Shown piece by piece: positions 1 through 64,000 of a stretch of 64,000 bases of DNA. The notes beneath the pieces were generated by a model. The model had not been told where the DNA came from and searched no databases. It saw nothing but the letters and a program-made list of their open reading frames with translations. Numbering within the stretch: position 1 is the first letter of the stretch; every line of letters starts with the position of its first letter. A program made the translations under genes and the position numbers. Source of the stretch: an uncultured Synechococcaceae cyanobacterium (GTDB lineage: Bacteria > Cyanobacteriota > Cyanobacteriia > PCC-6307 > Cyanobiaceae); contig CACGFX010000001.1 of the NCBI GenBank assembly GCA_902572395.1, positions 1-64,000 on the forward strand. The letters run 5' to 3'.

Positions 1-688
1 CTGTCTTATTTTTCCCCTTAAGAGTATCTTTTTGTTCAATAATTTCCTTAGTATCTGATAGACCTAAAGTTCTACCAAGGAAGATGAATATGCTACCCAA
101 TATTGAAGAGGATAAAAGACCCATTGTTGCCATAGCCAAACCAAGATCTAAACCATTTTGGAAACCTAGTTTATTAAAACTTTCACCGATTATTGATGCA
201 GCTCCATGACCGCCCTCAAAACCTACCTCTATTAAACAACCCATTAGAGGATTTGCGTCTAAAGAGGGAGGCAGGAAATATTTAACCACAAGGCCACCGA
301 CAAAAAATTGTCCGAAACCTAGTGAAAGAGCTAATAGAAATTGATTAAAAATCGGTTTAACTAAACCATTTATATTCGGTATAGGTCTACCCATCATTAA
401 AGTTGCGAAGACTAATGATAAAAGAGGAGTAGGAAAATTACTCCAAACATTTATTGTTTCTTTTGGTAAAAAGTGAATCGCACCAAATGGGCCTATAGAT
501 ATACCTAAAATTCCTGATATGACTGCTATCGGCAATCCAAACCTCTCGAGTTGAACAGCTAGTTTAAATTTCCTTCCAAAAATCAACAAAAAAAATATAA
601 TTAACAATCCAAAAAAACTTATTAATAGAGAATTTGAAAAAATATCTTTATTCTGTATCAAAAAAATATTCAATGATTTCAAAAACAT
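1..688 (-). CDS. gltS: Sodium/glutamate symporter, GltS family (C-terminus runs off the window edge)
   Basis: Reverse-strand translation from ATG at 688 (MFLKSLNIFLIQNKDIFSNSLLISFFGLL...) is hydrophobic and contains the GltS-like motif 'GFEGGHGAA'. Not in the ORF track because it is truncated. Confidence 0.8.
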   Translation of the reverse strand, partial: MFLKSLNIFLIQNKDIFSNSLLISFFGLLIIFFLLIFGRKFKLAVQLERFGLPIAVISGILGISIGPFGAIHFLPKETINVWSNFPTPLLSLVFATLMMGRPIPNINGLVKPIFNQFLLALSLGFGQFFVGGLVVKYFLPPSLDANPLMGCLIEVGFEGGHGAASIIGESFNKLGFQNGLDLGLAMATMGLLSSSILGSIFIFLGRTLGLSDTKEIIEQKDTLKGKNKT

Positions 689-730
689 ATAATTATAAAT
701 CTAAATTAATAAACAAAATTTTTCAAATAA

Positions 731-757
731 AAAAGGCTCCAGTAAGAGGAGCCTTTT
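731..757 (-). terminator. Rho-independent-type hairpin terminator of pcb
   Basis: Perfect 10-bp stem AAAAGGCTCC/GGAGCCTTTT with 7-nt loop, T-rich tail on the minus strand, 24 bp after the pcb stop. Confidence 0.85.
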
Positions 758-781
758 GATATTGGTAAGAAAATTTGAAAA

Positions 782-1840
782 TTAATCTTTAAGAGTAACC
801 GTTGCACTATCAATATTACTGATAGCATTTGTAACTCTCTTGAAATCAAAGCCTAGTGCTCTTAAAGCGTGCCATAGATGACCTTGAATAAAGAAGAATC
901 CAAAATAGTAATGAACATTAGCTAACCATGCCCTTGAAGTGTACTCACCATCAGGAAGATCAACAGTATCTACCCAATAAGGAGAAATACTAAACTTCAA
1001 TTCAAGTGGTTCACCAAAGAATTCAGTTGGATAAACTGTTGTGTTAGCGGCACTCCAGAAGGCTGCAATAATAGCCATCCAGCCTATTCCAGCTAGTGAC
1101 CATGAGAGAACAGCTTCTGCTGAGAGAAGTCCTTTACCTTTAAATTTGGTATATTCACCAACTTGCTTAGTAGCTATATGCCAAGCTCCACCAGTGATCT
1201 CGACGAAAGCAAGAAAAGCATGGCCTCCCATTACTTCTTCAAGGCTATCAATAGTCAAAAAGTCTGTTTGGTGATTCCAAATTTTGGCCAAATTTAATTC
1301 ATACTCAACCTGTCTTACAGAACCAATAGCTGGATCATAAATTCCATGAACCCTTGCCCATTCAACAAAAGCGATAACTGCGAAACCAAGAATAATTAAA
1401 TGGTGACCAAGAATAAATGTCAATTTGTCTGGATTATCCCATTCAATATTGAATTTTCTAGCTCTTGCCACATCAGAATCTTCTAGATTTCCAGGAAGAA
1501 GTAAAGAGTGTAAAAGTCCTCCGGCGGCTAAAACCATAGAAGAAACTAAGTGAACTATTGCTATCGCTAGAACAGGTTTAGTATCTCCCATCGCAACACC
1601 ATTAGCATCAAACCCTATTCCAAGAGTTGCTAAGTGAGGAAGAACGATTAGAGGTTGATGACCCATTGGGACGCTTGGGTCAAATCGTGAAAGTTCAAAA
1701 AGGGTGAATGCACCCGCCCAGAAAACAATTAATCCTGCATGAGCTACATGAGCAGCAATGAATTTTCCTGAGCGATTTGCTACACCTGAATTACCAGCCC
1801 ACCATCCATAGGTAGTATCTGGATTTCCATAGGTTTGCAT
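782..1840 (-). CDS. pcb: Chlorophyll a/b-binding light-harvesting protein Pcb
   Basis: [49 protein letters not shown]... is characteristic of the Pcb/IsiA six-helix CP43-like family. Confidence 0.96.
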
Positions 1841-2145
1841 TTAGGAATTGATTAGCTTAAACGTTTTGAGAATACTTTATATTTCACCAAACAGTTGAAT
1901 TCATAACAAAATTGTAAAGGTTAGTAATCCTAACTATTATTAAATAAAAATTATTCGTAGGGCAAGACAAGAGTAAAGAAGGTAGATTTAATGAAGAAAA
2001 ATTATTCTCAGAGATATAAGTTCTATCAAATAAGTTAAATAAATTTCATTTTGCTGACATTTAACGATATTTTGTTTCATTACACCGTGGTGGTTATTGC
2101 CTCATTTTCAAAAATTATTAAATATGGGATAAGACATCTAATATT

Positions 2146-2322
2146 ATGACTACTTCTCAAGAGTCTTCAAGAAAATTTTCACTAGAAATGAAATCTGAAG
2201 TTCATTACAAAAAGGCTGCAAAATCTTACAGAAAATCGAAACAATATATAAATATGATTAACTTATATCCAACTTTGCAAAACACTCTTATTGAGTGTAA
2301 GGATGAGAATCTAATCGAATAA
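2146..2322 (+). CDS. Small hypothetical protein (58 aa), below the ORF-track cutoff
   Basis: ATG at 2146, stop TAA 2320-2322; MTTSQESSRKFSLEMKSEVHYKKAAKSYRKSKQYINMINLYPTLQNTLIECKDENLIE. Confidence 0.45.
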   Translation: MTTSQESSRKFSLEMKSEVHYKKAAKSYRKSKQYINMINLYPTLQNTLIECKDENLIE

Positions 2323-2367
2323 ATTTTTTATATATTTCCCAAATCAATCAGGATAATTTATTATTTT

Positions 2368-2601
2368 TTAAGCTGCAATATTATAGTTTTCTTCATAATA
2401 AAATTTATTAATTATTTCTCTGCACATTTTTATATTGTATAGCGCTTTGGGTTTCCAAGGTTTTTTCTGACCGAGTGGAGAGCTTTTCCAATGAATCCCA
2501 GGCTTGAGTACTCCATTTTCACGTAAAAAAGAAAGTTTAATTTCAGTTATTCCCAGTTTTTCCGAGGTCAACTCAGGTGAGCTCCACATATCCCCTAACA
2601 T
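2368..2601 (-). CDS. Small hypothetical protein, possible excisionase/HTH-like fold
   Basis: 77 aa; 'SEKLGITEIKLSFLRENGVLKPGIHWKSS' resembles a MerR/excisionase-type HTH start; not proven. Confidence 0.5.
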   Translation of the reverse strand: MLGDMWSSPELTSEKLGITEIKLSFLRENGVLKPGIHWKSSPLGQKKPWKPKALYNIKMCREIINKFYYEENYNIAA

Positions 2602-2737
2602 TGAATTAAGTAAATATTATTAATCCTTGATAACGTTAATTTTATTTTTTTTAAAGGGGTAAAACTTTTAAAAAATTATTAATTCACAAAAAACCTAGTA
2701 TTTACAAAGAAAAGAGATTTGAAAGATTTATATCAAA

Positions 2738-3037
2738 TTAAGAAATATTAAATAAAGAATCTTCATTAATGAATATCTCATCGATACCCTTTCCTTTATT
2801 GATGGATTTATAGTTAATGTATTCTTCTGTAATCGATTGATGCTTTGAAAGATTGATCCAACCCTTGTGCCAATTTCCACTATTTGTTAATTCTTCATAA
2901 GTAGTTTTTAAATTAATTTCAGAATCAAGGACAGAAACCATTAAAAAACTAATATTTCCTTTTTCTTTAGTCTCATTTACTAAAACAAAATGTCTTAATC
3001 CATTTATGGTTTTATTAGAAGTCCAGTAATTTTCCAT
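2738..3037 (-). CDS. Conserved hypothetical, probable TIGR02450-type Trp-rich small protein
   Basis: Pattern WTSNKT...RHFVLVN...YEELTNSGNWHKGWI fits the Trp-rich TIGR02450 pattern from memory. Confidence 0.55.
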   Translation of the reverse strand: MENYWTSNKTINGLRHFVLVNETKEKGNISFLMVSVLDSEINLKTTYEELTNSGNWHKGWINLSKHQSITEEYINYKSINKGKGIDEIFINEDSLFNIS

Positions 3038-3039
3038 AA

Positions 3040-3330
3040 TTATTTTTTCTTAATGTTCCCCTCAGAATTTTTTCTAGATATTTTCTTATATTCATTTCTA
3101 ATTTCGTCTAATAAAAGTTTTCTTTTATCCATATAGTTAAGAGAATCTTGTTTTGTTAAGTTATATCTTTCTTTTTTAGTTAAATTCATCCAATTATTAA
3201 AATTCTGTTTATTGAAAGTTGTTATTTTTTTAGAGTTAAAAACTTTTTGTTTTCTATTTAATTTAAGAAAATTCCTTAAATTAAAAAAAATAAATATAAA
3301 AAGAAAAATTATCACTATCTTCAAGAACAT
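3040..3330 (-). CDS. Hypothetical membrane-anchored basic protein
   Basis: 96 aa; one N-terminal hydrophobic helix then Lys/Asn-rich tail; overlaps the hisS 3' end by 10 nt. Confidence 0.5.
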   Translation of the reverse strand: MFLKIVIIFLFIFIFFNLRNFLKLNRKQKVFNSKKITTFNKQNFNNWMNLTKKERYNLTKQDSLNYMDKRKLLLDEIRNEYKKISRKNSEGNIKKK

Positions 3331-4610
3331 CTCTTTGCAAGTAAGTTATTGTTTATCCAATTTTCTAATTTAATATCATTCTCAAAAGATATAACCTCCT
3401 CTTCATTCCCATTACCTGATTGATCAAAGAGCCTTATAATAAATTCCCCATTAACTGCCTCATCATCACCAATAACAATAATACTTTTAGATTTAAGTTT
3501 ATTTGCCTTTTTAAATTGCTTAGAGAATGAGGCTCCGCTTAAATCTAACTCAACTAACAAATCGTAATTTCTTAATTTTCTAGATAAATCCATTGCTAAT
3601 GATTCAGCAATTAAGCCTTGATTAATGATATAAATATCAGTATTTCTAGGAATTTCAAGCTCTTTTCCTGCGAGTAAAATTAATCTTTCTAAACCAATAG
3701 CGAAACCAATTGCAGCAGTGTTTGGCCCTCCCATTTGTTTTATTAAATTGTCGTATCTCCCTCCTCCGCAAACTGTAGCTTGGGAGCCCAGAGCCCCACT
3801 AGTAATTTCAAAAGCTGTATGAGTGTAGTAATCTAAACCTCTTACAAGATTAAAATTTTCTACATAAGGTATTTTTAAAACCTCTAATTGTCTTTTTAAG
3901 TCTAAATATCTGTTATGACTTTTTTCAGATAAAAAATTAAATAACCTTGGTGCATTTTCAAGAATTTTTTTTGTTTGAATATTCTTTGAGTCCAAAATCC
4001 TCAAAGGGTTTTTAGAAATTCTATTCTGAGAATCTAAATCTAGAGAATCTTTATTTGTTTTTAACCATTTTAAAAAAGATTTTTGAAAATTTGATCTGTC
4101 ATCGGTATCACCTAACGTATTTATTTCAAGATTGAGTTCTTTTATTCCTAATTTACCTAAGATATCCCAAGCTAACGCAATAATTTCAACATCACTTCTA
4201 ACTGAATCATGTCCTATAAACTCAACACCTAATTGATGAAACTGTCTTTGCCTGCCTGCTTGAGGTCTTTCGTATCGAAACATAGGACCCATGTACCAAA
4301 GTTTTTGAAGAGGATTAGACGATATTCCATTTTGTATTAACGCTCTTGCGACTGAGGCTGTTCCTTCAGGTCTTAGAGTGCAAGATCTATCTCCCCTATC
4401 AAGAAATGTATACATTTCCTTACTGACAACATCTGTTCCTTCACCAATTCCTCTTATAAATAATTCGGTCATTTCCAATATTGGTGTTCTTATTTCTTTG
4501 ATGGATGCTCTAGAAAGCTGTTCTAATAAAAATTTTTCAACGTTTTGCCACTTTATTAATTGATCAGGAAATAGATCTACTGTTCCTCTTAGGTTTTTTA
4601 AGTTATTCAA
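3321..4610 (-). CDS. hisS: Histidyl-tRNA synthetase
   Basis: 429 aa with class II motifs: 'RPEGTASVARA', 'GPMFRYERPQAGRQRQFHQLGVE', 'LVRGLDYYTHTAFE'. Confidence 0.97.
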   Translation of the reverse strand: MNNLKNLRGTVDLFPDQLIKWQNVEKFLLEQLSRASIKEIRTPILEMTELFIRGIGEGTDVVSKEMYTFLDRGDRSCTLRPEGTASVARALIQNGISSNPLQKLWYMGPMFRYERPQAGRQRQFHQLGVEFIGHDSVRSDVEIIALAWDILGKLGIKELNLEINTLGDTDDRSNFQKSFLKWLKTNKDSLDLDSQNRISKNPLRILDSKNIQTKKILENAPRLFNFLSEKSHNRYLDLKRQLEVLKIPYVENFNLVRGLDYYTHTAFEITSGALGSQATVCGGGRYDNLIKQMGGPNTAAIGFAIGLERLILLAGKELEIPRNTDIYIINQGLIAESLAMDLSRKLRNYDLLVELDLSGASFSKQFKKANKLKSKSIIVIGDDEAVNGEFIIRLFDQSGNGNEEEVISFENDIKLENWINNNLLAKRCS

Positions 4611-4708
4611 AGTTCTAAAAAATAATTCAAAATTTTTAATTCATCTAGAAATTAATCTTTGATTGGTTATTTTGTGAGACAATTTTAATTTAACATTTAG
4701 AAAAACTA

Positions 4709-5131
4709 TTGGGAATTAATAAAAGTAAAGAGAATCAACATTGCGGTACAAAACCAAAAAAAATTGCTTTTGGAATAGCACCTCTTGGTATAGTTTCAAT
4801 AGGAATAGTGCCAATGGGAGTAATAAGTATAGGGGTAGTCCCAATGGGTGTATTTTCTTTTGGTGCAGTAGCAATGGGAATAGTCAATTTATCAGTAGTC
4901 GGGATGGGAATTATCTCTGCCGGTGTTACTACTATGGGGATATGGGAGTATTCACCTAATTCTCATAAAAATCATCATAATCATTCCAAACAAATTTCAA
5001 ATTCAAATAAGGAAGTAATGATATCAGATCTATTTAACACTAAACAAGAGGCTGAAAAGGCTGCTTCAAAATACGGATGTATTGGAGCACATAAAATGGG
5101 TAATAAATGGATGCCTTGTAAGATGCACTAA
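4709..5131 (+). CDS. Gly-repeat hydrophobic protein with DUF3721-like C-terminus
   Basis: 140 aa from TTG start; repeats GIVPMGVISIGVVPMG..., His-rich linker SHKNHHNHSK, C-terminus 'FNTKQEAEKAASKYGCIGAHKMGNKWMPCKMH' matches DUF3721 as I recall it. Confidence 0.7.
   Translation: MGINKSKENQHCGTKPKKIAFGIAPLGIVSIGIVPMGVISIGVVPMGVFSFGAVAMGIVNLSVVGMGIISAGVTTMGIWEYSPNSHKNHHNHSKQISNSNKEVMISDLFNTKQEAEKAASKYGCIGAHKMGNKWMPCKMH
4772..4951 (+). repeat. Intragenic 5-codon (15-nt)/10-codon repeat encoding G-x-x-x-hydrophobic units
   Basis: Twelve consecutive 5-residue units: GIAPL GIVSI GIVPM GVISI GVVPM GVFSF GAVAM GIVNL SVVGM GIISA GVTTM GIWEY; 11 of 12 start with Gly. Confidence 0.85.
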
Positions 5132-5161
5132 ATATTTTCTTAGTCAAAAATTAAATAAATA

Positions 5162-5938
5162 TTAATTCAAAATCTCAACTTTAAAATCAAGATTTTTTGC
5201 CTCATCAGTAGTTAATTTTCTTGACCAAGCTCCTTGCACAGGACTATTCCATCTGAACCCAGCATTTTTAGCTAAAGTCCTATCTTGATAACTAACCAAA
5301 GCCTTGTATAAAAACCTCGGTTCAGTAGCTTTAAGTAAAAGTTCCTCTAAGTTGTCGCATTTTTTGAAGACCTCAGATATGTAAAAGCAATCAGATAAAG
5401 CTCTATGTAAATTCCAAACGGGTATTGAAAAAGATAAGGCTAGATCAGTTACTGAAGGTCTTGTTTTTAGTGATTTTTGAAAAGACCAATTAATATCCTC
5501 TAAACTACATATCCATTTCTTATTAAGCTTAGGCAATCTTCCTTTTCCAAACCATTTCTTATCAAACTCCACATTATGGGCAACGATGAAATCTGAAGAA
5601 TCAACAAGTTTTAGAAAGAAATTCAATCCATCTTCCCATGGTTGAGAGATATTAGTTACTTCTGCAGATATACCATTTACATATTCGGCTTCATTATTAT
5701 TAATTGGAAATAAAAAAGAAACTTGTGAAAGTACACATTTAAAAGATACATCAAATAAGATACAACCTATTTCTATCACTTCATCTTTATTTTCGTCTAA
5801 ACCTGTTGTTTCAGTATCAAGAATTAAAATTTTTTCAATTTTTTTATTTTTCTTTACTCTCTTTTCAGAGGGATTAGTATTAATTTGATCATGAAGAAAA
5901 TCCAATTGATTTAATTCTTTTTTATTAAATAGTTCCAA
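5162..5938 (-). CDS. DEDD-family 3'-5' exonuclease (DNA Pol III epsilon-like)
   Basis: 'ILILDTETTGLDENKDEVIEIGCILFD' Exo I motif and 'DFIVAHNVEFDKKW' Exo II motif. Confidence 0.85.
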   Translation of the reverse strand: MELFNKKELNQLDFLHDQINTNPSEKRVKKNKKIEKILILDTETTGLDENKDEVIEIGCILFDVSFKCVLSQVSFLFPINNNEAEYVNGISAEVTNISQPWEDGLNFFLKLVDSSDFIVAHNVEFDKKWFGKGRLPKLNKKWICSLEDINWSFQKSLKTRPSVTDLALSFSIPVWNLHRALSDCFYISEVFKKCDNLEELLLKATEPRFLYKALVSYQDRTLAKNAGFRWNSPVQGAWSRKLTTDEAKNLDFKVEILN

Positions 5939-6052
5939 TTAACTCAAAATACTTTCATTTATCTTGACGCATTTAATAAATATTTCTTTTAAATTAATAT
6001 AAATTAAAAAAGGCTAGAAAATATTTTTTGAAACATTTTTAGTTTATGTAAA

Positions 6053-6772
6053 ATGACTTTTACAAAATTTCAATTTAACAATTTCTGTTATTGGCCTTCA
6101 AATCCAAAAAAAATTGTTGAATTTATTGGTGGAAGTTATTTAGCTTCTAAGCCAGATTTAACTTATAGAAGATTCATAGAGAGTTTAATTAATAAAAATT
6201 ATGCAGTACATGCATATAAATACACACCACAATTTGATCACCAACAACTTGCTATCAAAGCATGGAAAGATTTTAAGAATTGCCGAATATCTTTATCCAA
6301 GAGAATAGGGGCATCAATTCCTTCAATAAGAATTGGTCATAGCCTAGGCTGTAAACTTCATTTAATTTCTCCTGATGGCGGAAGAAATTGCGAAAAATTC
6401 ATATCTATTAGTTTTAATAATTTTAGTGCTAACAAATCAATTCCATTATTGAAACAAATTTCTCAAAAATTAGAATTCAACAGTGAATTTAGCCCAAGTC
6501 CCGAAAGAACTTTGCGATTAATTGAAAAAACATATAGTCAAAAAAATAACTTCCTAATAAAATTCAACTCAGACGAATTAGATCAAACAGATAAATTATT
6601 TTCTTGTCTAAAAGCAAGAAAAGAAGATAATTCTAAGGGGATAATGCTAAAAGGTACACATACGATAATTGCAAGCGCAGGACTAAGAGTAAATTTTTTG
6701 GGAGACTGGGCCGATGATGAATTTAAAAGAAATACTATAAAAAAAATTTCTAATTTAATTGATGACTCTTAA
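6053..6772 (+). CDS. DUF1350 family alpha/beta-hydrolase-like protein
   Basis: 'WPSNPKKIVEFIGGSYLASKPDLTYRRFIESLINKNYAVHAYKYTPQFDHQ' and 'IGHSLGCKLH' are typical of this cyanobacterial/plant family. Confidence 0.7.
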   Translation: MTFTKFQFNNFCYWPSNPKKIVEFIGGSYLASKPDLTYRRFIESLINKNYAVHAYKYTPQFDHQQLAIKAWKDFKNCRISLSKRIGASIPSIRIGHSLGCKLHLISPDGGRNCEKFISISFNNFSANKSIPLLKQISQKLEFNSEFSPSPERTLRLIEKTYSQKNNFLIKFNSDELDQTDKLFSCLKARKEDNSKGIMLKGTHTIIASAGLRVNFLGDWADDEFKRNTIKKISNLIDDS

Positions 6773-8755
6773 TTAGGATAATTCTTTCAATTTTTCCAAA
6801 ACAGAACTATCTTCGAGAGTGCTTATATCCCCACTAATTTTTTCTCCAGCAGCCAAAGATCTCAAAATTCTCCTCATAATTTTTCCACTACGTGTTTTTG
6901 GAAGAGAGTCAGAAATTATAATTTTTTCAGGCTTTGCGATAATTCCAATTTCATTAACAACATGTTTCTTTAGATTCTCTACTAATTCTGAAGAACCTTT
7001 CACGTCTTTCTCTAGAGATACAAAAGCAACTATAACTTCACCTTTTAAATCATCTTTTTTGCCAACGACGGCAGACTCTGCAACTGATTTGTGACTTACC
7101 AAAGCAGATTCTATTTCCATTGTTCCTAACCGATGTCCTGAAACACTTATGACATCATCAACTCTTCCCATAATCCATATATATCCATCTTCATCAATGC
7201 GTGCTCCATCTCCAGCAAAATAAACATTTTTTTGTCCTTTAAAGGAAATATATTCCCAATAACTCTCCAAATATCTCTCTGAGTTTCCGTGAATTGTTCT
7301 CATCATTCCTGGCCAAGGTTTCTTAATAATTAAATAGCCACCCTCGTTCTCATTAACCTTATCTCCATTCTTATCGACAATTTCAACTTCGATTCCTGGC
7401 AGAGGGAAAGTAGCTGAACCTGGCTTTGTAGCAACGACTCCAGGCAAGGGACTTATCATCACACCACCAGTCTCAGTTTGCCACCAAGTATCAACAATAG
7501 GGCATTTATCTTTACCAATAACATCCTTGTACCACATCCATGCTTCAGGATTAATTGGTTCTCCAACTGTGCCCAAAAGTCTAAGACTCTCCAAATTATA
7601 TTTATCAGGTATTTCACGCCCAGACTTCATAAATGCTCTTATTGCAGTTGGTGCAGTATAAAAAATAGAAACCTTATATTTTTGAATAATTTCCCAAAAA
7701 GCCCCTAAATTTGAGGGTCTTGGCACTCCCTCATACATTAAGGTTGTAGCACCATTAGATAAAGGCCCATAAACTATGTAACTATGACCTGTAATCCAAC
7801 CAACATCAGCAGTACACCAGTAAATATCGTCATCTTTTAAGTCAAAAATCCATTTAAATGTCAAATGGGACCAAAGATTGTAACCACCTGTAGTGTGAAC
7901 TACACCTTTAGGCTTTCCAGTAGAGCCTGAAGTATAAAGAATAAATAGTCTATCTTCGCTATTCATTATTTCTGGTTCACAATGATCTTTTTGATCTTTT
8001 AATAACTCATGCCACCAAAAATCTCTATCATCAACCATCGAAATATTTTTTTGGGATCGTTGAACAACAACTACTTTTTCAACAACTTTATCCGCCCCAC
8101 TTTCAATAGCAGCATCAACTGCTTTTTTAAGTTCAATCACCTTATCTTTTCTAAAGCCACCATCAGCAGTAATAACGAATCTGGCGTTCCCATCAATTAA
8201 CCTATCTTTTAAAGCTTCTGAAGAAAATCCTCCGAAGACAACTGAATGAGGAGCGCCAATTCTTGCACAAGCTAACATCGCAAACATCGCTTCAGGAATC
8301 ATCGGCATATAAATACATACCAAATCTCCTTTTTTTATACCAATTGCTTTTAATGCATTAGCTGCTTTACATACCTCTTTTAGCAGTTCTTCGTAAGTAT
8401 ATTTTTTGCTATCTCCTGGTTCGCCTTCCCATATAAGTGCCGTCTTTCCTCCAAGCCCTCTATTAACATGTCTATCTAAGCAGTTATATGTAATATTTAG
8501 TTTCCCTTCTTTGAACCATTTAAAAAAGGGCGCATTTTCGTTATCTAATACAGTTTGAAATGGCTCAAACCAATCTAATTGAGATTTTGCAAAAGATTCC
8601 CAAAATTGAATAGGATTATCTGATGCTTGTTTTTTTAGACTTAGTAATTCTTCTTGAGTACTAATATTTGAGTATTCTGCAAATTTTTTTGATGGAGGAA
8701 AAATTCTCTTTTCTTCAAGTATGTTATTGATTGAATTTTTTTTATCTAATGACAT
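6773..8755 (-). CDS. acs: Acetate--CoA ligase
   Basis: 660 aa; '[22 protein letters not shown]' and C-terminal '[15 protein letters not shown]' motifs. Confidence 0.97.
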
Positions 8756-8849
8756 TAAATAAATCTATGCTTAATAAATTTAATCGAAAAAATTTAGGTT
8801 TTCAAAAATTTTAATATTAATTTAGCTCAAAGACTTATTTCTAATGGAT

Positions 8850-9821
8850 CTAATAAATACGGCTTAGAACAAATTCAGGAAGAGCCATTAAAGCTCTTTT
8901 ATATTCTGAATCAGGAAGCCAGACTATAGCTTCTTTAGAAAGCATTGCAAAATCCTCAGCTAGTTTCCTGGAACTTTCAATAGCTTTAGAGTTCATGATG
9001 ATATCAAGAGCATCATCTAAATCATCTTTTTCAGCAAGTTCTCTGTTTATAAGGACTGACAATTGTTTATTTTCTTCTAAGGCATATAAAACTGGGGCAG
9101 TAAGATAACCACTAGCTAGATCACTTACAGCAGGTTTTCCAAGTTGTTTGTCATTTCCAGTAAAGTCAAGAATGTCATCTACAACTTGGAATGCTAGACC
9201 AATATTTTTGCCAAAATCGTACAACGAAGTTAAGTTTTCGTCATTAATCCCACTTAAAACTCCAGCTGCTTTGCAACTATTGGCTATTAATGATGCTGTT
9301 TTACAATAACTTTTGTTGATGTATTTAGAAAAAGATTGAGCCGAATCAAATCTATTTAAATTTTGTTTAATTTCACCCTCTGCTAAATCCATTATTACTC
9401 TACTGAGTAATTTAACTACATTTACATTGTCAAGATTTGCTAGGTGCCAACTTGCTTGAGCGAATAAAAAGTCACCCGCCAAAACAGCTACTCTGGTATT
9501 AAATCTGCTATGAACTGTATCTACTCCTCTTCTTGTGGACGCCTCATCAACAACATCATCATGGACTAAAGAGGCTGTATGAATCATCTCAGTTATTTCA
9601 GCAAGCCTTTTATGTTTGGTTGTCAAACAAAATTCAGGAGATATAGCTTTTGAAATCAATAAAACTATCCCTGGTCTCAACCTTTTTCCCCCAGCACTAA
9701 AAAGGTGTTCTGCTGCTGCTTGAAGAATTGGGTGACCAGCTCCTATTAGATTTTTCAGTTCTAAAATAAGATCATCAAGATCATTTTCGACTGGTTGTAG
9801 TAGCTCTGTTACTGTATTCAT
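8850..9821 (-). CDS. sds: Trans-long-chain polyprenyl (solanesyl-type) diphosphate synthase
   Basis: 'GGKRLRPGIVLL', 'HDDVVDEASTRRG' FARM and 'QVVDDILDF' SARM aspartate-rich motifs. Confidence 0.9.
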   Translation of the reverse strand: MNTVTELLQPVENDLDDLILELKNLIGAGHPILQAAAEHLFSAGGKRLRPGIVLLISKAISPEFCLTTKHKRLAEITEMIHTASLVHDDVVDEASTRRGVDTVHSRFNTRVAVLAGDFLFAQASWHLANLDNVNVVKLLSRVIMDLAEGEIKQNLNRFDSAQSFSKYINKSYCKTASLIANSCKAAGVLSGINDENLTSLYDFGKNIGLAFQVVDDILDFTGNDKQLGKPAVSDLASGYLTAPVLYALEENKQLSVLINRELAEKDDLDDALDIIMNSKAIESSRKLAEDFAMLSKEAIVWLPDSEYKRALMALPEFVLSRIY

Positions 9822-9848
9822 GATTGTCCTCTTCTACATCTTAAGGAA

Positions 9849-10643
9849 TCAAACATTACTTCGGAGGTTAACCAACTTAATTTCTTTATTAATTCCAAGC
9901 CAAAATTTTACTTTATTGGAAAACTCATCTTTTTCTGAAGTAACAAAAAATTTTACATTTTCGAGAGAAATACTCTCGTAGCAGTAAGTTTTTGGGATAG
10001 CAAAAGATTCATTAAATTTTTTTATTAATGCTACTGATGGATCAATAATTTTTATATTTGAATCTAATTTTTTTCTTAAAAAGTCATAAATTAAAGGATA
10101 GTGACTACATCCAAGTATTAATTCTTCAATATTTTTGTTTATTAGTGGTTTTAAGTAAAAGTCTGAAAGACTATTTAACTTATCAAGATTTAATTTTTCT
10201 TTTTCAATCTCTGATACAAATTCTGGACATTCTTGCTGAAATATTATCGTATTCTCTTTTTTAGCAATTATAGCTTTCTCGTAATACGATGATCGAACAG
10301 TTGTTTGTGTTGCTAGGACACCAATTATTTGTTTATCAACTATTTCCGATACTGAGTTTATAAGGTCAAAACAAGGAACCTTTAAATTATCTTTTAGAAT
10401 ATCAAGCGCACAAGCATTTGTAGTATTACAAGCAACTAAAAGTGCATCCAAATTCTTATCAACAAAAAAAGTACAAATCTCCTTTGCAATTAATCTTATC
10501 TCTTTAGAATTTTTGTTCCCAAAAGGTATTCTTTTTGTATCCGCCAAATAAAAAACTTCTACATCTTTACGTGTTTTTAGTAAAGAATTAAGAATAGTAA
10601 AACCACCTATTCCGCTATCAAATATACCTATTTTAAGTTTCAC
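9849..10643 (-). CDS. murI: Glutamate racemase
   Basis: 'IGIFDSGIGGFTIL', 'LLVACNTTNA', 'ILGCSHYPLI' motifs; GTG start in a 4-nt overlap with the upstream gene. Confidence 0.95.
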   Translation of the reverse strand: MKLKIGIFDSGIGGFTILNSLLKTRKDVEVFYLADTKRIPFGNKNSKEIRLIAKEICTFFVDKNLDALLVACNTTNACALDILKDNLKVPCFDLINSVSEIVDKQIIGVLATQTTVRSSYYEKAIIAKKENTIIFQQECPEFVSEIEKEKLNLDKLNSLSDFYLKPLINKNIEELILGCSHYPLIYDFLRKKLDSNIKIIDPSVALIKKFNESFAIPKTYCYESISLENVKFFVTSEKDEFSNKVKFWLGINKEIKLVNLRSNV

Positions 10644-11725
10644 CCTACATTTTCTAGATATTCGAGGATGCCTTTTGCAATTGCATAGGCTAATCTTTTT
10701 CGATGGGTAATTTTTTCTAATCTTCTTGCATCTAATCTTCCCGTTAAAAATCCAATTTCTACAAGGACTGCAGGCATCCTAGTATTTTTAATTACATAAA
10801 ATCGACCTTGTTTAACTCCTCGATCAGGACTACCAGGGGAAACTCTTAAAATTTGTTTTTGAATTCTTTTCGCGAGTAATCTTCCTCTCCACCCTCTGTA
10901 ATAAAAAGTTTCCAATCCATTTATGTCTCTTCTTTTACCTCTTGAGGCATTTGCATGAATACTTACAAAGATGTCTGCATCCGTATTATTAGCAATGGAA
11001 ACTCTTGGAGGTAAATCCAAATCAACGTCATTTGTTCTAGTCAACCTTACTTTGATACCTTTCTCAGAAAGTAATTTTTGAACTATTTTTGAAACCTCTA
11101 GAACAACATCAGTTTCTCTAATACCACCAATACCTATTGCTCCAGGATCAGGTCCTCCATGCCCTGGATCGATTACAACCTCAAACTTGTTTCGTTTTAC
11201 CTCTGGTAGTTTCAAGTAAACATAATTGTTTTTCTTCTTATGAATTAAATTTTGATTTGCTTTGATATTTCCTGTTTTCTTTTCAATTAAACCTTCACCA
11301 ATCTTTTTAAAAGAATATTTTGGGTTAAATAGTTTAATTCTCCATCTATTTTGATCTAAGCCAACCATTTGCCAAGTCAAAGGTTTCAAATAAGTCTCTT
11401 CCTTAAATTCAATTACTAGTCTTGTTTTACCCTTATCTGGTTTACCTAATCTAATTTCTTTTATAAGGCCATTACCTTTGATTATTCTGGGATTTTTTAA
11501 TTCTCCTGGAAAATCTACCCAGAATCTATCTCCCGATATTTGGTTAGCCTTCTGAAAGTATGCTTTTAAATTTGTATTTGATTTAGTTCTTAATTCTAAA
11601 ACCCCATTAGTATTTATAGCCCATGCCGCAAGAGCACTTGAAGACTTAACCGGAAGTATTGAAGAGTTTAAAAATAAAAAAACGGATAAATAACGAAAAA
11701 GTTTATTATCTAAAAACTTTATCAT
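10640..11725 (-). CDS. N-acetylmuramoyl-L-alanine amidase (AMIN plus Amidase_3)
   Basis: 'VVIDPGHGGPDPGAIG', 'SIHANAS', 'AVLVEIGFLTG' Amidase_3 motifs with an N-terminal AMIN-like region. Confidence 0.92.
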   Translation of the reverse strand: MIKFLDNKLFRYLSVFLFLNSSILPVKSSSALAAWAINTNGVLELRTKSNTNLKAYFQKANQISGDRFWVDFPGELKNPRIIKGNGLIKEIRLGKPDKGKTRLVIEFKEETYLKPLTWQMVGLDQNRWRIKLFNPKYSFKKIGEGLIEKKTGNIKANQNLIHKKKNNYVYLKLPEVKRNKFEVVIDPGHGGPDPGAIGIGGIRETDVVLEVSKIVQKLLSEKGIKVRLTRTNDVDLDLPPRVSIANNTDADIFVSIHANASRGKRRDINGLETFYYRGWRGRLLAKRIQKQILRVSPGSPDRGVKQGRFYVIKNTRMPAVLVEIGFLTGRLDARRLEKITHRKRLAYAIAKGILEYLENVG

Positions 11726-12552
11726 TAGTTTGAAAACAATTTGTTTTTTCTATGTTTAAGGCTTGGCATCTGCTCCCTAATTTTCTTAACTCTTTCTTTA
11801 TCAGCAGGTGCTATTGCAGCTCCCTGAGTTTTTCCGGCATCAGATAAAACTGTACCCCAAGGGTCAATTACCATTGCATGGCCATGACTTTGCCTTCTTC
11901 CATAATGAATCCCAGTTTGAGCTGGAGCGACAACATATGCTGTATTCTCTATTGCTCTTGCTTGTAATAGGATTTGCCAATGATCTTTCCCAGTAAATGC
12001 TGTAAAAGCTGCGGGAATCATAATTAGCTCTGCACCATTCGAAGACAAATATCTATAGAGTTCAGGAAATCTAACGTCGTAACAAATCGACAATCCTATT
12101 TTGCATAAGCCTGGGACATCTACAACAGGTGGATAATCTGCCCCAGATAAAATAGTGGCTGATTCCTTATATAAATTTCCATCTGGCAAATCAACATCAA
12201 ACAAATGAATCTTGTCGTATTTTGCCAAAATCTGTCCATCTTTCCCAAATAAGGCTGACCTATTAAAAGTATGACTATCATCACCAGCAGGGACAGGATA
12301 CCCTCCTCCTAAAAGAAATACTTGATATCTTTGTGACATAGTTTTTAGAAAATTTGCACACTTCTCTGACAACTCAGAAGCTAATCTAAGTTTTTCATCA
12401 TCTCCTCCTAAAAAAGCAAAATTCTCAGGCAATCCTATTAACTCAGCACCTCTTCTAGCAGCTAATTCAATCTGTTCTTCTGCTTCAATAAAATTTGCAT
12501 CAACATTTGAAGTACTCGTAATTTGCAATGCAGCTACCAAAAAATCAGTCAA
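11725..12552 (-). CDS. Carbon-nitrogen hydrolase (nitrilase superfamily)
   Basis: Catalytic E-K-C set: 'GLPENFAFLGG', 'KYDKIHLFDVD', 'GLSICYDVRFPELYR'. Confidence 0.92.
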   Translation of the reverse strand: MTDFLVAALQITSTSNVDANFIEAEEQIELAARRGAELIGLPENFAFLGGDDEKLRLASELSEKCANFLKTMSQRYQVFLLGGGYPVPAGDDSHTFNRSALFGKDGQILAKYDKIHLFDVDLPDGNLYKESATILSGADYPPVVDVPGLCKIGLSICYDVRFPELYRYLSSNGAELIMIPAAFTAFTGKDHWQILLQARAIENTAYVVAPAQTGIHYGRRQSHGHAMVIDPWGTVLSDAGKTQGAAIAPADKERVKKIREQMPSLKHRKNKLFSN

Positions 12553-12582
12553 GACTTTACTCCTATTGAACCAATTCGTAAA

Positions 12583-13317
12583 TCATGAGGCACGAATCAC
12601 ACCCCTTTCAACTTGTGCTGGAACAATTTCTAAGCAATCAAGTTCAGAACAACATCTAAAATCATCCTCATAATCTCCAAGACTTGTCAATCTTTTGCCA
12701 TGGGTTGCTGTTTTTAAACATTTCAAAATATCATTTTTCCAAAAATCCCAAAGTGCCAAAGCAGCTTGTAATTCGTCATTAAGAATATTAATTTCGAAAT
12801 TACAGTTCTGTTTTAGGTATGAGGCCAAAGCACCAGCAGCTAAAGAATCCTCAAGTGAATAGGAGCCTTCCCAACCACTCCCAAGTATTAAGACATTTTT
12901 ACTTTTTAATGTAATGATTTTTTCGGCAACTGCTTTCCTATTTGGGAGACCCATAGCAAATAAATGTTTAGCATTTTGAACTTTTTGCAATGATTTAGTC
13001 CCATTAGTCGTGCTCATAAATAATCTTTTACCATTAACAACTTTTTTTGTAACTGATAAAGGAGAATTCCCTAAATCAAAGCCCTCAATCTTCTTTCCGC
13101 CTCTCTCTCCAAGCATTAGTCTCTTTTCAGCTTGCCACTTACTTGCAGATTCTTTTAATAAATCTAAATCTGCAAAAACTTGTATTGAATCAGCTCCATT
13201 GTTTAAAGCCCATGAAATTGTGGTTGTAGCTCTTAATACATCAATGACTACGGCAATATCGGGACTTATTTCTGGAACATCCTTTGCAACGTGATAATAA
13301 GTAAGATTAATAATCAA
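12583..13317 (-). CDS. comB: 2-phosphosulfolactate phosphatase family protein
   Basis: 'VVIDVLRATTTISWALNNGA', 'MLGERGG', 'STTNGTKSL', 'LILGSGWEG' match the ComB family. Confidence 0.9.
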   Translation of the reverse strand: MIINLTYYHVAKDVPEISPDIAVVIDVLRATTTISWALNNGADSIQVFADLDLLKESASKWQAEKRLMLGERGGKKIEGFDLGNSPLSVTKKVVNGKRLFMSTTNGTKSLQKVQNAKHLFAMGLPNRKAVAEKIITLKSKNVLILGSGWEGSYSLEDSLAAGALASYLKQNCNFEINILNDELQAALALWDFWKNDILKCLKTATHGKRLTSLGDYEDDFRCCSELDCLEIVPAQVERGVIRAS

Positions 13318-13440
13318 ATCCTTTTTTCTGATTTTATTATAGAAAACAGTTACTTAATTTGATTATTATTTTTTTAAAACAAACTTATTGATAATATATA
13401 GCTAATTTGTTTTAACAGAAATCTTAATCAAGTATTTAAT

Positions 13441-14757
13441 TTGAAAATGAATAATATCCGCACAATAAAAGGTGGAATTAATTTAAAAGGAAAAGTAAAA
13501 GTCCCTGGAGATAAATCTATTTCTCATAGAGCTTTAATAATAGGTAGTATTGCTAAGGGTGAGACTACTATCGAGGGGTTTTTACATTCTGAAGATCCAC
13601 TTTCAACTGCTGATTGTCTTAGAAAATTAGGTGTGAAAATACCAGAAATAAAAAAAAATGAGCCTTTTACGATTTCAGGAGTTGGTCTTGATGGATTTAA
13701 AGAGCCCAAAGAAATTCTAAATTGTGGGAATTCGGGAACGACCATGAGATTATTGATGGGGTTACTTGCGGGTCAAGAAGGCAAGCATTTTATCTTAACA
13801 GGTGATATTTCTCTTAATGAAAGGCCAATGGGGAGAGTGGGCAAGCCATTATCCTTGATGGGTGGCAAAATTTTTGGTAGAGAAAAAGGAAACAAAGCTC
13901 CAATATCAATTGATGGGAATAAACTAAAAGGATGTGTTATTGGAACCCCTGTAGCGAGCGCTCAAGTAAAATCTGCAATCTTATTGGCAGGCCTCAAAGC
14001 TTCTGGAACCACTTCTGTTATTGAACCAGCATCTTCAAGAGATCATACTGAAAGAATGTTAAAAGCATTTGGAGCAGACATCAGTATCAGAGGAGAATTA
14101 GGAAGGAATGTAGTTATTAAGTCAAGGGGCGACTTAATTGGCCAGAGAATATTGATTCCTGGAGACATAAGCTCTGCTTCTTTTTGGATGATTGCTGCAT
14201 CTATTGTTCCAAATTCAGAGGTTTTAATTCAGAATGTTGGTTTAAATCCCACTAGAACAGGGATTTTAAATGTAATGGATTCAATGGGATGCAATTATGA
14301 GATTTTAGATAAATCGACTATTGCAGGTGAACCTATTGGATCGATTAAAGTAAAGACTTCAAATAATTTAAGATCATTCACTATTGAAGGAGATATTCTC
14401 CCAAAACTCTTAGATGAAATTCCTATCCTTACTGTGGCTGCCTGTTTTTGTAATGGAGTTTCTGAAATTAAGGATGCACAAGAATTAAGAGTTAAGGAGA
14501 CAGATCGATTAAAAGTCATGGCACGACAGTTAAAAAAATTTGGTGCTGAAATAACAGAAAAAGAGGATGGGTTAATTATTAATGGCCAATCAAAATTTCA
14601 TTCTGCGGAGGTAGACAGTGAGACAGATCATCGAGTAGCAATGAGTCTTGCTATTGCTTCACTTCTTGCCAAAGGCACCTCAAAAATCATGAGGGCAGAT
14701 GCAGCTAGCGTCTCGTATCCGACTTTTTGGGAAGAACTGGCCAAACTAACTAACTAG
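13441..14757 (+). CDS. aroA: 3-phosphoshikimate 1-carboxyvinyltransferase (EPSP synthase)
   Basis: '[13 protein letters not shown]', '[15 protein letters not shown]', 'LRVKETDRL' motifs; start may be ATG 13447 rather than TTG 13441. Confidence 0.97.
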
Positions 14758-14769
14758 GCTAAAGAATTT

Positions 14770-15675
14770 TTGTCTGAATTAATAGAAGTTTTAACTAAAG
14801 ATGGTACTTACTCTTTAAGAAGTCAGTTTTTTCAAGAGAACTTTCATAGTTTACTGGGCGCATTGGAGGAAACAAAATTAAAGTTTACCGATACTTCTAA
14901 TTTGAAAAGATTTAAGGGTAAATCTCTTAATGTTTTGGATATATGTTTTGGGTTAGGATACAATTCTGCTTCTTTATTAAATGAATTATTTAAACAAAAA
15001 TCTTATTTAAATTTGTATGCATTGGAGATTGATAAAAAACCTCTTGAATATTCGCTTAGAAATGAATCTTTCCTTAAATTGTGGGCTCCGAAAGTCAAAA
15101 CAATATTTGAATCACTGTATCGCAAAGATTACTTTGAGGATCAATTTTTTAAATGCAGCGTTTTATGGGGTGATGCTAGAGAAAAAATCAACATTATCCC
15201 TTCATCTGTTAAATTCGATCTGATTTATTTAGATGGTTTTTCTCCTCAAAAATGCCCGCAAGTATGGACAATTGAATTTTTATCTAAAGTCGCAGAAAAA
15301 CTTAATTCTCAGGGTTATTTAATAACTTATTCTTCTTCAGCGGCAGTAAGAAAAACTTTAAGAAGTCTTGGATTAGAAATTTTTACTATTAAGCCAAGTT
15401 TTAAAAACAGAAATTTTTGGAGTCAGGGAACTGTTGCTATAGAAAAATTTGATAAAAATAAATTCAAAACCAATTTAAATTTTGAAAAGTTATCGGTCAT
15501 GGAAGAGGAACATCTCTTAACTAAGGCGGGTATCCCTTACAGAGATCAAAATTTAAACTCAAGTAAAGACGATATTATTAAGCAAAGATTAAAGGAGCAA
15601 TTATTATCAAAATTAGTACCTACAAAAAAATGGAGAGAAAAGTGGGGAATGACGAAGTTGGCCATCAAGAGTTAA
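14770..15675 (+). CDS. MnmC-like tRNA (5-methylaminomethyl-2-thiouridine) methyltransferase-domain protein
   Basis: 'LNVLDICFGLGYNSASLL', 'FDLIYLDGFSPQKCPQVWT', 'YSSSAAVRKTL' are MnmC methyltransferase-domain motifs. Confidence 0.82.
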   Translation: MSELIEVLTKDGTYSLRSQFFQENFHSLLGALEETKLKFTDTSNLKRFKGKSLNVLDICFGLGYNSASLLNELFKQKSYLNLYALEIDKKPLEYSLRNESFLKLWAPKVKTIFESLYRKDYFEDQFFKCSVLWGDAREKINIIPSSVKFDLIYLDGFSPQKCPQVWTIEFLSKVAEKLNSQGYLITYSSSAAVRKTLRSLGLEIFTIKPSFKNRNFWSQGTVAIEKFDKNKFKTNLNFEKLSVMEEEHLLTKAGIPYRDQNLNSSKDDIIKQRLKEQLLSKLVPTKKWREKWGMTKLAIKS

Positions 15676-15699
15676 ATTTATAGATATATTCAAAAAAAT

Positions 15700-17049
15700 A
15701 TGTTAAGTGTTGCGATATTAGCTGCTGGAAAGGGCACTAGAATGGAAAGCTCAATACCAAAAGTTTTACATAAAATCTCTGGGAAAAGTCTTTTGCAAAG
15801 AGTGATTGATACCTGCATTGAATTAAATCCTGATCAAATTTTCGTAATTACAGGACACAAATCAAAAGAAGTACAAGAGTCGATACCAAAAAATAAAAAA
15901 ATCCAATTTGTCTTTCAAGAGCCTCAATTGGGGACTGGTCATGCTATCCAAGTACTTTGTAAAGAAGTAAAAAAACATTGTGGAAAACTTTTGATACTTA
16001 ACGGGGATGTGCCACTCATTAGGCCTAATACTCTAAAAAATCTTTTATGTTTACACGATTCAAAAAATGCTGATGTTTCTTTAATTACTACAAAAAAAAC
16101 AAATTCCCATGGATATGGCAGAGTTTTTTTAAATGGGGATTTTATAGAGAGAATTGTTGAAGAAAAAGATTGCAATAATCTAGAAAGAGAAAACCCATTA
16201 ATAAATGCAGGTATTTACTGTTTTAACTGGGGTAACTTGTCAGAAATAATTAATACTTTGCAAAGCAATAATAATCAAAAAGAAATTTACTTAACAGATA
16301 CAGTTTCTTTGCTAAAAAATTCCTTAAGCCTTGAGGTAGAGGATAATGGAGAGCTTCAAGGAATTAATAACAGAATTCAACTATCAGAATGCGAGGAAAG
16401 TATTCAGAATTTAATTAAAGAGAAGCATATGCTTAATGGTGTAACTTTTATAAATAAAGCAAGTTGTTCAATTAGTGAAGAAGCTGAAATTGGTAAGGAT
16501 GTAATTATTGAGGCTAATACACATATAAGAGGAAATACCAAAATAAATAGTTATTGCATTATCGGACCAAATACTTTTATTGAGAATTCTGAAGTTGGAT
16601 TAAGTTGTGAAATTTCAAACTCTACTGTTTATGCCTCTCAGATAATGGATTATATAAAAATTGGCCCTTACAGTCATATAAGACCTAATTCCAAAATATC
16701 TTCCTTTAGCAAAATAGGTAATTTTGTTGAAATCAAAAATAGTCAAATAGAGGAAGAATCAAAAGTAAACCATTTAAGTTACATTGGCGATTCTATTATT
16801 GGAAAATCTACAAATATTGGAGCAGGTACTATTACTGCAAATTTTGATGGTCAGAAAAAACATCAAACGAAAATTGGTAAAAATTCCAGTATTGGTGCAA
16901 ATACAGTTTTTGTAGCGCCAATAAATCTCGGGGAATCAGTTACAACTGGAGCTGGTTCAGTTATCACAAAAGACACCAAAGATAATTCATTAGCAATCTC
17001 AAGAACTAAGCAAATAAATATAGAAAATTGGGAAAGGAAGAAATCCTAA
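15700..17049 (+). CDS. glmU: Bifunctional UDP-GlcNAc pyrophosphorylase / GlcN-1-P acetyltransferase
   Basis: '[25 protein letters not shown]' plus C-terminal left-handed beta-helix hexapeptide repeats. Confidence 0.97.
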
Positions 17050-17050
17050 T

Positions 17051-18424
17051 CTAATTGATTAATTCAATAATTTTTTCAAGTTGCCAACATCTGCTCCCCT
17101 TTATAAGAATAGAATCACCTTTTTTTGTAGATTTGTTTATCTCTTTAGGTACATCTTTGATATTATTTAAAACTAAAAATTTTTTCTTATCTTTTAAATA
17201 ATTGGTATAAATTTTTTCATTTTTTTTATCGCAAATAAATAAACACTTTTCTATATCTGAATTATTTATTAAATTGAATATTTCTTTATGATATTTTTCA
17301 GATTCTGCTCCCAATTCTTGCATACTTCCAAATATGAAAAATTTATTTCTGGGTTTTTCAAGCAGGTTTTTAATACATGCTTTTACTGACTCTGGCGAAG
17401 CATTATATGATTCATCATATATTGTTGTTTTTACTGATTTAAGAACTTTATTCCTCCCACCTAAAATTGCAAAATCAAATTTATTAAAACTAGCAAAATC
17501 AATGCCTAGCTCTTTGGCAACTGCATAAGCAAATAAGAAATTCGAAGCATTGTGAAATCCCTCAAATGAAATTTCAAAGAAATTATCTTCAATTAAAATT
17601 GTTCTATTCGAAGGATTATAAAATCCTCGCAAATTATCATCTTTCTTGAAACTCTCCTTTTGATTTTCTATATTTAACAGTTTCACTTTTATAACTCTTC
17701 CTTTCCAAAATTCTTTTAAAGTTTTTTCTAGGAATGGATCATTTGCTGGAATTATTACAACTCCTTCAGGATTTAAGAACTTACTAATTTCACACTTCGC
17801 ATAAGTAATATTTTTTTTTGAACCTAACAATCCAATATGAGCTGTGCCAATGTTAGTAATAACTGCAATATCGGGTTCGCTATATTTTGATAAATTCTCG
17901 ATCTGTCCGAGACCTCTCATCCCCATCTCAAGAACTAAAGCTTTATCTTCTATATCCGTAGCAAGAATAGTAAGACCAACTCCAATCTCATTATTGAAAT
18001 TGGCATGTGATAATTTAATTCTTCCAAGTTTATTTAAAACTCCACCAATCATTTCTTTTGTTGTAGTTTTACCCACTGAACCTGTTATTGCGACAGTAGG
18101 GATATTTAATTTTTTTCTTTTTAGCAATGCTAATTTTTGAAATGCCACTAATGTGTCATTTACGACCCAATAAGGAAAATTACGAGGAAGTAATCTCTGC
18201 ATCCCTTTTTTAATTACTACTGATTTAACTCCTTTGTCTAATACATCTTGCAGAAAACTATGTCCATCAAAATTTTTACCCTTTATAGCTATAAAAAGAT
18301 CATTTTTTAATAAGGTTCTACTATCAATACTTATATTTTTAAAATTTAAAAAATCTCTTTCACCCTCGCTCAGATTTTTAATATCCCCCAAAACATTGTT
18401 TAATTCTGATAAAGAGAATTCCAT
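17051..18424 (-). CDS. murF: UDP-MurNAc-tripeptide--D-Ala-D-Ala ligase
   Basis: 'AITGSVGKTTTKEMI', 'DESYNASPESVKA', 'FGSMQELG' Mur ligase motifs. Confidence 0.95.
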   Translation of the reverse strand: MEFSLSELNNVLGDIKNLSEGERDFLNFKNISIDSRTLLKNDLFIAIKGKNFDGHSFLQDVLDKGVKSVVIKKGMQRLLPRNFPYWVVNDTLVAFQKLALLKRKKLNIPTVAITGSVGKTTTKEMIGGVLNKLGRIKLSHANFNNEIGVGLTILATDIEDKALVLEMGMRGLGQIENLSKYSEPDIAVITNIGTAHIGLLGSKKNITYAKCEISKFLNPEGVVIIPANDPFLEKTLKEFWKGRVIKVKLLNIENQKESFKKDDNLRGFYNPSNRTILIEDNFFEISFEGFHNASNFLFAYAVAKELGIDFASFNKFDFAILGGRNKVLKSVKTTIYDESYNASPESVKACIKNLLEKPRNKFFIFGSMQELGAESEKYHKEIFNLINNSDIEKCLFICDKKNEKIYTNYLKDKKKFLVLNNIKDVPKEINKSTKKGDSILIKGSRCWQLEKIIELIN

Positions 18425-18436
18425 TAAAAAATTAAG

Positions 18437-19888
18437 TCATACTTTTTTTAAAGATGGATCAGCAGATTGTCCGTAAGAGAATTTTTCAACTTCAGCAAAA
18501 TCTGGAGATGGTTCTTTTATCCCACAAACATCTTTGTACATAATTTCGTATTCGAGTGCGGATCTTTGCCAACTAAACTCTTGGCTCATTGCTCTTTTCT
18601 GCAATAATTCCCAACTATCTTTATGCCTAAAGGCCTCCCAAGACCTTACTAAAGATGTATAAAAATCTATAGGTTCAAAGCGATCGAAGCAAAAACCAGT
18701 GCCACTATTATTTTCTGGATCATGAGGTAAAACTGTATCAACTAAACCTCCTACTCGCCTTACTATTGGAATTGAACCATATCTCATAGCAAGTAGTTGA
18801 CTAATACCACAAGGTTCAAATCTACTTGGCATTAAAAATGCATCAGAGCCACCATATATAAGTCTTGATAAAGAATCATCATAGGTAAGAAATACAGAAA
18901 ATCTTCCTGGGTAATCTAATGCAAGTTGCCATAATCCTGACTCTAAATATCTATCTCCAGTCCCTAAAACAACAATTTGCGAATCTGTATATGCTAAAAG
19001 TCTTCTTGAAACTTGTAGAAGTAAGTCAACCCCTTTCTGATCAACTAACCTACTGACCATACCTAAAAGATATTTTTTAGGATTAACTTCGAGACCCATC
19101 TCTCTCTGCAGAACTTTCTTATTTTCTAGCCTATTTTCTAAATTATTAATACTAAATTTTGCAGGTAAAACTGAATCTTTGGCTGGATTCCATTCATCAA
19201 GATCTATGCCATTGAGAATTCCCCTTAATTTACCTGAAATGTAATTAAGTAATCCTTCAAGGCTTTCCCCGTATTCATGGGTTTTAATTTCATCTGCATA
19301 AGTAGGAGAAACAGCATTTACCCTATCTGCATACAACATTGCCGCAGCCATTGTGTGATCTCCATGCATATACCAAGGACACCAAGTCATTTTTTCAAGT
19401 TTCCACCTCCAAGGGCCTTGGTATTTCAAATTATGAATGGTGAATACAGTACTAATTTCGGGGTCTTGATGCATCCACACAGGGATCATTCCAGTGTGCC
19501 AATCATGGCAATGAAGAACTTGAGGTTTCCAACAATTCCAGGCAAATTCTGCAGTGGCACTCGCAAAAAAGGTAAAGCGCCAGTCCTCATTTTCGCCTCC
19601 ATATATTTGGTCAGAGTCAAATGTAGGATGACCCACTAGGTAAATCACATAATTATGAATCGGATGTTTTGCTTCGTATACGGCGAAATCAGTTCCCATT
19701 GTATTTGCTCTAAAGATTGGCTCATTCGATATATCTAAAAGACTCCACAATTTTCCATATCCTGGAATTATTACCCTTACATCGTGACCAAGTTTTATCA
19801 AAGATGGAGGTAACGAACCAACCACATCTCCCATACCTCCAACTTTGATCATTGGCGCACATTCTGCAGCTGCAAGAAGAATTCTCAT
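18437..19888 (-). CDS. glgA: Glycogen synthase
   Basis: '[27 protein letters not shown]' GT5 signature; '[18 protein letters not shown]'. Confidence 0.97.
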
Positions 19889-19922
19889 TGATAATTATTT
19901 AAAAGTTCTTTTGAAAAATAAA

Positions 19923-20780
19923 CTAGGGTGTCCACTTATAATCAGAAAAGTCTGGTGGACGCTTTTCAAGAAAGGCATCTCTACCTTCTTGAGCTTCTTC
20001 AGTCGCATAGAATAATTGAGTTGCGTATCCAGATAATTCTTGAATACCCGCAATCCCATCATTCTCCGCATTGAATGAAGCTTTGAGGATACGAATAGCA
20101 GTTGGACTATTTCGTAAAATCTCTCTTGCCCAGATTACACCCTCAGCTTCTAATTCTTCAATCTTTGTAATTGCATTTATCAAGCCCATCTTAAGAGCTT
20201 CCTTGGAATTATATTTTCTACATAAAAACCAAATTTCTTTTGCTTTTCTTTGACCAACAAGTCTTGCCAAATAACTAGATCCAAAACCGGCATCAAAACT
20301 ACCAACTCTTGGACCTGTTTGACCAAATATTGCATTTTCAGATGCGATACTGAGATCGCAAATTAAATGAAGTACCTGGCCTCCTCCAATTGCAAAACCA
20401 GGAACTAAGGCAATAACCACTTTAGGCAAACTTCTTATTAATCTTTGAAGTGCAAGTACATTTAATCTCTGCTTCCCTTCATCATTTTTATATCCATTTT
20501 CACCTCTTACACTCTGATCACCTCCAGAGCAAAAAGAATAAATACCTTTCTTGTCAGGTCCCGCCCCTGTAAAGAGAACTACACCAATAGTTTCATCATT
20601 TCTTACGATATTAAATGCGTTAATGAGTTCATCTACGGTTTGTGGCCTAAATGCATTTCTTTTTTCAGGCCGATTAATTGCAATTCTCGCAATACCCTCA
20701 TCTGATTTATGAAACAATATATCTTCATAAGATTTGTATTCTGACCAATTTAAAGTTGTTTTACCGGGTAATACTTGCAT
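19923..20780 (-). CDS. menB: 1,4-dihydroxy-2-naphthoyl-CoA synthase
   Basis: Crotonase fold: '[15 protein letters not shown]', '[10 protein letters not shown]', C-terminal '[14 protein letters not shown]'. Confidence 0.95.
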
Positions 20781-20815
20781 GAAACCTAATTATTCAAAAA
20801 TAGAAAATGATAAAT

Positions 20816-22579
20816 TTAACTGCCAATTATTTTTTCTAGCAGGGCATTTTTTTCACAACTTTCACTTTCTGGATCAATATCAACTTTAATTATTACAGAT
20901 TTCTTGATAGAAATGCTCCAATCGAATGCCTCACGTAATTTTTTAAAATTTGCCACACTCTTTAACTTTACTTTATAGCCCTCTGCGAGTTTTGACCATT
21001 TTATTTCTTTTGGCATAAGAAAAAGTTTCTTTAATTCATCTTCTTTTAAATTTTTTTTATAAATACGATTAAATATATTTCCGCCATTATTATTTATCAA
21101 AAGAATTGTTAAATTCATGTCGATTGAATTTTCAATCAGCCAACCATTTATATCATGGATAAAAGCCAAATCTCCAGTCACAAGAAGTAGAGGATTTTTA
21201 ATTCTAGAAATACCTAATGCAAGAGATAAAGTACCGTCTATGCCGGAAGCTCCTCTAAAGCTAAAACAATTTCTTGTTAAAGTACCATTCTCAGAAAATG
21301 TAAGCCAATCTCTAATCGGGCTACTCGCGGAGAGCATTATAGGATTTTCAGCTGGCCAAAGTTTTGGAACAAGATTTGCAAGCATATACTCAGTAATTTG
21401 ATTATCTTGAGTAATTTGCTCTTTTAAAATTCCTTTTATCTGCTTGCCTTCCTCTATTAAATCTAGAGCCATCGGAGTAAGAGACTTTTTGTTTTTTTCG
21501 TTAATAGATAATTCCTCTAACAATAGAGTAGTAAAATTTGATAGCCCAAAATCATATTCCAATGATTTTTTTATAGGGTCCAATTTTCTAAAGTTTTTTT
21601 CTTTTATAAGAATTTGTATCCCTTCGAAGTTTGTTAAAAAATTCTCCAAATCAATTGAGGATGACATAGGGCCAAGCCTCAAAAGTTGATGGCAACTTAC
21701 TGAATTTTTATTTTTTCTTAAGACTAATTCCCAATTAACTACTAAACCTCTCAAATCAGAACAAACGCCTGAAACAGGATCAGCAAATACTGGCCAACCA
21801 GTAATTTCTTGTAATTGCTCTAAAGATTTATTGAAAGAAGTTAAATCATTTATGGAACCTTGATAGGGACCCACCAATATAATGCCGGATTCATCTAAAT
21901 TTAAACTTTTTGAAATTTCTAAGAATTTTTTTTTATCAGACTTTATTTCAACATCCTGAAATATGTATTTTTTCTTTAAATAAATTCTCTCAAAAACCTC
22001 TAAAATATTTTTTTTATTAAATAATGAAATAGCTAAAGGCTTATCAATAGGAATATTTAAATGAATAGGACCAGGGAAGCTTGATATTTGTTTCTCAGTT
22101 ATTCTAACTAAATTTAAGATTTCATTTTCTTGTGTTTCATGAAGTCCATTTAGATTTGTACTTAAAACTCTTCTGCAGACTGAACTCAAAAAAATTTCTT
22201 GATTTACTGTTTGATTAGCGCCACAGTCTTTTAATCTTAAGGGTCTATCAGCAGTAAGAAATATAATACCTTTACAAGATCGGTCTGCCTCAACTGCTGC
22301 TGGCAATAAATTACTTACGGCAGTCCCAGAAGTGGTAATTACTAAAGAAAGATTACCCGATGCAGCAGAAATTCCAAGAGAGTGGAATCCCGCAGATCTC
22401 TCATCTATTGAATTATAAATATTTACCAGTCCTAATTTATTTAATTCTCCAGCAGCTATTGCTAAAGGTGCTGATCTACTACCAGGACATAGTATTAAAT
22501 TCTGAACTCCTATTTTTATAAGAAGATTCAAAAGTTGTAAACTTCTAAGAAAATTTTTGCATTCAATAGATGATGTCAT
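20816..22579 (-). CDS. menD: 2-succinyl-5-enolpyruvyl-6-hydroxy-3-cyclohexene-1-carboxylate synthase
   Basis: ThDP enzyme: '[14 protein letters not shown]', '[16 protein letters not shown]', '[15 protein letters not shown]'; adjacent to menB. Confidence 0.95.
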
Positions 22580-22628
22580 AATTTATATAAATACTTTGGG
22601 ATTCCCTCATAACTGAATTAAATAAAAC

Positions 22629-23213
22629 ATGTCTACAACACAAGAAAAAAGAAATTCAATACTAAAGGATTTAAAAAATCTTTTAATCTGGATATCTATT
22701 GCTTTAATTATACGATGGCAGGTTATAGAGCCAAGATGGATCCCATCCGGTTCAATGCTTCCAACTCTTCAAATACAAGATAAAATTCTTGTTGAGAAAG
22801 TAACACCCAAAATCATATCCAAATCAAATCTTTCAAAATTAAAAAATAAAATAGTTGTTTTTAACGTTCCTGAACAATTAATTAATGCTGGTTATGAAGC
22901 AGATACTGCACTAATAAAAAGAGTAATTGGAATACCTGGAGATAAGGTAGAAGTAAGAGACGGTAACCTTTACTTAAATGATATCGCTCAAAGAAATTAC
23001 GTTTTTGACAAAAACATTAATTATTCTATAGGGCCTTTTATTGTGCCAGAAGAGTCATTGTGGGTGATGGGAGATAATAGAAATAACAGTATGGACTCAC
23101 ATATTTGGGGTTTTTTGCCATATGAAAAGGTTATTGGTAAGGCTATTTTTAGATATTGGCCATTTAATAAAATTGGACCTATTCGATTCCCTGCTCTTAA
23201 TAATTTAAATTAA
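22629..23213 (+). CDS. lepB: Signal peptidase I
   Basis: 'IPSGSMLPTL' catalytic Ser, 'LIKRVIGIPGDKVEV' catalytic Lys, 'VMGDNRNNSMDSHIWG'. Confidence 0.96.
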   Translation: MSTTQEKRNSILKDLKNLLIWISIALIIRWQVIEPRWIPSGSMLPTLQIQDKILVEKVTPKIISKSNLSKLKNKIVVFNVPEQLINAGYEADTALIKRVIGIPGDKVEVRDGNLYLNDIAQRNYVFDKNINYSIGPFIVPEESLWVMGDNRNNSMDSHIWGFLPYEKVIGKAIFRYWPFNKIGPIRFPALNNLN

Positions 23214-23258
23214 TGGGTACGTGATGTTGTAAGGTTTTTATATCTTGAAGTTGTAGAA

Positions 23259-23594
23259 ATGTTTAATCCAGAATTTCTTGCTACTGAAAATAATGATCCA
23301 AATGATGAGAATGATTTAATCCAATATTTACAAAAACAATCTCCTGAAGTTTTGCAAAGAGTAGCAAAATCAGCTAGTGAAGATATTCAAGAAATTATTA
23401 GGCATAATGTTCAAGGTCTTCTTGGAATGCTGCCTTCAGATCAATTTGATGTAAAAATAACATCTTCAAAAGATAATATTGCTAATTTATTATCTTCTGC
23501 AATGATGACGGGATATTTCTTAAGACAAATGGAGCAAAGAAAAGAGCTTGAACAAACTCTTAAAAATGATGAAAACATGTCTATTGAAGAATAA
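23259..23594 (+). CDS. DUF760 family protein
   Basis: 'LIQYLQKQSPEVLQRVAKSASEDIQEIIRHNVQGLLGMLPSDQFDVKITSSKDNIANLLSSAMMTGYFLRQMEQR'. Confidence 0.75.
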   Translation: MFNPEFLATENNDPNDENDLIQYLQKQSPEVLQRVAKSASEDIQEIIRHNVQGLLGMLPSDQFDVKITSSKDNIANLLSSAMMTGYFLRQMEQRKELEQTLKNDENMSIEE

Positions 23595-23599
23595 TAGTT

Positions 23600-24772
23600 T
23601 TAAAGATTTACATCTTCAGGAATTATTCCTAGTGCAAACAACTTTTGATATAAACCCATCAAAAATTTATTATCCTCAGGTAGTTTGTCCCACTTTTGGG
23701 AATTAATTTCATTAATTAATTTTTGACAATCTTCTATTGTAAATTTTATAGGTGCTGAAAAATGAGCTGGAATTAAATATTCCATATCTTCAAAAGACTT
23801 GATATTTTCTAGCCATTTAAGTAATACTTCTTTTGAACGGGGAAAAATTAGTTTTTGTAAAACTGGTGCCACTTGAATCTTAGGAGTATCTTCACCCATT
23901 ATTTCAACAAGAGAGGATTCCCAATCTTCGTCCCATAAAAAGGGATAAATACCGAAATGAGATCTCCAATTTCTAAGATCTTTTTTGAACGAATACTTAA
24001 ATATTTCTTTTAAAGTTGGAATATTTAATTTACCTGGTTTCAAAAAAGATGAAAATAAGACTAACCTTTTCCAGCCTTTTTTTCTTTGTTCAATGGAGTC
24101 AATCAAAGGTTCATCTCCTCTCTCTCTAGAATGAAAAAGAAGTGGAGTTGGATCAAAATTAAATATCTCAGGTGGAGTAGAGTCTATTCCAACTATTGCG
24201 TCTGTTACATGAAGAGTTTTCGTAGAATAATGGAAACAGCTTATCTCCTGATATCTTCCAAGTCCTAAATTCAGTGGGCCTAATGAAGACCATTTAAATG
24301 AGTTCGTATGTGGAGTACCTTCCTCAAACAGTATTCTTGATCTTTTTGATGGGATTCCTAAAAAATCTAGTGGAAGATTGATGGGGAAACTCCACTGTCC
24401 AGGACAAATCCAAATTTCTGCATCTTTAAAAATTCTTGAAAGAGCTGGCAGTCCGATTTTATGTTCTAGTCCAGAGGCGCTTGGGAGAATTATTGTTTTT
24501 ACTTTGCCGTGAATCGCAATTAATTTTTCTAACTCATTTATTAATTCTTTTGTAGGAGGCAGTGGGTTTATTAGCATCAACCCATTATCAACCTTTATTA
24601 CCGTCATTCTTATTGGAACCGCAACATAATAAAGTCCTTGAATTTGTTCTAAGGACCATATTTGATCAGGAATTAATTCTCTTAAGATTGTTTTCTTTTT
24701 CCCATAAGGATATAAGGGAAATAATGGCCACCAATACCAATTTTTATTTAACTTTTCTTCCACCACTATCAT
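23600..24772 (-). CDS. DUF4336 family protein
   Basis: 'WPLFPLYPYGKKKTILRELIPDQIWSLEQIQGLYYVAVPIRMTVIKVDNGLMLINPLPPTKEL' resembles cyanobacterial DUF4336 proteins; 4-nt ATGA overlap with the permease. Confidence 0.7.
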   Translation of the reverse strand: MIVVEEKLNKNWYWWPLFPLYPYGKKKTILRELIPDQIWSLEQIQGLYYVAVPIRMTVIKVDNGLMLINPLPPTKELINELEKLIAIHGKVKTIILPSASGLEHKIGLPALSRIFKDAEIWICPGQWSFPINLPLDFLGIPSKRSRILFEEGTPHTNSFKWSSLGPLNLGLGRYQEISCFHYSTKTLHVTDAIVGIDSTPPEIFNFDPTPLLFHSRERGDEPLIDSIEQRKKGWKRLVLFSSFLKPGKLNIPTLKEIFKYSFKKDLRNWRSHFGIYPFLWDEDWESSLVEIMGEDTPKIQVAPVLQKLIFPRSKEVLLKWLENIKSFEDMEYLIPAHFSAPIKFTIEDCQKLINEINSQKWDKLPEDNKFLMGLYQKLFALGIIPEDVNL

Positions 24773-25641
24773 TTATAAACAGCAAAAAATTTCTTTAACT
24801 TAAATATTCCGTATCTTGGAGCGAATAAAAAAGCGAATAAAAATATAAAAGTTTGTGCTAATACAATTGATCCACCTGTTTCAAGATCAAACCAAAAACT
24901 AATGTAGATTCCTATTAGGCTCGAGATAATTGCACTTAATACTGAAATTATTGTCATATTATCAAACTTATCCGTAAGTAAATATGCTGTAGCCCCTGGT
25001 GTAATCAACATAGCAACTACCAAAATAATTCCTACAGACTGCAATCCCACAACTGCTGCCAAAGATAAGCAGGTGAGGAGTAAATAATGAAGAAAACATA
25101 CGTTAATTCCAACAGTTTTTGCATGCCTAGGATCAAAACAATAAAGCATCAAATCTTTCCTAAAAATTGATAAAAGGATTACTACCAATAAAGAAATGAA
25201 AATGGTTTGTTTTACATCTGAAAGTGATATTCCTAATGGACTGCCAAAAAGGATAGAGTGCAAATCAATATTACTTTTAATTTTAGAAACTAATACAATT
25301 CCAAGAGCGAAAAATCCAGTAAATACTAACCCAATAACAGTATCTTCCTTAACCCTAGATTTCTGCTTAATAAACCCTATCAATGCTACAGAACCAACTC
25401 CGAAAATAAATGCCCCTAATGAGAAAGGAAGACCTAATGCATAAGCAACCACAACACCAGGCATTACTGAATGTGACACTGCATCTCCCATTAAAGCCCA
25501 TCCTTTAAGAGTTAAATAACTAGATAGGAAACCACAAACAGCTGCCACTAATGAACTCATAAGAAGTGCTTTTCTCATAAAGTCATGAGTTAAAGGGTCT
25601 GTTATGAATGAATCTAAAGTTAAAAAAGAACAGAGCTCCAT
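24769..25641 (-). CDS. Metal (Mn/Zn-type) ABC transporter permease, ABC-3 family
   Basis: 'VAAVCGFLSSYLTLKGWALMGDAVSHSVMPGVV...' ABC-3 permease; next to cognate ATPase and binding protein. Confidence 0.92.
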   Translation of the reverse strand: MELCSFLTLDSFITDPLTHDFMRKALLMSSLVAAVCGFLSSYLTLKGWALMGDAVSHSVMPGVVVAYALGLPFSLGAFIFGVGSVALIGFIKQKSRVKEDTVIGLVFTGFFALGIVLVSKIKSNIDLHSILFGSPLGISLSDVKQTIFISLLVVILLSIFRKDLMLYCFDPRHAKTVGINVCFLHYLLLTCLSLAAVVGLQSVGIILVVAMLITPGATAYLLTDKFDNMTIISVLSAIISSLIGIYISFWFDLETGGSIVLAQTFIFLFAFLFAPRYGIFKLKKFFAVYK

Positions 25642-25653
25642 ATAATTTAAAAT

Positions 25654-26418
25654 TTAGGATTCAGGTCCAAACAAGAAATCAGGTGAGATTCCTCCAAAAG
25701 TAGTTGTAATATTTTCAGGGGTAAACACTTCAGAGGTCTCGCCATACGCTACAACAGTTTTATTTATTAAAAGAACCAAATCACAAAATTCACGGACATG
25801 AATCATATCGTGAGTTGATAATAATATAGTTTTCCCCTCATTTTTAAATTGAATAAATAATTCCGAGATAAGTTTCTCAGTTCTTATATCAACACCTGAA
25901 AAAGGCTCATCAAGAAGTAATATTGACGCCCTTTGCGCAATTGCTCTAGCTAAAAAAGTTCGTTTTCTCTGACCTCCAGATAAGTTTCCAATAGGTGTAG
26001 ATAAATGATCAGTAAGATCAACTCTCTCAATAGCATCTTTAACCGCCTGAACATCAGACTCTCTAGGACACCTAAAAATGTTCATCGAACCATATCTTCC
26101 CATCATCACTACATCCCAAACATTTATTGGAAATTGACTATCAATTCCCTCACTCTGAGGAACATATGCAATTGTCTGATCTTTTTGAGCAGATCTTACA
26201 GACTCTCCATTAATTCTAATTTTTCCCTTTGAAATATTTACAAAGCCAGTTAGAGCATTAAAAAAAGTTGTTTTACCAGCCCCGTTCATCCCTACTAACC
26301 CACAAATCTGGCCAGGTTTCAATCTTAAATTGGCATCATACAAAGCCACCTTACCGTTGTAATCTACGCAAATATTTTCTGCATCAATCCTAAAGTTGTG
26401 ATATTTAATTGATTCCAT
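25654..26418 (-). CDS. Metal ABC transporter ATP-binding protein
   Basis: Walker A 'GMNGAGKTTFF', signature 'LSGGQRKRTFLARA', Walker B 'ILLLDEPFSG'. Confidence 0.94.
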   Translation of the reverse strand: MESIKYHNFRIDAENICVDYNGKVALYDANLRLKPGQICGLVGMNGAGKTTFFNALTGFVNISKGKIRINGESVRSAQKDQTIAYVPQSEGIDSQFPINVWDVVMMGRYGSMNIFRCPRESDVQAVKDAIERVDLTDHLSTPIGNLSGGQRKRTFLARAIAQRASILLLDEPFSGVDIRTEKLISELFIQFKNEGKTILLSTHDMIHVREFCDLVLLINKTVVAYGETSEVFTPENITTTFGGISPDFLFGPES

Positions 26419-26421
26419 AAT

Positions 26422-27321
26422 TCAAAAAAGCCCTTTTTTAATTAAATTCAAATTATGCTCAAGCATTTTTATATAGGAGCTAGCAGGGCCACTATCATCA
26501 GATAATGAATCAACAAAAAGATTTCCTCCAAAATTAGCCCCAGTTTCGTTTGCAACAATCATTTGAGATTCGTTACTTACAGTACTTTCGCAAAATACAG
26601 ATGGGACATTTTTTTCTTTAACTAGTGAAATTGTTCTTGTCATTCTTTTGGGCGTAATTTGACTCTCAGCATTAACTGGCCATAAATAAACTTCCTCTAA
26701 TCCATAATCATTTGTTAAATACGAAAAAGCACCTTCACAACTTACTAGATACCTCCTTTCTTTATTTAAGTTTTTAATAAAAAGTGAGAATTCTTTATCT
26801 ATTTTAGAGAGTTTATCTTTATAAATTTTTCCATTTGCTTCAAATAATGTCCTTTTGGATGGCCTCAATTCTGATAAAGAATCCACCAGAATATCTACGT
26901 ATAGGATCCCTCTTTTTGGAGAAATCCAGGCATGAGGATTGGGTTTCCCTTTATAAAAATCTTCACTGATAAAAATAGGATCTAAATCTTCCGCGACAGT
27001 AATTCTTTTAACTTTTAAATTAGAAACAAATTTTTCAGCCCATAATTCAAATCCAAATCCATTATCAATAAAAACAAAAGCACTAGAGGCATTTACCAAA
27101 TCGCTCGGAGTTGGTTGGTAGCCATGAACTTCAACTCCAGGTTTCGTTATTGATCTAACAATAAAATCATCTTTAGCAACATTGCTAATTATGTCCGCCA
27201 AAACAGTGAAACTTGCCAGTATTACTTCTTTACTTTCATTTTTATTTGATATTCTTTTGCACGAGCTTGAAGTAAGAGAAAGCAGAAGTAACAAACTAAA
27301 AAAAAGAATTTTTTTTCTCAT
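26422..27321 (-). CDS. Metal ABC transporter substrate-binding lipoprotein (ZnuA/MntC cluster A-I)
   Basis: Signal/lipobox 'LTSSSC', 'VEVHGYQPTPSDL', 'KPNPHAWISP'; no His-rich loop, which leans towards Mn over Zn (inference). Confidence 0.9.
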   Translation of the reverse strand: MRKKILFFSLLLLLSLTSSSCKRISNKNESKEVILASFTVLADIISNVAKDDFIVRSITKPGVEVHGYQPTPSDLVNASSAFVFIDNGFGFELWAEKFVSNLKVKRITVAEDLDPIFISEDFYKGKPNPHAWISPKRGILYVDILVDSLSELRPSKRTLFEANGKIYKDKLSKIDKEFSLFIKNLNKERRYLVSCEGAFSYLTNDYGLEEVYLWPVNAESQITPKRMTRTISLVKEKNVPSVFCESTVSNESQMIVANETGANFGGNLFVDSLSDDSGPASSYIKMLEHNLNLIKKGLF

Positions 27322-27340
27322 ATTTAACCTTCATACTAGA

Positions 27341-28729
27341 TTATGAACTAAAAGATATTTTCATAAGTGGTTTTCTAAGATCAGAAATAAATCCTTGCCA
27401 ATTTATTTTTTCTTTTTCAAAAGCTTTTTCAACAATTTTCTCAGAATTTTTCTTTATAAAATCCAAATCAGGTTCTTCTACTCCTTTTGTAATTGCCATA
27501 AAATCAGCCAAAGAACTTGATACTACTCTTGTTAAATAAGCAGCACTTACAGCCTGAAATGTTCCAGAAACAAGCCAATTTGGTCCATGTAATTTTGTTA
27601 TGCCAATTAGAGTCTGTCCACTCCATTCAATAACCCCCTGAGCAATTGCAGTCTTTAAAATCTCTTTAGAAACTTTATCTAAAATTTCAGGAGACCAACT
27701 ACATCCCCATATAGACTTAATTTCTTTAATCATTAATGAATTTAGTACTGTCATTGCCATAACATCAATTGATGGGATAGGAGATAAGAAAACAGTTGTC
27801 GCCACAAGAATTTGATTTTTTCTTTGTATACCTTTTAACTGCATTCTTCTTATCCCTTCAATTTCAGATTGCCAAGCAACATGAAGTTCTTTCAAAAGCC
27901 TTTTTTTTGTGTTTTCAATATTTTTAGATGAACTTATGAAAAACTTCCTTAACGAAAAAGGAATATTTATTATTTCATTCTTATTCACATCAAAAGTAAT
28001 AATTTTATTTATAAAGTCACTTGAAATTTGCGACTTTAGATCTTCTATCTGATTTTTGGCTTCTATTTCGTTGGAAGTTAAAGCCACTAACCAGATTGGC
28101 ATATTTTTAGGAAACTTTTCCAGCCACAAAAAATCATTTGCCGACAAAGGCAGGTTTAAAAAATACAAGATTGCATCACTTTTCAAAGCCTCTTCTGGAA
28201 TAACTTGAGAAGAATTGTATTTAGGCAGTTTTTCATATAAATCAAAGTCAAACTTATCTACTTTAAAATGACTTTTTAGAACAGACTGACAACTTTGATA
28301 ATCTTTTTGCCCAATGAAACTTATTTTTTCTTTTTCAAATCTATTAAGAATCGATTCAAGTGTTTTTTGTCTTTTTGAATTCTGTTTTTCTAATTCATTT
28401 GTTGCTTCAAGTTCTTCAAAAAAATTTAAATCTTCATTACATAGATTTATCCAACCATCTAAATTATTTGGCTCATTAAATTTAGGCTTATCATTCTTCA
28501 AGTAAAAATATCCCCCCAAACACAACGTAAAAAATCCTATCGAGCCTCCTGCAAAATGAATTAGGTCACTGACAAACCATTCCCCAAAACATAATAATAA
28601 TAGAATAATAATAAGATTTTTTTTCGGAAACTTTATGAAATCCTTTAAAAGGTTGTCTTTACTAATATCAAACACAATACTTGATTTTTCTAATTTTATT
28701 TTAATGCAAGTTATGAATGAGAAAAGCAA
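27341..28729 (-). CDS. DUF697 / YcjF-like membrane protein with degenerate GTPase-like region
   Basis: C-terminal 'ATTVFLSPIPSIDVMAMTVLNSLMIKEI...' DUF697-type; start codon uncertain (TTG in the track). Confidence 0.7.
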   Translation of the reverse strand: MLFSFITCIKIKLEKSSIVFDISKDNLLKDFIKFPKKNLIIILLLLCFGEWFVSDLIHFAGGSIGFFTLCLGGYFYLKNDKPKFNEPNNLDGWINLCNEDLNFFEELEATNELEKQNSKRQKTLESILNRFEKEKISFIGQKDYQSCQSVLKSHFKVDKFDFDLYEKLPKYNSSQVIPEEALKSDAILYFLNLPLSANDFLWLEKFPKNMPIWLVALTSNEIEAKNQIEDLKSQISSDFINKIITFDVNKNEIINIPFSLRKFFISSSKNIENTKKRLLKELHVAWQSEIEGIRRMQLKGIQRKNQILVATTVFLSPIPSIDVMAMTVLNSLMIKEIKSIWGCSWSPEILDKVSKEILKTAIAQGVIEWSGQTLIGITKLHGPNWLVSGTFQAVSAAYLTRVVSSSLADFMAITKGVEEPDLDFIKKNSEKIVEKAFEKEKINWQGFISDLRKPLMKISFSS

Positions 28730-28840
28730 AAATTCATAAGTCGTTAATCAAAAGATAAAAAATTAAGGCTTTTCAAAAGACTTATTGCATAACAAGATGC
28801 TAAGTTAATAGACTATTTAAATAACTTAAGAAAAATCAAG

Positions 28841-29263
28841 ATGTCTAATTCAAATTTCAGCAATAATCCTGGACAAGAAAATTATAGAGGTCGTTCTAAC
28901 AATGAAAGATCTAATTTCAGAGATAGATCGGGCGGCAGAAGAGACGGAGGAGGATTTCGCATAAGATTGAGTGATAACGAAATGAAAGCTGTTAAATCAA
29001 TACAAGAGACCTTTCAATTGAGATCTACGGTTGCAGTTCTAGGTTTCTCTGTTAGAACACTTAGCGAAATGATCAAAGATGAAAAATTGATTGAATCAAT
29101 CACAGAATATGCAAAAAATAATAAAAACTCTTCTCCGAATAGACAATCACAAAATCATTATGAAGAAAAGACAAAAACAGCGCCTGACCCTTTTGCAAGA
29201 CCTGTTAAAAGTTCATCAACTGAAGAGATCCAATCTAGCGAAGTAGAAGAGGATGGAAAATAA
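28841..29263 (+). CDS. RG/RGG-rich hypothetical protein, possible nucleic-acid binder
   Basis: N-terminus 'NYRGRSNNERSNFRDRSGGRRDGGGFRIRLS' followed by a helical segment; overlaps trpS by 11 nt. Confidence 0.7.
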   Translation: MSNSNFSNNPGQENYRGRSNNERSNFRDRSGGRRDGGGFRIRLSDNEMKAVKSIQETFQLRSTVAVLGFSVRTLSEMIKDEKLIESITEYAKNNKNSSPNRQSQNHYEEKTKTAPDPFARPVKSSSTEEIQSSEVEEDGK

Positions 29264-30269
29264 AAAAAGAATTCTTTCTGGAGTTCAACCAACTGGTGAT
29301 TTACATATTGGGAATTGGCTTGGAGCCATAAATAATTGGGTTACGCTTCAAAAACAATATGAAACATTTCTATGTGTAGTTGATTTGCACGCAATAACAG
29401 CCTCATATAATCCCAAAGAATTATCTAAAAACACTATCTCTACAGCGGCTTTGTACGTCGCTTGTGGGATAGATCCTAATATATGCTCAATTTTTGTCCA
29501 AAGTCAGATTTCAGCGCATTCAGAACTTTGTTGGATATTAAATTGCATGACCCCAATAAATTGGATGGAAAGAATGATTCAATTTAAAGAAAAATCCATA
29601 CAACAAGGTAATAATGTATCTATTGGATTATTTGATTATCCAATACTTATGGCTGCAGACATCCTTCTTTATGATGCTGACTTCGTACCAGTAGGTGAGG
29701 ATCAAAAACAACATCTTGAACTTGCGAGAGATATTGCACAACAGAGAATTAATGCCAGATTTAGTAAGGATAAAAATATTTTAAAGATCCCTCAACCAAT
29801 CATCATGAAGAATGGTTCAAAAATAATGAGTTTAATTGATGGTTCAAAAAAGATGAGTAAAAGTGATCCGAACGAAGGCAGTAGGATCAATTTGTTAGAT
29901 ACTCCTGAAATAATCACTAAGAAAATAAAGAGAGCAAAAAGTGACAGTTATATTGGAATAGAATTTAATAATCCTGAAAGAGCGGAATCTAAAAATCTTC
30001 TGATGATTTATTCAATATTATCTGGCAAAGAAATTTCCCAATGCGAAAATGAATTATCGGAGACTGGATGGGGGACATTTAAAAAATTAATTACTGAACA
30101 ACTCATAGAATCTCTAGAACCTATTCAGGAAAAATATAAAGTCTTAATTAATGATCCATATCAATTAAATAATATTCTTAAAGAGGGGAAAGAAAAGGCT
30201 GAAGATTTAGCAAATCAAACTCTAAAAAGAGTTAAATCTAAACTTGGATTTTTTGAAATGGAGAAATAA
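29253..30269 (+). CDS. trpS: Tryptophanyl-tRNA synthetase
   Basis: 'SGVQPTGDLHIGNWLGAI' HIGN motif and 'KKMSKSDPNEGS' KMSKS motif. Confidence 0.97.
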   Translation: MENKKRILSGVQPTGDLHIGNWLGAINNWVTLQKQYETFLCVVDLHAITASYNPKELSKNTISTAALYVACGIDPNICSIFVQSQISAHSELCWILNCMTPINWMERMIQFKEKSIQQGNNVSIGLFDYPILMAADILLYDADFVPVGEDQKQHLELARDIAQQRINARFSKDKNILKIPQPIIMKNGSKIMSLIDGSKKMSKSDPNEGSRINLLDTPEIITKKIKRAKSDSYIGIEFNNPERAESKNLLMIYSILSGKEISQCENELSETGWGTFKKLITEQLIESLEPIQEKYKVLINDPYQLNNILKEGKEKAEDLANQTLKRVKSKLGFFEMEK

Positions 30270-30272
30270 ATT

Positions 30273-32189
30273 ATGCCAATAATTACATTACCTGATGGTT
30301 CAAAAAAGGTTTTTGAAAAATCTGTAACGATTCTAGAAATTGCTCAGAGTATTGGTGCAGGATTAGCCAAAGCAACAATTGCTGGGAAAGTAAATGATGT
30401 TCTTCTTGATGCAACTCTTCCTATAGAAAAGGACGCCGAAGTTGTAATAATTACCTCAAAAGACAAAGAGGGTGTTGAGATCATTAGACATTCTTTTGCA
30501 CATCTTATTGGTCATGCAGTTAAACAAATTTACCCAAATATAAAAATGGCCATAGGTCCTGTAATTGAAGATGGATTTTACTACGATATTTTTTCAGAAT
30601 ATAGATTTACTCCTGATGACTTAAAAAAAATTGAAGAACGAATTAATAAATTAATAAAAACAAATTATGATGTTGAGATTTTGCAAGTTTCTAAAAAAGA
30701 AGCTATTAAAACTTTTCAAGAAAGAGATGAAACTTTTAAATTAAAAATTATTGAAGAGATTGAGGATAAAGGCCTCATAAATTTATATAAGCATGAAGAA
30801 TACATTGATATGTGTAGAGGTCCTCACGTTCCAAATACAAGACATCTTAGACACTTCAAATTACTTAAATTATCAGGTTCATATTGGAGAGGTAATAGTG
30901 AGAATGAATCATTACAAAGAATATATGGAACTGCATGGGCAAAAGAGAAAGAACTCAATGAATACTTGACGAGAATTGAAGAAGCGGAAAAAAGAGATCA
31001 TAGAAAACTTGGGAAAAAACATTCCCTTTTTTATATATCAGAAGAATCTCCAGGAATGATTTTTTGGCAACCTGATGGATGGACAATCTACCAAGTGCTT
31101 ATGAAGTATATAAGAGAAATACTTAAGAAAAATAACTATCAAGAGATAAGAACTCCACAAGCCGTTGACAGATCACTTTGGGAGAAATCAGGACATTGGG
31201 AAAAGTTTAGAGATGATATGTTCACAACCTCCTCAGAAAATAGAACTTATGCAATAAAACCGATGAACTGTCCGTGCCATGTTCAAGTATTTAATCAAGG
31301 TTTAAAAAGTTATAAAGATTTACCTATTCGTCTTGCGGAATTTGGTTCATGCCATAGAAATGAACCTTCAGGAGCATTACATGGCCTAATGCGAGTGAGA
31401 AATTTCACACAAGATGATGCACATATATTCTGCACAGAAGAGCAAATTCAAGAAGAAGTGTCTACCTTTATTGAGCTGGTTTTTGAGGTTTATAAAACTT
31501 TTGGTTTTGATGAAATTATTATCAAATTATCTACTCGTCCTGAAAAAAGAGTAGGCAGCGATGATATTTGGGATAAATCAGAAGAGGCTCTTACCAAAGC
31601 ATTGAATGATAAAAATTTAAAATGGGAACTACAACCGGGAGAAGGGGCTTTTTATGGTCCAAAAATTGAATTCTCCTTAAAAGATTGTCTTAATAGAGTC
31701 TGGCAATGCGGAACTATTCAGGTTGATTTCTCAATGCCAATGAGACTTGATGCAACCTTTGTAGACATAAATAATGAAAAAAGAAATCCAGTAATGCTTC
31801 ATAGAGCAATTTTAGGATCCTTTGAAAGATTTATCGGAATCTTAATTGAACAATATGAGGCAAAATTCCCAATATGGCTTGCTCCTTATCAAATAATCTT
31901 ATTAAGTATTACTGATAGAAATATAGAAAAATGTCAAGAATTTAATCAATTTTTAAATATCAAAGGATACCGATCAAAAGTTGATATTAGAAATGAAAAA
32001 ATAGGATATAAAATAAGAGAGGCAACTCTCGGGAGAGTTCCCTTAATTGCAGTTATTGGAGATAAAGAAGAGGAAATTGATTCAGTCGCTTTAAGAGCTT
32101 TAGATGGAACAAATTTAGGAATCTTCGACCTACCTAATCTATACAAATTTATTGATGAATTAATAGAAAAAAAAGGGAGAACAGAATAA
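30273..32189 (+). CDS. thrS: Threonyl-tRNA synthetase
   Basis: TGS domain, '[17 protein letters not shown]', '[10 protein letters not shown]', '[14 protein letters not shown]'. Confidence 0.97.
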
Positions 32190-32199
32190 TTTCGAATAG

Positions 32200-33234
32200 A
32201 TGAATTTTCTGGCTTGTGATTTAGGAGGTACCAAGGTTCTATTGGGAATATTCGAAAGAGTAATAAATGATGATTCGCCTAAATTGTTATTCAAAAAGAA
32301 ATATGTATCTTCTGATTGGGATTCTTTTGAACTGATTCTAGAAGATTTTCTTAAAAATGAATGCAAAAATATTACCCATCCTTCTTCTGCATGTTTCGCT
32401 GTAGCTGGTCCTTTATCTAACAACAACGCAAAAATCATGAACTTGTCATGGAATATTTCAGGAAATAAATTAAAAAATAAATTTAATTTTGAACAATGCG
32501 AGCTTATTAATGATTTTGCAGTTCAAATTTATGGAATACCTTTTTTAAAAAAAAATCAATATTCAACTATCCAAAATGGATCCCTTTCTGAAGGTACTAA
32601 CAATGATTTACATGCCATTGTTGGAGCCGGTACTGGTTTGGGCATTGCAAGAGGCCTAATATCAGGGACCAAAGTAAGAGTTCTTGCCAGCGAAGGAGGG
32701 CACGTTGAATACTCTCCAAAGTCAAAATTAGAATGGGAATTAAAAATTTGGCTTAAAAATTACCTAAAAGTTGAAAGGATATCTTGTGAAAGAATTATTA
32801 GCGGCACTGGTTTATCAAGAATTGCCGAATGGAGACTTAGCAAACCTGATGCCCAAGACCATCCTTTACAAGAATATTTAAAAAAAATTAAAATTTTTGA
32901 TACTGCGAGAAAAGAACTACCTGAAAAAATTTGTAAACTTTCCAAAGAAGGGGATCAGATAATGATTGAAGTTGAGAGGATTTGGTTAGGTGCTTATGCC
33001 TCTTTATTGGGAGATGTTGCTCTTCAAGAATTATGCTTTGGCGGGTTATGGATTTCTGGAGGGACCGCATCAAAACATTTCAAAAACTTTAAATCAGATT
33101 TATTTTTAAAACAATTTTTCGACAAGGGAAGATTAAAAGATATTCTTAAAACAATACCTATGAAAATAATTTTAGATGAAGAGTTTGGACTTTTTAGTGC
33201 AGCCTGCAGAGCAAAAATGCTTTTAAAAACCTAA
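32200..33234 (+). CDS. glk: Glucokinase
   Basis: 'FLACDLGGTKVLLGIFE', 'GAGTGLGIAR', 'EGGHVEYSP' Glk motifs. Confidence 0.92.
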   Translation: MNFLACDLGGTKVLLGIFERVINDDSPKLLFKKKYVSSDWDSFELILEDFLKNECKNITHPSSACFAVAGPLSNNNAKIMNLSWNISGNKLKNKFNFEQCELINDFAVQIYGIPFLKKNQYSTIQNGSLSEGTNNDLHAIVGAGTGLGIARGLISGTKVRVLASEGGHVEYSPKSKLEWELKIWLKNYLKVERISCERIISGTGLSRIAEWRLSKPDAQDHPLQEYLKKIKIFDTARKELPEKICKLSKEGDQIMIEVERIWLGAYASLLGDVALQELCFGGLWISGGTASKHFKNFKSDLFLKQFFDKGRLKDILKTIPMKIILDEEFGLFSAACRAKMLLKT

Positions 33235-33239
33235 AAAAA

Positions 33240-34187
33240 ATGTCTATTCCTGAAGTAGGAAAAAAAATAAGGGTAACAGTACCTTCAACAACTGCCAATT
33301 TAGGGCCCGGATTCGATTGTCTTGGAGCAGCATTAGATTTGTATAATGAGTTTATTTTTACAAGAATTGAAGGTGCTGGAGATAGATTTGATTTAATAAT
33401 GGAAAGTACAGATGGTAATCACCTAAGAGGAGGACCTGAAAACTTAGTTTTTAGAGCAGCTCAGAAAGTATGGGAGAGCGCAAAAATGGATTCTTTTGCA
33501 CTTGAAGCAAGAGTTAAATTGGCAGTGCCGCCTGCACGCGGGCTAGGAAGTAGTGCTACAGCAATAGTTGCTGGACTAATCGGAGCAAATGCAATAATGA
33601 ACTCTCCATTATCAAAAGAAAAACTCCTTGAACTTGCCATTGATATTGAAGGTCATCCTGATAATGTAGTGCCCTCTCTTCTTGGTGGGCTATGTTTGAC
33701 AGCGAGGTCTTCTTCTCAGAGATGGAGAATCATAAGATGTGATTGGCACGATTCTATTAAAGCTGTTGTAGCAATACCTGCAATTCGTCTAAGTACAAGT
33801 GAAGCAAGAAAGGTTATGCCCAAGAATGTACCTATATCAGATGCAGTGACAAATATGGGTGCGCTTACTTTATTACTTAACGGCTTAAAAGCAGGGAATG
33901 CGGAACTTATAAAAGAAGGAATGTTTGATAAACTGCATGAACCCTACAGATGGAAACTTATTAAGGGTGGATTAGAAGTGAAAGATGCCGCACTAAATGC
34001 AGGTGCTCTAGGATGCGCAATTAGTGGGGCTGGGCCAAGTATCTTAGCTTTGTGTAAAAAAGAAAATGGTAAAAACGTAAGTCAAGCCATGGTGAAAGCA
34101 TGGGAGAATTCAGGTGTGGCAAGCAGAGCGCCATTCTTAAACGTTCAAACAACCGGCAGCCAATTTAGTACTATCTCTGGTAAGTAG
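33240..34187 (+). CDS. thrB: Homoserine kinase
   Basis: GHMP kinase 'VPPARGLGSSATAIVAGLIGANA', 'AISGAGPSILAL'. Confidence 0.96.
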   Translation: MSIPEVGKKIRVTVPSTTANLGPGFDCLGAALDLYNEFIFTRIEGAGDRFDLIMESTDGNHLRGGPENLVFRAAQKVWESAKMDSFALEARVKLAVPPARGLGSSATAIVAGLIGANAIMNSPLSKEKLLELAIDIEGHPDNVVPSLLGGLCLTARSSSQRWRIIRCDWHDSIKAVVAIPAIRLSTSEARKVMPKNVPISDAVTNMGALTLLLNGLKAGNAELIKEGMFDKLHEPYRWKLIKGGLEVKDAALNAGALGCAISGAGPSILALCKKENGKNVSQAMVKAWENSGVASRAPFLNVQTTGSQFSTISGK

Positions 34188-34266
34188 TTTTACTTAGGCA
34201 TTTTTAATGTTATAGTCTCAAGCTAGTACAACTTCAACTAGAATAAAAAAATTATTCATTACATAA

Positions 34267-35808
34267 ATGAATTTAGAATCTTTTCCTTGGCTATCATCAA
34301 TAGTTTTACTTCCTTTAATTGGGGCATTAATAGTGCCTTTCTTGAATTCAAAAGAAGGAGAAGATAACACACTCCCTAGAAATATCTCATTAAGTTTTTT
34401 ATTTATAGATTTTTTACTAATAATCGGTGTCCTTTTTCAAAAATTCAATACTTCAGATAGCTCTTTACAACTGGTAGAGAGAGCTTCCTGGTTACCATCA
34501 ATAGGCTTAGAGTGGTCTCTTGGCGTAGATGGGTTATCTGCTCCTTTAATAGCATTAAGTGGGTTAATTACATTTTTATCAGCTGCGGCTAGTTGGAAAA
34601 TTAAGAAAAAATCTAATTTATATTTTGCTCTTTTATTAGTCCAAGCATCAGCACAGGCATTAGTTTTCCTTTCTCAAGATTTTCTATTATTTTTCTTGGC
34701 ATGGGAGCTTGAATTAGTTCCGGTGTATCTTCTTATCGCTATTTGGGGTGGGAAAAAGAAATTATATGCGGCCACTAAATTCATTCTTTATACAGCCTTA
34801 GCTTCTTTATTAATACTAATAAGTGGGTTAGCACTTGCCTTGAGTGGTGATACCTTTACTTTAAATATTACCGATTTAACCAATAAACATGTGACAGGCA
34901 GCCTAGCTTTATTATCTTATCTAGGATTTTTAATTGGTTTTGGAGTAAAACTTCCTATCTTTCCATTACATACTTGGCTGCCCGATGCTCATGGAGAGGC
35001 TAATGCTCCAGTTTCAATGTTACTGGCAGGAATACTTTTAAAAATGGGAGGTTATGCCCTCTTAAGATTCAATGTTCAAATACTTCCTGAGGTTCATCTT
35101 CAAATTGCACCTGCTCTAATTATTCTTGGAATCATTAATATAATTTATGGAGCTCTGAATGCATTTGCTCAAGATAATGTTAAGAGGAGAATTGCATGTA
35201 GCTCTGTAAGTCATATGGGTTTTGTTCTATTAGGGATTGGAGCAGTAGATGCTTTAGGTATAAGTGGTGCGATGCTCCAAATGATAAGCCACGGACTTAT
35301 CGCTGCAGCAATGTTTTTTGTTACGGGCTCATTCTATGAAAGAACAAATACCCTGTCGATACCAAATATGGGTGGTTTAGCAAAGGTCCTGCCAATAACT
35401 TTTGCTTTTTTCTTGGCAAGTTCTTTGGCCTCTCTAGCACTACCTGGAATGAGCGGATTTATAAGTGAAATAACTGTATTTTTAGGAATCACTAGTCAAG
35501 AAGGTTTCAGCTCTATCTTTAGATCGATAACCATTCTTATTGCAGCTATAGGTTTAGTTTTAACACCAATTTATCTACTATCAATGTGCAGAAGAGTATT
35601 CTTTGGCCCCAGAATTCCTGCACTAGCTACAGTTAAAGAGATGAATGGTCGAGAATTGACTATTGGGTTCAGCTTATTGTTGCCTACTTTGGTGATAGGT
35701 TTTTGGCCAAAAATCGCAATAAATTTATATGAATCTTCAACGAATGCTCTCAGTCAGCAGCTCACTCTAGCTAAATTAATAGGATTAATACCAACTCTAG
35801 TTAATTAG
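34267..35808 (+). CDS. ndhD: NAD(P)H-quinone oxidoreductase subunit 4
   Basis: 513 aa, multi-TM NuoM/NdhD: '[14 protein letters not shown]', '[38 protein letters not shown]'. Confidence 0.95.
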
Positions 35809-35821
35809 ATTATTTTGATAA

Positions 35822-37909
35822 ATGGATACCTCAATTTTTAAACATGGAGAATTACCTGAATTTAAAAAATTTACTCCCGAAAGCATAAGTAAACAATTTC
35901 CAGTAGTACTAGCAAAGATAGCTGAAGATTTTAAAAATATAGAGAAAAATTTATCTAACTATTTGATTCACAATGATTTAAATTGGGATAATGTAATAAA
36001 TCCCTTAAATGAACTCAATGAAATTCTCAGATGGAGTTGGGGAGTAATAAGTCACTTAAATGCAGTAAATAATTCTGAAAGCCTAAGAGACATTTATTCA
36101 AAATTTCTTCCAGATATTATTAGCTTGAGCAATAAATTCGGACAAAGTAAAATAATTTACAATTCTTTAGTCAAGCTTAAAGAGACAAATAACTTTGATC
36201 AAATCAAAAACAGAATTTTGGATAAAGAAATTCTTGAGATGCAACATAGAGGAATTTCACTACAAAAGAATAATCAAGAAGAATTCAACAAAATTTCAGA
36301 AAAGCTTGGAAAACTATCAACAGACTTCAGCAATAATGTTCTTGATGCTACTAATAAATGGTTTTTAATATTAAATAAAAAATCTGAAGTTGATGGTCTT
36401 CCTGAACGAGTACTTGAATTGATGGCAATTTCTGCACACAACCACTTAAAAAAAGATGAAGAAGTCGATATCAAAAATGGGCCTTGGAAATTAAGTCTAG
36501 ATATACCAACTTATACTTCATTTATGACATATGCCACCGACCGTAACCTTAGAGAGAAACTATATAAAGCATTCGTTGGTAGGGCATCTCAAGGAGAAAA
36601 AAATAATTCTCAAATTATTGAAGAGATATTATCTCTAAGAACTAAACAGGCTAACCTTCTCGGTTATAAAAGTTGGGCAGAACTAAGTTTGTCAACGAAA
36701 ATGGCGAAAGAAATTAAAAATGTCGAAAACCTTTTAGAAGAATTGAGAGAGCCAGCATTCAAAACCGCAAAAACTGAATTAGAAACCCTCGATAAGTTTT
36801 CTAAAGCTAATGGATTTCCAAAATCACAGAATATGGAGCCATGGGATATTAGTTATTGGTCCGAACTTCTTAGAAAGGAAAAGCTCAATTTGGATCAAGA
36901 GTCTTTGAGACCTTGGTTCCCCCTCAATGATGTTTTAAAAGGTTTATTTAAATTAAGTGAAAAGCTTTTTGAAATTAAAGTAGTCGAGGCAACTGATGAG
37001 GCACCTCTATGGAATGATGACGTTTTATTTTTTAATATCCTCAATAAAGAAAATGACAAAATAGCATCATTTTACCTAGATCCATATTCGAGGCCTGAAT
37101 CAAAAAGGGGAGGGGCTTGGATGGATGAATGTTTGAATAAAAATAATGTTGGCAAAAAGACTCTCCCGGTAGCTTATCTCGTTTGTAATCAGACTCCACC
37201 ATCAAAAGATAAACCTAGTTTGATGAGTTTTGAAGAAGTTCAGACACTTTTCCATGAATTTGGCCATGGTCTTCAACATATGCTTACTACTGTAAATCTT
37301 CCTCAAGCAGCTGGCATCAACAACGTTGAGTGGGATGCAGTCGAACTTCCAAGTCAATTTATGGAAAACTGGTGTTTTCATAAAAATACACTAATGAATA
37401 TTGCTAAGCACTACAAAACAGGAGAAAAATTATCCGATGAGAATTTTGAGAAGCTCCTAAAAAATAGAACTTTTAATTGTGGTATGGCTACTCTTAGACA
37501 ACTACATTTTGCAATAACAGACCTCAGATTGCATAGTAGTATTGATAAAAACGAAGGTAAAACAGCAGATGAAATTAGAAGAGAAATTGCAAAACAAACT
37601 ACTATTATTGAACCAATTCAAGAAGATCACTTTCTTTGTTGTTTTAGTCATATATTTGCGGGCGGATATTCTGCAGGATATTACTCATATAAATGGGCTG
37701 AAGTTCTAAGTGCTGATGCATTTTCAATGTTTGAAGAAGCTGATCTAGAAAACTCTGAAGATTTAAAGTTAATAGGAAAGAAATTCAAAGATACAATACT
37801 TAGCTTAGGAGGAAGCCTACCTCCGTTAGACATATTTAAACTATTCAGGGGAAGAGAGCCACAAACTGATTCATTAATAAGGCACTTAGGTCTATCTGGA
37901 GCTACTTAA
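35822..37909 (+). CDS. prlC: M3 family oligopeptidase
   Basis: 'TLFHEFGHGLQHML' HExxH zinc motif; 695 aa, thimet/oligopeptidase A-like. Confidence 0.93.
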   Translation: MDTSIFKHGELPEFKKFTPESISKQFPVVLAKIAEDFKNIEKNLSNYLIHNDLNWDNVINPLNELNEILRWSWGVISHLNAVNNSESLRDIYSKFLPDIISLSNKFGQSKIIYNSLVKLKETNNFDQIKNRILDKEILEMQHRGISLQKNNQEEFNKISEKLGKLSTDFSNNVLDATNKWFLILNKKSEVDGLPERVLELMAISAHNHLKKDEEVDIKNGPWKLSLDIPTYTSFMTYATDRNLREKLYKAFVGRASQGEKNNSQIIEEILSLRTKQANLLGYKSWAELSLSTKMAKEIKNVENLLEELREPAFKTAKTELETLDKFSKANGFPKSQNMEPWDISYWSELLRKEKLNLDQESLRPWFPLNDVLKGLFKLSEKLFEIKVVEATDEAPLWNDDVLFFNILNKENDKIASFYLDPYSRPESKRGGAWMDECLNKNNVGKKTLPVAYLVCNQTPPSKDKPSLMSFEEVQTLFHEFGHGLQHMLTTVNLPQAAGINNVEWDAVELPSQFMENWCFHKNTLMNIAKHYKTGEKLSDENFEKLLKNRTFNCGMATLRQLHFAITDLRLHSSIDKNEGKTADEIRREIAKQTTIIEPIQEDHFLCCFSHIFAGGYSAGYYSYKWAEVLSADAFSMFEEADLENSEDLKLIGKKFKDTILSLGGSLPPLDIFKLFRGREPQTDSLIRHLGLSGAT

Positions 37910-38495
37910 TAATTTCATCGATTATTTTGTCAACCACAGATTTATTTCTTACAAGGTTTCTATGTTTATATACTTTTACTGATATTTTTTTTCCAAAATT
38001 TAAATTTGTCCACCAGCCAGGGAAAACCATCATATCCCAATAAGTAAAGAAATTTATACACTCAATTTCATCAAGAAAAAAATCATGATTTGCGAGTTCT
38101 CTTAAAAACTTACTATTTATTTTCATTTCTGATATTCCTCTAAAGGGGTATTTAGGTATTAATTGAGCCATCAAAGTTCCTTTGTGAGGGGAACCTATAG
38201 ATATTAATCTTCTTGTTCTTTTATACCCATTAAATTTTTGCAGCCAGTATCTACCAATTATTCCTCCCATAGAAAATCCCAAAATATCTATTTCTTTTTC
38301 TGAACCATATTTCTCTAAAATTAATTCGTTTAATTTATTAGTCAAATCCAGAATTGAAGTCATTCCAAATGAATGCTTAAGAGTTGGGGCAAAATATTCA
38401 ATGCCAATATCATCAAGTTTTGAGGTAATAGAAGAAAAAATACTTGAATTATTCCAAAGACCATGAATCAATATAATAGGATTTCTTTTTTCCAA
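37902..38495 (-). CDS. Alpha/beta hydrolase (lipase-like)
   Basis: 'IILIHGLWNNSSIF', 'ILGFSMGGIIGRYWL' nucleophile elbow. Confidence 0.85.
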   Translation of the reverse strand: MEKRNPIILIHGLWNNSSIFSSITSKLDDIGIEYFAPTLKHSFGMTSILDLTNKLNELILEKYGSEKEIDILGFSMGGIIGRYWLQKFNGYKRTRRLISIGSPHKGTLMAQLIPKYPFRGISEMKINSKFLRELANHDFFLDEIECINFFTYWDMMVFPGWWTNLNFGKKISVKVYKHRNLVRNKSVVDKIIDEIIK

Positions 38496-38499
38496 TACT

Positions 38500-38862
38500 T
38501 TAATTATTTTCGAGAATTCTTACTATTGAAACCTTCCCATCGAAACCTGTGATTGGAGGATTACATTTTGTCAAAATAATTTTAACTTTAGAAAGCTTAA
38601 ATTCCTGATCAATGATTTCTAAAATTTCGTTTGAATATTTTTCGATTGTGAAACAATATATTTTCTTTGATTGGTCTTTTAAAATTTGAACTAATTTTGA
38701 ATAGTCAATTGTTTTTTCTATATCATCATTTACTGTACATTTTTCAAAATCAGTCCACAAAAATATATCTAATAAAAATAGTTGTCCCAATTCCCTTTCT
38801 TCATCAAGAACACCAACCCTTGCCCAAAGTTTAATATTCTCAATTTTTAAAAAAGTTTCCAT
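38500..38862 (-). CDS. folB: Dihydroneopterin aldolase
   Basis: 'IKLWARVGVLDEERELGQLFLLDIFLWTD' and C-terminal folate-fold motif. Confidence 0.88.
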   Translation of the reverse strand: METFLKIENIKLWARVGVLDEERELGQLFLLDIFLWTDFEKCTVNDDIEKTIDYSKLVQILKDQSKKIYCFTIEKYSNEILEIIDQEFKLSKVKIILTKCNPPITGFDGKVSIVRILENN

Positions 38863-38873
38863 CCTTAAAAGTT

Positions 38874-40184
38874 TTAAAGATCTTTATGTGTATAGATAGC
38901 CTTTCCTGATGAAAAATCATCAGCTATATTCCCATCACCTTTTAGGAAATATTTATAAGTGACCAAACCTTCTAGACCTACAGGTCCCCTTGGTGGAAGA
39001 GTTTGAGTAGATATACCAACTTCTGCTCCAAATCCATATCTAAACCCATCTGCAAACCTAGTAGAGCAATTATGAAAAACACCTGCACTATCAACTACAT
39101 TCATAAATTTATTGGCAGTATTTGAATTTTCAGTAATTATTCCATCCGTATGTTTTGAACTATATTTTTGAATATGTGTGATTGCTTCCTCTAGATCATC
39201 TACAATTTTTATCGATAGGATTAAATCCAAATATTCAGTTCTCCAATCTTCTAGGCTAGCCTCATACTTTAACCCTAATTCAACTGATCTCTTATCTCCT
39301 ATTAATTTAACATCATTAGATTTAAAAAGAGGGATAGCCTTTTCTAAAAAAGCTGGTGCGATATCTTTATGGACTAATAAAGTTTCGATAGCATTACATG
39401 CTGCAGGATATTGAATTTTGCTGTCCAAAGCGACTGATAAAGCCATCTCTAGATTAGCCTCAATATCTATAAACAAATGACAAATTCCATCAGCATGGCC
39501 TAGCACAGGAATTCTTGTATTCTCCTGAATAAACTTAACTAATGCATTACTTCCTCTTGGAATTATTAAATTAATATACTTCTCAAGATTTAACATCGCC
39601 ATGCTATCTTTTCTGTTTGTTAATAACCATATTGCATTTTTATCAAGACCTGATTCATTTAAACCCTCTTGCAATGCTTTCACTATTGAAGCATTTGTTA
39701 AATTGGCTTCACTACCACCTTTTAGCATTACTCCATTTCCTGATCTAATTGCTAAAGAACTAATCTGCATCACGGCATCTGGCCTTGATTCAAAAATAAC
39801 CCCTAAAACTCCAATTGGTACAGTTTTTCTCTCTAAGATCAACCCCTTTGAAAGCTCTCTTTTTATTTGAACTTGATTTACAGGATCAGCCAAGTCTCCA
39901 ACTTTTCTTACCCCTTCAATTCCTGAATTTAATTTTGTTTTTGATAACTTTAATCTAGAAAGTAAAGCTCTAGAAATACCCTTTTTTTCTGCATTTAAAT
40001 AATCCTCATTATTAGCCTCTAATATTTCGTTAGAATTTTTTTCTAGATAATCAGCCATAAAATTTAAGGCTTTAATTCGATTTTGATTTTCAGCCTGACT
40101 TATTTTTATTGATGCCAAACGAACTTTCTCAGCTTTTTCTAGAAGATCATTACATGGTTGAGGAACTTCAAAGATATTAGCCAT
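38874..40184 (-). CDS. proA: Gamma-glutamyl phosphate reductase
   Basis: 'VPIGVLGVIFESRPDAVMQISSLAIRSGNGVMLKGGSEA', 'FGAEVGISTQTLPPRGPVGLEGLVTYKYFLKGDG'. Confidence 0.97.
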   Translation of the reverse strand: MANIFEVPQPCNDLLEKAEKVRLASIKISQAENQNRIKALNFMADYLEKNSNEILEANNEDYLNAEKKGISRALLSRLKLSKTKLNSGIEGVRKVGDLADPVNQVQIKRELSKGLILERKTVPIGVLGVIFESRPDAVMQISSLAIRSGNGVMLKGGSEANLTNASIVKALQEGLNESGLDKNAIWLLTNRKDSMAMLNLEKYINLIIPRGSNALVKFIQENTRIPVLGHADGICHLFIDIEANLEMALSVALDSKIQYPAACNAIETLLVHKDIAPAFLEKAIPLFKSNDVKLIGDKRSVELGLKYEASLEDWRTEYLDLILSIKIVDDLEEAITHIQKYSSKHTDGIITENSNTANKFMNVVDSAGVFHNCSTRFADGFRYGFGAEVGISTQTLPPRGPVGLEGLVTYKYFLKGDGNIADDFSSGKAIYTHKDL

Positions 40185-40250
40185 AATATTTTTTAGTTAA
40201 TCTAATAATAATTCAAATTAACGATTCTTTAAAGTAAATTTCTTTCTGAG

Positions 40251-43200
40251 TTAATATCTAAAAAATAATTGAACTTGACTTTTCCAATAACCATTGGAAT
40301 CATAAGAACCTAATAATTCTAAGTTTGGGTTTGCCTGAAAAGTCAAAATTCCCAAAGGTGAAATATCATCTCTACCTGGAACCGTTTGAAAGGCAAAATT
40401 TATCGCATCAGTAATATCAAGACCTATTTCAGCTATCCAAGCCTCAGAAGAAAATTCCTCATTAGAAGATGATTGACCATCATTCTCTATATCTAAATTT
40501 TCATTGGAAAAAATATTATTCAATGAATCATTATTTTCTATTATCGCTGGATATAGAGATAACTGAAATCTTTCACTAAATGCATCAGCATTATTAAGTT
40601 GAGAAATAAATGCTCTATTGATTAAATTTGCAGAGTTACCTCCAATAAGGCCAATGATTTGTGATCTGTTATAACTTGGAGTACTCCTTAATTGGATTCT
40701 TCTATTTTCATCAGCAAAAGATAATTGATCTAAAAATCCTTCATAAGATGCTTCAATTTTAATAAGCCTTGAATTCCCAATCCCAAATGACCCTAAACCA
40801 CTAGAAGTCTCATTTACATCAAGATCGCCTGAGATGTTTGAATCCTGATTATTTTCACTTATAGGTATTATTGAATCTGGAACTTTACTAACCAGAGAAA
40901 AATTAATAAATGGAACAACTCCACTTCTTGATGCAAATAAAATATAATTATCTTTATTTTTATCAAGTTTAAATGGAGTAGTATAAAGATTAGCTCTACC
41001 TTTTTTAAGGTAAATTAGACCTCTAGCATTTAAATCTTTACCTACCTTTCCGTTTATATTAAGGTCTAATTTGGTATCTAAATAAGCTTGAATTAATTCT
41101 GAATATTGAAGTTTAAAATCTGGACCAAGTTTTAATTTAAGATTATTAAAACTCAAATTATCCAAATAATTAGGCAAAGTTTCTCCTAAAAGAAGTGAAT
41201 TCAAAATTGTTTCATTTGAAATTATTTCAATATTCTTTTCATTATTCCAATAGAGTTCTGGCCAATCTTTTTTATCCTCTTTTCGAATAAGATTTTTTCT
41301 TTCTTTATTTTGATTGGTACTATTTAAATTGATAAATCCATTATTAAAAGATAGAGAACCACCCAAAACAGTACTTTCAAATGATCCACTTAAATCGATA
41401 TCTGAATCAATTAAAAAATTAAAATTATCTTTCTCTAAAGTAAATCTTTTTGTTATCAAATTAATTTTCGCCTTCTCGGATTCATTCTTACTATAGAAAG
41501 GCAAAGAACCTTTTATAAAAATTTCTCCAGAATCTTCGGTCTTTGCTTGTAGATTATTGATCTCTAAAGAATCAAAATCAAAAATTATTATGCTATTAAT
41601 ATCTTTTATTATATTGTTGAAAAAATCAATTTCAGAATTGTTAATTACGACAAATCCATTTAATAGAGGTTTATTTAAGGTGCCTTTTAAAATAATTCTA
41701 AGATTCACATCACCTTCTTTAAAGGTAAAGTATTCATCAGCAAAAAAATCTATTAACTCAATAAATTTTCCATTCCCAATCAATCTTAGATCTAAGTTAT
41801 CTGATTTATTTATAGGTATTGAGCCTTCAATAGTAATTGGGATTTCAGAATCATTTATTAGAAGTGAAAAATCAATATCAAAAACAGAATTATCAAATTC
41901 AACTAGTCCTTTATCAAATATTATTGTTTTATTTTTAATTGATGAATTATTGGAAGAAATTGCACTAGAGAAAGATTTTGTATCAAGATCATAAAATAAA
42001 TTCATATCTATCCCTCCAAGAAAATCTCTTGGTTTATTTAAAAAGATATTTGCAGTACTTAATGGTAATTTATTAATTATTAAAGAACCTTTCCCTGTTA
42101 ATAATCCTCCTTCCAAATCAATAGAAAATTCCTCTTTATTATTCTTCTGGTCTTCTTTAGGAACTTCAAGATAGCCATTTAATTTTGCATTCAATTTATA
42201 ATTTACTGGTCTATCGCCCTGAATAGTAATTTTTCCATTGTATCTACTTCTAAATTTATTTAAATATTTTTGCAAATTAAATTTGTCCTCTAGTACATTA
42301 CTATTTTCAATAAGGTTATTAATAAAATCGATCCTCTCCTTAAATGATTTATTATCATTATTTATTTCCAAATCATCCAAAATATTCGATTTACTTATGG
42401 GAAGAACTTTTTTATTATCAAAGTTAAAAATATCAACCGCGGTAAGGATAGTCCAACTAGTGCTTACATTCGTGAATTCTGAATTAATAAGATTATTTTT
42501 ATTTGAATCATATTCGACTTCAATTACTCCTCCATCAATTGGATACAATGAAGAATTTATATAAAAATAATTATTTTTAACATTGAAATCAAATAATGAA
42601 TTAGCTAGATTAATATTTCTATATTTACCTAAACTCCAAGCAAGTCGGCCAAAAAGGTATGACTGGTCTAACGAAATTGATCCCTCACCATTGATAATTC
42701 CATCAATTCTATCGTATTGATTTTTGTTTAAAGATAATTCAAGTTCATCAAGAGGAAAATTATCTGCTCGCCAATTATAACTATCATCCTCTTTGACTAT
42801 TCCTATAGTCCCTTTGTTTGAGTTAAAAACTCTTATAAAATTCGCATTATCTAGTTTAAGATCAGAATCATACCTGATTGAAAGAAATGAAGGGATTGGA
42901 GAATATCTATTTCTCATATTTAGCAGAAATTCATTATTTTCATTTTTAATATCTCCCTCCCATGTTTCTCTAATGCGGATACCTTTAAAGTGCGGATAAT
43001 CAACATTAAAGTTTATAGAAATATCAGGATCAGTAATTTTTCCTTTTAATTCTCCTTTAGCAGTAATGAAACCCCTTATATCATTTTTTCGGAAAATATT
43101 TAAATTAGATAATTCAGTTCTATTTATTTTAAAACTAGTATCTATATCACCAAAATTAATACCTCTTTTATCAAACCAATAGGGAATATTACCCGATATT

Positions 43201-44207
43201 TGAATATCTGGATTGAGGCTATTGATATATCCAATACTTCCTTTTAAATCAATATTATTGGAACTTCTATTAAATGGCAAATTTAGATTAAAATTCGAAG
43301 TCAAAGTTCCATAATTTAATTTTTCTGAATTACCAACTAAATTATTATCTTCACAAGAAAAAATAGTTGAATCTGAATTTATATTTTCTGAGAAAGATTC
43401 CGATTTTATTTTTAAATTAGTAAAGGAAAATTTTCCTTGGCAAAATGTTTCATTTGGTAATTTATGAAATTTAAAGTTTGATTTAAAATTTCCTTTTTTA
43501 AAACTAATTTTTCTATTTCCAATAATATATTCAGAATTCTCAAGATCTAAACCGATAGAAAATAAATCCAGTTTTAAAAAGTCTTGATTTAACTTTTTAT
43601 TAAATTTAAATTTTAAAAACCCTTTTTCACCAAAATTTGATTTTACATTTGCAATAATTTGTTTATTACTTGACTTGTATATAAGATAACCTTTTACTTT
43701 TGTTTTTAATCCTGAATTTTTAAGATTTAGATTTGAATATTTGTTTAAGTTAAAGTTTAATTCATACTTTGATTGTGATTTTTTTATACTTCTATCTTTT
43801 GCATAAAGTTTATTCCTTTTAAAAAAATCTCTATCTATATTTATAGCTGCTTCTTTAGGACTTATTTTTACAATCCATTTTTGTTTTAAGAAAGATCTTA
43901 AAGGCATAATGCCCACATATACATTTTTGGCTTTAATTTCAGAATCTATATTTTTTTTATCATTAATTTTTGAATTACCCAAAGAAATACCTAGAAATCT
44001 AATCCCGACATAATCACCTAAATCAACATTTTTATCTAAAAGATTCTCTATACTTTTTTCTAGTTCTAACTTCCTAGTACTATAGGTTTCTTTTAAAAAA
44101 TTATTTAATAAAAAAGAGCATAAAAAACCTAAGGGCAAAAGGGTCCCTACTAAAAGTATCTTAGTATTTAAATTTAGAGATCTAATTTTTTTCAAGTTAG
44201 AGCCCAA
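40251..44207 (-). CDS. TamB-like (DUF490) outer-envelope translocation/assembly protein
   Basis: 1318 aa; N-terminal TM, long beta-rich repetitive body, C-terminal 'GDLDVNETSSGLG...LQLFFRY' DUF490-type ending in an aromatic residue. Confidence 0.85.
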   Translation of the reverse strand: MGSNLKKIRSLNLNTKILLVGTLLPLGFLCSFLLNNFLKETYSTRKLELEKSIENLLDKNVDLGDYVGIRFLGISLGNSKINDKKNIDSEIKAKNVYVGIMPLRSFLKQKWIVKISPKEAAINIDRDFFKRNKLYAKDRSIKKSQSKYELNFNLNKYSNLNLKNSGLKTKVKGYLIYKSSNKQIIANVKSNFGEKGFLKFKFNKKLNQDFLKLDLFSIGLDLENSEYIIGNRKISFKKGNFKSNFKFHKLPNETFCQGKFSFTNLKIKSESFSENINSDSTIFSCEDNNLVGNSEKLNYGTLTSNFNLNLPFNRSSNNIDLKGSIGYINSLNPDIQISGNIPYWFDKRGINFGDIDTSFKINRTELSNLNIFRKNDIRGFITAKGELKGKITDPDISINFNVDYPHFKGIRIRETWEGDIKNENNEFLLNMRNRYSPIPSFLSIRYDSDLKLDNANFIRVFNSNKGTIGIVKEDDSYNWRADNFPLDELELSLNKNQYDRIDGIINGEGSISLDQSYLFGRLAWSLGKYRNINLANSLFDFNVKNNYFYINSSLYPIDGGVIEVEYDSNKNNLINSEFTNVSTSWTILTAVDIFNFDNKKVLPISKSNILDDLEINNDNKSFKERIDFINNLIENSNVLEDKFNLQKYLNKFRSRYNGKITIQGDRPVNYKLNAKLNGYLEVPKEDQKNNKEEFSIDLEGGLLTGKGSLIINKLPLSTANIFLNKPRDFLGGIDMNLFYDLDTKSFSSAISSNNSSIKNKTIIFDKGLVEFDNSVFDIDFSLLINDSEIPITIEGSIPINKSDNLDLRLIGNGKFIELIDFFADEYFTFKEGDVNLRIILKGTLNKPLLNGFVVINNSEIDFFNNIIKDINSIIIFDFDSLEINNLQAKTEDSGEIFIKGSLPFYSKNESEKAKINLITKRFTLEKDNFNFLIDSDIDLSGSFESTVLGGSLSFNNGFINLNSTNQNKERKNLIRKEDKKDWPELYWNNEKNIEIISNETILNSLLLGETLPNYLDNLSFNNLKLKLGPDFKLQYSELIQAYLDTKLDLNINGKVGKDLNARGLIYLKKGRANLYTTPFKLDKNKDNYILFASRSGVVPFINFSLVSKVPDSIIPISENNQDSNISGDLDVNETSSGLGSFGIGNSRLIKIEASYEGFLDQLSFADENRRIQLRSTPSYNRSQIIGLIGGNSANLINRAFISQLNNADAFSERFQLSLYPAIIENNDSLNNIFSNENLDIENDGQSSSNEEFSSEAWIAEIGLDITDAINFAFQTVPGRDDISPLGILTFQANPNLELLGSYDSNGYWKSQVQLFFRY

Positions 44208-44259
44208 AAATAGAGTAGGCTTACAAAATATAAGAAATTAATCAGGTCAAAGCCACTAA

Positions 44260-44703
44260 ATGTCTTTTTTTGAACTATTAGAGAATACACCCAAAATTTT
44301 TGGATTATTTGGAATTTTTCTTTTCATTTGCACAATAGCAGCTTTTATATTTAATTTTGGTTTTAAATTTCGAATAATTGGAGCAACTATTTTTTCATTA
44401 TTGCTTTCTTTGAGTAGTTGGGCATTTATACAAAGTTACTCCGAAAAGGTTGACATAGAAGGTTCAAAATATATTCCAATTGTTTATGACAATGGGTTCG
44501 ATTTAATTATAGCTAAAGCAGATGATGACTTTCCAGAAGAATCTATCGAACCAACTTTAAAACAATTATCTGAAAACTTAAGGAAAGGTAGCAGATCTGG
44601 TGCGAATGTAAAAATAAAGATAAGAAAACTTGAAAATATTTCAGATGGTGTAAGTAAACCAGTGGTTATAGGAGAAGTTCAGAAAAATGTCAAAATGAAT
44701 TAG
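44260..44703 (+). CDS. ycf51: Ycf51 family (DUF2518) protein
   Basis: 147 aa, two N-terminal TM helices; pattern as in cyanobacterial/plastid Ycf51. Confidence 0.7.
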   Translation: MSFFELLENTPKIFGLFGIFLFICTIAAFIFNFGFKFRIIGATIFSLLLSLSSWAFIQSYSEKVDIEGSKYIPIVYDNGFDLIIAKADDDFPEESIEPTLKQLSENLRKGSRSGANVKIKIRKLENISDGVSKPVVIGEVQKNVKMN

Positions 44704-44714
44704 TCTTTTAAAAA

Positions 44715-45134
44715 ATGGAAAGTAAAACCTTTTTAGATTTTTTGCCAACTAATTTTAGACATGAGAAATCTTTTTTTATTCAAAATAATCTAACTGACTT
44801 TGAAAAATTAAGTAATCTTTCGGACTTAGATATAAATGAGATTCAAAGAAAATCTTCACTATGTACATTGAATAATCTAAAGAAAATTAGAGCCATAGCT
44901 ATTTTTAATAAAGAAATTGGAATTTCTCCACCGCATGCATATCTACTTTTACATTGCGGTATATCTTCTCTTAAATCATTATCACTATCTACCCCTTACG
45001 AATTAGAACGCAAAATTGGTAGATTAGAAAGAATACTTAGAGTAAAAACTGAGACAGATACAACTTTTACTCTCTTAAAAGAATGGATTAAAAAAGCTAG
45101 TCAAATCGACAAATCTATTGGAAATCTTGGATAA
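44715..45134 (+). CDS. DUF4332-like helix-hairpin-helix protein
   Basis: 'LTDFEKLSNLSDLDINEI...KEIGISPPHAYLLLHCGISSLKSLSLSTPYEL' resembles HhH repeats. Confidence 0.6.
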   Translation: MESKTFLDFLPTNFRHEKSFFIQNNLTDFEKLSNLSDLDINEIQRKSSLCTLNNLKKIRAIAIFNKEIGISPPHAYLLLHCGISSLKSLSLSTPYELERKIGRLERILRVKTETDTTFTLLKEWIKKASQIDKSIGNLG

Positions 45135-45168
45135 AAAAATTTTTTAATGTAGAATTTAGAAAAAGTTA

Positions 45169-45441
45169 GTGATAATGAAACCTTTATTATTTTTTTTAAT
45201 TTTGTTTTCCAACTCTTTATACCCTGTCTTAAGTCAATCTAACTTATTGGAAACTGTAAAAAAGAATCCAAATGAAGCTAAGAATTTATGTAATAAGTTT
45301 AGAGAGTTTAATTCAAAAGGCATTTCAGCTAACTCTGATGAAGCTATAGAGTATGTATCAAACAAAAAAAAGTTAACTCCCGTTAACGCAGAGATCTTTT
45401 CTATTTACGTCATTGGGCTGCACTGTCCAGACATTATCTAA
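45169..45441 (+). CDS. Small secreted hypothetical protein
   Basis: N-terminal signal-peptide-like 'MKPLLFFLILFSNSLYPVLSQS'; 7 bp before the next CDS. Confidence 0.55.
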   Translation: MIMKPLLFFLILFSNSLYPVLSQSNLLETVKKNPNEAKNLCNKFREFNSKGISANSDEAIEYVSNKKKLTPVNAEIFSIYVIGLHCPDII

Positions 45442-45448
45442 AGCCTAA

Positions 45449-47029
45449 ATGTCAGGTTCAAGATGGTTTGAGAAGTCTTTAGTACTTAGAGATGGAGTAA
45501 GACTCATATCAAGGATTTGGGTACCTAATAGTAACGGGCCATGGCCAGCATTATTAATGAGACAACCTTACGGCAGGGAAATAGCTTCAACTATTACCTA
45601 TTCTCACCCTGAATGGTGGGCTTCCAAAGGGTACATGGTCATAATTCAAGATGTCAGAGGTATGGGTTCTTCTGAAGGAGTTTTTAATGGTTTTTCTCAA
45701 GAAGCTAGCGATACTTCAGAAACACATGAATGGGTACGGTCTCTAAAAGAATGTAATGGAAAACTTGGCTTATATGGTTTTTCATACCAAGGATTTACTC
45801 AACTAACTGGTGAGTTAAATTCTAAGCCGCCCGATTGTTTATCTCCAGCAATGACAGGGATAAATATTAAGGATCATTGGTGCTCAGATGGAGGAGCATA
45901 TTGGTGGCATAACAATATTGCATGGGGGCTTCAAATCACAGCACTAAAAATGAAAAAAGAAAATAATTTGTTTGAGTGGAGGAAGATAAGATTAGCCTTA
46001 GAAAATAAAAGTTATTTAACAGAAGGAATTGAAATTTTAAAAAAATATGATCCTAATAGCTTTGTTTTGGAATGGCTTGAAAATTTAAATAATGCTCGCC
46101 CATTTGAAGAATTTAAAACAATTTCAACATGGATTAGACAACCTATGTTAATTATTGGAGGACTTTGGGATCCACATTTAAAAGGTGCCTTTGATCTCTA
46201 TAAAAAATCGAAAGAAGCTGGTGGAAGCCCAGAGATTATTATTGGGAATGCGACACATCTAAATTGGTGGGAGGGATCACAAGAGTCTTTATTAAAGTTT
46301 TTTGATAAACATTTAAAATCAGATGAAAAATTTAATTCTAAGAATTTAAAAGGCGAGAAAAAAATATGGAATATTTCATTAAATAAATGGGAAGAATTAG
46401 ATAATAAATTTTATCCTGAATTTATTTTTGGGCTAAAAAGCGATGGCACAGCAAATTTAGAGGTTGAAGATGGAAGTCTGACCATAAATTCACAAGGATC
46501 AGGATGGTTCACAATTGTTAATGACCCATGGAGACCTACTCCCTCTGACGGTGGTCATTTAGGTCCAAATCCAGGAAAATTTGATAGAAGTATTATAGAT
46601 AAACGCCTAGATGTAGGTGTTTTTCAAACCAATTGTTTTGAAGAAGATCAACATTTAAGAGGAGTTCCCACATTAGAAATTCAAGTAAAAAGTGATCAGC
46701 CCAATTTCGATATCTGCCTTGCTTTATCTCTAGTTGAAGAAGGGAATGAAAAGGTGAATCAATTTTCAACCGGATTCTTAAGGGTTAAAAACTCCAAAAT
46801 AAGTGAAGAATGCATTTATCAAATAACTATGCAGCCAACAAATATTTGTTTGATTAAAGATAGCAAGCTTCGCTTATCTATATCTGCATCAGCTTATCCC
46901 GCTATTGGAGTTAATCCTGGATTTGGGGAGGGAAATGTTGGAGCGCCTTCAGCAAATCATAGAGTTATTACTCTAAGTTTTAGCCTTAATAAAACATTTA
47001 TGAAAATGACCCCCTTTTTTTATAGATAA
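45449..47029 (+). CDS. CocE/NonD-family hydrolase (X-Pro dipeptidyl-peptidase-like)
   Basis: 'ALLMRQPYGRE', 'IIQDVRGMGSSEGVF', 'LYGFSYQGFTQ' and C-terminal jelly-roll region. Confidence 0.9.
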   Translation: MSGSRWFEKSLVLRDGVRLISRIWVPNSNGPWPALLMRQPYGREIASTITYSHPEWWASKGYMVIIQDVRGMGSSEGVFNGFSQEASDTSETHEWVRSLKECNGKLGLYGFSYQGFTQLTGELNSKPPDCLSPAMTGINIKDHWCSDGGAYWWHNNIAWGLQITALKMKKENNLFEWRKIRLALENKSYLTEGIEILKKYDPNSFVLEWLENLNNARPFEEFKTISTWIRQPMLIIGGLWDPHLKGAFDLYKKSKEAGGSPEIIIGNATHLNWWEGSQESLLKFFDKHLKSDEKFNSKNLKGEKKIWNISLNKWEELDNKFYPEFIFGLKSDGTANLEVEDGSLTINSQGSGWFTIVNDPWRPTPSDGGHLGPNPGKFDRSIIDKRLDVGVFQTNCFEEDQHLRGVPTLEIQVKSDQPNFDICLALSLVEEGNEKVNQFSTGFLRVKNSKISEECIYQITMQPTNICLIKDSKLRLSISASAYPAIGVNPGFGEGNVGAPSANHRVITLSFSLNKTFMKMTPFFYR

Positions 47030-47081
47030 TTATTTTTTTGGTTAATCATTTGATATTATTAATCCTTAATATCTACCAGTC

Positions 47082-49346
47082 ATGATCGAAACAATTCAAG
47101 CAGACTGGATTAAATCAGAAGCTATCAACTTAGAAAATTGTTGCAATGATAATCCATTAAAAATATTAGGTCCTCATTTTTATGAAGAAAAATGGGTAGT
47201 AAGGGTATGGATGCCTGAAGCCGACGAAATTAAAATAAATTTTAAAAACAAAACCTATAAGGCAGAAAGCATAAACCATAAATGGCTTTTTGAAGCTATC
47301 CTGCCTGAAAATCCAAACTATAATTACGAAATAAATATTTCACGAGGAGGGATTACACATAAACAACATGACCCTTGGTCATATAGAGAAGAGTGGATGG
47401 GAGAAGTTGATAGACATCTTTTTGCAGAAGGTAATCATCATCATATTTGGGAAAAAATGGGAGCACATCTCATTGAAGAAAAGAATCAAAAAGGAGTAAT
47501 GTTTTGCATTTGGGCTCCAAATGCAAAATCAATCTCGATAATTGGAGATATAAATTCTTGGGATGGAAGACATCATCCAATGCAAAAAAGATTAGGGGGA
47601 ATTTGGGAACTATTCATGCCAACAATGCAAGAGGGCGACACATATAAGTACGAAATAAGAACGCAACAAGGTCATATTTATGAGAAATCTGATCCATATG
47701 GTTTCCTTCATGAAATCAGACCTCAAAATGGTTCAATAGTTTCAAAATTGAAAAACTTTAATTGGAATGATAGTTCTTGGATTTCAAATAGAGACTCTTC
47801 TAGTCAAATTAACAAGCCAATTTCAGTTTATGAAATGCATTTAGGAAGTTGGCTACATGAATCAATAGATAATAAATATCTGGAGGAAAATGGTGAACCA
47901 AGAGACCCAGTGCCTGCAGCCGATTTAAAACCTGGAACAAGATTTTTAACTTATCCAGAATTAACCAAGAAACTCATCCCTTACGTTAAAGAGAGAGGAT
48001 TTACTCATATTGAACTAATGCCAATATCTGAACATCCTTTCGATGGTTCATGGGGATACCAAGTTACAGGCTGGTATGCACCAACAAGTAGATTTGGCAC
48101 CCCAAATGAATTTAGAGAGTTTGTAAATAAATGTCATGAAGAGGGCATCGGCGTAATTCTTGATTGGGTGCCTGGTCATTTTCCAAAAGATAAGCATGGT
48201 TTAGCATTTTTTGATGGTTGTCATCTTTATGAACATGGAGATTCACGAATAGGTGAACACAAAGAATGGGGGACCCTAATATTTAATTACAGCAGAAACG
48301 AAGTAAGAAATTTCTTAGTAGCCAACCTCGTCTATTGGTTTGAAGAGTTTCATATTGATGGCATAAGAGTAGATGCAGTAGCTTCAATGCTTTACAGAGA
48401 TTATCTCCGCCCAGACGGAGAATGGATACCCAATGAAAATGGTGGGAATGAAAATATAGAAGCCGTTAAATTTCTTCAACAGGCTAATCATGTACTCTTC
48501 CAACACTTCCCGGGTGCACTTTCTATCGCTGAAGAATCAACAACTTGGCCAATGGTGACCAAACCAACTGATATGGGAGGGTTAGGGTTTAACTTGAAAT
48601 GGAATATGGGATGGATGCACGATATGCTTGATTATTTTGAAATAGATCCTTGGTTTAGGCAATTCCATCAAAATAGTGTAACTTTCTCAATTACATATAA
48701 CTACACAGAGAACTTTATGCTTGCACTTAGTCATGATGAGGTTGTCCATGGTAAAAGTCATCTTTTGCATAAAATGCCTGGTGATGACTGGAAGAAATAT
48801 GCAAATACTCGAGCATTACTAACTTATATGTGGACCCACCCTGGTAAAAAAACGATATTTATGGGAATGGAATTTGGGCAAAGACAAGAATGGAATGTTT
48901 GGGATGATCTGCAATGGGAGTTACTAGAATTTGAGCCTCATAAAGGTATCAGAAACTTGATTGATGACCTAAACTTTCTTTATAAAAATGAACCTGCATT
49001 ATGGAAAAATGACTTTGATCCTTATGGATTCCAATGGATTGATTGTAATGACAAATCTAATTCGGTTATAAGTTTCATGAGAAGAGAAAATGATACCAAT
49101 GAGTGGCTTGTTGTTGTTGCTAACTTTACACCTAATACTCATGGGTCATACAAGGTAGGTGTTCCAGTTGAAGGATTCTATAAAGAAATATTTAATTCAG
49201 ATGGCTCTAGATACGGGGGCAGCAACAAAGGAAATATGGGGGGTAAAGAAACTATAAATTACAATATTCATGATTATCAAAATGCTCTAGAACTTGCTTT
49301 ACCCCCATTAAGTGTGAGTATCTTCAAACATCAATCAAAAAAATAA
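47082..49346 (+). CDS. glgB: 1,4-alpha-glucan branching enzyme
   Basis: 754 aa GH13: '[14 protein letters not shown]', '[16 protein letters not shown]', '[20 protein letters not shown]'. Confidence 0.98.
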
Positions 49347-49462
49347 GAAGACTCATTTAACTTAGTGCTTCATATAAATGTTCATATAATGCTTTTGCTC
49401 TGCTCTACATTGTAAGATTTTTAAGTTGGATTTTAATTTTTTTTAAAAATATCAAATTTAAA

Positions 49463-50503
49463 ATGGGTCAAGATTTACCACTACTACTTTCTGCCGCATT
49501 AGGTAAAAAAGTAAATAGGCCTCCAGTATGGATGATGAGGCAAGCAGGAAGATATATGAAAATCTATAGAGATTTAAGAGAGCGTTACCCAAGCTTTAGA
49601 GAGAGGTCTGAGAATCCAGAACTATCATATGAGATTTCAATGCAGCCTTTTCATGCTTTCAAACCGGATGGTGTGATCCTTTTTTCAGATATTCTCACAC
49701 CTCTTCCAGGGATGGGCATAAATTTTGAAATAATAGAAAGTAAAGGTCCAATTATTGAGGACCCAATAAGAACTCTCAACCAGGTAGAAAATTTAAAAGA
49801 ATTAAATCCTACTGAGAGTTTAAGTTTTGTTGGGCAAGTTCTTACTTCACTAAAAAAAGATGTTAATAATGAGGCAACAGTTTTAGGTTTTGTTGGCGCA
49901 CCTTGGACTCTTGCTGCATATGTAGTTGAAGGTAAAAGCAGTAAAAATTATTCTTTAATAAAATCAATGGCTTTTAATGAACCAGATTTACTTCATAAAC
50001 TTCTTGATCATTTTGCAAAATCTATTGGTGAATATCTTAAATATCAAATAAAATCTGGAGCGCAAGTAGTACAAATTTTTGATTCATGGGCAGGCCAACT
50101 AAGTCCACAAGATTACGATATCTTTGCTGGGCCGTATCAAAAAAAAGTTGTTGAAATTGTAAAAGCGGAATACCCTGAAACACCAATAATTCTTTACATT
50201 TCAGGTAGTGCTGGAGTTTTAGAAAGAATGGCAAAAACTGGAGTAGATATAATCTCATTAGACTGGACAGTAGATATTGGAGAGGCTTGTAAAAGAATCC
50301 CTAGAGGGATTGGAATTCAAGGTAATGTTGACCCTGGCATTTTATTCGGAAACAAAGAATCAATAAGAGAAAGGATAAATAATACTTTCAATAAAATTAA
50401 AGGCAGAAAATATATTCTTAATTTGGGTCATGGAATTTTACCTGGGACTCCAGAAGAAAATGCTCAAACATTTTTTGAACATGGAAAAAAACTCACTTAC
50501 TAG
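49463..50503 (+). CDS. hemE: Uroporphyrinogen decarboxylase
   Basis: '[26 protein letters not shown]', '[16 protein letters not shown]', '[15 protein letters not shown]'. Confidence 0.98.
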
Positions 50504-50511
50504 TCAAAGTC

Positions 50512-51495
50512 TTGGCATATAAAAACTTATTAATAACAGGCGCTAATGGATGTGTTGGCCAATATTTAGTTAATTGGTTTTTGAAAAACACAAAATTCAG
50601 GCTTTATCTAATGGTAAGAGACAAAAATAAGTTACCAATTTCTGTTCAAGAAAATAAAAAAGTCAAGTTAATGGTTTGCGATATCAGGGAATCAAATAGG
50701 TATAAAAAGGAAATTAGTCAAATTAATTACCTAATACATACTGCTACAGCTTGGGGAGATCCAAAAAGAACCTATGAAGTAAATATTAAAGCTTTTGAAG
50801 AATTACTAGAAATGCTTGATATTGAGAAGTTAGACAAGATTATTTATTTTTCAACAGCAAGTATTCTTGATACCCAAACAGAATTAATGAGGGAATCATT
50901 GATTTATGGAACAGAGTACATTCAAACAAAATATGAATGTTTCCAGAGACTTAGAGAAAGCTCATTTGCAGAAAAAACATTCGCTGTTTTCCCTACCTTG
51001 GTTTTTGGAGGGAATCTTGGAAAAAAAAGTAAATATCCTGTGAGTTATTTAACTAGTGGATTGAAAGAAATTGGGAAATGGCTTTGGTTAGCAAGATTTT
51101 TAAAGCTCGATTCTAAATTTCACTTTATACACGCAAATGATATCGCCAAGATTTGCGGGTTTCTAATTAGAAATCATAAAGAAGAGCAATACAAAGGCTT
51201 TAGAAAATTTGTTCTAGGTCAAAAATTCATTTCAATTGATGATGCCATAATTACACTGTTAAAAAGACATAATATGAGGAGATTTTTTGCGATACCCCTT
51301 ACAAAAAAAATTCTAAAAATATTATTAAGAATTCTCCCGATCCAAACTACTCCTTGGGATAGCTTTAGTATCAAAAAATATGACTTTAATCATGTTCCCA
51401 TCACTAATCCTGAGACTTTTAAACTTAAAAGTTATGCCAAGTCACTGAATGATATTTTAAGGTTATCAAAGTTACCAAGCTGTAATAACAATTAA
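50512..51495 (+). CDS. NAD(P)-dependent epimerase/dehydratase (extended SDR)
   Basis: '[19 protein letters not shown]' Rossmann motif; '[14 protein letters not shown]' YxxxK-like; TTG start. Confidence 0.85.
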
Positions 51496-51554
51496 AATTC
51501 TCGCAGTTAGGTTACCAAAGCCTTGTAATATGTATAAATAAGCAAATTTTTATT

Positions 51555-51905
51555 ATGTTACGTTCAATCTTTGCAGGGTTATTTGCAATAGTTTTAACTC
51601 TAGGTCTAGGTATTTCATCAGTTTCAGCGAAGACTGTTGAAGTAAAACTTGGAACAGATGCTGGAATGCTTGCATTTGAACCAAGTACACTAACCATTAG
51701 TGCTGGTGATACAGTTAAATTCGTCAATAATAAACTTGCCCCTCACAATGCTGTTTTTGATGGGCATGAAGAATTAAGTCATGCGGACCTAGCTTTTGCT
51801 CCAGGAGAGTCTTGGGAAGAAACATTTGATACTGCTGGAACTTATGATTATTATTGCGAGCCACACAGAGGCGCTGGAATGGTAGGTAAAGTTATTGTTG
51901 AATAG
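51555..51905 (+). CDS. petE: Plastocyanin
   Basis: Signal peptide, copper-site motifs '[10 protein letters not shown]' and '[19 protein letters not shown]'. Confidence 0.98.
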
Positions 51906-51972
51906 ATTTTCTAAATAGTTAAACACTCTTTTTGACTTAATATTTAATATAGTCATACCCAAATTTTGATTG

Positions 51973-54555
51973 ATGAAAATAGTTCCAAGCGAATTTTCTA
52001 ATTCTGCTTGGAACTATTTTATTTTTGCCAAAGAAATTGCTTATAAAAATTATCAACAAAACGTAGACTCTGATAATTTATTATTAGCTCTTATAAAAGA
52101 GGACAATATTACAAAAAAGATTTTAAAAGATAATAATGTAAATCTAGAAGATCTTAAGAGGGAAATAATTTCTTCATTAAATAAGAAGGCAAAAATGAAA
52201 AATAAACAAGATAATTTATATATTGGTGATACTCTTCACAAGATATTTTTGAAGGCGAATGATATTAAAAATACTTTAAATGATGTAGTGATATCAACAG
52301 AACACTTAGTTTACGGTTTCACTTATGATGATAAATATGGATTTCAAATTTTAAATCAAAAAGGTATTCCAGAATTTCTTGAAATTATAAAGAAAATGAA
52401 GTCAGATCCGGCAGTAAAAAATGAATTTAATAGTTCTAATCAGTCTTTAGAAAAATATGGTATCGATCTGACTCAATCTGCACGAGATGGGATTTTAGAC
52501 CCAGTTATTGGTAGGGATGAAGAGATTAGAAGAACAATTCAAATATTGAGTAGAAGAACAAAAAATAATCCAGTTCTTATTGGAGAACCTGGGGTTGGCA
52601 AAACAGCCATTGTAGAAGGATTAGCTCAAAGAATTATTAATGGCGATGTACCTTATGCGCTACAAGATAGGAAACTAATTTCATTAGATATGGGTTCACT
52701 TTTAGCTGGAGCAAAATATCGTGGAGAATTTGAAGAAAGAATAAAAAATATTCTAAAAAAAGTGAAAGAATCAGACGGTAAAATTATTCTTTTTATTGAT
52801 GAAATTCATACGGTAGTAGGTGCAGGCGCTAGTGGAGGTTCTTTAGATGCAAGCAACCTATTAAAACCAATGCTTGCGAGAGGAGAACTAAGATGTATTG
52901 GTGCTACAACTATTAATGAACATAAACAAAATATAGAAAAAGATCCTGCTTTAGAACGAAGATTTCAAAAGATAAAAGTTGATGCTCCTTCAATAGATGA
53001 TACTGTATCAATTTTAAGAGGATTGAGAGAAAGATACGAAGTTCATCATAGTGTGAGAATTTCTGATAATGCTTTAGTTGCTGCTGCAACCCTTAGCGAA
53101 AGATATATTAACGATAGATTTCTTCCTGACAAAGCAATAGATCTAATCGATGAAGCAGCCTCAAGATTAAATATGGTCATAACTTCCAAACCTGAAGAAA
53201 TTGATGAAATTGATCGAAAAGTTCTACAATTTGAGATGGAAAAATTATCTTTAAAAAGAGAAACGGATGATTTTTCTATAGAAAGATTAAAAAAAATCAA
53301 TAATGAACTTATATCTCTTAAAGATAAACAGGCAGAATTAGGCGCTCAATGGAAAAAAGAAAAAGATGAAATTGATGAGATTAGCACCATAAAAGAAGAA
53401 ATTGAATCTGTTCAATTGCAAATAGATCAAGCCAAAAGGAGTTTTGACCTCAACAAAGCAGCAGAATTAGAATTTGGAACTTTAAATTCTTTACAAAAAC
53501 AATTGAAAGAAAAAAGTGAGTCCCTAATAAATTCCCAAAAAAATGGAGATACAATTCTTTTAAGACAAGAGGTAACTTGTGATGATATTGCAGAAGTTGT
53601 CTCAAAGTGGACCTCTATTCCAGTACAGAACTTAAACCAGTCAGAAAAAGATAAACTCTTGAGCCTCGAGTCAATCCTTAATGAAAAAATCATTGGTCAA
53701 GATAGTGCAATTAGGGCTGTTGCAGATTCCATTAAGAGATCAAGGACTGGTCTAAATGATCCAAGCAAGCCATTAGCCAGTTTTCTCTTTTTAGGTCCAA
53801 CTGGTGTCGGGAAAACAGAGCTAAGTAAAGTAACAGCCAAAATAATATTCGATTCAAATTCTTCAATTACAAGACTGGATATGTCTGAATATATGGAAAA
53901 GCATTCAGTGAGCAGAATTATAGGTGCGCCTCCTGGATATTTAGGTTTCGAATCAGGCGGTCAACTAACTGAAGCTGTACGCAAAAATCCTTATTCATTA
54001 GTACTCCTAGATGAAATAGAGAAAGCTCACAAAGATATTTTAGATATTCTCTTACAGGTTCTTGATGATGGAATCATTACTGATGGTCAAGGTCGTACAA
54101 TCAATTTCAAAAATTCAATCATTGTTCTCACTAGTAATTTAGGAAGTCAATCAATAAACGATTTATCAATTAGAAAAGAAGATACAAATGAAATTAAAAA
54201 AGTTGTAGATAATGAAATTAAAAAATTTTTCAAGCCTGAGTTTTTAAATCGACTTGATGAAATAGTTATTTTTAATAATTTAGAATTAAATGACATAAAA
54301 GAAATTGCAAAAATCCAGCTTCAACATTTAGAAAAAAGACTTAACAAAAAAAACTTAAAATTAAAAATTACGGATGAAGCAATTAACCAACTTGTCGAAA
54401 ATAGTTTCGATAATGCCTATGGTGCAAGGCCTTTAAAAAGAATTATTCAAAAACAAATTGAGACAAAAATTTCAAATAATATATTAAATAATTATTACCT
54501 TAATAAAGACGAGATTAATATTTATCTGGTTAATGGAGAGATAAATGTTGATTAA
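51973..54555 (+). CDS. clpB: ClpB-type AAA+ disaggregase (divergent, ClpB2-like)
   Basis: Two AAA+ modules '[18 protein letters not shown]' and '[15 protein letters not shown]' with coiled-coil middle domain. ATG at 51973 preferred over the track TTG at 51970. Confidence 0.92.
51976..52020 (+). promoter_or_regulatory. Strong hairpin with U-rich 3' tail inside the first clpB codons; possible petE terminator or attenuator
   Basis: AAAATAGTTCCAAGC (51976-51990) is the exact reverse complement of GCTTGGAACTATTTT (52006-52020); inner GAATT/AATTC extends the stem with a 1-nt bulge; followed by ATTTTTG. Confidence 0.7.
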
Positions 54556-54604
54556 ATATCGTAATTAAAGAATCCTATATGACTATAAAATTAACAACTT
54601 AAAT

Positions 54605-55075
54605 CTAAGATTTGAACCAATCAGGAATTTCCTCATAACTTGCTTTATTCGATTTATTTTCTTTTGATTCTGTTTTCCAACAACATGTTCTGCCCTTATC
54701 CTTATCCTGTAAGTATTCATTAGCCCATCTCCAAATTAATTCAGAGGTGAACTCCATTCCAACATTATCCATAATTCTCAGATCTAAAGCATCTAAGTCA
54801 TGTAATTTTTCCCAGTAATTCAGCAAAGGGTCATCTTTATTTATTAAAAAAGTATGGTCAAATTGCTCCTTTAGTCTATTTTCTAGGGGCTTTAGACTTG
54901 AAAAATCGACAACAAAACCATTTAGGTCTAATTTTTTTGCTGTGAACCAAAAGGTGAATGATCTTGAATATCCATGCACAAATCTGCAGTGGCCTTCATG
55001 GCGCCATTGCCTATGTGAACAGGGAAAATCCTCGTAACTTTTGCTGCATGAAAATTTCAGAGAATGAATATACAT
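54605..55075 (-). CDS. 6-pyruvoyl-tetrahydropterin synthase family protein (QueD/PTPS-like)
   Basis: 'FPCSHRQWRHEGHCRFVHGYSRSF', 'VVDFSSLKPLENRLKEQFDHTFL', 'EFTSELIWRWANEYL'. ATG at 55075 preferred over the track TTG at 55078. Confidence 0.85.
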   Translation of the reverse strand: MYIHSLKFSCSKSYEDFPCSHRQWRHEGHCRFVHGYSRSFTFWFTAKKLDLNGFVVDFSSLKPLENRLKEQFDHTFLINKDDPLLNYWEKLHDLDALDLRIMDNVGMEFTSELIWRWANEYLQDKDKGRTCCWKTESKENKSNKASYEEIPDWFKS

Positions 55076-55138
55076 CAATTAACTGTTAGGATAATTTTTA
55101 ATAAAACACATTGAGTAGGATTTAACATAACTAACATA

Positions 55139-55798
55139 ATGACTTATTCAACTAATTTTTCGATAGAGGATCTACGCTTTGATAATTATGGGTTAATCCC
55201 TGCAATAGCACAAGATTGGCTTGACGGATCAATTCTTATGCTTGCTTGGATGAACAAAGAATCTTTGACAATTACACTTGAAACCACAAAAGTTCATTAT
55301 TGGAGTAGATCAAGATCCGAAATTTGGAGAAAAGGAGCTACAAGTGGAAGTACCCAAATACTTAAGGAGATAAGATTCGACTGCGATAATGATGCACTAA
55401 TCCTTTTGATTGAACAAAATGGTTCAGGAGCATGTCACACTGGGGAAAAAAGTTGTTTTTTCAACGAAATCAAACTTAATCAAACTGATAAAAAAGAGAA
55501 AAAAACAACTCCCTTCTCAAATATTTGCTCTGAATTATTCAATACAATTAACGAAAGATCAATAAATCCATCAGAAAAAAGTTACACAAATCATTTATTG
55601 ACAAAAGGTAGTAATACTATTTTGAAAAAAATAGGAGAGGAGTCTGCAGAATTTATAATGGCTTGCAAAGATAATGATAAAAATTCAATCTCAAATGAAG
55701 CTGCTGATTTAATTTATCATCTGCAAGTAGCCCTTATGCATAAAGGAGTTGAGTGGAGAGATGTACTTGCTGTTCTAGAATCAAGAAGAAAAAATTAA
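55139..55798 (+). CDS. hisIE: Bifunctional phosphoribosyl-AMP cyclohydrolase / phosphoribosyl-ATP pyrophosphatase
   Basis: 'MLAWMNKESLTITLET', 'YWSRSRSEIWRKGATSG', 'CDNDALILLI' HisI motifs; C-terminal 'KIGEESAEFIMACKD...EAADLIYHLQV' HisE motif. Confidence 0.96.
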   Translation: MTYSTNFSIEDLRFDNYGLIPAIAQDWLDGSILMLAWMNKESLTITLETTKVHYWSRSRSEIWRKGATSGSTQILKEIRFDCDNDALILLIEQNGSGACHTGEKSCFFNEIKLNQTDKKEKKTTPFSNICSELFNTINERSINPSEKSYTNHLLTKGSNTILKKIGEESAEFIMACKDNDKNSISNEAADLIYHLQVALMHKGVEWRDVLAVLESRRKN

Positions 55799-55862
55799 AT
55801 AGTTAAAATTTTTAATTTTTTTAACCTTAAAATTTAAAAAATAATGTTAATTAACTAATTAA

Positions 55863-55893
55863 TAATTATTAATTAATTATTAATTAATTATTA
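55863..55893. repeat. Short AT-only tandem repeat, 11-bp period
   Basis: TAATTATTAATTAATTATTAATTAATTATTA has exact 11-bp periodicity (~2.8 copies), 60 bp upstream of the sigma factor start. Confidence 0.75.
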
Positions 55894-55952
55894 CATGTAT
55901 GGCTTATTACTGAATTGACTATAAGTTAAATGTATTAACAATGAGGTAAATC

Positions 55953-56876
55953 GTGAGTTCATTAAGCGATTTTCTTGGTGAAATAGGTCGTCATCAACTT
56001 TTGACTCCCGAAAGAGAACTCACAATGGGCAGGAAAGTCCAAGAAATGGTTGTGCTTGTTAATAGATGTCAAGAGGCAGGAGGTAAAGGCCCCGCTTGTG
56101 AATATTCCGAAGCTGAGAGAAAAAAGATCAAAATTGGTGAAAAAGCTAAAAATGAGATGATAACAGCCAACCTAAGACTAGTTGTCAACCTTGCCAAGAG
56201 ATACCAAGGGAAAGGATTAGAATTACTGGACCTAATTCAAGAGGGGACATTAGGTCTTACAAGGGCCGTAGAAAAATATGATCCGTCTAGAGGACATAGA
56301 TTTTCCACCTATGCTTATTGGTGGATTAGGCAAGGTTTAAACAGAGCATTGTCAACTCAAAGTAGAACGATAAGGATCCCCGTTAACATTAATGAAAAAC
56401 TTACAAAACTAAGATCAGCAAAATCAAAGCTTATGCAACTTAAGGGTATTCCACCCACTAGTGATGAGCTAGCTGAAGAAATGAAAATAACCAAAGAGGA
56501 AATTGACGAACTCCTTTCTTGTGAATTGAGAAGCATCACTGTTAGTCTTCAAGGTACTGTTAAATCAAAATCAGATCCTTCCGAGTTGGTTGATATTCTT
56601 CCAAGTGATCAAACTCCCCCAATGGAATTAGCCGAATTAGCCGAAAGGACAGCCTCGGCTTGGAAGTTATTAGATAAAGCAAATTTAACTGAGAAAGAAA
56701 GAAAGATAGTAAGTCTAAGATTTGGTTTAGACGGCTCAAATGAATGGAGAACTTTAGCTGAAGTTGCAAGACATATGAGTTGTAGCAGGGAATATTGCCG
56801 ACAAGTTGTTCAACGTGCTTTAAGAAAACTTAGGAAAGCAGGAATACAGAATGGATTAGTTGATAGTATTAGCTAA
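55953..56876 (+). CDS. Group 2 sigma-70-type RNA polymerase sigma factor
   Basis: 'LLDLIQEGTLGLTRAVEKYDPSRGHRFSTYAYWWIRQGLNRAL' regions 2.1-2.4; region 4.2 'SCSREYCRQVVQRALRKLRKAG'; GTG start. Confidence 0.94.
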   Translation: MSSLSDFLGEIGRHQLLTPERELTMGRKVQEMVVLVNRCQEAGGKGPACEYSEAERKKIKIGEKAKNEMITANLRLVVNLAKRYQGKGLELLDLIQEGTLGLTRAVEKYDPSRGHRFSTYAYWWIRQGLNRALSTQSRTIRIPVNINEKLTKLRSAKSKLMQLKGIPPTSDELAEEMKITKEEIDELLSCELRSITVSLQGTVKSKSDPSELVDILPSDQTPPMELAELAERTASAWKLLDKANLTEKERKIVSLRFGLDGSNEWRTLAEVARHMSCSREYCRQVVQRALRKLRKAGIQNGLVDSIS

Positions 56877-56913
56877 AAATTCCATTAAAAATATTTAAAT
56901 TTCATTTATAAGG

Positions 56914-57282
56914 ATGAAAGAGCATTACAAAACCCAAGAAAAAATCTATGATGCTGAAGTTTTAGAGAGTTCAACATTTGATGAAAATGTCATTATCAAG
57001 ATTCTGATTAAAGCAGGAAGAACAATTGCCAAGCCTGCTTTAGAAGTTTTAGAGATGGCAATAGATCCTTATACTCCAGCACAAGTAAGAGTTTCATTAA
57101 TGGCTGCTCTAGCATATTTGATTATGCCATTTGATCTTTTCCCTGACTTTATGCCTTTAGTTGGTTTTAGTGATGATTTTGTAGCCCTCACAGCAGTACT
57201 CAGTATATGGAGCAAATACATGACTCCCTCAATAAGAGCAAGAGCAGAGAATAAGCTTAATAAGTTATTTCCTTTTTATTAA
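56914..57282 (+). CDS. DUF1232 (YkvA-like) small membrane protein
   Basis: 'VRVSLMAALAYLIMPFDLFPDFMPLVGFSDDFVAL' is the DUF1232 signature. Confidence 0.85.
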   Translation: MKEHYKTQEKIYDAEVLESSTFDENVIIKILIKAGRTIAKPALEVLEMAIDPYTPAQVRVSLMAALAYLIMPFDLFPDFMPLVGFSDDFVALTAVLSIWSKYMTPSIRARAENKLNKLFPFY

Positions 57283-57603
57283 ATGGGTAAATTATCTATA
57301 CAGGAAGAAAAAGAACTCGTCTCCTTCATTAAAGATTGGTTAAAATCGCATGGATTTACCCAAAAAGACTTAGCAAATGAATTAAATATTAAATCGAGCA
57401 GAACCTCGGAAATTATTCTCAAAATTAAAGAGTTATATAAAAAAGGGGGCATGTTCAATATTGCAAAAAATCTTATAAAGATTGAGCAAAAATGGTTAAA
57501 TAATATCAATAACGATTATCGAGAAATGAAACAAACACCACCATATAATCAATTAGATATCGACTCATTAGTAAAGCAGATGAATCAAGATACTAGTCAA
57601 TAA
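57283..57603 (+). CDS. Helix-turn-helix hypothetical protein
   Basis: 'WLKSHGFTQKDLANELNIKSSRTSEIILKIKELY' HTH pattern; starts immediately after the DUF1232 stop codon. Confidence 0.7.
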   Translation: MGKLSIQEEKELVSFIKDWLKSHGFTQKDLANELNIKSSRTSEIILKIKELYKKGGMFNIAKNLIKIEQKWLNNINNDYREMKQTPPYNQLDIDSLVKQMNQDTSQ

Positions 57604-57800
57604 ATAATATTTTAAATATTATATTTTTAATTTAAAAAAGATATGACCTCTTAAAACTACTCTTTACACAAATATCGTTTAAACAAACTGATTTTATAAA
57701 TAATTGAATTATTAAAATTAAAAATATTATCTACTATTAATATAATTGGTTCTTTTTAATTAATAGTTAATAATTACTAAATTTTTTTCGTAAATCATAT

Positions 57801-58070
57801 TTAAAATGCCTGAATCCAGGGATAAATATCATAATTAATCCATATATCTTTTTCCCAATATATATCCTCCTCAATGAGATCTTTCAACTCGTTTTCATCA
57901 TTAGCATTAAAAATTCCAAACAAATATTTGGTACATTTTGTTGGTCCTAATGTAACTAGAATATCTCGATCTTTTAAGTTTTTAAGTCTATTAAGATGTT
58001 GTTCACGAAATGGTTCCCTTTTAGAAATTGCATCTTCACAGTACCTTCCAAAAACTACAAACTTTTCCAT
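57801..58070 (-). CDS. YciI-like protein
   Basis: 'MEKFVVFGRYCEDAISKREPFREQHLNRLKNLKDRDILVTLGPTKCTKYLFGIFNANDENELKDLIEEDIYW' YCII pattern; internal ATG at 58070 preferred over the track start at 58115. Confidence 0.75.
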   Translation of the reverse strand: MEKFVVFGRYCEDAISKREPFREQHLNRLKNLKDRDILVTLGPTKCTKYLFGIFNANDENELKDLIEEDIYWEKDIWINYDIYPWIQAF

Positions 58071-58167
58071 TTTTAAATATAAATAATAGAATAAATACAT
58101 ACTAAATAATTGCATATATTACACGCAAATTGCTATGTTATTTAATGCAACTTTCTTATAATTAATT

Positions 58168-58524
58168 ATGCTAACTGGTAGCGATCTCCTTGCAAAAGTT
58201 AAAGAACTTGGCGATGTTAGCAAATCTGAGCTAGTTCGCGCCTGTGGTTATGTTTCCACTAAGAAAAACGGAGGTGAACGCTTAAATTTTACCGCATTCT
58301 ATGAAGCACTTTTAGAAGCAAAAGGGGTTAATCTTGGTGATTCTGGAGTTGCGGGTATTGGAAAAGGTGGAAGAAAACTTAGTTATATAGCGACAGTACA
58401 AGGCAATGGAAATCTTCTGATTGGTAAAGCATATACAGCCCTTCTTGATTTAAAAGCAGGTGATGAATTCGAAATTAAGCTCGGAAGAAAACAAATCAGA
58501 TTATTACCTACAGAAGAATCTTAA
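58168..58524 (+). CDS. Cyanobacterial AbrB-like transcriptional regulator
   Basis: 'LTGSDLLAKVKELGDVSKSELVRACGYVSTKKNGGERLNFTAFYEALLEAKG' typical cyAbrB sequence. Confidence 0.9.
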   Translation: MLTGSDLLAKVKELGDVSKSELVRACGYVSTKKNGGERLNFTAFYEALLEAKGVNLGDSGVAGIGKGGRKLSYIATVQGNGNLLIGKAYTALLDLKAGDEFEIKLGRKQIRLLPTEES

Positions 58525-58599
58525 AAACAACAAAAATAAATTAAATTAGTCATAACATTTTTAATTAATTTTCTATAAATAATTCTTTTAATTAATAAA

Positions 58600-59454
58600 T
58601 TATCTTTGTATATATTTTTTTTGGTCAGCAGCTAAACGCATTTCTTTACAAAACTCACCAACATGATCGACAACATCTTTTTCACTTGAGCTCGAGATTC
58701 GTTTTACAAATGCACTCCCAATAATTACTCCATCTGCTCCCCACTCACGAACTTTTTTAACATGTTCTGGAGTTGATATTCCAAAACCAACAGCAATTGG
58801 ATTACTATTTACATCTTTTAATTTAGCAATAAGATTTTCTACTCTATTTTCCATTTTGTTTCTCTCCCCTGTGACACCTGTAACACTTACTAAATAAGTA
58901 AAGCCTTTTGTATGATTTGATATTTGTTTCATTCTTTCAAAAGGAGTAGTTGGCGCTACCAATAAAATTAAGTCCATAAAATGTTTACTAACTATTTTAG
59001 AAAATTTATAAGCTTCCTCCAAAGGGAGGTCAGGAATTATTAGTCCAGAAACTCCAGCATCAGATGCCATTTCACAAAACCTTTCAAAGCCAAAGCATAG
59101 TAATGGATTCAAGTAAGAAAAAAGGATGATGGGAATATTTAATTTACCTTTTAAAGACTCTAAAAGTTTAATTACTTTTCTTAAGCTAGTACCTGACTTT
59201 AAGGCACGAGAGGCTGCCACTTGAATAACAGGTCCATCTGCAAGTGGGTCACTATATGGGATACCTAATTCTATAAGGTCAGCTCCATTTTCTTGTAACC
59301 TTAATAAGATCTCAGAAGTTATTTCAATATTGGGATCCCCAGCCATTATAAAAGGCATTAAAGCAAATTTTTTTTTATTTTTTAACTCACAAAACATTTC
59401 ATCTACCTTAGATAAAGATTCATTTTTAGTAATTTGGATTTTGTTATCTTTCAT
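58600..59454 (-). CDS. trpA: Tryptophan synthase alpha chain
   Basis: 'ELGIPYSDPLADGPVIQ', 'GFGISTPEHV', 'GADGVIIGSAFVK'. Confidence 0.97.
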   Translation of the reverse strand: MKDNKIQITKNESLSKVDEMFCELKNKKKFALMPFIMAGDPNIEITSEILLRLQENGADLIELGIPYSDPLADGPVIQVAASRALKSGTSLRKVIKLLESLKGKLNIPIILFSYLNPLLCFGFERFCEMASDAGVSGLIIPDLPLEEAYKFSKIVSKHFMDLILLVAPTTPFERMKQISNHTKGFTYLVSVTGVTGERNKMENRVENLIAKLKDVNSNPIAVGFGISTPEHVKKVREWGADGVIIGSAFVKRISSSSEKDVVDHVGEFCKEMRLAADQKKYIQR

Positions 59455-59482
59455 AATTTTTAGATATTTTTATATGAAAAAT

Positions 59483-59803
59483 TTATTGATTTTTCTCTAA
59501 ATCTTCCATAAGTTTTTGCTGCTCTTCCTTCGACAATGAGTTGAATTTGGTTTCTAGTTTATCATTGACAACTTTTTCATACTCTTTTCTATAACGCTTC
59601 CTTTGTTCCATAAAAGTCATTTTTCCATTTACAACTCTATAAACATAAGATGTTACCCAAGAAATAACAATCAAAATTAAGAGACAACTTGATAGAGTAA
59701 TGGCTGTAAAATTATCGATACCATTTTGCGGTGCAAATTTATAACTAATTAATCCTATTAATGAAATAAATAAACCTATTTGTATAACTTTTCCTTTAGT
59801 CAA
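59483..59803 (-). CDS. DUF3007 family membrane protein
   Basis: Two TM helices followed by 'NGKMTFMEQRKRYRKEYEKVVNDKLETKFNSLSKEEQQKLMEDLE'; located between trpA and ndhL. Confidence 0.75.
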   Translation of the reverse strand: MTKGKVIQIGLFISLIGLISYKFAPQNGIDNFTAITLSSCLLILIVISWVTSYVYRVVNGKMTFMEQRKRYRKEYEKVVNDKLETKFNSLSKEEQQKLMEDLEKNQ

Positions 59804-59807
59804 TTAT

Positions 59808-60041
59808 TTACCCTTTACCACTTCCTTTTAGTCTGAGATTTAAAAATGGAGAAAATAAAATTAAACCTGGAAAGAAAAGAAATACTAGGCCATAAATTCC
59901 TAATCTTTCAAATTTGCCCATAATATTCCATCTATTATTCATCCAGTAAAATAGTAACAATGGGATAACGAATAAATAGGTAAAAATAATTCCGACATAA
60001 GCAATTAAAGTAGCGAATGAATTATTGAAAAAACTTTCCAT
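59808..60041 (-). CDS. ndhL: NAD(P)H-quinone oxidoreductase subunit L
   Basis: '[57 protein letters not shown]' NdhL signature. Confidence 0.92.
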
Positions 60042-60120
60042 TTTAATTTATGGTTGCTTAGTTAAAACATAACAACTATTGGAAGTTATCGTCAGAACTA
60101 AAAATAAATAATTAAATAAT

Positions 60121-60205
60121 GGGAGTGGGGGGACTTGAACCCCCACGAGCTAAATCGCTCGACGGATTTTAAGTCCGGCGCGTCTACCAATTCCGCCACA
60201 CTCCC
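60121..60205 (-). tRNA. trnL-UAA: tRNA-Leu (anticodon UAA), no intron, CCA not encoded
   Basis: Reverse complement GGGAGTGTGGCGGAATTGGTAGACGCGCCGGACTTAAAATCCGTCGAGCG...GTGGGGGTTCAAGTCCCCCCACTCCC: 7-bp acceptor stem, long variable arm, loop CTTAAAA giving anticodon TAA. Confidence 0.97.
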
Positions 60206-60305
60206 AATAGGAATTTGCGCTTTTTTATCGTAGCTGAAAGTAACCCATTTAACCAAGAAAAATTGGAATATTTACACTTTTAATTTTCAGATTAAATCTA
60301 ATTTT

Positions 60306-61355
60306 TTAATTTACTATTCCTTCTACTTGCCATTGTAAAGTTTCACCGGCATGAAATGGTTTTATTTGTCCGACAATATTTTTTTCTTCAACAACATCAA
60401 TATATTCTTTAATTTTGTTAGGTCTAGAAACTAATTTTAATTGTTCTTTATTTGGTGGGACATTATAAAAATTAGGTCCATTCAAACTTGCAAACTTTTC
60501 AAAATTATCTAGAGCATCCTCCTCTTCGAAAACTGTTAAGTAGCTTTCTATTGCTACTGGCGAATTAAAAATGCCTGCACATCCGCAAAAAGCCTTCCAC
60601 TTCCTAAGGTGTGGAGCAGAGTCAGTCCCCAAGAAAAAACATTTTTTCCCACTTGTTGCCGCTCTCCTTAAAGCGAGTCTATTATTTTCCCTCTTAGCAA
60701 CTGGTAAGCAGTAAAAATCACTATTTAAGCCTCCAAAAAACATTGCATTTCTATTTATATGCAAATGATGCGGAGTAATAGTAGCCCCAATATTATTTTC
60801 TTGCACAAAATCCACTGCGTAAGAGGTGGTTATATGTTCTAGAACGATTTTTAATTTTGGAAATCTTTTGGTTATTTGAGAAAGTTCTTTATCTATGAAA
60901 ACTTCTTCTCTATCGAATACATCTACTTCAGAATCAGTCACTTCCCCATGAATTAAAAGAGGCATTCCAGAATCTTGCATTGATTCAAAGATCTTATATA
61001 AATTTTCTATTTTCCTAACTCCATGACTGGAATTAGTTGTAGCGTTAGCAGGATATAATTTTGCAGCGAAAAAGACATTATTTTTGAAACCATTTATTAG
61101 TTCATCTTTATCGGTCTTATCTGTGAGATACATTGTCATTAATGGTTCAAACTTAGAACTTTCTGGTAGAGCTTCAACAATAGATTTCCTATAAGAAATA
61201 GCTCTATTGATTGATGTTATGGGACTTTTAGTATTTGGCATAACAATTGCTCTTCCAAAATATTCCGAAGTAAACTGAATGATATTTTTTAATACAAGAC
61301 CTTCTCTTAAATGTAAATGCCAATCATCAGGTTTTATTATGTTTAAAGTCTTCAA
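60306..61355 (-). CDS. pyrC: Dihydroorotase
   Basis: 'PDDWHLHLREG' HxH motif, 'MPNTKSPI', 'LGTDSAPH'. Confidence 0.96.
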   Translation of the reverse strand: MKTLNIIKPDDWHLHLREGLVLKNIIQFTSEYFGRAIVMPNTKSPITSINRAISYRKSIVEALPESSKFEPLMTMYLTDKTDKDELINGFKNNVFFAAKLYPANATTNSSHGVRKIENLYKIFESMQDSGMPLLIHGEVTDSEVDVFDREEVFIDKELSQITKRFPKLKIVLEHITTSYAVDFVQENNIGATITPHHLHINRNAMFFGGLNSDFYCLPVAKRENNRLALRRAATSGKKCFFLGTDSAPHLRKWKAFCGCAGIFNSPVAIESYLTVFEEEDALDNFEKFASLNGPNFYNVPPNKEQLKLVSRPNKIKEYIDVVEEKNIVGQIKPFHAGETLQWQVEGIVN

Positions 61356-61473
61356 AATTTTTTCTATTTAATCAATTTTAACAGCAAATTAAAATTGACA
61401 ATAAATTATAGATATTCGAGGATAGTTATTAACCAATAATGAAAATTTTTATTATCTAAATTAAATCCTAAAT

Positions 61474-62553
61474 ATGAGTGATTTCTTAATTCCAATAATA
61501 GAAATAGTTTTAGGCGTAATTTTACTTTTTGCTGGAGGAGAGTTCTTTATTCAAGGAGCCATATTTTTATCTTTAATTTTAGGAATACCTCAAATAGTAA
61601 TTGGTTTGACAGTTGTTTCTCTTGGAACAAGCTCTCCTGAATTGTTGGTAAGTTTGAGTTCAATTTTAAAAGGCAGTGATTCGCTTGCGGCAAGCAATGT
61701 AATTGGAAGCAATATTTTTAATGTTCTCGTTGTTTTGGGCATAAGCTCATTGATAACACCTCTTAAAGTAAAAAGCAGAATAGTCAGAAGAGATGTGCCT
61801 CTTTTAATGGCAATTTCTTGTGCAGTTTGGGCTATGTCATCAACAGGCTTATTAACATTGCAAGCAGGGGTATTTCTAATATTTTGTTTAATCTTAAATA
61901 CAATATGGGAAATTAATACCATCAATGAGAAAGGAGAGGAGACAAAAGATGCTGAACCAGAGATTGAAGAATTAAAAGATAACCATAAAGGGAAAATGAA
62001 TATTTTACTAAAGTTAATATTGGGAATATTTCTTTTAAGCTTTGGTTCAAATATTTTAGTAAATGGTTCTCAAATGCTCGCTACTCTTTTGGGTGTAAAT
62101 GAAATTGTTATTGGTTTAACTATCATTGCAACTGGGACATCTTTACCAGAATTAGTAACTTCAATAATTGCTGCATTTAAAGGCAAAACAGATCTTGCGA
62201 TTGGGAATGTAATAGGAAGTAATTTACTCAATCAACTTTTAATCCTTGGAAGTTGCAGTATTTTTTCAGGATTTAAAGGTTTAGTAATTGAACAGAGTCT
62301 AATAAAAGTTGACTTACCTTTTATGGTTTTAACTACCTTTGCATGCTTACCAATTTTCTGGAGCAAAGGGAAAATCACAAGAATTGAAGGATTTATTTTG
62401 CTTAATCTTTATATTTTCTACATTCTCGATAAGATACTTTTCTTGAATGGATTTAACTTCCTTTCTGAATTAAGGATAGGTTTATTTATTTACTTTGCAT
62501 TACTTATAGTATTTCTGATTGTTCAGGAAAATTTAAAATTTTCTAATTCATAA
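61474..62553 (+). CDS. Calcium/sodium antiporter (CaCA family, YrbG-like)
   Basis: Duplicated alpha repeats 'VSLGTSSPELLVSL...ASNVIGSNIFNVL' and 'ATGTSLPELVTSI...IGNVIGSNLLNQLL'. Confidence 0.94.
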   Translation: MSDFLIPIIEIVLGVILLFAGGEFFIQGAIFLSLILGIPQIVIGLTVVSLGTSSPELLVSLSSILKGSDSLAASNVIGSNIFNVLVVLGISSLITPLKVKSRIVRRDVPLLMAISCAVWAMSSTGLLTLQAGVFLIFCLILNTIWEINTINEKGEETKDAEPEIEELKDNHKGKMNILLKLILGIFLLSFGSNILVNGSQMLATLLGVNEIVIGLTIIATGTSLPELVTSIIAAFKGKTDLAIGNVIGSNLLNQLLILGSCSIFSGFKGLVIEQSLIKVDLPFMVLTTFACLPIFWSKGKITRIEGFILLNLYIFYILDKILFLNGFNFLSELRIGLFIYFALLIVFLIVQENLKFSNS

Positions 62554-62555
62554 TT

Positions 62556-63935
62556 TTATCCATACATAGTCACAAATTCTTCTGAGATAGTGGGGTGCAA
62601 AGCCATAGTAATATCAAAGTCTTTTTTTGTTATCCCTGCATTTAATGAAATTGATACCATTTGAATTATCTCAGACGATGTTTCTCCAAACATATGACAT
62701 CCTAGGACTTTGTCAGTTAGCTTATGAACTACAATCTTCAACATACATTTTGATTTAATTTTTTTAAAGGTATTAGACATGGGGGTAAATTTGCATTTGA
62801 AAATTTTTATATCTTTTTCAGAGTAAATCTCTTTAGCTCTTTTCTCACTTAAGCCAACTGTTGAAATTTCTGGAATAGTAAAAACGGCCTTAGGGATATA
62901 TTCATAATTTACTTTTCTTTTTTGGCCATTAAAAAAATTATCCGAAAAAACTCTCCCTTGCTCTATTGCTACCGGAGTTAAGTTTGGCTTATTTATGATA
63001 TCGCCAACTGCAAAAATATTTGCGTTACTTGTTTGATTAAGTTCATCGACATCTAAATATTGGCCATCCATCTCTAGATTTAAAAAATCTAAATTTAAAG
63101 GCAAAAGATTTGGTTCTCTTCCTGTAGCTATAAGGATATTATTAGTTAGGAGTTTATCTCCAAAGTCTAGGGTAGATTCCAGATTTCCATTTACTTTCTT
63201 GATAGACTTTAATTGAGTATTGGAGATTATATTGATTTCAGTAAAAGTAGGTGATTCCTCTAGGCATGAAGAAAGATCCTCATCAAAACCATTAAGTAAA
63301 TGATGACCTCTAATTAATTGAGTTACTTCAGTACCTAAATTTGTGAAAATAGAAGCAAATTCACAAGCAATATATCCACCTCCTACTATTAATATCGATT
63401 TGGGAAACTTTTCTAATTCAAAAATATCATCGCTAGTCCATGCCAAATCTGCCCCAGGAATATTTAATCTCTTTGGTTTACCTCCAACTGAAATAAGAAT
63501 TTTTTTTGAACTTATTTTGTTTTTAATTTTCTTCGTTTTTGGACAAATAATTTCTAATTCATTTTGAGTAATAAATCTTCCTAAACCTTCAAAAATAGTT
63601 ATGTTAAACTTTTTTAAAGAATTTCTATGTAAATTACTTAATCTAGAAACCTCCTCTCTAACATTCTTCAACAAAATATTTGATTCAAAATTAATACCTT
63701 CATTTTTTAATCCATATCCTTCAGAAGAATCCATATTTTTTTTACTTTTAGCTGCATAAACCATTAATTTCTTAGGCACACATCCCCTTATCACACAAGT
63801 TCCTCCTATTTGTTTTGCTTCTATGATTGCGACTTTTGCTCCATAACTAGCCGCACGTTTAGCCGCCGCGAGTCCTCCAGATCCAGCGCCAACGACAATT
63901 AAATCAAATTCAAATTCCAAGACTTTTTTAATCAA
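62556..63935 (-). CDS. gor: Glutathione reductase-like disulfide oxidoreductase
   Basis: 'VVGAGSGGLAAAKRAASYGAKVAIIEAKQIGGTCVIRGCVPKK' FAD and CxxxxC redox motif; 'ALHPTISEEFVTMYG'. Confidence 0.95.
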   Translation of the reverse strand: MIKKVLEFEFDLIVVGAGSGGLAAAKRAASYGAKVAIIEAKQIGGTCVIRGCVPKKLMVYAAKSKKNMDSSEGYGLKNEGINFESNILLKNVREEVSRLSNLHRNSLKKFNITIFEGLGRFITQNELEIICPKTKKIKNKISSKKILISVGGKPKRLNIPGADLAWTSDDIFELEKFPKSILIVGGGYIACEFASIFTNLGTEVTQLIRGHHLLNGFDEDLSSCLEESPTFTEINIISNTQLKSIKKVNGNLESTLDFGDKLLTNNILIATGREPNLLPLNLDFLNLEMDGQYLDVDELNQTSNANIFAVGDIINKPNLTPVAIEQGRVFSDNFFNGQKRKVNYEYIPKAVFTIPEISTVGLSEKRAKEIYSEKDIKIFKCKFTPMSNTFKKIKSKCMLKIVVHKLTDKVLGCHMFGETSSEIIQMVSISLNAGITKKDFDITMALHPTISEEFVTMYG

Positions 63936-64000
63936 TTATTATAACGTTAGTTTATAGTTTTAATTCAAATAATGAATGGGATTTTGAAATGGGATGATTT

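Follow-up and report, generated by a model that had tools for sequence, protein, structure and literature searches.

The most abundant photosynthetic cells in the ocean belong to Prochlorococcus and Synechococcus, and zinc is extremely low in their habitat. For Synechococcus WH8102 the SynZur regulon has been reported to include znuABC and three uncharacterised co-regulated genes, SYNW0968, SYNW0972 and SYNW0973 (accessible part of PMC9337993). A cyanobacterial zinc accessory outside ZnuABC, the ZepA exoprotein system of Anabaena, was found recently (accessible part of PMC10957091).

The protein analyzed here is encoded in the window (the whole stretch of DNA under analysis, 64,000 nucleotides) and combines a repeat of the Pfam family GLTT, a His-rich linker and DUF3721. 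The family, here referred to as GLTT-DUF3721, is linked to zur-znuABC like the SynZur regulon in the accessible text on WH8102, but in other genera, and the window gene differs by the lack of a Zur box. To ZepA it is likened by its proposed role only; the accessible part of that paper does not mention the family. Our literature search found no paper naming the GLTT repeat and no paper naming DUF3721. We consider the GLTT-DUF3721 protein an accessory of metal homeostasis in Prochlorococcus and Synechococcus, most likely of zinc acquisition, a reading we hold with about even confidence. It would give a core protein of two Pfam families of unassigned function a concrete and testable role in metal handling beside ZnuABC, and would provide a candidate helper in the handling of zinc or similar metals by ocean picocyanobacteria.

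Layout and conservation of the gene

The protein starts with an N-terminus containing Cys and Lys, followed by twelve 5-residue units, the His-rich linker and the C-terminal DUF3721 (Table 1). The TTG start was conserved in all 71 ungapped sequences (window included). The motif ahead of the repeat was seen again across the Cyanobiaceae as HCGxKPKK, and no signal peptide was seen at the N-terminus of the window protein. Searches with the window protein gave no family in NCBIfam, no solid match in PHROG and no relative among PDB sequences. A phage or plasmid origin was rejected, since no relatives of the protein were present in phages, plasmids and viral contigs; for the DUF3721 of the partner gene described below no relative was found in phages.

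Table 1. Features of the window in and around the GLTT-DUF3721 gene
Feature	Position	Strand	Remarks
hisS, histidyl-tRNA synthetase, divergent neighbour	3321..4610	-	adjacent in same genus, not in other genera
Gap shared with divergent hisS, 98 bp	4611..4708	.	no Zur-box-like site with ≤3 mismatches
GLTT-repeat/His linker/DUF3721 gene	4709..5131	+	140 aa, TTG start, TAA stop
N-terminal HCGTKPKK, residues 11-18, Cys and basic residues just ahead of repeat	4739..4762	+	(nearly) invariant in 55 aligned orthologs
Repeat, residues 22-81, 12x5 = 6x10 residues, [G-x-V-P-M][G-V-I-S-I], Pfam GLTT	4772..4951	+	pN/pS 0.034
His-rich part of linker, SHKNHHNHSK, residues 85-94	4961..4990	+	linker pN/pS 0.49
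DUF3721, residues 109-140, modelled helix and beta-hairpin	5033..5128	+	PF12518 59.3 bits; pLDDT 81-87 for residues 111-140
Candidate metal-ligand motif C-x-G-x-H-x-M-G-x-x-W-M-P-C-x-x-H, residues 124-140	5078..5128	+	85 distinct DUF3721 copies
RNase_T-type exonuclease, convergent neighbour	5162..5938	-	context

With a match in 180 of 201 Cyanobiaceae genomes, the weakest of which may match via DUF3721 or the repeat alone, the gene belongs to the core. DUF3721 was present in 57 of 386 cyanobacterial genomes, every one of them Cyanobiaceae, and GLTT in 97 of the 386, other families included. The GLTT proteins examined outside the Cyanobiaceae consisted of a stand-alone repeat followed by a His-rich tail, without DUF3721. 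In three genomes outside the Cyanobiaceae (L198, L202 and L207) a His-tailed GLTT gene was located beside genes judged by eye to be cytochrome P450-like. Some Prochlorococcus-like genomes carried a tail-less, GLTT-only protein of 65-84 aa after the GLTT-DUF3721 gene (L145:9611-9865, L147:10612-10809, L244:9377-9613 and L245:6418-6657).

Purifying selection was strong on the repeat and on DUF3721 and weak on the linker. The pN/pS values for 70 ungapped sequences were 0.034 (repeat), 0.127 (DUF3721), 0.25 (N-terminus) and 0.49 (linker), respectively. The preliminary description had proposed to compare the number of repeats across strains; twelve units were kept in the aligned orthologs, and the variation in length falls in the linker.

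The Pfam scan confirmed that the C-terminus, initially called DUF3721-like, is DUF3721 (PF12518; 59.3 bits at a cut-off of 27, E 3e-16, model positions 1-32 of 33). The tail has the same C.G.H.MG..WMPC..H core as the family, including the WMPC motif with the conserved Cys and His (GCIGAHKMGNKWMPCKMH). The window copy differs in being fused to the repeat; many of the others form short His-tailed proteins, either secreted or of the lipoprotein type. A count over 85 distinct copies of DUF3721 gave 80 with the first Cys, 74 with the Met that follows the His and 71 with the last His; the middle His and the second Cys belonged to the search pattern, so that their counts are no test. DUF3721 gains a likely set of candidate ligands from these residues.

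The His-rich linker SHKNHHNHSK is present as claimed, and its length and number of His differ among orthologs. As to the conservation of His and Cys, on which the original proposal of a metal-binding tail depended, the residues of DUF3721 are conserved and the linker histidines are loosely held. Metal binding by the Cys/His/Met tail is thereby supported indirectly, by the conserved DUF3721 residues and by the relatives found in zur-znuABC clusters. The ortholog (from 3001) in two single-cell genomes, L085 and L113, contained an in-frame stop just ahead of the conserved DUF3721 Cys, possibly a sequencing error. A genome search also returned a GLTT-DUF3721 gene with one in-frame TGA (G010:C1:1375162-1375563, in L145).

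The repeat and its ten-residue period

Twelve consecutive Gly-led units had been reported from the letters of the sequence, and this count stands: Gly is the first residue in 11 units and Ser in unit 9 (SVVGM). Neither 100,000 shuffles of the whole protein nor 100,000 of the repeat domain alone reached Gly in 11 of the 12 period-5 slots. The strict five-residue period given for the repeat is correct but incomplete, since the true unit comprises ten residues with a Met/His ladder. Five Met spaced by exactly 10 residues appeared in 4 of 100,000 shuffles.

The repeat belongs to the known Pfam family GLTT (PF01744; 56.9 bits at a cut-off of 21, E 1.5e-15; two stretches, the best being residues 22-48), which the preliminary description had overlooked. 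The five-residue period is common to the window protein and the family; the cyanobacterial form differs by the ten-residue super-period with its Met/His slot. In 39 cyanobacterial GLTT proteins the decapeptide unit was [G-(I/V)-V-P-(M/H)][G-(V/I)-(I/V)-S-I]. Slot 5 was occupied by Met or His in 200 of 233 units (86%) in one half and in only 2 of 227 (1%) in the other, where the half-units were assigned by their greater Met/His content and the result is therefore the purity of the split and not its direction. In several distant relatives the early positions of the ladder were His and the later ones Met, a pattern that may resemble the exchange at soft-metal sites.

The pentapeptide repeat proteins, which form a quadrilateral beta-helix, are alike in the five-residue period and in one small residue per unit, but the window repeat is Gly-led, uncharged and hydrophobic. 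Membership in Pentapeptide_2 was rejected (12.3 bits, under the cut-off of 26.4). From K18 to E80 there is not a single charged residue, and residues 19-78 have a mean hydropathy of +1.86. Ordinary transmembrane helices would not be expected from prolines at positions 25, 35 and 45 combined with a Gly every five residues. TRF detected no DNA tandem repeat across the repeat domain; a DNA tandem repeat or recent expansion was therefore rejected, which makes the repeat an old one, maintained at the protein level.

From the period a regular solenoid or membrane-embedded structure had been proposed; the period holds, and the structure stays a candidate, the predictions for the repeat being of low confidence. 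AlphaFold2 with a shallow alignment of 55 orthologs gave a pLDDT of ~42 for the repeat and of 81-87 for residues 111-140, modelled as helix and hairpin. For the repeat alone, as a single sequence, it returned an implausible 55-residue helix (residues 17-71, pTM 0.34), which we treated as uninformative; AlphaFold2 is unreliable on repeat sequences (PMC11795689). A Foldseek search revealed no significant fold relative in the PDB, the best matches being disulphide-rich peptides; given the low confidence of the model, this negative is uninformative. As a long shot, the ten-residue repeat might fold into a compact solenoid within the membrane, its Met/His side chains stacked into a one-dimensional metal-binding ladder, a minimal non-helical device holding or conducting ions across or along the membrane and fed by DUF3721 and the His tail. 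Such a decapeptide ladder, if metal-binding, would be an unusual membrane architecture.

Gene context in the window and in relatives

The genes of the analyzed loci are mechanical ORFs, and labels beyond the Pfam and NCBIfam calls come from visual inspection or from BLAST against those references. The arrangement of hisS and exonuclease around the GLTT-DUF3721 gene was limited to the genus of the window. The window copy had no metal-gene neighbour and no adjacent small DUF3721 partner, and no Zur box with up to three mismatches was found upstream of it, which does not place it in a Zur regulon by a box in its own promoter. This copy, from a high-light Prochlorococcus, lies beside hisS without partner or visible Zur site and is thus presumably expressed independently of Zur. 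For the window copy the zinc reading rests on homology.

Directly upstream of the GLTT-DUF3721 gene, most of the other Cyanobiaceae examined carried a small DUF3721 gene. Its product has a signal- or lipobox-like N-terminus and a His-rich end. Among the matches listed, znuB was located within 10 kb of the GLTT-DUF3721 gene in 27 of 65 same-contig genomes from 11 genera, and within 5 kb in 21 genomes; hisS, used as a control, was within 25 kb in 0 of 37, and it is this contrast that constitutes the evidence, since the znu-linked genomes share ancestry and their counts are not independent events. By the conserved linkage to znuABC and zur the gene counts as a component of a zinc-uptake gene cluster in these relatives. 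Neither marine Synechococcus (g34, g5) nor the genus of the window itself showed the znu linkage.

Two of the nearest relatives outside the genus (66% identity to the window protein) were found in the loci L233 and L234. Here the order is znuA / znuC, zur, znuB, small DUF3721, GLTT-DUF3721, with the two DUF3721 genes directly downstream of znuB and on the same strand. On the far side of znuA there are a short ORF and a GTPase judged by eye to be COG0523-like; COG0523 proteins have been tied to zinc homeostasis (accessible part of PMC2770081). A porin is present at the end of the cluster in L234 and beside the DUF3721 pair in L235 and L237. Zur-type palindromes, exact or nearly so (TGATAACCATTCTCA and similar), were found at the znuA/znuC promoter of znu-linked loci, either within it or adjacent to it. 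The boxes were restricted to the znu genes, and none was found upstream of the DUF3721/GLTT pair itself in the relatives.

Neighbours confirmed in various relatives were ZnuA, the FUR family, an iron-uptake-type porin (partly below cut-off), HupE_UreJ, ArsP_1, DUF1980 and DUF411. In the marine Synechococcus loci L221 and L224 a different secreted DUF3721 lies between HupE_UreJ and an ABC metal permease, and the cluster ends in a ZnuA-type binding protein. A porin akin to the iron-uptake porin family (below cut-off) was divergent from the DUF3721 pair in L143:8441-9595 (-) and L149:7796-8995 (-), and the N-terminus of the L143 porin was rich in His and Met (AGGMNHHDHHMHDSHMNM).

Metal handling and its alternatives

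Metal handling is well supported by the ligand-like conservation, the His-rich extensions in distant relatives and the repeated znuABC/zur linkage, and zinc uptake is its best single reading. The cytoplasmic membrane would hold the uncharged hydrophobic repeat, either embedded or at its surface; the basic N-terminus would face the cytoplasm, and the periplasmic side would carry the His linker and DUF3721. The tail and the small DUF3721 (lipo)protein might then hold Zn(II) or a similar ion and either pass it to ZnuABC or buffer it.

The main rival, given the DUF411 and MerR neighbours, is homeostasis of copper or of excess metal, in which the Met/His ladder and the Cys/Met/His tail would bind Cu(I) and the protein would buffer or detoxify the metal at the membrane. 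The Met-rich slot of the repeat would suit this function, a DUF3721 paralog lies beside DUF411 in L215, and a gene for a MerR-type regulator diverges from the DUF3721 pair in L154:10929-11348 (+) and L161:11000-11410 (+), the best models for the L154 regulator being CadR/PbrR and CueR, under cut-off. In addition, a GLTT-His-tail gene was located ~1 kb from a CusB-type-adaptor-like gene and an RND pump (L196:3373-8613, by eye). However, the linkage that recurs most for the full-length GLTT-DUF3721 is that to znuABC-zur and not to copper genes, and DUF411 accompanies a different DUF3721 subfamily, so that we regard copper as unlikely.

Two further observations were made at these loci. The sequence CCCTCCA recurs in the gap between the MerR-type gene and the DUF3721 pair in L154 and L161. 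Further along in L196:3373-8613 there is a response-regulator-like gene, and a heavy-metal context is suggested there by eye.

A structural or membrane-integrity protein, whose glycine repeat would pack in the plasma membrane or that of the thylakoid and for which the linkage to metal genes would be secondary, would be in agreement with the repeat as the most constrained part (pN/pS 0.034), with the twelve units kept in the aligned orthologs of a core gene (180/201 genomes) and with the absence of metal neighbours in the genus of the window. Since it accounts neither for the znu linkage nor for the conserved Cys/His/Met tail or the His tails found in distant relatives, we rate it as distinctly unlikely. 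A periplasmic redox or disulphide protein, in which the two DUF3721 cysteines pair instead of forming a metal site, is improbable: the two conserved Cys are close together in the helix-hairpin model and the best, non-significant Foldseek matches are disulphide-rich peptides, but the fixed spacing of the conserved His and Met, together with the His-rich extensions, suits a metal site better, and the metal-gene context is against it.

Further DUF3721 genes were found besides the fused form. The genome of the window carries a second one on contig C11 (L213:13016-13228 (+)), which encodes a 70-aa lipoprotein-like protein ending in HKHNH and has no zinc-uptake gene nearby. In high-light Prochlorococcus a third subfamily, ending in KNEKELH, is flanked by the genes of a DUF411 protein and of a small membrane protein (L214:494-631 (+) and L215:6321-7343 (+)). 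Its copy in the genome of the window has a Tyr in place of the first Cys.
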